Source: a virus | Virus record (IMG/VR): IMGVR_UViG_3300034374_004244 | Location: 1 to 37,710 of that record | DNA length: 37,710 nucleotides | Direction: 5' to 3' (one strand) | In this document: positions 1 through 37,710 of the stretch, piece after piece | Layout: every line of letters begins with the position of its first letter | Position numbering within the stretch: the stretch's first letter is position 1 | Translations under genes and position numbers: made by a program | The notes under the pieces: generated by a model | The model's input: the letters and a program-made list of their open reading frames with translations, nothing else | What the model was told of the DNA's origin: nothing | Databases searched by the model: none

Positions 1-442
1 CACTTGAACCTGATGTATAACTTCTTCTTACAATTTGATAACCTGTGCCAGTGTCTTCAAAAAAGATTCCATTGTTTGCATCAAAACTTCCAACACGTTG
101 TTCTAATCCAGATTCTTGTGCATTCATGACAAATGTATTAAATATAAATAATGACTTACCTGGTTGATAAGACATAACTCTTTTGGATTGTCTAATCACT
201 TTGTCACCACTAGCTGTAGTTACATTTAAATTAACCGTAGATTTATTTGCGGTATAAGTAACCGTTCCTGATCCAGTTAAGTCTTCATCAAAAAGATTAT
301 TTTTTGACATTACATTTGTACTATCAAAAATAGTAAATGGATTAGAAACTCTTAATCTTCCAAATGCATCATAAGCATTTGACCCGTCTCCACCACCGAT
401 TACGGTTGGTTCAACATTAACGTTGTTACATCCTTGGCTCAT
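1..442 (-). CDS. phage structural protein, tail/appendage type (3' end cut by window)
   Basis: About 147 codons are visible and the C-terminus lies beyond the left edge. The ATG has GAGG four bases upstream and follows the stop of the preceding 55-aa gene after one base. The N-terminus carries DAFGRLRVSNP followed by TIFDS (about residues 25-41), and SYQPGKS appears about residue 90. I have seen this pattern in phage tail or appendage proteins, but its role is unknown to me. No signal peptide or membrane segment is visible. The position after the gp10-like gene supports a virion function. Sure of the gene, unsure of the function. Confidence 0.8.
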   Translation of the reverse strand, partial: MSQGCNNVNVEPTVIGGGDGSNAYDAFGRLRVSNPFTIFDSTNVMSKNNLFDEDLTGSGTVTYTANKSTVNLNVTTASGDKVIRQSKRVMSYQPGKSLFIFNTFVMNAQESGLEQRVGSFDANNGIFFEDTGTGYQIVRRSYTSGSS

Positions 443-443
443 A

Positions 444-611
444 TTACCTCATTGTATACCAAGAAACTCTTTCGACTTCTTGTTTTAATTCTTCTTGATA
501 AGAAGTGTTTAATTTATCTTTCATTGTTTGTAAAGATTGAGAGACCTGTCTTTGGTTTTCTTCAGTATAAACTGGTGTAGGTTCAGGTATTTGTATATCA
601 ATTCTAGCCAT
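444..611 (-). CDS. small helical protein, 55 aa
   Basis: The ATG shares one base with the stop of the gp10-like gene (TAATG), and its own TAA lies one base before the next ATG, so it is translationally coupled on both sides. The product starts MARIDIQIPEPTP and continues as a charged helix rich in Gln, Glu and Lys, possibly a short coiled coil. I recognise no family. The snug fit between two structural genes is the main reason to accept it. Confidence 0.75.
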   Translation of the reverse strand: MARIDIQIPEPTPVYTEENQRQVSQSLQTMKDKLNTSYQEELKQEVERVSWYTMR

Positions 612-2749
612 TATCTTCTTCCATCAGGTTTTATATCAGCTCTAAAAGTTCCGTATCTCCAATTCTGATCGGTAGAAGTATTTGCTATTCTTAAACTAGC
701 TGCTCTACCTCTTGCTCTAGTATCCACTTTATCTGTTGATGAATTGACTGTAAAAGGACCTAAGGGAGATGATGAAGAACTATCTGTAGAATAATTTCTA
801 AGATTTATTGTGACTTCTGCATTTCCAGTTAATAATTTAAAGTCAGGTAAAAATCTTCTCATACTCATAAAGACTTCACCATCTGTTATATCAAAGTCAC
901 CTGATTGTATAAATGCAAGTATTGCTGTTTTATTACCATCAGAATCTACTTCGTTATTACCAACTTCATGCTCATAATAAATAGAAGCACCATTTACATT
1001 AGTTACTCCTTGTATAGTTGGAAAAGTTGGAGTGCCTGAAGAATTAAATTTAGTTGCATATGGATTATCATACAATGTAGCATCATGCCAAGAAGTTCTA
1101 GCTAAAGATCCAGTTGTCCACGTACGTTCTGTATAATTAAATGTAACAACTCTATCTGGTTCTACTGAACCTGCTTTAGGATAGAACCAAGATATTTCTT
1201 CATACAAATGATTTAATCCAGCATATACTTGTTCACCTGCATTGTAATTAATTCCTAAATTATTTCCTTTATCTGTAAATACAAAATCTTCTACCAAACA
1301 AGGTACATTTTTAACTGTACCATCATAAACAAAAAATCCACCTGCTTGACCCATCCACCATACAGCTCCATTAACATATTTAATTGCATGTTGTCCGATT
1401 GCTCCACAGTTAGAACCTACCTGTCTAATAGAAAATGTAAATGGTGGACCAACAAACTGCATGACATATGCAGAGGTGTCGGTAAGAATTAAGATATAAT
1501 CTTTACCTTTTACCGCTCCTATAATTTTTACACCAGAATCTAATCTAAAAGTTCCTGCAGTATTTGTAGAGGTAGGAGTATAATCAGCAATACTCTCTTG
1601 ATCAGAAAATCTAATAAACATTTTATCTTGTGATGATTCACTACCTATAGTTGTTTCAGTTCCAAGAATAATTAAATGTCTATCTCTTTCAGATACAATA
1701 GACATTACTGATCGTGTTGGAGCTCCACTTATAACTGCTGCTCTTGTTTGTAATGCAGAAGAAGATGCTTGAAGTGGATCCCAATAATAAGTTTTTCCAT
1801 TTTTTACAGTTGCAATAAGTTTTTGTCCAAAATGATCTAGTGACCATGAAGCTGGATCTAGTAATACAGAAGAGCTTGTAGATGATTCTCCCCATGCAGT
1901 ATAAAATTCTACTGATGCTCCATCAGCATGAGCCGAACGTGTTCCTGCTACATCTCTCGTAATCCCTGTTAAATCATTACCAGATACTCCAGTATAAGAA
2001 ATAAATTCTGCTCCAACTTTAATTGTGCCTGATGTTGGAAATCCAGTAACTGTATTTAGTGTAATATCAGTCCCAGTTCCTCCAGTTCCGTTAGTGTCAT
2101 CTAACAATGCTCCGTTTAAAGTAGAAATAACTCCAGAGGCACCACCAAATGTTGAAGTGCCCCAACCGTAACCATAACTTTGTGTAAGTGGTCCTGGTTT
2201 AATATATGGATTAACGGTTGCAGCTCCACCTGCAGAAATAGTTGCTGTTGCAGCAGTTGCCATTGTAATTGTAAAAGTATCATTTGTTGGAACAGTCACT
2301 ACTTCAAAAGTATTTGTTTCAAAGTCTGCTGCTACATATCCTGCGCCAGGTGTTGTAACTGATGTAAATGTAAATAAATCTCCTGCAAATAATCCATGGG
2401 CTACTTTGTTTACAGTAACTGTAGCCGATGTATCTGTAGTATCAAATGTAATTCCAGTAATGGCTGTATCTAATGGAGTAATATCATAAAAGGCTCCTTC
2501 ATAATAAATTGCTAATATTCTATTTGTTCCAAGAGCAGCGTATCTTCTACCGTCTAAATCTGCCCAAACAAGCTGTTCTCTTACAGCACCAACTAATGTA
2601 TCTCCGTTAATTTGTTGCCAACCCCCTATTTTTTCTGGAAGTCCATATCTAAATCTAACAAAATCCCCATCAGTCCACTGTCCCTCAGCTCCTGTTGCAG
2701 TTACTTGTTTGTTAAATCCTGGCGCTATTTGTACGTTTGTTAAAGGCAT
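611..2749 (-). CDS. P22 gp10-like DNA stabilisation / tail accessory protein, 712 aa
   Basis: Resembles the phage stabilisation protein family of P22 gp10, which plugs the head below the portal and connector. The N-terminus has the typical stretch with DFVRFRYGLPEKIGGW (residues 29-44), followed by beta-rich segments that would form a propeller-like body. Two insert domains interrupt it. Around residues 100-180 is a module with AHGLFAGDLFTF, and around 215-283 one with GTIKVGAEFISYTG; both types are common as add-ons in phage structural proteins. There is no clear Shine-Dalgarno site, but an extended -10 box lies just upstream (separate entry). The size, about 240 residues longer than P22 gp10, is partly explained by the inserts. 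Confidence 0.7.
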   Translation of the reverse strand: MPLTNVQIAPGFNKQVTATGAEGQWTDGDFVRFRYGLPEKIGGWQQINGDTLVGAVREQLVWADLDGRRYAALGTNRILAIYYEGAFYDITPLDTAITGITFDTTDTSATVTVNKVAHGLFAGDLFTFTSVTTPGAGYVAADFETNTFEVVTVPTNDTFTITMATAATATISAGGAATVNPYIKPGPLTQSYGYGWGTSTFGGASGVISTLNGALLDDTNGTGGTGTDITLNTVTGFPTSGTIKVGAEFISYTGVSGNDLTGITRDVAGTRSAHADGASVEFYTAWGESSTSSSVLLDPASWSLDHFGQKLIATVKNGKTYYWDPLQASSSALQTRAAVISGAPTRSVMSIVSERDRHLIILGTETTIGSESSQDKMFIRFSDQESIADYTPTSTNTAGTFRLDSGVKIIGAVKGKDYILILTDTSAYVMQFVGPPFTFSIRQVGSNCGAIGQHAIKYVNGAVWWMGQAGGFFVYDGTVKNVPCLVEDFVFTDKGNNLGINYNAGEQVYAGLNHLYEEISWFYPKAGSVEPDRVVTFNYTERTWTTGSLARTSWHDATLYDNPYATKFNSSGTPTFPTIQGVTNVNGASIYYEHEVGNNEVDSDGNKTAILAFIQSGDFDITDGEVFMSMRRFLPDFKLLTGNAEVTINLRNYSTDSSSSSPLGPFTVNSSTDKVDTRARGRAASLRIANTSTDQNWRYGTFRADIKPDGRR

Positions 2750-2754
2750 ATCGA

Positions 2755-2763
2755 ATTATACCA
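2755..2763 (-). promoter_or_regulatory. extended -10 promoter, possibly leaderless
   Basis: On the minus strand the sequence reads TGGTATAAT, a perfect -10 hexamer with the TGN extension. It ends five bases before the ATG of the gp10-like gene, so a start site 6-8 bases downstream would fall on or next to the A of that ATG. No TTGACA-like box is at the right distance, as expected for an extended -10 promoter. The gene lacks an obvious ribosome binding site, consistent with a leaderless message. Confidence 0.4.
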
Positions 2764-2793
2764 CGTTAGAATTATTAAATCTATTATATATAT

Positions 2794-3018
2794 TTATTTA
2801 AGTTTTACTTCTGAATCATCAAATGAGATTTTGTCTTGAAATTTAGGGTCAAGTTTTAAATATTTTTGGTGTATTTCAGCTACAATTCTAGCAAGACCAT
2901 TAACAAAATGTCTTCCATCATCATAATTAATTGTGACCTTACCTTTGTCGTTTATTAACTTTGCTTCTTCTTTAGTAAATACAATTTTACAATTATCTTC
3001 TTCCCAAATAAATTTCAT
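2794..3018 (-). CDS. hypothetical protein, 74 aa
   Basis: Small soluble protein, acidic and lysine-rich, starting MKFIWEEDNCKIVFTKEEA. It begins one base after the stop of the oxygenase gene upstream, so it is the last gene of the oxygenase cluster before the 44-base AT-rich gap that holds the gp10-like promoter. No motif is recognised and there is no membrane segment. Confidence 0.65.
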   Translation of the reverse strand: MKFIWEEDNCKIVFTKEEAKLINDKGKVTINYDDGRHFVNGLARIVAEIHQKYLKLDPKFQDKISFDDSEVKLK

Positions 3019-3019
3019 A

Positions 3020-3556
3020 TCAATTTTTAGGTATCCCTAAAGTTTGTCTACCATCCCATTTAAGATTTTTAAATTCACCATTTTTTAAAACATAATGAAA
3101 AAAAATTTGAAAAGAATAATCTCCATTATATTCTTCTCTCCAATGTTCTAACTTTCCACCAAAATACAAAACACCATCTCCTGGTTTAATTATTATTTTT
3201 TCTCCATCTATGAAAAGAGGCCACTCATTATCTGCCTTAACATTTACACTAATAGTTACTTCACAAGAAGGTCTGTCTGTGTGTTTTTTTAAACTAGAAA
3301 ATTTTTTATACAATCTCCAAAAACTGTAAGTTTCAATTAATTCAAAGTTACTTGCTTTTTCAAATATTTGTTTTTTAGACTCCAACAAAGAATCCGTAAC
3401 AGGATCTCCGTATCTAATCGTTTCATTTAAAGGTGTTTGTTGGCAAAAAGTAGTTTGATTGCTAAGGTTATATAATTTTGCATAATTAAATAATAGTTCT
3501 CTTTCATCATTAGAAAGTATATTTTTAATATAAATATATTTATTTAAATCATCCAT
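3020..3556 (-). CDS. 2OG-Fe(II) oxygenase-like protein, 178 aa
   Basis: Probable non-haem iron, 2-oxoglutarate-dependent dioxygenase of the double-stranded beta-helix fold. Visible ligands are the HxD pair H92-x-D94 (KKHTDRPSCEV) and a distal His at 138 (GGKLEHWREEY); QIFFHYV (residues 150-156) forms the closing strand. KPGDGVLYFGG (residues 124-134) matches the turn before the distal His. The substrate is unknown; phage members are suspected to hydroxylate proteins, nucleic acids or sugars. It overlaps the preceding oxygenase gene by 13 bases, so the two are made together. Confidence 0.7.
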   Translation of the reverse strand: MDDLNKYIYIKNILSNDERELLFNYAKLYNLSNQTTFCQQTPLNETIRYGDPVTDSLLESKKQIFEKASNFELIETYSFWRLYKKFSSLKKHTDRPSCEVTISVNVKADNEWPLFIDGEKIIIKPGDGVLYFGGKLEHWREEYNGDYSFQIFFHYVLKNGEFKNLKWDGRQTLGIPKN

Positions 3557-4113
3557 GATACAATAGTAAATCTTGTTCCTTCAATTACTGGTGTTGCTTG
3601 ATGTGGGTATAAAAAGTTACTTGGCCATAAAACAATTTTTCCAGGTTGTGGTTTTATTTCTAAAATTAAATTTTTTTGATTAGGTTCAAAAAACTGTAAA
3701 TAACCTCCTTCATAATCATTATTTAAAAAAATAATAGCAGAAAGTTCTCTATGAGTTTTAAGACCACTATCATTATGTGTTTTATAAAAACCACCCTTAT
3801 TATATTTTAATAAAGTTATACCTTCAATTACTGATATTCGATAATCTATTTCTCTTTCATTAAAATATTTTTCAGAAGTATTTACTAAACCTGCACAAAT
3901 TAAATTAAACCAATGTGCTTCAGTAATTCCCTTAAACTTTGACAGACCATAATTTTTTACATCTCTGATATTTTTATTAATTTTAGAAGATCCATCATTT
4001 GATATAATAGATGCTTCTTCAAACTCTTCTATATTACCAAACGTTTTTAAAAAAGCTGAAACATGTTCTGGAGTAAAAAAATTATAAACTCCAATAAAAT
4101 TTTTTATCTCCAT
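3544..4113 (-). CDS. 2OG-Fe(II) oxygenase, prolyl-4-hydroxylase type, 189 aa
   Basis: A clear P4H-like dioxygenase. LLKYNKGGFYKTHNDSG (101-117) supplies the iron ligands H113 and D115. PGKIVLWPSNFLYPHQATPV (157-176) supplies the third ligand H171, and R181 in GTRFTIVSW is the expected 2-oxoglutarate anchor. Length and motif order are those of compact phage and bacterial P4H domains. It overlaps the 248-aa gene upstream by 10 bases and the second oxygenase downstream by 13. Target unknown; the fibre genes nearby make a virion protein or host surface molecule plausible, but this is inference. Confidence 0.85.
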   Translation of the reverse strand: MEIKNFIGVYNFFTPEHVSAFLKTFGNIEEFEEASIISNDGSSKINKNIRDVKNYGLSKFKGITEAHWFNLICAGLVNTSEKYFNEREIDYRISVIEGITLLKYNKGGFYKTHNDSGLKTHRELSAIIFLNNDYEGGYLQFFEPNQKNLILEIKPQPGKIVLWPSNFLYPHQATPVIEGTRFTIVSWMI

Positions 4114-4850
4114 TTTTGTTTATTCCAAAGAGTTTTTTCATACCACTTCATTAAAAAAGTAGTCATTTGAAAAAGAATAGAATCCATTTTTTTTTCGTCC
4201 CATTCTTCAATTTTCATTTTCCAACTTTCTTTTTTAAACGGAAAGACACTAGCAATAGGAGTTCCTTTTTCTAAAACCCAAGTACCTTCTTTTTTAATTA
4301 CACAGGGAAAATTTGTAGGTAAAGCACAAGGCCCGTCTACAATTCCTGAAAAAATTTCAAATCTTTTTTCAGCTCTATTAATAGGTTGCATATAAAAAAC
4401 TGAATAACCTTTTGGAACAAGGATAGTCCAAGGATTTAAAATCTTAAATATAGGAAAATTTTTATTTTCTTTGACAAAGGGGCATTTTTTTCCTCCTACT
4501 TGATCTATATTATGTACTTCTCCATGTGTACCCATGTTTACACCTATATATTGTTTTTTATCTCTAAAAAAACCCATAGAGTTTGCATACTCCAACCAAG
4601 CATTTAACTTGTCGTCTGGACCTTTTACGTTAAAATTAATTTTTTGGTCAATAGGATTTTTTAAAATATAGCCCGCAGTAAGACTATCTAAAAAAGGTTT
4701 ACAAGCTTTGATAGTACGTTCTGTATGGATATCAGGATTTGGTACATCTTTGTACCACTGTGGTATATTAAGTATTGCAGGTTCTGGATGAATGGATTTG
4801 TCTTTTACAATATTTGGATGAGCTGCAAAAGTAATTATTCTTTCATTCAT
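4104..4850 (-). CDS. conserved phage protein of unknown function, 248 aa
   Basis: Starts at the last base of the upstream stop region and overlaps the P4H-like oxygenase at its 3' end. It has conserved-looking blocks: IPQWYKDVPNP near residues 29-39, TIKACKPFLDSLTAGYIL near 46-63, a His-rich middle (GTHGEVHN) and FPFKKESWK near the C-terminus. I associate this layout with an uncharacterised family (DUF6065-like) in marine and other phages, without certainty. No membrane segments. The tight link to two oxygenases suggests a joint pathway or shared substrate. Confidence 0.7.
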   Translation of the reverse strand: MNERIITFAAHPNIVKDKSIHPEPAILNIPQWYKDVPNPDIHTERTIKACKPFLDSLTAGYILKNPIDQKINFNVKGPDDKLNAWLEYANSMGFFRDKKQYIGVNMGTHGEVHNIDQVGGKKCPFVKENKNFPIFKILNPWTILVPKGYSVFYMQPINRAEKRFEIFSGIVDGPCALPTNFPCVIKKEGTWVLEKGTPIASVFPFKKESWKMKIEEWDEKKMDSILFQMTTFLMKWYEKTLWNKQKWR

Positions 4851-5287
4851 TAGAGTTCCATCGAAGACGGAACCTGTATATCATTTTTTATTAAACAATC
4901 AACCCAATTATAACCTGTGATAGGATAGGTCAAAGAATCTATATTAATAGCTTTTAAAGTATTTAAATTAGTAGTCCAAATCGCAGGAGGATTTGTTGCA
5001 AATTGAATTGCTGTTTCGAGATTTTTTATAAGCTTATTCAGTTCTGATCTTATATCCTCTACACTAAAAGAATCTTGAACTCCCTGGTTATCAATCAAGG
5101 AAATATTTAAAGGCTGGCGTGAAGTAAAAACTTTATTTCCTGATTGAAGTAAAGAATAATCTGCATCTGAAATTTCTTCATAAGAAGAAATATCGACAAA
5201 ATTATTTATCCAAAAATCTCTGGATTCTATATCTTCACAAATTCTTATATAATGATTATCTGTATTTTTTAAAACAAACTTTGCCAT
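4850..5287 (-). CDS. hypothetical protein next to tail fibre, 145 aa
   Basis: Lies two bases after the tail fibre gene and shares one base with the next gene. The middle (about residues 75-95) is a charged helix, and the C-terminus contains PITGYNWVDCLIKNDIQVP. Its place directly after the fibre is where many phages keep a fibre assembly chaperone or tip protein, which is a positional guess only; no family is recognised. Confidence 0.65.
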   Translation of the reverse strand: MAKFVLKNTDNHYIRICEDIESRDFWINNFVDISSYEEISDADYSLLQSGNKVFTSRQPLNISLIDNQGVQDSFSVEDIRSELNKLIKNLETAIQFATNPPAIWTTNLNTLKAINIDSLTYPITGYNWVDCLIKNDIQVPSSMEL

Positions 5288-5289
5288 AA

Positions 5290-6510
5290 TTATGTTCCTG
5301 AGTTGTCATAAAGTAAGAAAAATCCTGGAGTGCCAGGAGTTGAATTATTAGTAGCTCTTGCGGCTCCGGCACCACCTGTTCCTTTGTTATAGTAAATAGT
5401 TTCTGAACCCGTTAAACCGGTTTGAGCTCCTGGAGAACTTCCTGGATTACCGGGTTGACTTAAAACACCACCGTTTCCACCATTAGCAGTTCCAATACTT
5501 GTAACATTTGTAGCCCCTCCTGGAGATCCAGCATCAAAACCATTACCTTTGCCTCCACCATTTCCTACTGAGTATGGATAACCTGTACCGCCTGTAATTG
5601 GAGCAAAATAAAAACCAAATCCTCCATCACCGCCAGCACCACCACTAGCCTGATTATTAGGGTTTCCACCACCAGATCCTCCACCGCCACCGCCTTTTAT
5701 AAAAGCTGACGCATTGTTTGCGGCTGGGTTAGCTGTGTATGTTCCTGTAGCACCACCATTAAAAGCATGAGATCTAACAACGTCTTGAGCACCTGATGCC
5801 CCACTTGATGCAGCAGTAATTCTTCCATCAGCATCTACAGTAATTGTAGCTGAAGTATATTCTGCAGCAGTAACGCCAGTTGAAATTAATTGATCTGGAC
5901 CAACTGAGTCAGTAGCAAGTTTTGCTTGTGTAATTGTAGATTGAGCAATTTTATCAGCAGTAACTGCTGATGCAGCAAGTTTTGCTTCTGTAACATTTAA
6001 GTTTGAAATTTTTGCAGTAGTCACCGCATTGTCAGAAAGTTTTGCAGTAGAAATTGCAGCATCATCAATTTGTGCTGTAGCAATTGTTCCACCCAAAGTG
6101 TTTAATGCAATCTCGTTTAAATTTGTTCCATCAGAATAAGCAGCAACGATTGCAGCTTCACCTGCAGTAAAACCAGTTCCACTTACAGTTTTAATTGTTA
6201 AATTTGTTACACCTGTTACAGCAGATAAATCAAAGATATAAAATTTTTCAATTGAGTCTGGAATAGTTACAGTTGATGCAGTTGTTAAAGTTCCAGTAAA
6301 CTTTAAAACCATGTTTCTTGCATTTGAGATAGCTTTATCTGTCATTGCAAGAGCAACAGTTCCACCATCAGAAAGTGCTACTGATTCAAAACCTGCAATT
6401 GCTTGTTGAATTAAGTTTAAGTTATTATTTGTATTTTCACCCCATGTACCAGCGTTTTCGCCAGTTTGCATTAATTCGAGTTTTAGATCTGTTGAATAAC
6501 TAGATGCCAT
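5290..6510 (-). CDS. tail fibre with glycine-rich distal domain, 406 aa
   Basis: The N-terminus (STDLKLELMQTGENAGTWGE, residues 6-25) is the attachment module seen on many marine phage fibres. Residues about 145-205 are a run of ten-residue repeats of the form xxAISTAKLSDN or VTTAKISN, typical of a trimeric shaft. Residues about 272-400 are dominated by Gly, Ala, Asn and Pro with GGGGGG at 273-278, resembling the polyglycine receptor-binding tips of T-even gp38 adhesins. The ATG has AGGAG nine bases upstream. Likely role: host recognition at the cell surface. Confidence 0.8.
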   Translation of the reverse strand: MASSYSTDLKLELMQTGENAGTWGENTNNNLNLIQQAIAGFESVALSDGGTVALAMTDKAISNARNMVLKFTGTLTTASTVTIPDSIEKFYIFDLSAVTGVTNLTIKTVSGTGFTAGEAAIVAAYSDGTNLNEIALNTLGGTIATAQIDDAAISTAKLSDNAVTTAKISNLNVTEAKLAASAVTADKIAQSTITQAKLATDSVGPDQLISTGVTAAEYTSATITVDADGRITAASSGASGAQDVVRSHAFNGGATGTYTANPAANNASAFIKGGGGGGSGGGNPNNQASGGAGGDGGFGFYFAPITGGTGYPYSVGNGGGKGNGFDAGSPGGATNVTSIGTANGGNGGVLSQPGNPGSSPGAQTGLTGSETIYYNKGTGGAGAARATNNSTPGTPGFFLLYDNSGT

Positions 6511-6547
6511 AAATTTTGTCTCCTAAATAATTATAATTTTACCTTAA

Positions 6548-7702
6548 TCATGCAGCTAAATCAACCTCTGTCCATACATTACTTACGCCAGGATCAATCT
6601 CTTGCCATGCTGTGATATTAGTACTTCCTATTGAACTAGTCAATTCTATGCCTGTAACATCAACATCTGCGTTAGCAACAATACCTTCTTCACCTAAGAA
6701 TAAGGTCATTTCAATGCCTGTTACGTCATATATAGTGTTTTGCTCTACCTGTCCTATAGAGCTTGTTAATTCAATACCTGTTATTGTTACATTCGCGTCT
6801 GCAGTAACTGTCTCTTCTCCAATAGAGCTTGTTAATTCAATACCTGTAACAGACACATTTCCATCAGCTACAACTGTTTCATTTCCAATAGAACTTGTAA
6901 GCTCTTGTCCTGTTATATCTACATTTGCAGTACCTGTGACTGTTTCATCACCAATGGATGAAGTAAGCTCTAATCCAGTAACGGATACTGTAACTCCTAT
7001 ATCAAATGTTACTTGTCCAATTTCTGTATCTAAATTATCATCAATAACATTTACAGTTACATTACCCCCTGCCTCAATATCTACAGGTCTAATAGAGATA
7101 GTCATTTCACTACCAACAACAGATAGTGCTTGTACCTCTCCTACAGATAAGGTTGCTTGTATTCCTGTAACGTCAATATTGGCATCTCCAGTCATTGTGA
7201 TTTGACCTGGAGTAGCTGTTAACTCTTGTCCAGTTGGACTTGCGCTAGCACCTGCCGTAATTTCAGCAACTGCACCTACAGATATTGTAGCTGACACGGA
7301 TCCTGTTTGAGCAGAATAAGCATCTCCCCATACCATTGATCCCCAAGAATCTCTTCCCCATCCTGCACCAATTAAAAACTGATCATCAATAGTGACAGCA
7401 CCTGGTGTTGTAGTTAATTGTGAGCCAGTTACATCTTGTTGAATACCTCTTGCAATATCTTCCTCTCCCATAGAAAGATTTGCTTGAATACCTGTAACTG
7501 ATACATCTGCTGACGCACCTGAAACAGCTCCTGCATTAGTAAATGTGAGTTGTGATCCTGTTACATCAACATTTGCGTTAGCTTGAGTTGTTGATTGCTC
7601 TGTAGATGTGGTTAATGATACGCCACTGACTGAGACGGTTTCGTCAGATAGGTCTCCCCAATCTGATGCTCCCCATGTTTTATTACCCCATCCAGTGGCC
7701 AT
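6548..7702 (-). CDS. repeat-rich virion protein, beta repeats, 384 aa
   Basis: Made of about a dozen units of 18-22 residues built around VTGIELTSSIGEETV, with variants such as VTGSQLTTTPGAVTI. Two Trp-rich blocks, GWGNKTWGASDWGD at the start and GWGRDSWGSMVWGD near residue 114, match a motif common in marine phage tail proteins. The repeats should form stacked beta strands. It lies just upstream of the fibre gene, so a fibre-base or tail appendage role is likely. The C-terminal copies are the most similar to each other, which suggests recent duplication. Confidence 0.7.
   Translation of the reverse strand: MATGWGNKTWGASDWGDLSDETVSVSGVSLTTSTEQSTTQANANVDVTGSQLTFTNAGAVSGASADVSVTGIQANLSMGEEDIARGIQQDVTGSQLTTTPGAVTIDDQFLIGAGWGRDSWGSMVWGDAYSAQTGSVSATISVGAVAEITAGASASPTGQELTATPGQITMTGDANIDVTGIQATLSVGEVQALSVVGSEMTISIRPVDIEAGGNVTVNVIDDNLDTEIGQVTFDIGVTVSVTGLELTSSIGDETVTGTANVDITGQELTSSIGNETVVADGNVSVTGIELTSSIGEETVTADANVTITGIELTSSIGQVEQNTIYDVTGIEMTLFLGEEGIVANADVDVTGIELTSSIGSTNITAWQEIDPGVSNVWTEVDLAA
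6625..6985 (-). repeat. tandem coding repeats in the beta-repeat virion gene
   Basis: At least six near-identical units of about 60-70 bases encode (V/I)TG(I/L/Q)ELTSSIG followed by an acidic turn. The core GAGCTTGTTAATTCAAT (plus-strand view) recurs at 6746-6762 and 6824-6840. The similarity at DNA level is high enough for copy-number change by recombination. Confidence 0.7.
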
Positions 7703-7721
7703 ATCATTTTATTTCCTTTAA

Positions 7722-8168
7722 TTAAGCAATTCTTAAAATCGCAGCAGAAGTTGTGAATGCAGGGAACTGGATTGTAAATGTTCCAGATGTTGCAGTCTTG
7801 TCTCCACCGAAATCTAATACAGCAACCGCTTCAGTAGTACCTGTACCACCGTCAGTAGTTGTATTGTAAATTAAAGCACCTCTTGCTGTTAGTGTAACAC
7901 CAGTAAAAGATAAGTTAGCGAAGCTAGTAATAGCGACACCAGATGATACCTTAACACCTTGGTTAACTAAAGCTTTACCACCTGCAGTGTAACCTGCCGG
8001 TGAAGATACTTCAGAAGTTGATGAATAGTTAGTAGTTGATGCACCGATAGCTGCAGCAGAAGTATACATTGCTAAATTAAATGTATCTCCACCACTATCG
8101 AAATCATGCTCACCACCCATCAATTGTTTTTTGAATGAATTGCAAATTGCATTAGTTGTAATAGCCAT
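7722..8168 (-). CDS. putative virion structural protein, 148 aa
   Basis: A Ser/Thr/Ala/Gly-rich beta protein starting MAITTNAICNSFKKQLMGGE, with LAMYTSAAAIGAST near residues 32-45 and a hydrophobic beta C-terminus. Composition and place between the adaptor and the repeat protein fit a small tail or decoration protein. I have seen similar proteins in marine phages but cannot name a family. Its ribosome site is AAAGGAGAATAATT just before the ATG. Confidence 0.65.
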   Translation of the reverse strand: MAITTNAICNSFKKQLMGGEHDFDSGGDTFNLAMYTSAAAIGASTTNYSSTSEVSSPAGYTAGGKALVNQGVKVSSGVAITSFANLSFTGVTLTARGALIYNTTTDGGTGTTEAVAVLDFGGDKTATSGTFTIQFPAFTTSAAILRIA

Positions 8169-8186
8169 AATTATTCTCCTTTAATT

Positions 8187-8837
8187 TTATGGTGATGGTG
8201 ATGGAACCTTTATTCTAGGCACACCACTATCATATTCTCCTCGTCTTCTTCTACCCATTTGTTGTAGAGCAAAAGCTTGTACTTCTTCATCATACTTGCT
8301 TTTATAAAGTGTGTAAAGATCTTGAGGACCTTTAAGATAAGAAAAAGCTTCAGTTAAGACACCATGTAATAACATTGTCTCTTGATAAGTTGACAAATAT
8401 GTATTTGTTGAACTATCGAAATGTGGTGGATCTTTAATGAAGTTGATTTGAATAGTGTAAGCTGAATCTGGTGTAGGTGCTACTAATATATTAAAATCAT
8501 CCCAATTAGCATAAAACTTAGGCTCACCTGTAGTGCCTCCACTGTTATATTCAGATATAAAACTTGTATCTCTTCGTTCTAAAAAAGTTCTATCAGAACC
8601 ATTTATCATTTGTACTGATCTAATAATCATACAATCAGCAGGTAAACTGACATATCTATTTCCAGATGTAAAAGTAGATGTAGAATATTTTCTTAAATCA
8701 TCATAGTCTACTTGACCTGCTACATTAAGTTCTGTAGCTCTAATAAATTTATCAATAATAGAATCAGTTAATACATTAGAATCTACTTCTGTATAATCTC
8801 TAACCTGTGTTAAAAAATCTGCATGTGTAATAGCCAT
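8187..8837 (-). CDS. head-tail adaptor-like protein, 216 aa
   Basis: N-terminal helices (FLTQVRDYTEV, then DSIIDKFIRATELNVAGQV) are followed by a beta section with YVSLPADCMIIRSVQM (residues 62-77) and helical YQETMLLHGVLTEAFSYLKG near 147-166. This layout matches phage connector adaptors of the gp6/gp4 type that sit below the portal. The C-terminus is basic then Pro-rich (RRRRGEYDSG to PSPSP). It shares one base with the upstream gene. Function from fold-like pattern and position. Confidence 0.6.
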   Translation of the reverse strand: MAITHADFLTQVRDYTEVDSNVLTDSIIDKFIRATELNVAGQVDYDDLRKYSTSTFTSGNRYVSLPADCMIIRSVQMINGSDRTFLERRDTSFISEYNSGGTTGEPKFYANWDDFNILVAPTPDSAYTIQINFIKDPPHFDSSTNTYLSTYQETMLLHGVLTEAFSYLKGPQDLYTLYKSKYDEEVQAFALQQMGRRRRGEYDSGVPRIKVPSPSP

Positions 8838-9196
8838 TATGATATCTCCACTGTTGTTTTACCAACTATTGAAATAAGTTGTCTTTTTCTATTTTGTTCT
8901 GCACCATTATCAGGCTGCATTCCAGAAGAATCAAAAGCAAATTCTCCAGGTAAGGATAAATCAGTTGTAGTAAATCTAGATCCTCCAGAGTTAAAAGTAA
9001 AATCTTGAGGTCTTGCATTTCTTAATGCAATCGCATCTGCCTTAACTGTTTTTCTTCTTATTTGTGGATGTTTAGGCTCAAATTCAGATATATGTACTAA
9101 TGCACCTGTCCATTCTCTAACCATTTCTTGATATGGAAAAGCCATTCCAGAACGATCAGATATTGCATGTGATTTTTTACCTGTTGCGTATGCCAT
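8837..9196 (-). CDS. putative connector-region protein, 119 aa
   Basis: Lies between two adaptor-like genes with single-base overlaps on both sides. It begins MAYATGKKSHAISDRSGMAF, has the block GALVHISEFEPKHPQIRRK (about 31-49) and ends in a short beta strand. The same arrangement is familiar from marine phages with P22-like connectors. Probably a small virion protein; no enzymatic motif. Confidence 0.6.
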   Translation of the reverse strand: MAYATGKKSHAISDRSGMAFPYQEMVREWTGALVHISEFEPKHPQIRRKTVKADAIALRNARPQDFTFNSGGSRFTTTDLSLPGEFAFDSSGMQPDNGAEQNRKRQLISIVGKTTVEIS

Positions 9197-9885
9197 TATA
9201 CTCCATCTCCAAAGTAAGTTTGTGGTGAAATATATAAAGAAGTTCTAGAACCATCTTCATCTAAAGCTCTTTTCATTTCATCTTCATAAGCTAATTTTAA
9301 CATTTGTGTTCTATCTGCAGCTTTTAAAAACGATAGATAATAAGCTAGACCTGCTACCATACAAGGTAAAAATCTATAAGGTGCATCAGGAGTATTTGTA
9401 TATCCTCCAGCATCTTCAATTCTAGCAATATAATAATATTTTAAATAAGTGTAAGTAGATGCATCAGGTGTTTGATACAAATATATTTGTGGATTAATTT
9501 GTCTATCTACATAATACTGTGACGGTTGTCCTGTGGCACCTTTATTTGGTAAAGCTGCATAGTTAGATCTATCTGTTTTAGTTAAAGATACATCCGTTAT
9601 CGACGGCCCCGTGCCAGCTCCTGTAGATATGTAAGCTTCTAATACATCACTACAATCACTTGGAGTTGCGTATTGTTCTGTTCCTGATGTTAATACTTGT
9701 TCATAATTTTTTACCTTCCATAAATGTAATCCTCTGTTACCCCATTCAGATAACAATAAATTTAAATTTCTTCTAGCTCTTTTTAAATCATAACCTGAGT
9801 CTGTAGATAAACCACATCTTTCATATGCTTCATCTATAATTTCATCTATATTTAAATTAAATGATGTAGTTCCTGAGCTAGCCAT
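9196..9885 (-). CDS. P22 gp4-like head completion / tail accessory protein, 229 aa
   Basis: The N-terminal helical hairpin DEIIDEAYERCG, then LKRARRNLNLLLSEWGNRGLH (residues about 38-58), is characteristic of the gp4-like connector family that attaches to the portal ring. It is followed by a beta insert and the helical stretch PYRFLPCMVAGLAYYLSFL (about 166-184). Its position near the other adaptor supports the call. One-base overlap (TAATG) with the gene upstream. Confidence 0.65.
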   Translation of the reverse strand: MASSGTTSFNLNIDEIIDEAYERCGLSTDSGYDLKRARRNLNLLLSEWGNRGLHLWKVKNYEQVLTSGTEQYATPSDCSDVLEAYISTGAGTGPSITDVSLTKTDRSNYAALPNKGATGQPSQYYVDRQINPQIYLYQTPDASTYTYLKYYYIARIEDAGGYTNTPDAPYRFLPCMVAGLAYYLSFLKAADRTQMLKLAYEDEMKRALDEDGSRTSLYISPQTYFGDGV

Positions 9886-10109
9886 TATAACATTCCTTTA
9901 TAATAATCTTTCATGTTTATAAAACCACCTGTAGAGTTTTTAGAAATACCTCCACCAGCTGTGCTTTTAGTTTGTTGTTGCATTTGTCTTAATCCTTCAC
10001 TCACAGCAGATTCTAAAGACATATCAATTCTTAAATCGCTAACTAATGAATTAAACTTCTTTTTATTAGCTGGACTTGCATTCTTGTAATATTTAGCTGC
10101 GTAATCCAT
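9885..10109 (-). CDS. small protein with C-terminal DYYKGML peptide, 74 aa
   Basis: Lys/Ser/Gln-rich helical protein ending GGFINMKDYYKGML. The neighbouring 75-aa product ends SYEDYYKDIL, so the two unrelated bodies share a C-terminal DYYKxxL tag. Overlaps both neighbours by one base. No known domain; probably a virion-associated or assembly protein by location. Confidence 0.65.
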   Translation of the reverse strand: MDYAAKYYKNASPANKKKFNSLVSDLRIDMSLESAVSEGLRQMQQQTKSTAGGGISKNSTGGFINMKDYYKGML

Positions 10110-10336
10110 TATAAAATATCTTTATAATAATCCTCGTAAGATTTATTAGAAACCATTTGTTCTCCAACTTCTGATTTAATATGAGAACCAATGTATTCAC
10201 CCATTTTAGGAGATCCTGAACTTCTTTTTTTCATTGGAACACAGTTAGGTACTTTTTTACCATTCTTCATCTTAGTTCCAACCATTTCATAACCTTCCCA
10301 ACAAGGACCTTTTCCTTTTTTCATTTTTTTTGCCAT
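10109..10336 (-). CDS. small basic protein with C-terminal DYYKDIL peptide, 75 aa
   Basis: Very basic N-terminus (MAKKMKKGKG) followed by CWEGYEMVGTKMKNGKKVP with two Cys (13 and 32), a pattern seen in small marine phage proteins and possibly metal- or nucleic-acid-binding. The C-terminus DYYKDIL matches the next gene's end. The ATG is preceded by GGAGGAATA and overlaps the stop of the 59-aa gene by one base. Confidence 0.7.
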   Translation of the reverse strand: MAKKMKKGKGPCWEGYEMVGTKMKNGKKVPNCVPMKKRSSGSPKMGEYIGSHIKSEVGEQMVSNKSYEDYYKDIL

Positions 10337-10515
10337 TATTCCTCCATTTTAGCGGCCGCATTGTAAGTTTTATACTTATCCTTTTTGCGGTTGTACAACT
10401 TCTTTGATTGTACCACTTTTGGCTTAAACAGTAAATGTCCTTGAAAGAGCGTTTTTGCGATTAGGTTTCTTAGCTTGAAGCTTCTTCTTTTTATCTTTTT
10501 CTTTTTTTTCGCCAC
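10336..10515 (-). CDS. GTG-started basic protein, 59 aa
   Basis: Opens with GTG, eight bases after AAGG, within the coding region of the 46-aa gene in another frame, and ends in a TAATG junction with the next gene. It starts VAKKKKKIKRR and has RNLIAKTLFQGHLLF, then KPKVVQSKKLYNRKK. The block NxxAKxLxxxxxxxKxVxxxKxxYxRK is, from memory, a frequent small phage protein, which makes this frame convincing despite the GTG start. Probably nucleic-acid-binding given its charge. Confidence 0.6.
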   Translation of the reverse strand: MAKKKKKIKRRSFKLRNLIAKTLFQGHLLFKPKVVQSKKLYNRKKDKYKTYNAAAKMEE

Positions 10516-10564
10516 TTAATTGACCTTCTACTTGTTTTGTTATTTGTGATCTTCCTATTGGCAT
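10424..10564 (-). CDS. small basic protein MPIGRS type, 46 aa
   Basis: Starts MPIGRSQITKQVEGQLSG and ends in a Lys/Arg-rich tail; the start resembles short proteins seen near structural genes in marine phages. AAAGG lies 11 bases upstream of the ATG. More than half of it overlaps the 59-aa GTG gene in another frame. Both may be translated; this one is supported mainly by its N-terminus and ribosome site. Confidence 0.5.
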   Translation of the reverse strand: MPIGRSQITKQVEGQLSGEKKEKDKKKKLQAKKPNRKNALSRTFTV

Positions 10565-10611
10565 ATAATATTTTACCTTTTTTTGTTTAATTAATCTAGA
10601 CTTAAATCTCC

Positions 10612-11208
10612 TTATTCTAAAATTAATGTTTGGTTTTTATTTGAGGTTATTTCTTTTTTTACTGAGGAAACATTCAAATTCCAAGATATTATAATTTTTG
10701 TTTCTTCTTTTTGTAAAGCTGGTGCTCTGTGAATTAAATGTGAAGGAAAAAATATAATATCACCTTCTTTTACTTTTATTCTAAAAGATACATCAAAATT
10801 GTTTGGACTTAAAAACTCAGTATAGTTACTTATGTCATCTTCAGGTAATTTTAAATAATAAACTCCTGAAAAATTATCATGATGTATGTGCCAGTTATGT
10901 GTATTATTTTTTTTATATACTTGATACCAAATTTTATTGATTATAATATCAGTGTAACCTAAAGAATCAGAAAATTTACTTAATTGGCTATACAAATCAT
11001 TAATTAAATATTTTATCCAAGGTCTTTCTGTATTATCTGCCAAAGGCCAATCTAATTTAAAAATTTTGTCATTAAAATTACCTTTATTATTATGCCAACC
11101 TTTATCCTTAGAGTTTAAAATTAAATCTGTTAAATGTGTCTTTAATTTTGAATGACTATTAAATTGATCTTTTAGAATAAAATTAATTATTTCAAATTTT
11201 TTAATCAT
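10612..11208 (-). CDS. 2OG-Fe(II) oxygenase family protein, 198 aa
   Basis: Iron-ligand region HNWHIHHDNFSGVYYLKLP (104-122), with H107, H109 and D111 as candidate ligands. PxxHLIHRAP places a distal His at 160, and KIIISWNLN (171-179) forms the closing strand. KEGDIIFFPS (148-156 region) is the usual turn before the distal His. It resembles the short phage 2OG-FeII_Oxy_5 type of putative oxygenases. It lies directly after the M15 peptidase gene, two bases apart. Substrate unknown. Confidence 0.75.
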   Translation of the reverse strand: MIKKFEIINFILKDQFNSHSKLKTHLTDLILNSKDKGWHNNKGNFNDKIFKLDWPLADNTERPWIKYLINDLYSQLSKFSDSLGYTDIIINKIWYQVYKKNNTHNWHIHHDNFSGVYYLKLPEDDISNYTEFLSPNNFDVSFRIKVKEGDIIFFPSHLIHRAPALQKEETKIIISWNLNVSSVKKEITSNKNQTLILE

Positions 11209-11210
11209 TA

Positions 11211-11690
11211 TTATAAAACCAAATCTTTAGCTTTTCCTATTATTGGTTTATATTTTGTTTTACCTTCTGATTTATAGGCTAACATAAATTGTTCTCTTCT
11301 ATTTTCGGGTACCCAACTGCAATGAATCCATCCTGAGTTTGGCTCACCAGGAGTATAATACTCCAAAATCAATTGATCTGTTTCAAGATTTTTTTTAATC
11401 CAATCTGCAACTTCTGCATTATCTACACCTACGCATTCGAAATCTGCGGCTTCAGCTTTAGCATGCTGTGAGTTAGCTGAACTACCTATAGCAAGACATA
11501 ATTCAACACTACGAAATCCGCTAGTCACTTTAACTCTACCGAAGTGGTCTCGAACGGGTTGAAGAATATTTTCGCACAACGCTTTTAGTTTTTCTATTTG
11601 ACCTGCATTAGGATTATTATTAATTCCTTTTCTGACAGCAGTATCAGATTTGATGAGTTCTAAAAGAGTAAAATTTCTACTAAGATTCAT
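11211..11690 (-). CDS. M15-type peptidase, probable endolysin, 159 aa
   Basis: Matches the short peptidase M15_3 family (D-Ala-D-Ala carboxypeptidase or murein endopeptidase fold). KVTSGFRS (54-61) is followed by the zinc ligands H76 and D83 in SQHAKAEAADF, and H123 in SGWIHCSW; E110 may be catalytic. N-terminal FTLLELIKSDTA is typical of the family. No signal peptide, so release would need a holin. Flanked by oxygenase genes, with TM-containing small genes upstream forming a likely lysis group. Confidence 0.85.
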   Translation of the reverse strand: MNLSRNFTLLELIKSDTAVRKGINNNPNAGQIEKLKALCENILQPVRDHFGRVKVTSGFRSVELCLAIGSSANSQHAKAEAADFECVGVDNAEVADWIKKNLETDQLILEYYTPGEPNSGWIHCSWVPENRREQFMLAYKSEGKTKYKPIIGKAKDLVL

Positions 11691-11711
11691 TTTTTTTTAT
11701 TTAATATTTTA

Positions 11712-12338
11712 CTATAAAGGTTGTATTTCACAATAGCTATCTGCCGTAGGTCTTCCTATTTTTCCAACAGGTATAAAATTAAATGCCAATGATATTCTTT
11801 CTTCATGAGACTTATTTATATTTATCTTATGAAAAACTTCTGAAGGAAATATTACTATGTCTCCAGGCAACGTATCAATTAAAAATTCGCAGTTGTTTAA
11901 CATATTGTACTTTTTAGGAATTAATAAAAATCTTTTAGTTTCATAATTTACAAAAGTTATTTTTGCTTTTTCTTTTGGTGTTTTTAAATATAAAACTCCA
12001 CTGTACATACAATTATTATGATTATGATAATTTGCTCTCTGGTTATTAAGTGTTTTAGTTAACCACGATGTTGTTATTTTAAATTCTTGATCCCATTCTA
12101 ATATATTAGAAACATAATTATTAAAATGTTCCTCAACATGTTTTCTTATTTCTTCATACGGTTTTTTATCTAAAATTTTTTTATCTAAAGACGAGTACGA
12201 AAATTGTTCGTTTGAATCAACCTCTATATATTTCCATTTAATTTTCTCTAATTCAGGATATATTTTACTAATTTCATAATCTATACTATTTAAATAGATA
12301 GGCTTAGAAAAAATTGGAAATACTTTTGCATCTTTCAT
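11712..12338 (-). CDS. 2OG-Fe(II) oxygenase, 2OG-FeII_Oxy_5-like, 208 aa
   Basis: A classic short phage dioxygenase. RANYHNHNNCMYSGVLYLKT (101-120) holds H105 and H107. LPGDIVIFPSEVFHKI (157-172) provides distal H170. EERISLAFNFIPVGKIG (179-195) supplies R181 for the cosubstrate. The N-terminal VFPIFSKPIYL is typical of this family. It overlaps the upstream small membrane protein gene by one base. The substrate is unknown. Confidence 0.85.
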   Translation of the reverse strand: MKDAKVFPIFSKPIYLNSIDYEISKIYPELEKIKWKYIEVDSNEQFSYSSLDKKILDKKPYEEIRKHVEEHFNNYVSNILEWDQEFKITTSWLTKTLNNQRANYHNHNNCMYSGVLYLKTPKEKAKITFVNYETKRFLLIPKKYNMLNNCEFLIDTLPGDIVIFPSEVFHKININKSHEERISLAFNFIPVGKIGRPTADSYCEIQPL

Positions 12339-12562
12339 TATTTTGGTTTTATAATTCTTTTTATACTTATACTGCCATCTATATTTTTTTCAAGCTCTGC
12401 ATCTACAGTCCCGCACATGTACTGAATATTAACATTTACATCACGTTCCGCCAGGCGTTTTCCCTTCAAACAATCTGACATAGATTCTTTTATTCTATGT
12501 TCTTTAAGCTCTCCTGCTATAAACATACAAAGAGCAACAACACTACTAATGACCGTTTCCAT
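12338..12562 (-). CDS. small N-terminally anchored membrane protein, 74 aa
   Basis: I start it at the ATG at 12562, which has GGGAG seven bases upstream, rather than at a TTG two codons earlier. Residues about 2-17 (ETVISSVVALCMFIAG) form one hydrophobic helix, followed by a charged segment (ELKEHRIKESM) and two Cys. It overlaps the previous coiled-coil membrane gene by 17 bases. With the M15 peptidase nearby, a role in lysis (spanin- or holin-related) is possible but unproven. Confidence 0.7.
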   Translation of the reverse strand: METVISSVVALCMFIAGELKEHRIKESMSDCLKGKRLAERDVNVNIQYMCGTVDAELEKNIDGSISIKRIIKPK

Positions 12563-12965
12563 TAGCAAACTCCCGTTGTTTGTCTTTTAATTTTTCTATA
12601 TCTTTTTGAGCTTTATCTAATTGTTTCATTAAGAATTCTATATTAACTTTATTAGTCATATTCATCTCTTGAGTCTGTTGCATTTTTTCTACTTGTTTAT
12701 ATAGATCTTCGATAAGCATGAACTGCTCAGAATCAGCGGGCAACGAACCCATTAAACCTCTTGGCCATTTTATTCTAAACTCTGTGTTATCTTCAACATC
12801 TGCTTCCATTAATTGTAATCGAGTATGATGTTGGTTTTGTGTTTCAATCAAACCAAAATAAGCCCAGGTGCCGATTGCGACAAGACCGATCAAACTGGCA
12901 ACCGTCTTCATAGGCATCTGCACGGAAGCCTCCTCAGAGATAGTGAGTGGTTTCTTTATTGACAT
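12546..12965 (-). CDS. single-TM coiled-coil protein, putative lysis accessory, 139 aa
   Basis: ATG at 12965 (MSIKKPLTISEEA) is preferred over the GTG three codons upstream; neither has a strong ribosome site. One membrane segment, TVASLIGLVAIGTWAYFGLI (about residues 21-40), is followed by a periplasmic-type domain and a long coiled coil rich in Gln, Lys and Glu to the C-terminus. The layout resembles phage proteins that span or bridge the envelope. It overlaps the zinc-ribbon gene upstream by 10 bases. Confidence 0.65.
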   Translation of the reverse strand: MSIKKPLTISEEASVQMPMKTVASLIGLVAIGTWAYFGLIETQNQHHTRLQLMEADVEDNTEFRIKWPRGLMGSLPADSEQFMLIEDLYKQVEKMQQTQEMNMTNKVNIEFLMKQLDKAQKDIEKLKDKQREFANGNGH

Positions 12966-13090
12966 GAAAGGCACTCATCTGAACCAGAATCTAATTCAGC
13001 TAAGGCCTCCTCTTTACAATCCTGACTACAAAATTGATCTAATTCATCTTTTGGTTGAAACTCTTTTTCACACTGTTTACAATTTTTCAT
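12956..13090 (-). CDS. zinc-ribbon mini-protein, 44 aa
   Basis: Encodes MKNCKQCEKEFQPKDE, then FCSQDCKEE and a C-terminal CLSC. Cys 4, 7, 21 and 25 form a CxxC/CxxxC pair that would bind one zinc, and the final CxxC is a second half-site. It overlaps both the next gene (10 bases) and the preceding 24-aa frame. The regular Cys spacing in so short a frame supports it being real. Function unknown, perhaps a regulator or adaptor. Confidence 0.65.
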   Translation of the reverse strand: MKNCKQCEKEFQPKDELDQFCSQDCKEEALAELDSGSDECLSCQ

Positions 13091-13151
13091 TATCAAAATC
13101 CTTAAATAACCACTCGACGTATTTTTTCCATAACTTTTTTAGATATTTCAT
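13077..13151 (-). CDS. 24-aa basic peptide, ATGA-coupled
   Basis: The frame starts at an ATGA junction with the 46-aa gene and ends just inside the zinc-ribbon gene. It reads MKYLKKLWKKYVEWLFKDF, an amphipathic Trp/Lys-rich helix. Only the coupling and composition support it; it may be a translation relay for the zinc-ribbon gene or chance. Confidence 0.35.
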   Translation of the reverse strand: MKYLKKLWKKYVEWLFKDFDNEKL

Positions 13152-13288
13152 TTTCTACCTCTTTTTTTTCTTAGAAGTTTTATTCTAAAGTGCCATAACC
13201 AAGATGTAAACTTGACAGTATAAGTTTCTATAAAAGAAAAAAACTTATCAATACTAGCAAAAAAAGTATACAACCATTTATCTATCAT
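13148..13288 (-). CDS. small aromatic/basic protein, 46 aa
   Basis: Begins at an ATGA junction with the 55-aa gene. The product is rich in Phe, Trp and Tyr (MIDKWLYTFFASIDKFFSFI) and ends in a basic tail (LLRKKRGRK). It could lie on the membrane surface. No family recognised; accepted because of the perfect coupling chain. Confidence 0.5.
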   Translation of the reverse strand: MIDKWLYTFFASIDKFFSFIETYTVKFTSWLWHFRIKLLRKKRGRK

Positions 13289-13452
13289 GTGCTTGCAACT
13301 TTACCTTTATTTACACCTTCTTTAATTACATACTTTTGTGTTCCGTTTGCACCTGTCTCAACTTCTTTTTTTAAATTTTTGAATAATATTTTTTCTTTTT
13401 CTGTTTTATCTTTTTGTTTTAAAAAAGATTCAATTGTTTTACTATCTCTCAT
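13285..13452 (-). CDS. small charged protein, 55 aa
   Basis: The ATG follows GAGGAG at five bases, a strong ribosome site. The product (MRDSKTIESFLKQKDKTEKE to KYVIKEGVNKGKVAST) is a charged helix with a short beta tail. It lies between the 215-aa gene and the ATGA-coupled mini-genes. No homolog recognised. Confidence 0.6.
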   Translation of the reverse strand: MRDSKTIESFLKQKDKTEKEKILFKNLKKEVETGANGTQKYVIKEGVNKGKVAST

Positions 13453-13454
13453 AA

Positions 13455-14102
13455 CTACTCCTCTATTTTTTCTTCCATTTGGTAGAACATTTTATCACTA
13501 TCTTCTGTAACCATGCTAGTATCTTCTGCATCCCAGTATGTAGTTTGTACTTTATAGTCAGGCCAGCTGTTATCAGTAGTGTAGCTATTAACATGCCACA
13601 GAATGCGATTGTTAGGCTGAGCAGCAAAATTGCCGTTAGTAAGTTCCAATATATGTGCACACTTATGTTCTTGAGGAATTTCAGAATGTTCGGTATCCAA
13701 AATATTAGTCTCTGGATGAGCCCAATCAACTGTGAATAAATATTTGCCATGATAAAATTTTTTATCTAGTCCTAAATATTTACCGTTTATACCATCCAAC
13801 CAATCAAAGCAATGCACGCTAGGCCAATAACTAAAACAATTCCACAATTCCAATTCGTGCGTCTGCATATCCGGCACATCGGCTCGGTCATACGATTTTT
13901 GGAAAAACGCTGAGATAGGCAAACGCCAATAGCACGCACCATTAGGAAGCATGATGTTAAATAAAATTGCAAGCCCTGATATTGATGTGAGACCAAAGAT
14001 AACACAGTCTTCGCTTTCTCCATGATGTTCTTTAAGGTCATAAAGATACTCCTTTCTGATCTTACAATAGATCGGTGGTATGTTTGCATTGAGATAGGCC
14101 AT
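13455..14102 (-). CDS. conserved phage protein of unknown function, 215 aa
   Basis: Starts MAYLNANIPPIYCKIRKEYLY and contains the block NIMLPNGACYWRLPISAFFQ near residues 49-68. This looks like a conserved marine phage family without known function. It is Trp-, Cys- and His-rich and acidic at the C-terminus, with no membrane segment. GC content looks higher than its neighbours. It sits two bases before the 55-aa gene and directly after the DUF6321-like gene. A regulatory or capsid-accessory role cannot be told apart. Confidence 0.7.
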   Translation of the reverse strand: MAYLNANIPPIYCKIRKEYLYDLKEHHGESEDCVIFGLTSISGLAILFNIMLPNGACYWRLPISAFFQKSYDRADVPDMQTHELELWNCFSYWPSVHCFDWLDGINGKYLGLDKKFYHGKYLFTVDWAHPETNILDTEHSEIPQEHKCAHILELTNGNFAAQPNNRILWHVNSYTTDNSWPDYKVQTTYWDAEDTSMVTEDSDKMFYQMEEKIEE

Positions 14103-14423
14103 TTAACATTTCCACCTTCTCCTTGCAGCGCAAATTCTTTTATCTGGAGTTTTGCTACAATTTACATTATGCATTCTCATTTGTCCTGCAGATCTTGCAC
14201 AATAAGATTTTCTTCTTTTTGCTGCTTTACTTCCTTTTTTAACTTTACCTGTTACTGCTGTTTTAAGTTTAGATCCAGGATTCATTCTTCGATAAGCTGC
14301 CACACCTGCACGAGTCATTCCCGCTCCACTTTTAGTAGAACGATAATTTTTTTTATTTCGCGCAGGCATACCACCTTTTGCAAAGCTGTCTATTTCTAAA
14401 CCTAGATCAGCATAGTAATCCAT
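14103..14423 (-). CDS. DUF6321-like arginine/lysine-rich protein, 106 aa
   Basis: Has the blocks KKNYRSTKSGAGMTRAGVAA, YRRMNPGSKLKTAVTGKVK and ARSAGQMRMHNVNCSKTP, with a C-terminal RRRWKC. I recognise this as the DUF6321-type family common in marine phages. It is strongly basic with conserved Cys in the second half, so nucleic-acid binding, possibly with zinc, is plausible. Function is not established. Confidence 0.8.
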   Translation of the reverse strand: MDYYADLGLEIDSFAKGGMPARNKKNYRSTKSGAGMTRAGVAAYRRMNPGSKLKTAVTGKVKKGSKAAKRRKSYCARSAGQMRMHNVNCSKTPDKRICAARRRWKC

Positions 14424-14428
14424 AATAA

Positions 14429-14758
14429 CTATCCGTTTTGACCAGTAAGATTAGGTCCTGAATATTTATCTGTTAATAAAGTATAAGCAGTAATATTTTG
14501 TTTTGTTTTACAATAAATACCTTGAGGAAATAAAATACCATCCTCTGGAAATGAAAAATTAACTACATCTCCACTAGGCACATCACCAACAAACAAAGTA
14601 TCACCAGCATTAGAGGTTGTCGTTAATTCTAACAAACCATCCCCACCACCGCTAGAGGCAATTATAATTCCTTTTAATCTAATTGGATTAGGAATTATAG
14701 CTGTAGCTCCTGCAGCTGCTGCAGATCTAGTCGCTTGTATATCACTTTTAGCTGCCAT
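14429..14758 (-). CDS. small capsid-associated beta protein, 109 aa
   Basis: Ala-rich start (MAAKSDIQATRSAAAAGATA) followed by beta strands with RLKGIIIASSGGGDG and LELTTTSNAGDTLFVGDVP. It resembles small decoration or head-fibre base proteins. Ribosome site AAGGAG five bases before the ATG, itself just after a UUCG hairpin. Assigned by composition and position. Confidence 0.6.
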   Translation of the reverse strand: MAAKSDIQATRSAAAAGATAIIPNPIRLKGIIIASSGGGDGLLELTTTSNAGDTLFVGDVPSGDVVNFSFPEDGILFPQGIYCKTKQNITAYTLLTDKYSGPNLTGQNG

Positions 14759-14773
14759 GTGTTCTCCTTAGTT

Positions 14774-14793
14774 GTGGCTCCCGAAGGAGCCAC
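14774..14793 (-). promoter_or_regulatory. cUUCGg intercistronic RNA hairpin
   Basis: On the transcribed strand GTGGCTCC-TTCG-GGAGCCAC forms a perfect 8-bp GC-rich stem closed by the very stable UUCG tetraloop. It ends six bases before the AAGGAG of the 109-aa gene. There is no U-run, so it is more likely a processing, stability or attenuation element than a terminator. Confidence 0.6.
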
Positions 14794-14809
14794 GATTAAT
14801 TATTGATTA

Positions 14810-15424
14810 CTACGCAGAATAACCGTAAACTTCAAGTAAGAATTTACCTGCAGTATATGTTCCTGTAGTACTTCCTGCTTGAACGAAATATAAATATTTA
14901 CCAACAGTTGGTAAAGTAATTATGTCGATGTCCCCTGCAGCTACACCACCAGAATTTAATAAAGATGATGCAGTTAAAGTACTGATTGCAGTTGAGTAAA
15001 CACCTGTTGCTTCATCTGCTTGATAAATATCAATATCAGTATCTCCTGTTGCTGGAGTTTCTAAAGTTAATAGCCTTGCAGAAAACAAAGTTCCGTTGTT
15101 TGCCGCTGTAAGTGCAGCAAAATAAGCTGGACTTGAGTTATCGACTCCGATAATATCATTTGTAGTTCCAGATGAAGTTATACCTGTTAAATCAATCATA
15201 ATAGTTGTTTTAATAATTGATCCAACTTTTTCTAATGAAGTTGCATAAACTCCAGTTGCAGATATACCTGCTCCTGCTGTAGCATTTGTGTTAGCAGTTG
15301 CTGAAACAAATCCTGTAGAATCTACAGAAAAGTTAGTTGTAAGGGCACCAGTAGATGAGTTTTTAGTTACTCCTAAAAAACCATTTTCCGATCGGACTGG
15401 TCCTGTAAATGTAGTGTTTGCCAT
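14810..15424 (-). CDS. putative capsid decoration / head fibre protein, 204 aa
   Basis: Thr/Ser/Ala/Gly-rich beta protein starting MANTTFTGPVRSENGFLGVT, a start common to marine phage capsid-surface proteins. The C-terminal part (KYLYFVQAGSTTGTYTAGKF) is a beta sandwich-like stretch. It follows the capsid gene but is separated from it by a terminator, so it may have its own promoter or depend on readthrough. Confidence 0.6.
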   Translation of the reverse strand: MANTTFTGPVRSENGFLGVTKNSSTGALTTNFSVDSTGFVSATANTNATAGAGISATGVYATSLEKVGSIIKTTIMIDLTGITSSGTTNDIIGVDNSSPAYFAALTAANNGTLFSARLLTLETPATGDTDIDIYQADEATGVYSTAISTLTASSLLNSGGVAAGDIDIITLPTVGKYLYFVQAGSTTGTYTAGKFLLEVYGYSA

Positions 15425-15524
15425 AATAGTCTCCTTTGTATAGCGTTCGTTATGTAGTCTCTATACCGTCTGCCTAGTCAGTCTACACAACAAATTAATT
15501 GTTCTAGGTGTTTTAATTATACAT

Positions 15525-15557
15525 AAAAAAAGGGGCAGAGTAAACTCCGCCCCTTTT
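15525..15557 (-). terminator. strong terminator after the major capsid gene
   Basis: AAAAGGGGC, one mismatch, GAG, loop of four, CTC, GCCCCTTTT: a 12-pair stem with one mismatch and a T7 run on the minus-strand transcript. It starts 28 bases after the capsid stop. The reverse strand also ends in TTTT, so it may work both ways. Confidence 0.85.
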
Positions 15558-15584
15558 CAATAATACAATTAAGTATTAAAGCTA

Positions 15585-16502
15585 TTATGTTGGTAAGTTT
15601 CCGTTACCAAATACACATCTTGGATCAGAGAATCCAAAAGAGTATCTTTCTCTAGCTTTAAATCTAACATTTCCTGTATCGAAATCACCTTCCATAGCAG
15701 TTTTAATTGGACTTCTAATGAAGTGTTTAAAACCGTTTGGAGCATCAGTCAAGATGAAGTATGAATCAGTGTCAGTTAAGAAGTTATTAACTCTGTAACC
15801 TTCAGGAATCATTCCCATGTTTGCGATAGCATTGATGTCGTTATCAGCTGTGCCAACTCTTTGAGGAGACTTCATTAGTCTTTCAGCAGTAAATTGTAAT
15901 TCTTTTGGAATTATCATTTTTCTGCCCATAAGAGCTATTTTTAAGCCTCTTTCATCAACGAAACCAGAGATATCGATTAACGATTGCTCTAAAGATGTTT
16001 CGTTAAGGTCAGCAGCAGTTGCTAAAACGTTCGAGAAAGTTCCACCAGTTGCAAGTGGGTGATTGTTCGCAATTAATGGAACACCGTCACCGCCATTGAA
16101 ACCAGTAGCTCTTTGAGCGTTGTTAAGCACTGATGCAGCTTTAACTTGTTTAGTGTTAGACATAGATCTTGCAAGAGCTCTTGTGTATCTTGCAGCTAAT
16201 CTATCATACAGATTATCTTCAATAGCTTCTTCAGTAATTGAGAATGCTAATGCGATAGTTTCGTGTGAGTATCTAGCAGTGAAAGTTTCAGTTGCTTGAT
16301 CAAACACTACTCCAGCACCTTCTTGTTTAACTGGTGCAGAAGCGAAACCACTTAACATTACTTCTTCTTCAAAAGCTCTGTCAGATGTTTCAGCTGGGAA
16401 AATTTCCGCGTGCTGATTTTCGTATCTGTTATATTCCAGGCCGAATAAAGCATTCAAACCCGGCTCTAGTTCTTTAACTAGTTGTGATCGTGATATTGCC
16501 AT
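15585..16502 (-). CDS. major capsid protein, Mu gpT-like, 305 aa
   Basis: HK97-fold major head subunit of the Mu gpT-like type. Features include the N-terminal segment FEEEVMLSGFASAPVKQEG (45-62 region), the helix RYTRALARSMSNTKQVKAA (about 105-123), GGDGVPLIANNHP (137-149), typical of this family, and a C-terminal beta segment with RFKARERYSFGFSDPR. Ribosome site AAAGGAGATAAACT precedes the ATG. Scaffold upstream and terminator downstream fit a highly expressed late gene. Confidence 0.85.
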   Translation of the reverse strand: MAISRSQLVKELEPGLNALFGLEYNRYENQHAEIFPAETSDRAFEEEVMLSGFASAPVKQEGAGVVFDQATETFTARYSHETIALAFSITEEAIEDNLYDRLAARYTRALARSMSNTKQVKAASVLNNAQRATGFNGGDGVPLIANNHPLATGGTFSNVLATAADLNETSLEQSLIDISGFVDERGLKIALMGRKMIIPKELQFTAERLMKSPQRVGTADNDINAIANMGMIPEGYRVNNFLTDTDSYFILTDAPNGFKHFIRSPIKTAMEGDFDTGNVRFKARERYSFGFSDPRCVFGNGNLPT

Positions 16503-16517
16503 AGTTTATCTCCTTTA

Positions 16518-17108
16518 TTACGCTATACCTGTACCACTTCTAAAGAAGTGATTGTTGATTCTAACAAGAATGTTTCCGTTAGTCGCTGTAGTGTCAGAGT
16601 TATCTGGATCTTGCGAAATATCAATCGCTTGAACTACGAAAGTAGTTGCAGTTCCAGAAGTTCCTTGATCTAATTGCGCTTTCGAAATACCTGTTTGTGT
16701 AACTCCAGTAGTATTTGTTATACCGTAGTTTTTAAACAAGCCACTTCTTGCAAATATCCCACTTGAGTCTGCCAAAAATACTGCATCTGGATCGTCAACA
16801 ACGAAAGCAGTGATATTGCCTTCAGTTGGTGTAACTGAACCAGGGTAGTAGTTTTTGTAAGTAGGCTTCTGAGTTGTTGGGTCGTTATAGAACACCCCGT
16901 TGAATACTCCAATAACAGCAGTTTCAGGTGCTCCAGAAGGGTCATACTTTTCAATATTACCGTTAGAAGTTGGTACAACCAAATCTCCTTGGTAAATTGC
17001 AGTAGTGTCTCCGGCCTTAACTGTATATCTGTTTTGAGCTCCAACAAGTGGTGTACCGTCTAGTTTTCTGTACGGTCTAAGACCGAACTGTTCCGCTACG
17101 TTTGCCAT
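16518..17108 (-). CDS. capsid decoration-like protein, 196 aa
   Basis: Starts MANVAEQFGLRPYRKLDGTP. A beta-rich body follows with YTVKAGDTTAIYQGDLVVPT (28-47) and GVFNGVFYND. Small proteins with this start are typically encoded beside Mu gpT-like capsid genes and are thought to cement or decorate the shell. There is a 70-base gap upstream and AGGAG before the ATG. Confidence 0.65.
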   Translation of the reverse strand: MANVAEQFGLRPYRKLDGTPLVGAQNRYTVKAGDTTAIYQGDLVVPTSNGNIEKYDPSGAPETAVIGVFNGVFYNDPTTQKPTYKNYYPGSVTPTEGNITAFVVDDPDAVFLADSSGIFARSGLFKNYGITNTTGVTQTGISKAQLDQGTSGTATTFVVQAIDISQDPDNSDTTATNGNILVRINNHFFRSGTGIA

Positions 17109-17178
17109 ATGTTTTTTCTCCTATTTAAACATTTATTACAATTAAGAGTTCCGATCGTAGGTAGTTATTACTAAAAAA

Positions 17179-17649
17179 TTAGTTTTTATTTCTACCACCA
17201 AAGGTAACTCTACTTTGCCTATCAATATTGATCGGCATTTCAGGTCGTTGTTCCTTCATTAGATCATTATCAACCGCGGTCATTTGATCTTGAGTAATTC
17301 TATTGAAATACTCGGCACGGCTTTTTAATATCTCTTCAGGTATCCTTGCCAACACAAGGCCTCCAATTCCAATACATCCTGCATATTGTCCCTGCGAAAT
17401 TGTCGGATATTTGTGAATATCAGCTGAGTTTTTAATCTCCTCTGCTCTTACAAATTCCCAACCTTCTCTGAATTTTTTAGTTACATTAGCTGTATCCTCA
17501 AATCCAGCCACACTCGTTCTTATCCAACGATGGGCATAACCCTGTGGTGCAGGTGGTGCATCCAAACTGGATGGTGGAGCCCAGGCACTAGGTTTCTTTT
17601 CAGTATTTCTAGTTTCTGACTCGCGTGAGGTTCTTTTTATATTATCCAT
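17179..17649 (-). CDS. conserved head-module protein, 156 aa
   Basis: The second ATG (17649) is chosen because AAGGAG lies seven bases upstream; the first ATG is one base from it. It overlaps the scaffold stop by eight bases. Blocks: FREGWEFVRAEEI (about 61-73), GGLVLARIPEEILKSRAEY (about 96-114) and SRVTFGG at the end. This pattern recurs beside capsid genes in many phages but has no assigned function; it is probably a small head protein. Confidence 0.65.
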   Translation of the reverse strand: MDNIKRTSRESETRNTEKKPSAWAPPSSLDAPPAPQGYAHRWIRTSVAGFEDTANVTKKFREGWEFVRAEEIKNSADIHKYPTISQGQYAGCIGIGGLVLARIPEEILKSRAEYFNRITQDQMTAVDNDLMKEQRPEMPINIDRQSRVTFGGRNKN

Positions 17650-18616
17650 TTGCATTCTCCTTCACGTATTTTGCGTATTCCTCTAGTGGCACCCCTAGTT
17701 TTTTAGCGATAACTATTTGTGACTTGGTGAGTTTCACTGATCGGCGTCCGCTTTGGTTTCTTTGTGCAGAAGCAACAGTCTGGACGGGTTTCTTTTGCTC
17801 CTGTGGTTGACTAAATTTATGAGGAAAGTTTTCCTTCATAACTTTATCAATTTCATTATAATACTCATCACTCTCTGCGTCAAACCCCTGCTCGACAAGA
17901 TCTTGGTGAGCTTGAAACGCTGCACTCGTCATGATTCTATCTGAACCAAACCATTCATTCTTCTCAGCCCAGCTTTTTGCTTTGCTAGAAGGTTGTGCGT
18001 AAGTAGGATTTTGAGGTTGTTGAGTTTGTTCAGCTGCTTGAGATTTTGCTTTTTCTTCTTTAGCTTCCTCTTCTGCAGCAGTTATTTTAACTTTTTCAGC
18101 TTCAACAGCTAATTGAGCAATTCTTGAGTTAGCTTCAGCTATTTTATCTGCATCTTGTTCAGCAATAGCATCTCTCAATACAGCTTTAGCTTTCTCCTGT
18201 TCAGCAGATACTCTTGCTGAAAATTGTTCAATATAACTTTTGCTTGTTTTAGAGAATCTAGTATTAGTGTTATCTAATTCTTTTTTAATGCTTTGTGCAT
18301 AATCGATAGCAGCTTTTTCTCTTCTTTCAGCTTCTCTAACTTTAAAAGTTAACTTATCAATTCTTCGTTTTACTTTTTCTGAGACATCAGATAAATCATC
18401 AACCTTTAATTCTGATTTAGATTCTTCTGTTTGTTCAACTGTGATTCCTTCAATACCTTCTTTTTTAGGTTCTGTGTAACCTAAATCAACTTCTTCGTTA
18501 GGTAATTGAGGTTCAGTAGATTCTGTTTTTTGTTCTTCAACTTCTACTGATTGTTCGTTTACACCGTCAGTGTCTAATTCCACCTGTGGTGATTTTTTAG
18601 TTTCTTCTAGTTCCAT
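17642..18616 (-). CDS. capsid scaffolding protein, 324 aa
   Basis: Acidic disordered N-terminus, a long Ala/Glu/Lys coiled coil (about residues 75-200) and a Gln/Pro linker. The C-terminal basic helix pair is KLTKSQIVIAKKLGVPLEEY, typical of scaffold parts that contact the shell. Location immediately before the capsid genes fits. No protease domain is visible, so scaffold exit rather than cleavage is expected. Confidence 0.75.
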   Translation of the reverse strand: MELEETKKSPQVELDTDGVNEQSVEVEEQKTESTEPQLPNEEVDLGYTEPKKEGIEGITVEQTEESKSELKVDDLSDVSEKVKRRIDKLTFKVREAERREKAAIDYAQSIKKELDNTNTRFSKTSKSYIEQFSARVSAEQEKAKAVLRDAIAEQDADKIAEANSRIAQLAVEAEKVKITAAEEEAKEEKAKSQAAEQTQQPQNPTYAQPSSKAKSWAEKNEWFGSDRIMTSAAFQAHQDLVEQGFDAESDEYYNEIDKVMKENFPHKFSQPQEQKKPVQTVASAQRNQSGRRSVKLTKSQIVIAKKLGVPLEEYAKYVKENANG

Positions 18617-18643
18617 AGTAGCTCCTGTTTTAATTGCGTATGT

Positions 18644-19111
18644 TTAGTATGCGTGCAAGATATCCTCCGGATTGTTAATCTTAGCGATTATCTCGTCATC
18701 GTTTAGAATACGAACTTCTCCGCCTTCTATTTTAAATCTAGATCCAGCGTACCTTCCAAAGATAACCCAATCTCCTTTTTGACACCAAGGTCCGTTAGGA
18801 AATTTTTCTTTGTCTTTGTAGCATAGATCCCCCATCTTCAATACGTATGCACATACGGTTGTCATCTGTATTGTTTCTTGAGTTGTATCAGCAAGATATA
18901 GACCGCCTTTAGTTTTTTTAGGACCAGCATATGGTAAAACTAAAATACGATAACCTGTAGGAGATGGAAGCCTGTCAAGAAGATTTTTATCCTTCTCTAC
19001 ATTCTTTGCATCTAATACGGTATTTTCTATTTCGTCTCGTGATTTGTAAGCATTAAGTAATGCTTCTGTTTTTTTAGGTACTTCCTTTGAAGTCTCTAAG
19101 TTCTTTGTCAT
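18644..19111 (-). CDS. GroES-like co-chaperonin, 155 aa
   Basis: Cpn10 fold pattern: LPSPTGYRILVLPY (48-61), then KGGLYLADTTQE (68-79), then GDWVIFGRYAG and FKIEGGEVRILNDDEIIA (126-143). The first 45 residues are an extra charged tail not found in GroES. Comparable phage proteins, such as T4 gp31, replace or modify GroES so that the host chaperonin folds the capsid. The ATG at 19111 has AGGAG at seven bases, giving a 38-base overlap with the gene before. Its place beside scaffold and capsid fits. Confidence 0.8.
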   Translation of the reverse strand: MTKNLETSKEVPKKTEALLNAYKSRDEIENTVLDAKNVEKDKNLLDRLPSPTGYRILVLPYAGPKKTKGGLYLADTTQETIQMTTVCAYVLKMGDLCYKDKEKFPNGPWCQKGDWVIFGRYAGSRFKIEGGEVRILNDDEIIAKINNPEDILHAY

Positions 19112-19292
19112 TTAGTTGCTCCTGTTTTTTCTGCAGGTCATTAAGATCCTGAAGCAAAGACTCTAGGCCTTTGATTTGTCCTCTAATATAATGAAGTTGC
19201 TCTAATTTGTCAACAGAGTACACAAGAGTATCTTTAAGAGAATCTATTCTCTTATCAACTAGTCTTTTTATTAATTGATAGTCTAATTCCAT
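19074..19292 (-). CDS. small coiled-coil protein, 72 aa
   Basis: Starts MELDYQLIKRLVDKRIDSL and continues as a Leu/Gln/Lys/Asp helical protein likely to form a coiled-coil hairpin. It overlaps the methyltransferase gene by one base and the co-chaperonin gene by 38. No family recognised; perhaps a scaffold partner. Confidence 0.6.
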   Translation of the reverse strand: MELDYQLIKRLVDKRIDSLKDTLVYSVDKLEQLHYIRGQIKGLESLLQDLNDLQKKQEQLNDKELRDFKGST

Positions 19293-19870
19293 TAATTTCT
19301 TTTAAGTGCTATTTTATTTTTACCTTGTTTTAGTAACATAAAACCATATTCATTTACAATTATTTTTAAAATTGTATCCATATCATACTTAGGATAATCA
19401 TCAAAGACGAACACCGTACCAGCATGAGATCGTTCAGCAAAAAATACAGATTCTTTAATCACATCAAAAGACTTATGGGGTCCATCAAAATGAACTAAAT
19501 CATATTTGTTAATTATCTCTTTTTCATTTCTATAAATAGGAACACCATCTGGAAAACGTTTCATAAATTCATCATCACCCATAGGAAACAATGTAAAATT
19601 TTCATAATCAATATCTTTTATTAATTGTAGCTTCATACTGTTGGTATAATCACAAGTATAAGATCCTGAATTATCGTAATGTTCATAATTTAAATTACCG
19701 TATGGATCTATTCCAATATGCCAATGATTTTTATTTTTAAGAGCATCTAAAATTAATTTAGTTCCAGCTCCTTGTCTAACACCTATTTCACAAGTAAATA
19801 GTTTTTCATTTTCTAAACTATCACAAGCTTGTTTTAGAATTTCGTATTCAACACTATCACCTTGAATCAT
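19292..19870 (-). CDS. class I SAM-dependent methyltransferase, 192 aa
   Basis: Rossmann-type methyltransferase. CEIGVRQGAG (27-36) is motif I with acidic E28, and HIGIDPYG (51-58) supplies the second-strand acidic D55. YDLVHFDGPH (123-132) and VFVFDDYP (153-160) are the later strands. It resembles the Methyltransf_24/TylF-like group that acts on sugars or small molecules rather than DNA. The start overlaps nothing upstream, with a 14-base gap to the 49-aa gene. It is unusual inside a head module; substrate unknown. Confidence 0.7.
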   Translation of the reverse strand: MIQGDSVEYEILKQACDSLENEKLFTCEIGVRQGAGTKLILDALKNKNHWHIGIDPYGNLNYEHYDNSGSYTCDYTNSMKLQLIKDIDYENFTLFPMGDDEFMKRFPDGVPIYRNEKEIINKYDLVHFDGPHKSFDVIKESVFFAERSHAGTVFVFDDYPKYDMDTILKIIVNEYGFMLLKQGKNKIALKRN

Positions 19871-19884
19871 GCAAGGGTTATATA

Positions 19885-20034
19885 CTAATTGTAGGGTTTG
19901 TAAATAGACTTAATTTTTCCTTGAGCTACTAATTTTTTACGATCGCCTTTAGTTAATTTAGAATAATCTATTTCAACTTCTTTGTTTAAAACTAAAGGTT
20001 TTTTCTTAAATAAATTTTTAATCCACTTAAACAT
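19885..20034 (-). CDS. small basic protein, 49 aa
   Basis: Begins with a TAATG overlap at the stop of the holin-like gene. Lys-rich: MFKWIKNLFKKKPLVLNKEV, then DYSKLTKGDRKKLVAQGKIK. The amphipathic basic N-terminus could attach to the membrane. Too short for most gene callers. Unknown function. Confidence 0.6.
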   Translation of the reverse strand: MFKWIKNLFKKKPLVLNKEVEIDYSKLTKGDRKKLVAQGKIKSIYKPYN

Positions 20035-20411
20035 TACTTTCTTTTTATTAAATCAGTTGCTTTAAGTCCGTAAACGCTCGCTATGACGCCCACAAAAATT
20101 GTTTGATACCAAAATGGTAACTGTGAAAAGTATTCAAAAAACAATTGCATTTTTTCCATAGCTGCTGGGTCATCTGAAAATACTGCCCACGCTAAAAGTA
20201 CAATGGGTGCTGAAAGTAATAATAAAATAAATTCGTCTTTCCAGTCCGATTGCCTTGCTTCTAATAATTTGCCTTGATACTCGGCTTCACCATTTGCCAT
20301 TTTTTCTGCATGACGCATTTGTGCATCCGCCATTAACATTTTAGTTTTTTGACGATTTTTAAATATATGAGAGCCAGCTTGAACGGCTAATTTAATAGCA
20401 CCGAACCACAT
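20034..20411 (-). CDS. holin-like membrane protein, 125 aa
   Basis: The N-terminal helix is followed by a charged stretch (AEKMANGEAEYQGKLLEARQ) and two membrane segments, FILLLLSAPIVLLAWAVFS (61-79) and FWYQTIFVGVIASVYGL (about 100-116), ending KRK. This matches, from memory, the 3TM holin family of gene transfer agents and marine phages (GTA_holin_3TM). One-base overlaps on both sides. It lies far from the M15 endolysin gene, so the lysis genes are split. Confidence 0.55.
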   Translation of the reverse strand: MWFGAIKLAVQAGSHIFKNRQKTKMLMADAQMRHAEKMANGEAEYQGKLLEARQSDWKDEFILLLLSAPIVLLAWAVFSDDPAAMEKMQLFFEYFSQLPFWYQTIFVGVIASVYGLKATDLIKRK

Positions 20412-21037
20412 TAGAATACTCCCTTAAATCCTGTTCCTCTTATTGCTGCTTTGGTTCCTCTAACTCTTATAGACTTACCATTACTTGCTTGCACTACTGA
20501 ACAAGGTGGATTAGATCCATCTGGACATAATCCTCCTCCACTGTCTCCACCTAATTGAGTAAAGGTAGGTCTAGCAGGTGAATAATCATTTAAATTTTTT
20601 CGATTGTTTATTCCTAATGAATCTAATTTATTAGACACAGTTCCTGTAAGAGGTTCAATAATATTTTTGGCTACCCTCATTGCACCTAAAGGTATATCTA
20701 AAGCTTTACTAACTCCAAATGTTGCAACATTTTTTAAAACTCCAGCTCCTTTAATCGCTGTATCTAAAGGACTTGGTCTATCAATTAATTTTTCTGCAGC
20801 TCTAACGTTACCTGCTCTTACTTGAGCTCTTTGATTTGCATTTTGTTGTGGACTTCCTTTATCTTGAGCAGGGCCTACACTTCCGTAACCTCTACTAGCT
20901 CTTTCCTGTGCTCTTTCAGGAGCACCCATATCAGCCCCACCACCATATCTCATTTTGATTGGTGGTACGTTGGGGTTTGGGCCTCTTAGTGGTGGAGGCC
21001 CTGATCTTTTGCCAGAAATTTTATGCTTTTTTGACAT
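20411..21037 (-). CDS. head-module protein with C-terminal RGTxFKG peptide, 208 aa
   Basis: Mostly low-complexity: a Pro/Gly/Arg-rich N-terminus (PPPLRGPNPNVPP), a Gln/Ala/Arg segment, then a hydrophobic helix region (GVLKNVATFGVSKALDIPLG, about 99-118). A CPDGSNPPC loop follows and the C-terminus is RGTKAAIRGTGFKGVF. The last 12 residues match the ends of two other proteins encoded between 26.6 and 27.5 kb. Lies between portal-proximal and holin-like genes; possibly an ejected internal virion protein. Confidence 0.65.
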   Translation of the reverse strand: MSKKHKISGKRSGPPPLRGPNPNVPPIKMRYGGGADMGAPERAQERASRGYGSVGPAQDKGSPQQNANQRAQVRAGNVRAAEKLIDRPSPLDTAIKGAGVLKNVATFGVSKALDIPLGAMRVAKNIIEPLTGTVSNKLDSLGINNRKNLNDYSPARPTFTQLGGDSGGGLCPDGSNPPCSVVQASNGKSIRVRGTKAAIRGTGFKGVF

Positions 21038-21488
21038 TTTTATTTTTCTTTAATGCTGCAAAGTCCGCACCTGTAATTTTATTTGGTGGTGGAGCTGCCG
21101 CTGCAATCTTTTGTTGTTTAGGTGATAACTTAGTTTCGCCACCTGTAGATTTTTTATCTGTTTTAAATTTATTTTTAGCTGTTTCGTATCCAATACCAAT
21201 TCCAGAACCAACTTTAATTGTTAGATCAGCTATTCTTCCAATTGGAGATCTTTTAAAAGCAGTTTTAAATATGTTTTTAGTTGCTGATTTTAATTTTTTT
21301 CTTCTATTTGTAAATGTATCTTCTTTTGCAGGTTTATTTGAAGATAGCGTCATTCTTCTATTAGTAAATTCATCAGTTGAAGATAATTTTAATCTTCTAT
21401 TTATAAATTCAGTACTTGGACTGTTTTTATTTACTGTTGTGTATAAATTTTTATAAAGGTTATCTAGCCCCAGTTTTTTTCCCGACAT
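21021..21488 (-). CDS. basic protein with triple FxNRRxxL repeat, 155 aa
   Basis: The ATG at 21488 (MSGKKLGLDN) is chosen because GGAG lies seven bases before it; the frame is open nine codons further. Three successive units, EFINRRLKLSS, EFTNRRMTLSS and TFTNRRKKLKS, lie in residues about 26-70. A glycine-rich helix (IKVGSGIGIGYETAKNKF) and a Pro/Lys-rich tail follow. Overlaps the portal gene end by 29 bases. Probably a virion or ejection-associated protein; no family known. Confidence 0.6.
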   Translation of the reverse strand: MSGKKLGLDNLYKNLYTTVNKNSPSTEFINRRLKLSSTDEFTNRRMTLSSNKPAKEDTFTNRRKKLKSATKNIFKTAFKRSPIGRIADLTIKVGSGIGIGYETAKNKFKTDKKSTGGETKLSPKQQKIAAAAPPPNKITGADFAALKKNKNVKKA

Positions 21489-23799
21489 TTGTTTTCTCCA
21501 TTTTTTCTCGAGCAACTTCTAATCTCTTATCAGATTGCTCATCTTGTGTTTCTAATTTTAATTTATCAAAATCTAATTTCTCATCAAATTGATCTTGATT
21601 TTGTTCTAGCTTCATACTACCCTCTTGAGCACGTCTTTGTAAATCCATAGCTCTTAAATCTAATTCTCTTTGTTTCAACATGATTACAGGGTCGCTTTTC
21701 TGTGCATCCATCATAGTTTCGTTCTGTGCTAGCTCTGCAGTTATCTGTGCAATCCTTTTTGCTACTTCAGAATTGTACATAGATTGAAATGCTTGTGGAT
21801 TTTGTTGTGCCATAGCCATTAAATTAGGATCTTGTTGCATCATAGCCATAACTTCAGCAGATGCTTTCATAGAAACGTGTTGAGAGATGTGTCCTTGTAG
21901 ATTTGCATACACCATAGGGTTAATTTGCACCATTCTAGTTCTCATAAACGCAGAATGGGCTGCAATATGTGCGTCATGGTCTTGATCTGGATATGCAGTC
22001 ATCGGTAACATCTGTAAAGCTTCCATATTTTCAATTGCAGGGTCTTTTGGAAACGGTTTTTGCTCTGGTTTTAGGATTTGAGGTATTTCTTTAGTGCCTA
22101 AAGCCTCATAAACACGTCTATAAGCTTCATGTAGGTTGTGAAGTTGTGGATTTGACTGCGCAATTTGTAATTGTGTTTGTGCTAATGTCACTCTTTGCGA
22201 CATTGAGAAGATATTTGGGTCTGCAACCGGTAAAATATCTACTCGGTCGTCAAAATCTACCACTTTAATGACTCTCTCAGCCCCGTAGACAGCGTATGGA
22301 TACTCAGGTGGTAGGTATTCAGCTATAATTTGACCTAAAAGCTTAAATTCTTGCTTCATTGCATAGTAACAACGCTTGTGAATAGCGCTCATTACCCTAG
22401 AACCTCTCTCTAAAAGAGCAATTGTAGTGCCAACAGCTGCCGCTTGGTTACCATCACCGACTTGTTGGTCAGCAATTGATGCAAATCTTCTTCCTGCATC
22501 TACACAAAAACCTAAAAGATTGAATAAAGTTGTGCTTGGTTCTTTAAAAGGTAGTAATTGAAACTGATCTCTGATGTTTCCACCTGGTGCATCAACGTCT
22601 CTGAACTCTCCAGGTTGAATTGGTTGGTCATCATCTCTAATTCTCATGCCTCTAGACTTAAATCCAGCAGGTAAGTTTGATAATGTACCCGCATCAAGTA
22701 GCTGTCTTAGAGCAGTAGTTGCTGTTCGAGACAGGCCACCGATCATGTGAATTAAACCAAAACCATAAAATCCTAAACCAGGTAAGAATTTGTAATGTGA
22801 AAAATATTCTTTTCTAATAAATTTGTTATCACCTTCTCTGTAATTTCTATAAATAGATAAAATTTGTCTTGTACCTTCTTCAATAGTTACGACATAAGGT
22901 ATTTTAATATTAATTTTGTCTTCGTCATTCTCTGCAATGTAGTCAGATAAGTCTAAATCCACATGCATTTCTAAAACATTGTATATATAATCTTTTGATT
23001 CAACAGGTTTAATACCTTCTAGTTCATTGTACTTATCTTGAATTTTGTTTTCTTTTTTTTGAGGTTTCATTAGATCTACTTGTCTATAAAAACCTGCTGC
23101 CATTTTCTTTAATAAATCATTTTCAGATTGTTTTAATACATGTGTAATTCTTGGTGCATCTTTTAAGTCGGTTGCATAATACGGTACGACTAAATCTTCT
23201 GCAGGTATAAATTTAGATACTGCTCTTTCTAATACTGAATCGTAATATATTTTTTTAAATGCAGAACCTGCAAGTGGTAAATAAAATAACAACTGATCAA
23301 ACTCTGGAGTATACTCTTCCATCTTCTCCATGATTTGAAAGTTCATGAAATCTTTTACTCTTTGTGCTTGAGCTTCAGTTTGTTCGTTTTGTAATCCAAC
23401 AATTTTAGTTTTTACTGGACCATCACTGGGTAATAATTCTTTGTAAGCTTGTGCTTGAAATTGTGTAACGGCTTCCGATAACAAAGGATGAGTAACATTA
23501 CTTGCACCTTTGAAAGGTTGTGTAGTCGATTTATATTTAAACCCTAAAAGGTCTAAACCATTTCTGTACGTATCTTCCCAATCTTTTCTTGATTCTCTAT
23601 CGCTATCATATTCAGAAATTAAATCTGAAGCTAATTGTGATAAAGCTTTGTCATCAATATCTTCTGCAATGTTTGCATAGAAGTCCTGTTCAGATTCTTC
23701 TGTTACTTCTTCTTCACCTTCTTCAGGTGGCAAAGTTACAACAGCTTCTTCTTCAACATCAACTTCTTCGTTGATTGGATTATCGGATTCAATAGCCAT
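21460..23799 (-). CDS. portal protein, 779 aa
   Basis: A large portal of the P22-like type that forms the dodecameric ring for DNA entry and exit. It has an acidic N-terminal tail (about 1-45) and DWEDTYRNGLDLLGFKYKS (73-91). The wing/stem region contains KGASNVTHPLLSEAVTQFQA (97-116), and GLIHMIGGLSRTATTALRQL follows near 347-366. It ends in a long Gln/Met/Lys-rich helical barrel with many Asp, Glu and Lys. Placed between terminase and capsid genes as expected. One base is shared with the 138-aa gene. Confidence 0.8.
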   Translation of the reverse strand: MAIESDNPINEEVDVEEEAVVTLPPEEGEEEVTEESEQDFYANIAEDIDDKALSQLASDLISEYDSDRESRKDWEDTYRNGLDLLGFKYKSTTQPFKGASNVTHPLLSEAVTQFQAQAYKELLPSDGPVKTKIVGLQNEQTEAQAQRVKDFMNFQIMEKMEEYTPEFDQLLFYLPLAGSAFKKIYYDSVLERAVSKFIPAEDLVVPYYATDLKDAPRITHVLKQSENDLLKKMAAGFYRQVDLMKPQKKENKIQDKYNELEGIKPVESKDYIYNVLEMHVDLDLSDYIAENDEDKINIKIPYVVTIEEGTRQILSIYRNYREGDNKFIRKEYFSHYKFLPGLGFYGFGLIHMIGGLSRTATTALRQLLDAGTLSNLPAGFKSRGMRIRDDDQPIQPGEFRDVDAPGGNIRDQFQLLPFKEPSTTLFNLLGFCVDAGRRFASIADQQVGDGNQAAAVGTTIALLERGSRVMSAIHKRCYYAMKQEFKLLGQIIAEYLPPEYPYAVYGAERVIKVVDFDDRVDILPVADPNIFSMSQRVTLAQTQLQIAQSNPQLHNLHEAYRRVYEALGTKEIPQILKPEQKPFPKDPAIENMEALQMLPMTAYPDQDHDAHIAAHSAFMRTRMVQINPMVYANLQGHISQHVSMKASAEVMAMMQQDPNLMAMAQQNPQAFQSMYNSEVAKRIAQITAELAQNETMMDAQKSDPVIMLKQRELDLRAMDLQRRAQEGSMKLEQNQDQFDEKLDFDKLKLETQDEQSDKRLEVAREKMEKTNVGKKTGAR

Positions 23800-24215
23800 T
23801 ATGTAATTTTAGTTTTTTTATTCTTTCCCATTTTGCATTTAGCCATGACGTATTTTCCATTTTTAGCATACATCATTCCGCCAGCTTTAGCGCCACCCAT
23901 GCCAAATTCAAAAGCATCATCAGTATCACCAAAATATCTTGTTTTTTGTCCGCCTGTTGTATTAGCAACAGGACTAGTTAAGAAATTTTTGATTTTATCC
24001 ATCATACCAATCTTGCCTTGTTTAACGCCTTTGCCACCCTTCATAATTGGGTCGTCGTATCTTTTTCTGTATATGTTGCTTAATGCACTTCCTCTGCCTT
24101 TATCAATATTGATTCCGGTATCTTTACCACCAAGCATTTTAGACGCTCCGTAAGCTGCAGCTCCAATGGCCGCTGCCTTACCAGCTTTCTTCAACATTTT
24201 TTTTAACTTAGCCAT
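23799..24215 (-). CDS. basic, Gly/Ala-rich virion-type protein, 138 aa
   Basis: The N-terminus KKMLKKAGKAAAIGAAAYGA is a cationic amphipathic helix like membrane-active peptides. It is followed by a Gly/Lys-rich body and a C-terminal KNGKYVMAKCKMGKNKK segment. Between the portal and the 792-aa protein, a place where internal virion or ejection proteins are often encoded. No enzymatic motif. Confidence 0.6.
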   Translation of the reverse strand: MAKLKKMLKKAGKAAAIGAAAYGASKMLGGKDTGINIDKGRGSALSNIYRKRYDDPIMKGGKGVKQGKIGMMDKIKNFLTSPVANTTGGQKTRYFGDTDDAFEFGMGGAKAGGMMYAKNGKYVMAKCKMGKNKKTKIT

Positions 24216-24268
24216 AATTGTCTCCTATAGGTTTATTACAGCAGTGTAAAGCATTTTATGCCAAAAAT

Positions 24269-26647
24269 CTATAATAGCGAAGTAAAAATGTTCCTCTGAT
24301 CTACAAATCCACCTTCGTACATATAAGCTTTCATTGGTAACAAGAACTTTTTAAGTGTTGCACTATCTGCAATCAGAGTAGGCACCATTTCATAGACATC
24401 AGGATTATTAGGCCCCAATTCTTTAATAATTAATTGACCAGAATTAGCTTCTGATTTTCTCATCTTCAATAAGTTTTCCGCTTCCTCTAAAGTATCTGCT
24501 GCAGCTAAATGATCTTCATAAATATACTCATCTCCAATTTTTTTATTGTAGTGCGCTTTACCTGCCTCTACCGATCTTCTATAGTTAGTAGAATCTTTTG
24601 ATGAAATTACTTGAATAACTTTAAATGGTTTTTCTGGATTACTTTTAGGCATTGGGAACATTTCAAATTTAGCTCCATACTGTTTAGCTATTCTTTGTAA
24701 AGGTTCTACCATCAATGCAAACTTTTTAGTTTTTTCAAACTTACCATCCTTATTTTTAATTAAAGCCCTGCCATCCATTAAACCATAATTAATCTCATCT
24801 CCAGTTTTACTAATGCTAGGCATCTTAACACCTTTGTTCATTGAACTTGGTACAATAGAGATTGCATTAATATCTCTTTCTGCCATGGTACGTAATAAAT
24901 TTTTAACTGCATAATCTGGCCAAGCTTTCGCTAAAGGTCCTGCAGTAGTTTCATCAACCATACCTTGATTCATTAGTTTACCCATGCCTGATTTTTCTAA
25001 TTGACCAATCTCATAATTTACTCTTGCAAGTTCTTGTTGTTGCTTTCTAGTCAATCCTGCAACTCCTCTACCAAGTTCTTGGTAAGGTGCAATCTTATCC
25101 ATTAATTCTTGTCTTTGTTTTTTTAAAATATTTAATGGTGCATCTATGTTAAATGTATTTATTTTGTTTCTAAAATAACTATCTCTTGTACTTGCTTCAG
25201 CTGCAAACTGTGGTGAGTGTAAATCTGATTGTACTTCTGAAACTCTAATATGTCTTTTACCTGGACCTAATTTAGGATTCGGTAAATCATCGTATCGAAT
25301 AAATCCAATCTCATTATCAATGTAATGAGGTGAGTCTAGTTCTTTAAATTGTCCGCTTGTTGTATTTGGAACTCTTTTTGAATAATACACAACATCTTCA
25401 GTAAAGTTTTCTCCTGCATCTAGCTTGTAATTATAACCCGAACCTGTTTTATATTCTGGATAAAAAGTATCTTCTTTAGATCTTCTTAATTTAAATCCTT
25501 CAGGTTTAGGAATTCGTTTACTGTAGTTATTATAGTTCCCTGTAAGTCTATTAAATTTAACTAATAGATCTGCAAACGGTTTAGGGTCATTTGCTCCTGC
25601 ACCTAATTGTTGTAGATTTTTTTGTACTTTTTGAATCACAGTTGTATTAAGAGGATTTCTTTGTCCGAACATAATTGTAGCAATTGAATCTAAAGTATCA
25701 TTAATGTAATTGCCTTCAGGAATTCCATCCATTCCAGAAGCTCTTACTGCATCATTAACCTCTTTTTTAAAAGTTACCATTTCTCCATCAGGATTGCCTC
25801 TAACACCTAAACGAATTGTTTTTAAATCATTTATTGGAGAGTTTCTAACCATCGTTAGTAAAGTATCTCTATCGATAGGTATATTGTTATCTTTAGCTGC
25901 TTTTAAAAAACCACCAGTTGGTTCCATAACTTCTTCATACTTTTGTCTTCCTGGTTTTTGTCCTGGAACCTCTCTTACCGGTTTAGGTTTTAATGTTTTC
26001 TTTAATGTAACGATATTTAATTCTTCTAACTCATCAGGTGCTACTCTACGAGAGACCCCTGTTAACGGACCAGTATTAACTCTTAACTGAGGATCCATTC
26101 CTTTAGACAACCAACTAATCCATTCATCTGCAGGTGCTTTATCAAATGGTGCTTCCATGATTCTATCGTAAGTCGATGAACCTACAATTGGATTTAAATT
26201 CATTCCTGTTCTTGTAGAAGAACTATAACCTTTACCTTGTGTGAAAGGTATATTAATGACTTCACCAAATTTTGATTTAGTTAATGCAGGCACTGGAGTT
26301 GTAGTAATTAACTCTTTGGATTGTCCGGTGGCCGTTGGTATGTTACCTATCTCATTTGGTTTAGTTGATGAGACAGGAATGTTTTCTACTCTTGATTTAG
26401 AAGGTAATGAAAACTTTGTGTATACTTCTTTTTCTTTTGGTCTTTTTAAAAATTGTCTAACTCCAGGTATTCGTCTTGCTAGAATGCCTGTTCCTACTAT
26501 ACTAGCACCGAGTGCTGCTAACCCGCCAATCGACGACGGCTCCGTGTCATCAACAATGATAGACGAATCCTGTTTGACCAGTGGCGTTGAGCCTCGTTTA
26601 ATTTGACTAACAAAAGATTCAAACGGATCATTGAATGGGTCGGCCAT
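24269..26647 (-). CDS. large putative ejection/polyvalent protein with EVQSDLH domain, 792 aa
   Basis: The N-terminus has one hydrophobic helix (IGGLAALGASIVGTGIL, 40-56), then basic low-complexity sequence. The central-to-late part contains HYIDNEIGFIRYDDL (441-455), then RHIRVSEVQSDLHS (465-478), and after a helical insert AWPDYAVKNLLRTMAE (575-590) and the beta strand INAISIVPSS. This order (an E-x-QSD-x-H box, then a W-PxxAxK-x-L helix and a short strand) matches an uncharacterised domain I know from large phage polyvalent proteins. Length and place next to the portal suggest an internal virion protein ejected with the DNA, perhaps with an enzymatic job. Confidence 0.6.
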   Translation of the reverse strand: MADPFNDPFESFVSQIKRGSTPLVKQDSSIIVDDTEPSSIGGLAALGASIVGTGILARRIPGVRQFLKRPKEKEVYTKFSLPSKSRVENIPVSSTKPNEIGNIPTATGQSKELITTTPVPALTKSKFGEVINIPFTQGKGYSSSTRTGMNLNPIVGSSTYDRIMEAPFDKAPADEWISWLSKGMDPQLRVNTGPLTGVSRRVAPDELEELNIVTLKKTLKPKPVREVPGQKPGRQKYEEVMEPTGGFLKAAKDNNIPIDRDTLLTMVRNSPINDLKTIRLGVRGNPDGEMVTFKKEVNDAVRASGMDGIPEGNYINDTLDSIATIMFGQRNPLNTTVIQKVQKNLQQLGAGANDPKPFADLLVKFNRLTGNYNNYSKRIPKPEGFKLRRSKEDTFYPEYKTGSGYNYKLDAGENFTEDVVYYSKRVPNTTSGQFKELDSPHYIDNEIGFIRYDDLPNPKLGPGKRHIRVSEVQSDLHSPQFAAEASTRDSYFRNKINTFNIDAPLNILKKQRQELMDKIAPYQELGRGVAGLTRKQQQELARVNYEIGQLEKSGMGKLMNQGMVDETTAGPLAKAWPDYAVKNLLRTMAERDINAISIVPSSMNKGVKMPSISKTGDEINYGLMDGRALIKNKDGKFEKTKKFALMVEPLQRIAKQYGAKFEMFPMPKSNPEKPFKVIQVISSKDSTNYRRSVEAGKAHYNKKIGDEYIYEDHLAAADTLEEAENLLKMRKSEANSGQLIIKELGPNNPDVYEMVPTLIADSATLKKFLLPMKAYMYEGGFVDQRNIFTSLL

Positions 26648-26976
26648 TATTTTACTCCATTAAACTTTGTACCTTGGATGGCCACTCCGCCACCTCTTGA
26701 GAATTTCTTTTTCCACTTCACTCCAAAAAAATCTTTACCTACTTCAAATTGAGTTTGACCTTTTGTTTCGTCGGGTATGAGATTAGCTTTTTCATCAAGT
26801 GTAGTTTTTGATTTTGTAATTTTAAATCTTAAATCACCATCAGCAGGATTTTCAATTAAATTTTTAATATCTTTTCCTGTAATAGTTTTACCACCATAGT
26901 TATTTTTATTATCAGAATTGAAACCTATATTATAGGTATACATATCATCTATGGTAGATTTTTTATTTTTAGGCAT
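26647..26976 (-). CDS. small protein with C-terminal QGTKFNG peptide, 109 aa
   Basis: Starts MPKNKKSTIDDMYTYNIGF and ends GGGVAIQGTKFNGVK, which aligns with the ends of the 208-aa and 185-aa proteins. The body has a short beta/helix pattern (GKTITGKDIKNLIENPADGD). One base shared with each neighbour. Body fold unknown; the shared end suggests a common binding partner. Confidence 0.65.
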   Translation of the reverse strand: MPKNKKSTIDDMYTYNIGFNSDNKNNYGGKTITGKDIKNLIENPADGDLRFKITKSKTTLDEKANLIPDETKGQTQFEVGKDFFGVKWKKKFSRGGGVAIQGTKFNGVK

Positions 26977-27533
26977 TAGAAAATACCTTTAAACTTAGTA
27001 CCTCTCACTGCTGCACCAGCACCTTTAGAAGATTCACCCATGCATGATGCACAACCACAAGCATCGGCGTCACCACCCATACTAAAAGTTTTTGCACCTT
27101 CAGGTCTCATATAATCTTCTGGAAATTCTTTAGCGGGGTCAAATACTTTACCATCAACAATAAACGGGTCTCCAACATATGAAATATTTTTATTACCCAT
27201 TGCCATATCTCTAGCTTTAGGCATTTTTTTCTTTTCAGCTTTTGAAGATCCGCTTTTTCTATTTATAACTTTATATTCTTTACCTTTAATATTAAAAATA
27301 AGTGAAGGATCTGATGGACCTTGAGAAGGTGTTCTCTGTTTAACTGTTCCTGTGATTTTTCCAGGCATCTTCTTTTTCTTTCTAGAAGGTAAAGGTCTTG
27401 GCTCGCCCGTATCAATTTTATCTGCTGTAGTAATTTTATATTTAGGATAAAATTTATCATCAATTGGATTTGTCTCAGCATTGTTTACTGCTTCCATCAT
27501 TTTTTTAGCTTGTTCTGCTGTCAGTTTACCCAT
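26976..27533 (-). CDS. basic protein with C-terminal RGTKFKGIF peptide, 185 aa
   Basis: The ATG at 27533 (MGKLTAEQAKKMMEAVNN) is preferred because GGGAG lies ten bases before it and the extra upstream codons lack a ribosome site. It overlaps the terminase stop by eight bases. Lys/Pro-rich middle (PSRKKKKMPGKITGTV), a Cys cluster CGCASC near the end, then GAGAAVRGTKFKGIF. The Cys cluster could bind a metal. Located between TerL and the 792-aa protein. Confidence 0.65.
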   Translation of the reverse strand: MGKLTAEQAKKMMEAVNNAETNPIDDKFYPKYKITTADKIDTGEPRPLPSRKKKKMPGKITGTVKQRTPSQGPSDPSLIFNIKGKEYKVINRKSGSSKAEKKKMPKARDMAMGNKNISYVGDPFIVDGKVFDPAKEFPEDYMRPEGAKTFSMGGDADACGCASCMGESSKGAGAAVRGTKFKGIF

Positions 27534-28995
27534 AATATTTATACTCCCTTTCGATCTGCATTCCTTCAGGTTCATCCAAATATGTAGAAACGAAATTTCC
27601 TTGACGGTATCTTAACACAGCTTGTGTGGTACTATCAACATAGTCATCGTGCTGAGCATATGGAAATGCAGCGCATTCTTCAATAACTTCTAAAGCAAAT
27701 CTAGCATCTTCAGGATAATATACGTTTGCAGATTCAAATACAGGGGCACAAGCATTTACTCTGGAATGCTTATCTTTACCTCGTGTTGGAATAAAATCCA
27801 TTACAGGAATCCCTGCACGTCTAAGTTCTTGAATTAAAGATTGTCCAGAAGCTTTAGCCTCAACGATTACTGATTCAGGTTCCCAATATTTATAAGCTTC
27901 AAAAGCTACTGCTTTAAGTTCTGGAAAATCCCAACGACCTTTTTCTGCATCTAGAAGTATCAAACAATTCTCTCCAGGCGTCGGTTCAAATATTCCCCAA
28001 GTTGTAATAGCAGAATAGTCAGCAGATTCTTTTTTAGAAAATGCAGTATCATAACTTTGAATAACATGTTTTAATGCAGGCACTTTACCTTTCCAAGGTT
28101 GCCACCATTCTCGTTTTAAGATTGCACCTTCTTCGGCAACTGGGTCCTGCATGTATTGTGCGTTCCAGTTTCTTGGAACGATAGATGCTTTAACTGCTTC
28201 TAATTCTTCTAATGACCAATACTCAGGCCAAACAGGATTACCTGATTCTAGTATTGCAGGAAATTCTATTAACTTCCATTTGTCAGCCTTAGCTTCAGAT
28301 TGGGACTTCAATAGTCTACCAGTCAAATCATCTTGTGCCCATCTTGTCATTACCAAAAGAATGGAGCCACCTGGTTGTAAACGTTGTCGTGGTCCTGAGT
28401 TGTACCACTCATATGCTCTTTCCATGGCAGAGTCTGATAATGAGTCTTGCTCAGTATGTGGATCGTCAATAATAAGTAAGTCCGCCCCTCGTCCTGTGAT
28501 AGAACCGCCAACACCCGCTGCAAAATATTCCCCACCATGATTGGTCTCCCAACGTCCTTTTGCCTTACTATCTTCACGGAGTTTAACATCTCCGAAAATA
28601 CTTTTGTACTCCTTGCTATCAATTAAATTTCTTACCTTGGAACCGAATCTACCAGCAAGTTCTGCGTTGTGTGAAACTTGCATAATTTTTTTCTTAGGAA
28701 ACTTCCCTATGTACCAAGCAGGAAACAAATAAGATGCGAATTCAGATTTAGTATGTCTAGGAGGCATATTAACAATGAGCCTCCCTTTTGAGCCTCTTGC
28801 AATCTTAGTTAGCTCATGTGCAATGTGTTGATGGTGCCCCCACTTTTTTGGGTCCCTTTCTTTTCTACAAATAAAATCTGGCCAAACGGTTTGAACAAAA
28901 TATAAAAAATTGTCCTGACACATTTTTATGTGTTCAATATATAATTTTTCTACACGATCTCTTAATTGATCTGTTGTTAATGTATCTAGACTCAT
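27526..28995 (-). CDS. terL: terminase large subunit
   Basis: ATP-driven DNA packaging motor and nuclease. Walker A-like NMPPRHTKSE (76-85), Walker B LLIIDDPH (173-180) and the coupling motif VMTRWA (215-220) lie in the ATPase half. The RNase H-like nuclease half has D316 (QSYDTAF), E379 (VIVEAKASG) and the D450/D451/D454 cluster (HDDYVDS). The length of 489 residues is normal for this family. Preceded by a 185-base non-coding stretch with a G-rich tract and hairpins, so it is likely regulated apart from the small early genes. Confidence 0.95.
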   Translation of the reverse strand: MSLDTLTTDQLRDRVEKLYIEHIKMCQDNFLYFVQTVWPDFICRKERDPKKWGHHQHIAHELTKIARGSKGRLIVNMPPRHTKSEFASYLFPAWYIGKFPKKKIMQVSHNAELAGRFGSKVRNLIDSKEYKSIFGDVKLREDSKAKGRWETNHGGEYFAAGVGGSITGRGADLLIIDDPHTEQDSLSDSAMERAYEWYNSGPRQRLQPGGSILLVMTRWAQDDLTGRLLKSQSEAKADKWKLIEFPAILESGNPVWPEYWSLEELEAVKASIVPRNWNAQYMQDPVAEEGAILKREWWQPWKGKVPALKHVIQSYDTAFSKKESADYSAITTWGIFEPTPGENCLILLDAEKGRWDFPELKAVAFEAYKYWEPESVIVEAKASGQSLIQELRRAGIPVMDFIPTRGKDKHSRVNACAPVFESANVYYPEDARFALEVIEECAAFPYAQHDDYVDSTTQAVLRYRQGNFVSTYLDEPEGMQIEREYKYYG

Positions 28996-29069
28996 AAGTA
29001 TTTATATATCTATACATGTATGAAATCGATTGTAAAGTCCAAGCGTCAGGTACCATATAAACAAAAAAA

Positions 29070-29118
29070 GGGGGGTGGGGTGTCGGGTTGGGTGTTTGGT
29101 GGTTGTTGGGTGGTTGGT
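29070..29118 (+). other. G-rich tract with G-quadruplex motif
   Basis: On the plus strand GGGGGG, T, GGGG, TGTC, GGG, TT, GGG fulfils the usual four-run quadruplex rule, followed by further GG and GGG runs over 49 bases. It is very odd in so AT-rich a genome. The transcribed minus strand reads as an unstructured A/C-rich RNA. GGTACC flanks it at 29049-29054 and 29116-29121. It lies between the 100-aa gene and TerL. Confidence 0.6.
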
Positions 29119-29145
29119 ACCTCTATTGAGGTCGCGAATAGGATT

Positions 29146-29168
29146 GCGTGGCGACATGGTCGCCACGC
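29146..29168 (-). terminator. 10-bp GC hairpin between 100-aa gene and terL
   Basis: GCGTGGCGAC-ATG-GTCGCCACGC (plus-strand view) is a perfect 10-bp stem with a three-base loop, 13 bases after the stop of the upstream gene on the transcript. A smaller ACCTC-TATT-GAGGT hairpin follows at 29119-29132. There is no T-run, so it may be a factor-dependent stop, an RNA stabiliser or a DNA structure. Confidence 0.4.
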
Positions 29169-29180
29169 GTGAGGGATTTG

Positions 29181-29483
29181 TTAGCTGTTATTTGGTGGTT
29201 GGTTGCCTATTAAGATATTAACCACATCAGACATTTTATTAACAACTCTATTTCTAAAGTCATCAGCTAATGGATTGCCATTGTTGATTAAGATAAATTC
29301 CTCAACAGCACTTTCCAATAGTTTATAAAGTAATTGCCAATTAAGAGATTTATCAACCCCATTCTCATTTAAGAGTGATTGCACTCTAGTTTGGTCAATG
29401 CCTCTTTCTTGCATTTTACTTTGTATCATTTGAGATAAAACACTCATTGATGGTAAGTTATTATTGTCATTATTATTTGGCAT
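29181..29483 (-). CDS. hypothetical protein, 100 aa
   Basis: Asn-rich N-terminus (MPNNNDNNNLPSMSV), helical middle with LSQMIQSKMQERGIDQTRVQ, and a hydrophobic helix pair LLYKLLESAVEEFILI and VVNKMSDVVNILIG. It overlaps the 124-aa gene by 11 bases, so the two form an operon. No motif known. Confidence 0.65.
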   Translation of the reverse strand: MPNNNDNNNLPSMSVLSQMIQSKMQERGIDQTRVQSLLNENGVDKSLNWQLLYKLLESAVEEFILINNGNPLADDFRNRVVNKMSDVVNILIGNQPPNNS

Positions 29484-29847
29484 TTTGTTCCTTTCTTTTT
29501 TCTTTTTCTAATTTATCATCAAAAGGTTTTAACTCAACTGTTTTGATTTGTTTATAAAAGCCATTAATCAACATTTGCAAATTCTTATCGCCTTTAGAAT
29601 TAACAAACTCAATAAAACTTTTACTATCAAATCGTCTTTGAGTTCTTTCTATTTTTTGAATGTATTGATTATCATTTAAAATAATCACATTCTTTTTTAG
29701 GATATCAAAGAAAGCACCAACTAATTCTTTAGTGTCAGCTTTCAAAGTTTGATATTTATTTAACAAGTAAGATTGCTCAATGTATGCTTTACAAACTTGT
29801 TTTTGCCCTTTGTCTAATTGAGGGACTTTTTTTGTTTGTGTCGTCAT
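29473..29847 (-). CDS. hypothetical helical protein, 124 aa
   Basis: All-helical, charged, with LDKGQKQVCKAYIEQSYLLN near the start and a Lys/Glu-rich end. AAAGGA lies about 10 bases before the ATG. Upstream are a palindrome (29874-29892), an AT-rich promoter-like zone and repeat module A. Function not recognised; a regulator is possible. Confidence 0.65.
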   Translation of the reverse strand: MTTQTKKVPQLDKGQKQVCKAYIEQSYLLNKYQTLKADTKELVGAFFDILKKNVIILNDNQYIQKIERTQRRFDSKSFIEFVNSKGDKNLQMLINGFYKQIKTVELKPFDDKLEKEKRKEQNAK

Positions 29848-29873
29848 TTGTTTTTTGTCCTTTGTTAAGTGTT

Positions 29874-29892
29874 AATCTATAAAATATAGATT
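29874..29892. promoter_or_regulatory. palindromic operator candidate
   Basis: AATCTATA-AAA-TATAGATT is a perfect inverted repeat with 8-base arms, 27 bases upstream of the 124-aa gene start. A possible promoter, TTGCAA and a loose -10 16 bases on, lies just upstream in the AT-rich stretch 29893-29960. Such a site fits a repressor dimer, but an AT-rich palindrome may also be chance. Confidence 0.3.
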
Positions 29893-30044
29893 TAAAAAAG
29901 AGTTTAGTTATTTTTTAATTAATTGCAAATCTTTTATTTTTTTTATTTTTACTAAAAAAAATTCTTCCATAGAGCCACGCACATTAAGATTTAGACCTCA
30001 ATGCGACCTAGACATCATGGCAAATTTTTTAAATTTCCAACGAA

Positions 30045-30136
30045 CTGAACTGGCGAAATTTTCCCAGCTGGAACTGGGTGCCAGTCCTTTACGATGGAAT
30101 AACGAGGAATGCAAACGTAACGACAACGAGAACGAG
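30045..30136 (-). repeat. composite repeat module A
   Basis: Contains CCAGCTGG (30064-30071), CTGG-GTG-CCAG (30074-30084) and three ACGAG copies (30102, 30126, 30132) plus degenerate ones (ACGAT, ACGAC). It fills the part of the 297-base gap nearest the 117-aa gene stop; the rest of the gap (29893-30044) is AT-rich with no gene. Confidence 0.65.
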
Positions 30137-30144
30137 GAACAGCA

Positions 30145-30498
30145 TTAGAGATAAAACCCTCTCTTCAGTCTTGTGACCTCAGCATGAATTTCTGTTAGCT
30201 TTCTTTCATCGCATCTATCGATGAACTGCTTGATCTCTTCTCTTTTCTTTTTGTTAGCTTCGTACTTTCTAGCTTTGTTTTCATCTTGTACTTGGAAATG
30301 TGTTTCATTTTGCTCTGCCATTTTATTTTCCTCCTTTAAATAATAATTTAATTCATTGGCTGTTCGAAAAGTTTTCCATTTAAAATTCCATCCTTTAGAA
30401 TTTCTGATTACCGGAATCCATTCGTTGTTTTGATAGTCTTTGACTCTGTAGTCTCTGTTACTATAGTTTTCCATTTGTAATGTTGAGTATCTAGTCAT
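30145..30498 (-). CDS. hypothetical protein with in-frame second start, 117 aa (58 aa from inner start)
   Basis: AAAGGAG is seven bases before the outer ATG (30498). A second, even better site AAGGAGG lies eight bases before an in-frame ATG at 30321, giving a 58-aa product starting MAEQNETHFQVQDENKARKY. The outer part carries WIPVIRNSKGWNFKWKTFRT, a compact domain; the inner part is a charged helix ending RGFYL. Either a dual-start gene or two fused genes. Function unknown. Confidence 0.65.
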   Translation of the reverse strand: MTRYSTLQMENYSNRDYRVKDYQNNEWIPVIRNSKGWNFKWKTFRTANELNYYLKEENKMAEQNETHFQVQDENKARKYEANKKKREEIKQFIDRCDERKLTEIHAEVTRLKRGFYL

Positions 30499-30601
30499 TT
30501 AATAGCTCCTTTGTTTTTTTAAATTAATATCACATCTGTCTCCTGCTGCAAGAAAAAAATTAAGAAAGGTAGAACTTATGTACGCTGCCTTCAGGATCGC
30601 T

Positions 30602-30662
30602 GCTGGCCAGCTCTCTAGGAAAAGCACAGCAACCACGCCATTGTTCTTCAACGAGAAACGAG
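30602..30662 (-). repeat. composite repeat module B1
   Basis: Perfect palindrome GCTGGCCAGC (30602-30611) and two ACGAG copies spaced seven bases apart (30651, 30658). First of three tandem modules in the 452-base interval 30499-30950, in which I accept no gene. Confidence 0.6.
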
Positions 30663-30688
30663 ATTTGCTTTAGAAACTCTACCTTCTC

Positions 30689-30757
30689 CTGAACTGGCGT
30701 CCCAGCCCCTAAGTCAAAGAAAGAAAGGAAAACCATTGACAACCAACGAGAAACGAG
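30689..30757 (-). repeat. composite repeat module B2
   Basis: CTGAACTGGCGTCCCAGCC (30689-30707) holds CTGG/CCAG arms four bases apart, followed by ACGAGAAACGAG at 30746-30757. Same order and spacing idea as modules B1 and B3. Confidence 0.6.
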
Positions 30758-30789
30758 GAAAGGTAATGTGAACTGCACCAGCTTCCGTT

Positions 30790-30858
30790 CCCAGCTGGTG
30801 TCTGGCGCCAGTCCCTGAACTGAAAAGTACGAAGGCTTCTACGAGAAACGAGAACGAG
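30790..30858 (-). repeat. composite repeat module B3
   Basis: The best-formed copy: CCAGCTGG (30791-30798), then the perfect palindrome CTGGCGCCAG (30802-30811), then 29 bases later ACGAGAAACGAGAACGAG (30841-30858). Followed by two hairpins at 30864-30938. Confidence 0.7.
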
Positions 30859-30863
30859 GATTA

Positions 30864-30909
30864 GGTGAGAGGTCTAAACAGGAGCTACTCTGACAAAAGA
30901 CCTCTCGCC
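30864..30909 (-). other. long-loop RNA hairpin
   Basis: GGTGAGAGGTCT (30864-30875) pairs with AGACCTCTCGCC (30898-30909): 12 pairs with one G-U on the transcript, around a 22-base loop. It follows the short hairpin at 30917-30938 in the transcript of the 127-aa gene. Confidence 0.5.
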
Positions 30910-30916
30910 AAATCCT

Positions 30917-30938
30917 GTTGCCGTCGTTAGACGGCAAC
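30917..30938 (-). terminator. 9-bp hairpin after the 127-aa gene
   Basis: GTTGCCGTC-GTTA-GACGGCAAC (plus view), a perfect 9-bp stem with a four-base loop, 12 bases past the gene's stop on the minus transcript. It lacks a clear T-run, so termination is uncertain; with the next hairpin it makes a highly structured 3' end. Confidence 0.45.
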
Positions 30939-30950
30939 AAGTAAATTTAA

Positions 30951-31334
30951 TTACCAACTACAGTCGTAACCAATCTCCTTACCATTCTGTAATTGTTCCT
31001 TACACCACTTGATAAATTCTTCATCTTGGGCTTTGTACTCTTTCACCTGTTCCTCTTGAAACTGTTGTCCCCAAAAGAAACCATCAGGTGCAAAGCAATC
31101 ATAATAGCCACTCTTGACCTGTTCCTCTAGCCTCTTGACTATTTCCTCAGTGATTTTTACACCACCCTCGCCACCGTTAAAACCAAGATCAAAAGAACCG
31201 TCGCCCTTTCTATCTTTCTGTTTTTCAAACTCACCTGCGAAGAACTGTTGTAGTCTTGCGTGTTTTCTCCAATAAAAGTTTTCATGAACTTCGCCATTGC
31301 TATCACGAAAACCTGCGTATTGATCTAGTCCCAT
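30951..31334 (-). CDS. conserved phage protein of MGLDQYA type, 127 aa
   Basis: Starts MGLDQYAGFRDSNGE and has NFYWRKHARLQQFF (19-32), an acidic helix (ITEEIVKRLEEQVKSG) and DGFFWGQQF near residue 83. This pattern is found in many phages, often mislabelled as an enzyme; the real role is unknown. Leader AACAAAGGAGTTAAAA precedes the ATG, the same as for the 30-aa gene at 32243. Confidence 0.7.
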   Translation of the reverse strand: MGLDQYAGFRDSNGEVHENFYWRKHARLQQFFAGEFEKQKDRKGDGSFDLGFNGGEGGVKITEEIVKRLEEQVKSGYYDCFAPDGFFWGQQFQEEQVKEYKAQDEEFIKWCKEQLQNGKEIGYDCSW

Positions 31335-31367
31335 TTTTAACTCCTTTGTTATTTGTTAAACATCACA

Positions 31368-31395
31368 GTCTTATCATAGATGGGATAATTGTCAA
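31368..31395 (-). promoter_or_regulatory. sigma70-type promoter for the 127-aa gene
   Basis: TTGACA (31395-31390) with a weak -10 TAAGAC 16 bases on. TTGACAATTATCCCA resembles the promoter at 32381 (TTGACATTTATCCCA). The -35 overlaps the stop of the 60-aa membrane frame. Position 35-60 bases before the ATG fits. Confidence 0.5.
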
Positions 31396-31574
31396 ACAAA
31401 AAAATTCACCGATCCAAAGAGCATTTCCTGAGCTGGTGCTGGCGCCAGGCCAGACAGGTAGTTCTCTGTATCCTGGAACATCATCACGAGAAAAACAACG
31501 AGGATCCAGAGGGCATATCCAGTCAACTCAGGATAAAGAATGGCACAGAATATGAGGATAAAGATGGCAAACAT
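31392..31574 (-). CDS. two-TM mini-protein built from a repeat module, 60 aa
   Basis: The ATG has AGGAG five bases upstream and begins three bases before the previous gene's stop codon ends its frame, so coupling is likely. Two hydrophobic helices: MFAIFILIFCAILYP and GYALWILVVFLVMMF. The second helix is encoded by the CTCGT repeats of module C and the C-terminal LSGLAPAPAQEML by its palindromes. Could be a real holin-like or toxin-like peptide; could also be a chance frame in a repeat. Confidence 0.45.
   Translation of the reverse strand: MFAIFILIFCAILYPELTGYALWILVVFLVMMFQDTENYLSGLAPAPAQEMLFGSVNFFV
31427..31502 (-). repeat. composite repeat module C
   Basis: CCTGAGCTGG (31427-31436), perfect CTGGCGCCAG (31439-31448) with an adjoining GGCCAG, and ACGAG at 31486 and 31498. 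ACAACGAGGATCC here (31496-31507 region) recurs exactly at 32661-32673. Lies inside the 60-aa membrane frame. CCAGCTG/GAGCTG copies continue at 31593-31615 inside the 103-aa gene. Confidence 0.65.
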
Positions 31575-31576
31575 AT

Positions 31577-31888
31577 CTACTCCTGCTTCGAACCAGCTGC
31601 CAGCTCCTGAGCTGCAGACTCTACGGCAAACCATGAGGTCCAATTCTTAAACGAGGCAGGCGAGAAAACGTCCTTGGGAAACAAGGACCCAACGCTAACT
31701 CCTGCAGCGTCAGCGGCTTCATCTAGATATTTCCAGATCTCTTCTTCATGTTCATTATAAAACGAGGTAGTGTCATCGTAATAAATTAAACCGGCGACTC
31801 CGCCTTCACATCCATGTTGAGCTATATCTGAAATGAGGAACTGCTCATGCAGTTCCCCTTCCTTTAACCATTCTTTTATCTTCCCCAT
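31577..31888 (-). CDS. conserved phage protein, 103 aa
   Basis: Has FLISDIAQHGCEGGVAGLIY (17-36), then YDDTTSFYNEHEEEIWKYLD, and ends with NWTSWFAVESAAQELA. This arrangement is familiar from an uncharacterised phage family (possibly DUF7222), often single-copy beside early genes. The first ATG overlaps the 93-aa gene by 13 bases. The 3' end carries CAGCTG-type repeat sequence but keeps the family-like C-terminus. Confidence 0.65.
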   Translation of the reverse strand: MGKIKEWLKEGELHEQFLISDIAQHGCEGGVAGLIYYDDTTSFYNEHEEEIWKYLDEAADAAGVSVGSLFPKDVFSPASFKNWTSWFAVESAAQELAAGSKQE

Positions 31889-32157
31889 GTGATTCCCTCC
31901 ACATCTGTCTTAAACTTAACAATGTCACGTAGCTTTAAGTGTCGAAGTTTCTGTGGCTCGTTGTCGAGTAGCCCTTGACCCTTAAGTCGGCTGCCACTAG
32001 TAATGCGTACCCACATCTTTTCCGATTGCTTTTTGTCTTTAAACCATACGTAGACGTACTCACGCATCTTCGGCATTCGCTCTAGCTGTTTAATTTTGAA
32101 ATATGTTTCTTTGCCGTGTTCGGGGCATGTGTACACAATGTTACTATCTTTTACCAT
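31876..32157 (-). CDS. phage protein, possibly DUF2314-like, 93 aa
   Basis: CPEHGKE (11-17) could bind a metal. YVYVWFKDKKQSEKMWVRIT (34-53) with DNEPQKLRHLKLRDIVKFK matches the loose pattern of DUF2314-type domains (E-x-MWVxI, then NxP, then GD/RDxV). The ATG has GGGGG seven bases upstream and overlaps the stop of the 30-aa membrane gene. Confidence 0.6.
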   Translation of the reverse strand: MVKDSNIVYTCPEHGKETYFKIKQLERMPKMREYVYVWFKDKKQSEKMWVRITSGSRLKGQGLLDNEPQKLRHLKLRDIVKFKTDVEGITWGR

Positions 32158-32243
32158 GATATCACCCCCGTTAAAGTTAGAATGACAAAGACCACCGAAA
32201 GCACTGTGGCTTCGGGTATTAAGTTGATTATTTTATTTTTCAT
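32151..32243 (-). CDS. 30-aa single-TM peptide
   Basis: Leader AACAAAGGAGTTAAAA before the ATG is a strong ribosome site. The product MKNKIINLIPEATVLSVVFV and its short continuation is one hydrophobic helix with a charged N-terminus. It ends TGGTAA, overlapping the ATG of the 93-aa gene by seven bases. It is the first gene after promoter 32381 and may be a membrane effector or a translation starter for the operon. Confidence 0.6.
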   Translation of the reverse strand: MKNKIINLIPEATVLSVVFVILTLTGVISW

Positions 32244-32352
32244 TTTTAACTCCTTTGTTGTTGCCGAGCAGTGAGAGAGAACATAACTAGCATACTAGTA
32301 TATCGATAGCCCCTCATCTCACCCTAGGCTACGCTCGTTGCTCGACATTACA

Positions 32353-32381
32353 TAGATAAGACCTCGTGGGATAAATGTCAA
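32353..32381 (-). promoter_or_regulatory. sigma70-type promoter of the 32.2-31.4 kb operon
   Basis: TTCTTGACA with -35 TTGACA at 32381-32376, a 17-base spacer and TATCTA at 32358-32353. It lies about 110 bases before the 30-aa gene. The stretch between (32244-32352) contains no gene; only CTATCGATATAC- and TAGTATGCTAG-like small palindromes are seen. Confidence 0.6.
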
Positions 32382-32419
32382 GAACTTTTTTTAAAAATTT
32401 TTTAGTAAGATCAGATGAT

Positions 32420-32522
32420 CCTGAGCTGGCACGCCAGCTGGGGTCTGGTACCAGCTGCTACGCTGCAGGGGGGTTGGGCTAAACGAGAAACGAGAAAACG
32501 AGAAACGAGGATTTGAAACGAG
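32420..32522 (-). repeat. composite repeat module D1
   Basis: AGCTGGC-AC-GCCAGCT (32424-32439), perfect CTGGTACCAG (32445-32454), a GC-rich linker and five ACGAG copies in 40 bases (32483, 32490, 32498, 32505, 32518). On the transcribed strand the order is terminator hairpin, CTCGT run, palindromes, AT-rich DNA, promoter. Confidence 0.75.
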
Positions 32523-32526
32523 AAAA

Positions 32527-32554
32527 CGGCCACCGAAGATTAATCCGGTGGCCG
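32527..32554 (-). terminator. rho-independent terminator between modules D2 and D1
   Basis: CGGCCACCG, ten-base loop, CGGTGGCCG, then TTTTCTCGTTT on the minus transcript: a 9-bp GC stem with a short U-run. It would stop transcripts from the nuclease gene and promoter 32680 before the next cassette. The repeats themselves supply the rest of the U-rich tail. Confidence 0.7.
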
Positions 32555-32652
32555 ACAAAGAGGCTAAAAATACTAAGTGAGGTTTCGCGTACAATCTCCT
32601 CATCCGGATCGGGAGCGCCAGCTTTTTCTCACAAAGACTTCTTGCAGTTACG

Positions 32653-32680
32653 CTTCTATCACAACGAGGATCCGTGTCAA
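32653..32680 (-). promoter_or_regulatory. TTGACA promoter overlapping the nuclease stop
   Basis: TTCTTGACA again; TTGACA at 32680-32675 overlaps the TGA of the nuclease gene, with TAGAAG 16 bases on. No convincing gene lies between it and the terminator at 32554, so it may make a short untranslated RNA of roughly 100 bases. Confidence 0.35.
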
Positions 32681-33093
32681 GAACTATTTTTCACCAGCTG
32701 CCTCCTGAGCTCTGGCCAGGCCAGGGACGGTACGGGGTCCGGTGTTTGGTAAACGAGAACGAGGGAACGAGAAAACGAGGATGGGGACGAGGGATCCACG
32801 CCACCGGACACTCTGTAAAGTTTCAATAGCCTCTGCAAGAGGGTCTGATGCAGAATAAATATATTACCACCATGACGTTGATATTCATAAGCCCAAGCCA
32901 TTTGGAATTTGGACAGTATCGGAAACTTGTCTTCTGTTGACTTCAATTCAATCCAAAAAGACTTAGAATCTATACACCCATGAACATCTGGAATACCTTG
33001 TACTGTTGAGCTTTCTATCCTTGTAAAATGTGCGTTTTTTATATGTTGTTTAACTCTTTGAAAGAGTAAAGATTCGCGTTTTTTTAAAGCCAT
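32677..33093 (-). CDS. PD-(D/E)XK (VRR-NUC-like) nuclease, 138 aa
   Basis: Small nuclease: GIPDVHG (33-39) with D36, then FWIELKST (46-53) with E49 and K51, and E7 in the first helix; FQMAWAYEYQRHGGNIFIL (63-81) completes the fold. This is the VRR-NUC/Holliday-resolvase-like layout. The last 40 or so residues (SSPSSFSRSLVLVYQTPD onward) are encoded by repeat module D2 and look unlike the family, so the gene's natural end was probably near residue 96. No clear ribosome site at the ATG. Confidence 0.75.
   Translation of the reverse strand: MALKKRESLLFQRVKQHIKNAHFTRIESSTVQGIPDVHGCIDSKSFWIELKSTEDKFPILSKFQMAWAYEYQRHGGNIFILHQTLLQRLLKLYRVSGGVDPSSPSSFSRSLVLVYQTPDPVPSLAWPELRRQLVKNSS
32694..32791 (-). 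repeat. composite repeat module D2, within the nuclease 3' end
   Basis: CCAGCTG, GAGCTC, perfect CTGGCCAG (32712-32719) with adjoining GGCCAGG, and five ACGAG copies (32753, 32759, 32767, 32775, 32787). An inverted repeat GTCCGGTG (32737-32744) / CACCGGAC (32812-32819) encloses the ACGAG run. One further ACGAG is at 32664. Confidence 0.7.
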
Positions 33094-33097
33094 TTAT

Positions 33098-33265
33098 TTA
33101 AGACAAGGTACACCCAAAAAAGACACCCTGAACAGTAAGATTTTCACGTAAAACATCACACACTTCAAACAAATCCATTCCTTTTTCTACAGGAAGTTCA
33201 GATAATAATTCTTTTGTTACAGGAATTAAATAATACATTTCGTTTAAGAAAACAATGTAGTTCAT
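33098..33265 (-). CDS. small protein, 55 aa
   Basis: TAATG overlap with the 107-aa gene upstream. Sequence MNYIVFLNEMYYLIPVTKEL, then GMDLFEVCDVLRENLTVQG and an end FFGCTLS. Compact alpha/beta pattern, no known family. Fits exactly between the 107-aa gene and the nuclease. Confidence 0.65.
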   Translation of the reverse strand: MNYIVFLNEMYYLIPVTKELLSELPVEKGMDLFEVCDVLRENLTVQGVFFGCTLS

Positions 33266-33588
33266 TAATGAATTACTTTTATGGACTGTATGACTGATGT
33301 TGGAATTATAGTTGTGTTACCAATATTCTCAAAAGTTTCATCTGTTTTAGATTTGATGTAATCAGTAAATATTCTAGTCACTCCACCTTTCTGAGATACA
33401 AGATAACCTTTAGATACACAAGTAGGTAAGTTAGATTTCAATAGAGCTTTAGTGTCAGACCACCCTGCATCACCTTCGATATCAAACCAATGTATTTCTA
33501 CAAAAGGATAGTCAGCAATATTTTTACCGAGCTTTTTAGTATTTAAAGGAATTGTTTTTCTATAAATTTTTGGTTTTCTTTTTGCCAT
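33265..33588 (-). CDS. hypothetical protein, 107 aa
   Basis: AGAGGT five bases before the ATG. Basic start MAKRKPKIYRKTIPLN, then WFDIEGDAGWSD (34-45), LPTCVSKGYLVSQKGGVTRI and a C-terminal NTTIIPTSVIQSIKVI. The block DIxGDAGW with PxCVSxGYL suggests a conserved marine phage family, small beta-barrel-like. Function unknown. Confidence 0.65.
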   Translation of the reverse strand: MAKRKPKIYRKTIPLNTKKLGKNIADYPFVEIHWFDIEGDAGWSDTKALLKSNLPTCVSKGYLVSQKGGVTRIFTDYIKSKTDETFENIGNTTIIPTSVIQSIKVIH

Positions 33589-33590
33589 TT

Positions 33591-33665
33591 TTAACCTCTA
33601 CCTTTACAGTTCCAGTTGATACAAGCAGATGTGAGTTGTGTATTTGATTGAACACAGTAACCCAT
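33591..33665 (-). CDS. 24-aa cysteine peptide
   Basis: MGYCVQSNTQLTSACINWNC with a short basic end: three Cys (4, 15, 20). Lies between TerS and the 107-aa gene, with the stop inside the next ribosome site (GAGGTTAAAA). Weak ribosome site of its own. The dense Cys and tidy fit suggest it may be real. Confidence 0.35.
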   Translation of the reverse strand: MGYCVQSNTQLTSACINWNCKGRG

Positions 33666-33671
33666 TGTCCA

Positions 33672-34169
33672 CTATTCACTAACTTCTTCTGGTGTAACGT
33701 TAATGATATTCTTCGCTTCACCGATTTTTGATTCGAGTTCTGCAAAGCGTTTCTCAAGTTGTTCACGAGACATACCCTCCAAAGAATTGTTAGTAATTTC
33801 TTTTTTATCAACGTACATTCCTGCTAGTTGTCCTGAACGATACTCAGCATTAATTGCTGATGCGTATTGTTTTGATTTAGCAGCATCGTCACCGAATTTC
33901 TCGAATCTTTTAAATGACCTCAACGGATTAGCATATTTGTTTTTAGCTTCCGCAATTTTCTTTTCTAGATATCTTACAACATGTGGATTTCTATTTGGAT
34001 TAGTTAATTTAGATGCAATCGTATGTGGATCTTTAGCTACATAGCCTGCTCTCTTAGCAGCTTCTGTTTTGCTGATTAGTCCATATTCAGCAACATAAAT
34101 ATCTACAAACTTCCTTTGTTTAGGAGTCAAATCGTGCATCGTTTTCAACACGTTAGGTTTTCCAGCCAT
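33672..34169 (-). CDS. terS: terminase small subunit
   Basis: Terminase_2-like DNA-recognition subunit. LTPKQRKFVDIYVAEYG (14-30) then KTEAAKRAGY (33-42) is the helix-turn-helix, followed by NPHVVRYLEKKIAEAKNKYA and a C-terminal coiled coil (REQLEKRFAELESKIGEAK). The ATG at 34169 has AGAGGA nine bases upstream; the frame could open earlier only from a TTG. It lies about 5 kb from terL rather than beside it. The TGTCACA array is immediately upstream. Confidence 0.8.
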   Translation of the reverse strand: MAGKPNVLKTMHDLTPKQRKFVDIYVAEYGLISKTEAAKRAGYVAKDPHTIASKLTNPNRNPHVVRYLEKKIAEAKNKYANPLRSFKRFEKFGDDAAKSKQYASAINAEYRSGQLAGMYVDKKEITNNSLEGMSREQLEKRFAELESKIGEAKNIINVTPEEVSE

Positions 34170-34251
34170 GTTCTCAAATCCTCTATAAGATATTTTTAAC
34201 TTAATTAAGACTGTATCCGAATTTAGGTATCTTGTCCACAAGAGTGACTAG

Positions 34252-34469
34252 TGTCACAAATGTCAGTGTATGTCACAAAATAAAAGTGTTTGTGACATCA
34301 AATAAGTAAGTAATATCAATGTAAATAGATTAAAAACAGTGTAGTGTCACAAGTGTCAGACATTCTGGGAGTATGATTAGTGGTAAAGAGGTAAAAATAT
34401 CTTATATAGAATCGTTGAAAATAAAAAATACAGTAAAATCAACAAAAAGTAGTGTCACAAAATGTGACA
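34252..34469. repeat. TGTCACA repeat array upstream of terS
   Basis: TGTCACA at 34252, 34271, 34345 and 34453; the inverse TGTGACA at 34291 and 34463; half-sites such as GTGTCAG in between. They fill the 317-base gene-free interval 34170-34486. Candidates: operators for a phage regulator, iterons of an origin, or the site bound by the small terminase. Confidence 0.65.
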
Positions 34470-34474
34470 CTACT
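34443..34474 (-). terminator. terminator after the 112-aa gene
   Basis: AGTAGTGTCACA-TTT-TGTGACACTACT, a perfect 12-bp stem, followed by TTTTTG on the minus transcript, 13 bases past the stop. The stem is made of two facing TGTCACA motifs, so it may be terminator and binding site at once. Confidence 0.65.
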
Positions 34475-34486
34475 CTAATTTAGGCC

Positions 34487-34825
34487 TCATTGTGTCGGAT
34501 AATACCGTTGGCCGTCGACATAATGATAATAATTACCTGTATTGTCATAATAGGTAATGTCTTCTGGCTCTATGTAATTTCTAGGTTTTACATGCCACAG
34601 TTTCATGCAGTTTAGAACGGTTCTAGATCTAGAACCGCCTAGCATATTCAATAAATCACTAACACTTAACTGTTTTAGCTCATACAAATTTAAACTAGGT
34701 AAATTAGCTTCTAATGTATCTAGTATCGCATTGGATTGAGCCATATCAAAAAAATGTTTAGCATCACGCAGAAACACTTTTTCGTGCTGAAGATCAACTT
34801 CAGACTTTTCTATTTTTTTGTTCAT
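34487..34825 (-). CDS. hypothetical protein, possible regulator, 112 aa
   Basis: Starts at ATG 34825 (MNKKIEKSEVDLQHEKVFLR); the upstream extension would need a TTG. Helical first half with LNLYELKQLSVSDLLNMLG (56-74), where the 'elkqLsvsdLL' run could be a DNA-binding helix pair, and a Tyr-rich C-terminus (YYDNTGNYYHYVDGQRYY). It is divergent from the plus-strand PP-loop gene and next to the TGTCACA array, so it is a candidate for the protein reading that array. Inference only. Confidence 0.6.
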   Translation of the reverse strand: MNKKIEKSEVDLQHEKVFLRDAKHFFDMAQSNAILDTLEANLPSLNLYELKQLSVSDLLNMLGGSRSRTVLNCMKLWHVKPRNYIEPEDITYYDNTGNYYHYVDGQRYYPTQ

Positions 34826-34925
34826 ATAAATTATCTCTAATTTCACCAGATAAGTTGTCAATAATATTGTTTATAGGACAATCTTTCATTGACTTGTTTG
34901 TTTAAACCTATAAAAATAGATATAA
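34826..34925. promoter_or_regulatory. divergent promoter region
   Basis: Minus strand: TTGACA at 34861-34856 with a weak TAGAGA 16 bases on. Plus strand: TTGACT at 34889-34894 with an A/T-rich -10 region (TATAAA at 34909). An inverted repeat TTTATAGG (34870-34877) / CCTATAAA (34907-34914) brackets the plus -35. Both genes probably share control here. Confidence 0.4.
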
Positions 34926-35741
34926 ATGATTATCAGAGATGAAAAACCAGCATTAAGAATACTATCACTAGGTGCAGGCGTTCAATCTAGCACTATGGCT
35001 TTGATGGCAGACGCTGGAGAGTTTGGAGTAAAACCTGATGCAGCAATCTTCGCTGATACGGGTTGGGAACCTAAACCAGTTCTAGATCATTTACACTATT
35101 TAAAATCAAAATTAAGTTACCCTGTATACATTACTAAAAAAGGTGACCTGGACAAAGATATCTTGAAAGCTTTGGCTCCTGGAGGCAATCAGTTCGCTTC
35201 AGCTCCGTTTTATACTTTGAATGAAAAAGGTAAAAAAGGAATGGGCCGAAGACAGTGTACAAGAGAATACAAAATAACGCCTATTGCTAAAAAAATTAGA
35301 GAAATTATGGGCTATAAACCTAGACAGAAAATGAAACCAACTCAGTGGGTTGAAGTGTGGATTGGTATATCTATGGATGAAGTTCAACGTATGAAACCGT
35401 CTAGATTTTGGTGGCAAGAAAATAAATGGCCTTTGTTAGATAAAAAAATGACAAGAGACGATTGTCTAAAATGGTATGAAGGTAAAGGATTTAACGTACC
35501 AGTTAAGTCAGCTTGTATTGGTTGTCCGTTTCATGATGATAGATTTTGGATTGACATGAGAGATAATAGACCTGATGAATTTGCAGAGGCGGTGTATTTC
35601 GATAAAGAGATGAGAAAACATAATCCTAAAATTAAAAATTTCGTACATAGATCCTGTGTGCCTTTAGATGAAGTTAAATTTAAAAATGATGATCAGGGTG
35701 ATTTATTTAACCAAGAGTGCGAAGGTATGTGTGGACTGTAG
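34926..35741 (+). CDS. PAPS reductase-like PP-loop protein, 271 aa
   Basis: The only plus-strand gene. SLGAGVQSST (14-23) is the PP-loop that binds ATP or PAPS; FADTGWEP (42-49) follows. RRQCTREYKI (108-117), SACIGCPFHDDRFW (195-208) and a C-terminal CEGMCG (265-270) give several Cys that could hold an iron-sulfur cluster. Phage members of this adenine nucleotide alpha-hydrolase family are usually called PAPS reductases but may take part in sulfur transfer or nucleic-acid modification. No ribosome site is visible before the ATG, so the message may be leaderless. Its end overlaps a minus-strand frame. Confidence 0.8.
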   Translation: MIIRDEKPALRILSLGAGVQSSTMALMADAGEFGVKPDAAIFADTGWEPKPVLDHLHYLKSKLSYPVYITKKGDLDKDILKALAPGGNQFASAPFYTLNEKGKKGMGRRQCTREYKITPIAKKIREIMGYKPRQKMKPTQWVEVWIGISMDEVQRMKPSRFWWQENKWPLLDKKMTRDDCLKWYEGKGFNVPVKSACIGCPFHDDRFWIDMRDNRPDEFAEAVYFDKEMRKHNPKIKNFVHRSCVPLDEVKFKNDDQGDLFNQECEGMCGL

Positions 35742-35882
35742 ACTGGTGTCCTGTGGCCGTTGTTCCTTATCCTTTTTCTTTTCTTCAGTATAATCTTTAC
35801 ATCGATCCGTTTCATAGTCCTTACGTTTTCTTAACTTCTCTAAATATTTTTCGAACCGAAGTATATCGTCAAGTGTCATCAT
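35703..35882 (-). CDS. small charged protein, convergent with PP-loop gene, 59 aa
   Basis: Starts MMTLDDILRFEKYLEKLRKR (either Met possible), a charged helix continuing to KDYTEEKKKDKEQ. Its last 13 codons overlap the 3' end of the plus-strand gene by 39 bases. Weak ribosome site. Helical pattern and gap-filling position support it moderately; it could be regulated by antisense transcription from the facing gene. Confidence 0.5.
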   Translation of the reverse strand: MMTLDDILRFEKYLEKLRKRKDYETDRCKDYTEEKKKDKEQRPQDTSLQSTHTFALLVK

Positions 35883-35947
35883 ATTAATTAGAATACTTTC
35901 TTTTTATCTTACGGTAAAGGTGTTTAAAAAATTTTCTATCTAAGGAT

Positions 35948-36379
35948 TTAATCGGTGCAGCTAAATATAGCTTGCCGCAGTTCATTAATAGTTTTCGTAT
36001 GCTTCCTGCGTTCATCTCTATCTTTAGCTTTTCTAAGTTTTTCATATTCCTTAGTGTATTTTATATTCAAATTTTGCTTTTTAGTAAAGAAAATATTTCC
36101 TCTCTCAAGAGCTTCTAAATACTTCATTCTTACGTATTTCGGATCCATTTCGGCCTGGAAACATACAAATTTAAAATCCTCACTGTTATTACAGAACCAG
36201 TCGTGAGCTTCACCTTTCAATACCGACTCCGTTCTATTCTGATTCGTAATCATAACATCTTCTAAGGCCATTGATATGACTGCTCGCCATATTCTAATTT
36301 CTGGATCTGGTGTGTTTTCAATTAGCTTTTCAGCTATTACTAAACCCATAACTTTTAAAACTTTTGTTGATATATTCAT
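35948..36379 (-). CDS. conserved phage early protein, 143 aa
   Basis: IRIWRAVISMALEDVMITNQ (28-47), GEAHDWFCNNSEDFKFVC (56-73) and EMDPKYVRMKYLEAL (76-90) follow the pattern W-x-AxxDx...HxW...SxDFxxVCxxAxxDPxxVR, which I know from an uncharacterised family of phage small proteins. The basic, helical C-terminus could bind nucleic acid. GGAG four bases before ATG and promoter 36425 upstream. Confidence 0.65.
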   Translation of the reverse strand: MNISTKVLKVMGLVIAEKLIENTPDPEIRIWRAVISMALEDVMITNQNRTESVLKGEAHDWFCNNSEDFKFVCFQAEMDPKYVRMKYLEALERGNIFFTKKQNLNIKYTKEYEKLRKAKDRDERRKHTKTINELRQAIFSCTD

Positions 36380-36396
36380 GTAGCTCCATATCGCTA

Positions 36397-36425
36397 CGAA
36401 TATGTCTTTTTAATTTCAATGTCAA
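36397..36425 (-). promoter_or_regulatory. sigma70-type promoter of the 143-aa gene
   Basis: TTCTTGACA with TTGACA at 36425-36420, a 17-base spacer and TATTCG at 36402-36397. Predicted start about 12-15 bases before the ribosome site. Same TTCTTGACA lead-in as at 32381 and 32680. Confidence 0.6.
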
Positions 36426-36430
36426 GAATA

Positions 36431-36463
36431 AGGGGTAGCGCTAGTCTCCCATGCCCTACCCCT
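36431..36463 (-). terminator. GC-rich hairpin upstream of promoter 36425
   Basis: AGGGGTAG (36431-36438) pairs with CTACCCCT (36456-36463), 8 bp with a 17-base loop, ending six bases before the -35 box on the minus strand. A hairpin just before a promoter separates two operons; the U-run is short (TTATTC), so termination strength is uncertain. Confidence 0.4.
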
Positions 36464-36498
36464 AAGAAAGGAGTTGATTAATGAAAACAAAATTTCAA

Positions 36499-36747
36499 TC
36501 AACGTTTTAATTTTAAATTAATTACATTGCCCTGTAAAGTCTTTTTATACCGTTTTTTGCGGTGTTCTTTCTTAATTTTTATAGCTAAATTAACAAATTC
36601 AAAGCCGTCAGGAGACATCCCAAACTGGTGTCCTACAAATAATAAACTCATCACAGAGGTCACTTTAGAATATTCTACAGGATCTAGATTTTCTGCTAAT
36701 ATTTCTAATGCGTTATCCAGTTGATTTTTTGTGGTTCTTTTGCTCAT
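36499..36747 (-). CDS. hypothetical protein, 82 aa
   Basis: MSKRTTKNQLDNALEILAEN, then MSLLFVGHQFGMSPDGFEFV (about 33-52) and a Lys/Arg-rich C-terminus. Overlaps the 125-aa gene by 35 bases. Possibly a small DNA-binding regulator because of charge; unproven. Confidence 0.6.
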   Translation of the reverse strand: MSKRTTKNQLDNALEILAENLDPVEYSKVTSVMSLLFVGHQFGMSPDGFEFVNLAIKIKKEHRKKRYKKTLQGNVINLKLKR

Positions 36748-37090
36748 AAGATCTCTCCATTTTTTTATCGATTAGCTTATCTATTACTTGTCTCTTCCTC
36801 ACTCTTAAATATCTTCGCTTAACATAGTTCAATATTTTCTGTGCCATTTCATATTGTCCATGTCTGGTAATTGTATTTTTCCAACTTGGTCTAACTTTAG
36901 CTCGGTTAAAACAAAATGCGTCTCGTTGAGAAGTTTGTTCTAATCGAAGTTCAATACCTTTACGTTCATTTGGATACATTACCCAAGGTGTTTCAAAATA
37001 AGTATCTCGTATTTCTGGATGAACGTTAGTACGATCTAACCACTTCGCTATTCTTTTTGCGTTTTGTATTTTTAAAAATTTTTTAATCAT
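36713..37090 (-). CDS. hypothetical basic protein, 125 aa
   Basis: ATG at 37090 overlaps the stop of the GIY-YIG gene by eight bases (ATGATTAA), better than the distal TTG. Very basic: KIQNAKRIAKWLDRTN, then ERKGIELRLEQTSQRDAFCF and a C-terminus rich in Arg and Lys. Likely nucleic-acid-binding. No family recognised. Confidence 0.6.
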   Translation of the reverse strand: MIKKFLKIQNAKRIAKWLDRTNVHPEIRDTYFETPWVMYPNERKGIELRLEQTSQRDAFCFNRAKVRPSWKNTITRHGQYEMAQKILNYVKRRYLRVRKRQVIDKLIDKKMERSYEQKNHKKSTG

Positions 37091-37595
37091 AACGTTTTGC
37101 TCTCTCTCGTTTATGCCTTTTTTCTCTTCGATAATCAATATAATTTTGTTGTCTTTTTATAACATGATCATTGATATATACGAACCAAGGCATTTCTTGT
37201 TTAAAAAATCCTTCGTAAACTGAAATATAACCTTTTATTTCTATATAGGATAATTCATACGGACAACTATCTCCATTAGCATTTACAGGTGGACTAAATT
37301 TTTTAATCCATCGTTTTTCATAATGTTGTCTAATTCTAAAATCTTTATCTTTAACTTGCATGATTCTCATGTATGCAAATATAGGACCTATACCTTTAGG
37401 TCTTTTACCACTTTTTAAAAAAGCTTTATAATAATGATCCAAAACTCTACATAAAGGATTTATACTTTCACCAATGTAAAGTAATTTATAGTCCTTATCG
37501 AATAAAAAATATAAGCCAGGCAAGTTATGTTTAACAAAATTTACCTGGCTTACAGTATCAGAAAATGGGATTAGTTTAGATTTATTTACTACCAT
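37083..37595 (-). CDS. GIY-YIG nuclease family protein, 170 aa
   Basis: PGLYFLFDKDYKLLYIGES (26-44) is the GIY-YIG core (here GLY and YIG), with R50 in the next helix, E93 in HYEKRWIKKFSPPVN as metal ligand and N105. The C-terminus is strongly basic. It is a stand-alone version (about 100 residues plus a tail) that may be a homing-type or repair-type endonuclease. It overlaps the truncated gene at the right edge by 14 bases. Confidence 0.75.
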   Translation of the reverse strand: MVVNKSKLIPFSDTVSQVNFVKHNLPGLYFLFDKDYKLLYIGESINPLCRVLDHYYKAFLKSGKRPKGIGPIFAYMRIMQVKDKDFRIRQHYEKRWIKKFSPPVNANGDSCPYELSYIEIKGYISVYEGFFKQEMPWFVYINDHVIKRQQNYIDYRREKRHKRERAKRYD

Positions 37596-37710
37596 TTTTC
37601 TTTAGCAATTGAGAAATATATTTTTCAGCAGGCATACCTTTCTTCTTAGCTTGATATCCTGCATAATCTTTTACCAGTTTTGAAATCATTCTTGCTGGGT
37701 TTCTATCTTT
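37582..37710 (-). CDS. protein C-terminus (5' end cut by window)
   Basis: The last 42 codons of a gene entering from the right: KDRNPARMISKLVKDYAGYQ, then KKKGMPAEKYISQLLKKNGS and stop. Basic, helical. No family recognised from this fragment. It overlaps the GIY-YIG start, so it belongs to the same operon. Confidence 0.6.
   Translation of the reverse strand, partial: KDRNPARMISKLVKDYAGYQAKKKGMPAEKYISQLLKKNGSK

Follow-up and report, generated by a model that had tools for sequence, protein, structure and literature searches.

Genes and tags in the window

The window (the whole stretch of DNA analysed, 37,710 nucleotides) contains three ORFs, and no more, whose products end in G-x-x-F-x-G-[VI]-x-COOH. 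All coordinates given here are on the minus strand. The first product is a 208-aa protein (20411..21037), which ends in AAIRGTGFKGVF and has a body with GPPP-RGPNPNVPP and CPDGxxPPC modules; the second is a strand-rich protein of 109 aa (26647..26976), which ends in VAIQGTKFNGVK; and the third is a 185-aa protein (26976..27533), which ends in AAVRGTKFKGIF. This last gene can alternatively be read as 199 aa starting from 27575, but the start at 27533 is preferred because the homologue in contig L278 aligns from the methionine of the 185-aa form. The shared ends, here called tag A, are RGTKAAIRGTGFKGVF, RGGGVAIQGTKFNGVK and KGAGAAVRGTKFKGIF respectively. Their 16 codons lie at 20414..20461 (26.6 bits with a tag HMM, 0 residues from the C-terminus), 26650..26697 (24.1 bits) and 26979..27026 (25.4 bits).

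The pattern [RKQ]Gxx[FYW]xGx(1,2) forms the end of 3 of the 327 window ORFs of at least 25 aa, which are the same three products, and occurs at no internal position in any of the 327. Shuffling of residues over 500 rounds gave a mean of 0.016 motif ends and a maximum of 1, compared to the three observed. The three bodies show no homology to each other, the best pairwise blastp match having an E value of 1.9, and the HMM families obtained by iteration from the three have no members in common. The earlier note had described a common C-terminal peptide on three unrelated head-module proteins. The common peptide and the lack of full-length homology are both confirmed. The term head-module fits the position of the genes beside portal and terminase but is slightly narrow, as tagged genes in relatives also adjoin the head–tail adaptor gene.

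Searches of PHROGs and Pfam gave no secure match for the 208-aa, 109-aa or 185-aa proteins. The 109-aa protein did match phrog_2332, a ‘hyaluronidase’ (E 0.001), and DUF5871 (E 0.11), but both matches were too insecure to be used. Its AlphaFold model is poor (pLDDT 52.6), and predicts strands, with residues 93–109, the tag end, disordered. A tblastn search of INPHARED with the 208-aa and 185-aa proteins, the consensus tag and two tagged proteins gave no matches, a probable reason being the small number of isolated relatives. A bacterial outer-membrane β-signal was considered for the terminal F and dropped, being unexpected in small basic proteins; the spacing of that signal also appears not to fit GxxFxGxF.

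Three genes serve as anchors for the positions of tagged genes: the portal protein (21460..23799; PHROG 1216, E 8e-54), the terminase large subunit, terL (27526..28995; PHROG 38, E 2e-119), and a putative head–tail adaptor (9196..9885), assigned from its position and from a C-terminus homologous to the annotated adaptor of DSL-LC04. A conserved 792-aa protein (24269..26647), whose tail GGFVDQRNIFTSLL resembles class B, described below, is encoded between the portal gene and the tagged genes. Many of its relatives are 750–790 aa long; the motif E-[VI]-Q-S-D is invariant, and the tail reads GGFVDxxNIFxSLL. Its AF2 model is of moderate quality (pLDDT 70.2). It has no Pfam match and no PDB fold match at E ≤ 0.001, and its matches in BFVD are uncharacterised phage proteins only. 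Sequence searches of the PDB with capsid, portal and 792-aa profiles gave no usable match.

Form and distribution of tag A

The consensus of tag A is RG[GTAQ]G[AI]A[IVL][RK]GTKFKG[VI]F. IMG/VR was searched with a degenerate DNA pattern for RGTxFxGxF followed by a stop, which matched at least 120 contigs. Among the matches listed, the pattern forms an in-frame ORF end in 119 of 120 contigs, these counts being samples from contigs that are often fragments, with some near-duplicate loci and mechanical gene calls. The one exception, L058, was rejected as a chance pattern match. All 119 tag-A contigs among those listed encode homologues of window genes, and come from HTVC023P-type pelagiphages and their relatives. 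The window portal shares 64% identity with the portal of Pelagibacter phage HTVC023P, which places the window in the HTVC023P-type lineage. Two tag patterns searched against 84,980 cellular genomes (GTDB) gave no matches; of the 120 viral loci listed, the second of these patterns recovers 86. No mention of the tag peptide strings was found in the literature searched.

Loci that were not retrieved by the RGTxFxGxF pattern carry a looser tag, with a near-invariant core of G-8, F-5, G-3 and a hydrophobic residue at -2. The tag HMM, applied to the window together with 13 longer phage contigs, gave 17 strong matches, all of them 0–1 residue from the C-terminus. A single variant with a weaker score (G006, 9.9 bits) is likewise C-terminal. 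Tags within one genome are no more alike than tags from different genomes (0.53 vs 0.59, from only 19 pairs), and co-evolution with a single receptor is therefore not visible. Nor did this small comparison support concerted evolution among the tags of a genome.

Further tag classes

The same gene slots in relatives encode proteins with other common C-termini, designated class B and class C and identified using regular expressions of our own making, which are approximate. Class B is GGEVxIxKGxDYIKDLL, and an in-frame B end is present in 109 of 112 loci among the IMG/VR matches listed; class-B contigs carry homologues of window genes. Class C is GCGKVMxNRRKVTKxY, found as a C end in 98 loci or contigs, 93 of which have homologues of the window core genes. 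Classes A and C are basic while class B is mixed, which makes a single receptor for all of the classes unlikely. The tags are preceded by a flexible Gly-Gly or basic linker, on unrelated bodies.

Classes B and C-like are also present elsewhere in the window, beyond the three tag-A ends. The adaptor slot contains a 74-aa protein (9885..10109) with the class-B tail TGGFINMKDYYKGML (MKDYYKGML), and a 75-aa protein (10109..10336) with a KGPCWEGY..VPNCVP module and the class-B tail YEDYYKDIL. Upstream of the portal gene is a 138-aa protein (23799..24215) with the class-C-like tail KMGKNKKTKIT. Judged by sequence, HTVC023P-type phages have at least three tag classes (A, B and C), which are interchangeable.

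Several other ends were seen. In L138, L141, L155 and L172, the gene before that of a conserved 125-aa protein has a fourth C-terminal module, GYHRMPDGSIMKNSAHKG, in place of tag A; this module sits on a GPPPxRGPNPQ body. Candidate end-tags in L188, L190 and L203 are QVKKVPF[KR]GVF, RGxRAEIKGLRPAKLT, KPKLTxxGWK and RSKPTKLF. Contigs L463, L474, L395 and L430 have class-C tails of the form KACGxVMxDRRKVTKYY on proteins of 44–99 aa; these contigs are without window core genes and perhaps belong to another phage lineage. In the window, a DUF6321 protein (14103–14423) has a very conserved basic C-terminus ending in RRRWKC. Ends of this type on DUF6321 proteins recur throughout the lineage, the gene lying downstream of that for the capsid.

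Exchange of tags between bodies

The clearest view of an exchange comes from the 185-aa protein of the window and its homologue L278:6614-7171. They are 66% identical over 159 aa as far as the Gly-Gly hinge, and then diverge completely, the window protein ending in GAGAAVRGTKFKGIF (tag A) and the L278 protein in INVGKGGDYIKDLID (tag B). Families related to the 109-aa protein have tag A in L331, L289 and L274 and tag B in L253 and L322, the L331 and L253 members being 71% identical; the window 109-aa protein itself shares only a short similar stretch with that of L253 (E 2e-5). Homologues of the 208-aa body end in another tag, NVDKDLL or NVDKSLL. The small GPPP protein before the 125-aa gene has tag A in some genomes and the end MPDGSIMKNSAHK in others. 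The N-terminal module of the 75-aa protein recurs with tag A in L090:5955-6173. One further body was seen with two classes: in L358 it ends in tag B, and in L436 in tag C. Clustering of bodies gave 11 clusters with more than one tag class at 40% identity, and 7 at 50% identity and 70% coverage.

The bodies themselves are highly diverse. Tag-A proteins comprise dozens of body families, and there are 131–179 body clusters over all tag classes. The bodies turn over fast, and include peptides of 49–60 aa. An alignment of 124 representative tagged proteins revealed almost no common features except GG and the tag. Pfam searches of the same 124 identified DUF6496 (7), EF-hand (3), dockerin (2) and RepL-like (1) domains and no enzyme domains, while PHROGs matched the tagged proteins only to unknown modules.

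Positions of tagged genes

The slots rich in tags are those between terL and the 792-aa gene, terL and portal, portal and the 125-aa gene, and lysozyme and adaptor; the slot counts include loci retrieved by the tag patterns. The loci found by portal homology only are free of this bias, and in these almost all A and B tags lie at a distance of 1–3 genes from terL, portal or adaptor, with very few further away. Proteins ending in RGT.F.G, which the earlier note proposed to look for across phages, do cluster near portal, terminase and adaptor genes. One tagged slot directly abuts the 125-aa protein, which is conserved and has a hydrophobic stretch. Among roughly 1,500 genes for core proteins (capsid, scaffold, portal, terminase, GroES-like, adaptor and others), none had an A or B end.

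Cultured relatives

In the cultured phage HTVC023P, gp32 (QGZ17661.1; IRGVGAAIRGHKFIGVK) and gp51 (QGZ17680.1; RGGGAAVRGMGFKGVF) end in tag A, gp53 (QGZ17682.1; SLDYYKDIM) has a class-B tail, and gp30 (QGZ17659.1; KPTKMY) a C-like one. Its large late proteins, which are encoded at the far end of the genome and are candidate ejection proteins, are untagged. No tag A was found in the stretches of HTVC027P that were read; a transcriptome exists for this phage. No virion proteomics for the HTVC023P-type group was found in the literature searched.

Selection and gene junctions

Synonymous sites in the tag codons are saturated when tags on unrelated bodies are compared (pS 0.57 for A and 0.73 for B), while the tag residues are conserved, indicating that selection acts on the peptide. 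The pN/pS ratio is 0.55 for tag A and 0.23 for tag B, compared to 1.0–1.2 in the region immediately before the tag, where sites are matched by position and are not homologous.

The next start lies within 12 nucleotides in 169 of the 188 tag-A genes (90%), and 127 of these have a 1-nucleotide overlap. The overlaps involve structural genes. A strong excess of the 1-nucleotide stop–start overlap TAATG was noted at tag-A junctions in many loci. In about half of the tag-A junctions, GGAG is embedded seven bases ahead of the following start, and a strict Shine–Dalgarno core is present in the last 20 nucleotides of 49% of tag-A genes, compared to 10–19% of other genes with a near start. In tag-B genes, no strict Shine–Dalgarno sequence was found (0 of 126).

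Possible functions of the tags

These close junctions and the enrichment in Shine–Dalgarno cores would be expected if the motif were a nucleotide signal, that is, a recombination or translation-coupling cassette in which the codons for FKGV[F]-stop (AAAGGAGTNTTYTAATG) embed the Shine–Dalgarno sequence of the next gene. We consider this very improbable, given that half of the A tags and all of the B tags have no strict Shine–Dalgarno sequence, that the tag is kept in 19 genes with no close following start, and that the most conserved residues (F-5, G-8 and I-10) lie partly outside it, in addition to the saturation of synonymous sites. As a full explanation, the Shine–Dalgarno sequence is largely refuted by the A tags that lack it, by all of the B tags and by the more distant residues. 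It is extremely unlikely that the tagged proteins are ordinary diverged paralogues in which likeness is left only at the C-terminus. They are all small, basic and glycine-rich, with some modules in common (phrog_27331, DUF6496), but the three bodies in the window are dissimilar, the number of body clusters is large, and the same bodies are found with entirely different tags.

The tags could instead bind a host factor, as a ClpX-type C-terminal degron or a PDZ-type ligand that times removal or localisation of the protein. Most tags do have a hydrophobic residue at the free C-terminus, class A being basic and then hydrophobic, and C-terminal ClpX signals of such style are known from MuA and ssrA. 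Restriction to one lineage and to slots among packaging genes would not be expected of a host-directed signal, however, and nor would three dissimilar classes on the same bodies, making a host factor quite improbable. Alternatively, the tags might fix decoration proteins or minor structural parts to the connector or the particle exterior, or attach them to the membrane beside a TM protein, with no delivery of cargo. This matches the location of tagged genes around portal and adaptor, the slot that abuts the 125-aa protein with its hydrophobic stretch, and the presence in some bodies of Ca-binding EF-hand or dockerin loops; but the fast turnover of bodies and the 49–60-aa peptides are unlike a fixed structural part, and we regard this as unlikely.

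What is observed, within a single virion lineage, is a detachable, strictly C-terminal tag, conserved at the level of the peptide, on late-module proteins that are themselves variable. Detachability, selection on the peptide and restriction to a lineage and to particular slots are together what would be expected of a docking or encapsidation signal. We give about an even chance to the suggestion, made from sequence data, that the tags bring accessory proteins to the portal vertex or to the head during its assembly. Each tag would be a short docking ligand, its partner being a conserved component of the virion or of its assembly in this lineage (portal, adaptor, scaffold, capsid or packaging complex), and many different accessory proteins would be recruited in this way, packaged there, and probably delivered to the host along with the genome. 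The earlier note had also proposed a docking or encapsidation signal, and this stands in its general form, supported by detachability, selection at the protein level, a single lineage and slots flanking terminase, portal and adaptor; its version for ejection proteins does not fare as well, since the large late candidates in HTVC023P are untagged. A more elaborate proposal, possible but doubtful, is that the tags form a C-terminal address code, in which each of several classes is recognised at a separate site of the machinery that assembles the virion, and effectors are loaded by gaining a tag and re-routed by swapping it.

The phages concerned belong to a very abundant ocean and freshwater family (PMC12753301), in which most genes of the virion module are without annotation. 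If docking by these tags is correct, the tag would mark which of the unannotated proteins enter or attach to the particle. It would also offer a route to phage accessory or effector proteins from sequence only, and a natural handle for loading cargo. The question can be tested in the cultured pair HTVC023P and Pelagibacter HTCC1062, as this one phage has A, B and C-like ends.

Comparison with known systems

Polyvalent proteins are large, multi-enzyme proteins that are injected from the capsid and have no common end tag (Iyer et al., 2017, PMC5512222). Both these and the tagged proteins are variable and module-shuffled, are encoded among the late virion genes of portal–terminase phages, and are proposed to be packaged. 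The tagged proteins differ in being small and mostly domain-less, with no enzyme among the 124 representatives, and in having a common C-terminal tag. The ejection proteins of P22 and T7 are products of virion-module genes in short-tailed phages and leave together with the DNA. Unlike the proteins discussed here, they are fixed and large, and have no interchangeable terminal peptide.

In T4, the capsid targeting sequence is found on the internal proteins IPI–III and Alt, where it is N-terminal and is removed by the prohead protease; the internal proteins are encoded by the phage at variable loci, and are routed into the prohead for injection. The tags are similar in being short conserved terminal peptides on unrelated phage proteins. 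They are different in being strictly C-terminal rather than N-terminal, and in forming at least three interchangeable classes, with no sequence relation to the T4 signal. Encapsulin cargo-loading peptides are short C-terminal peptides that follow a flexible linker on unrelated cargo and are read by a shell with the HK97 fold. The tags likewise are C-terminal peptides placed after a GG or basic linker on unrelated proteins, although they belong to a phage and not to a bacterial compartment, and their sequence appears to be different. The closest working analogy would be the targeting of exchangeable internal proteins to the T4 capsid, mirrored to the C-terminus, combined with encapsulin cargo peptides, membership being claimed in neither system.
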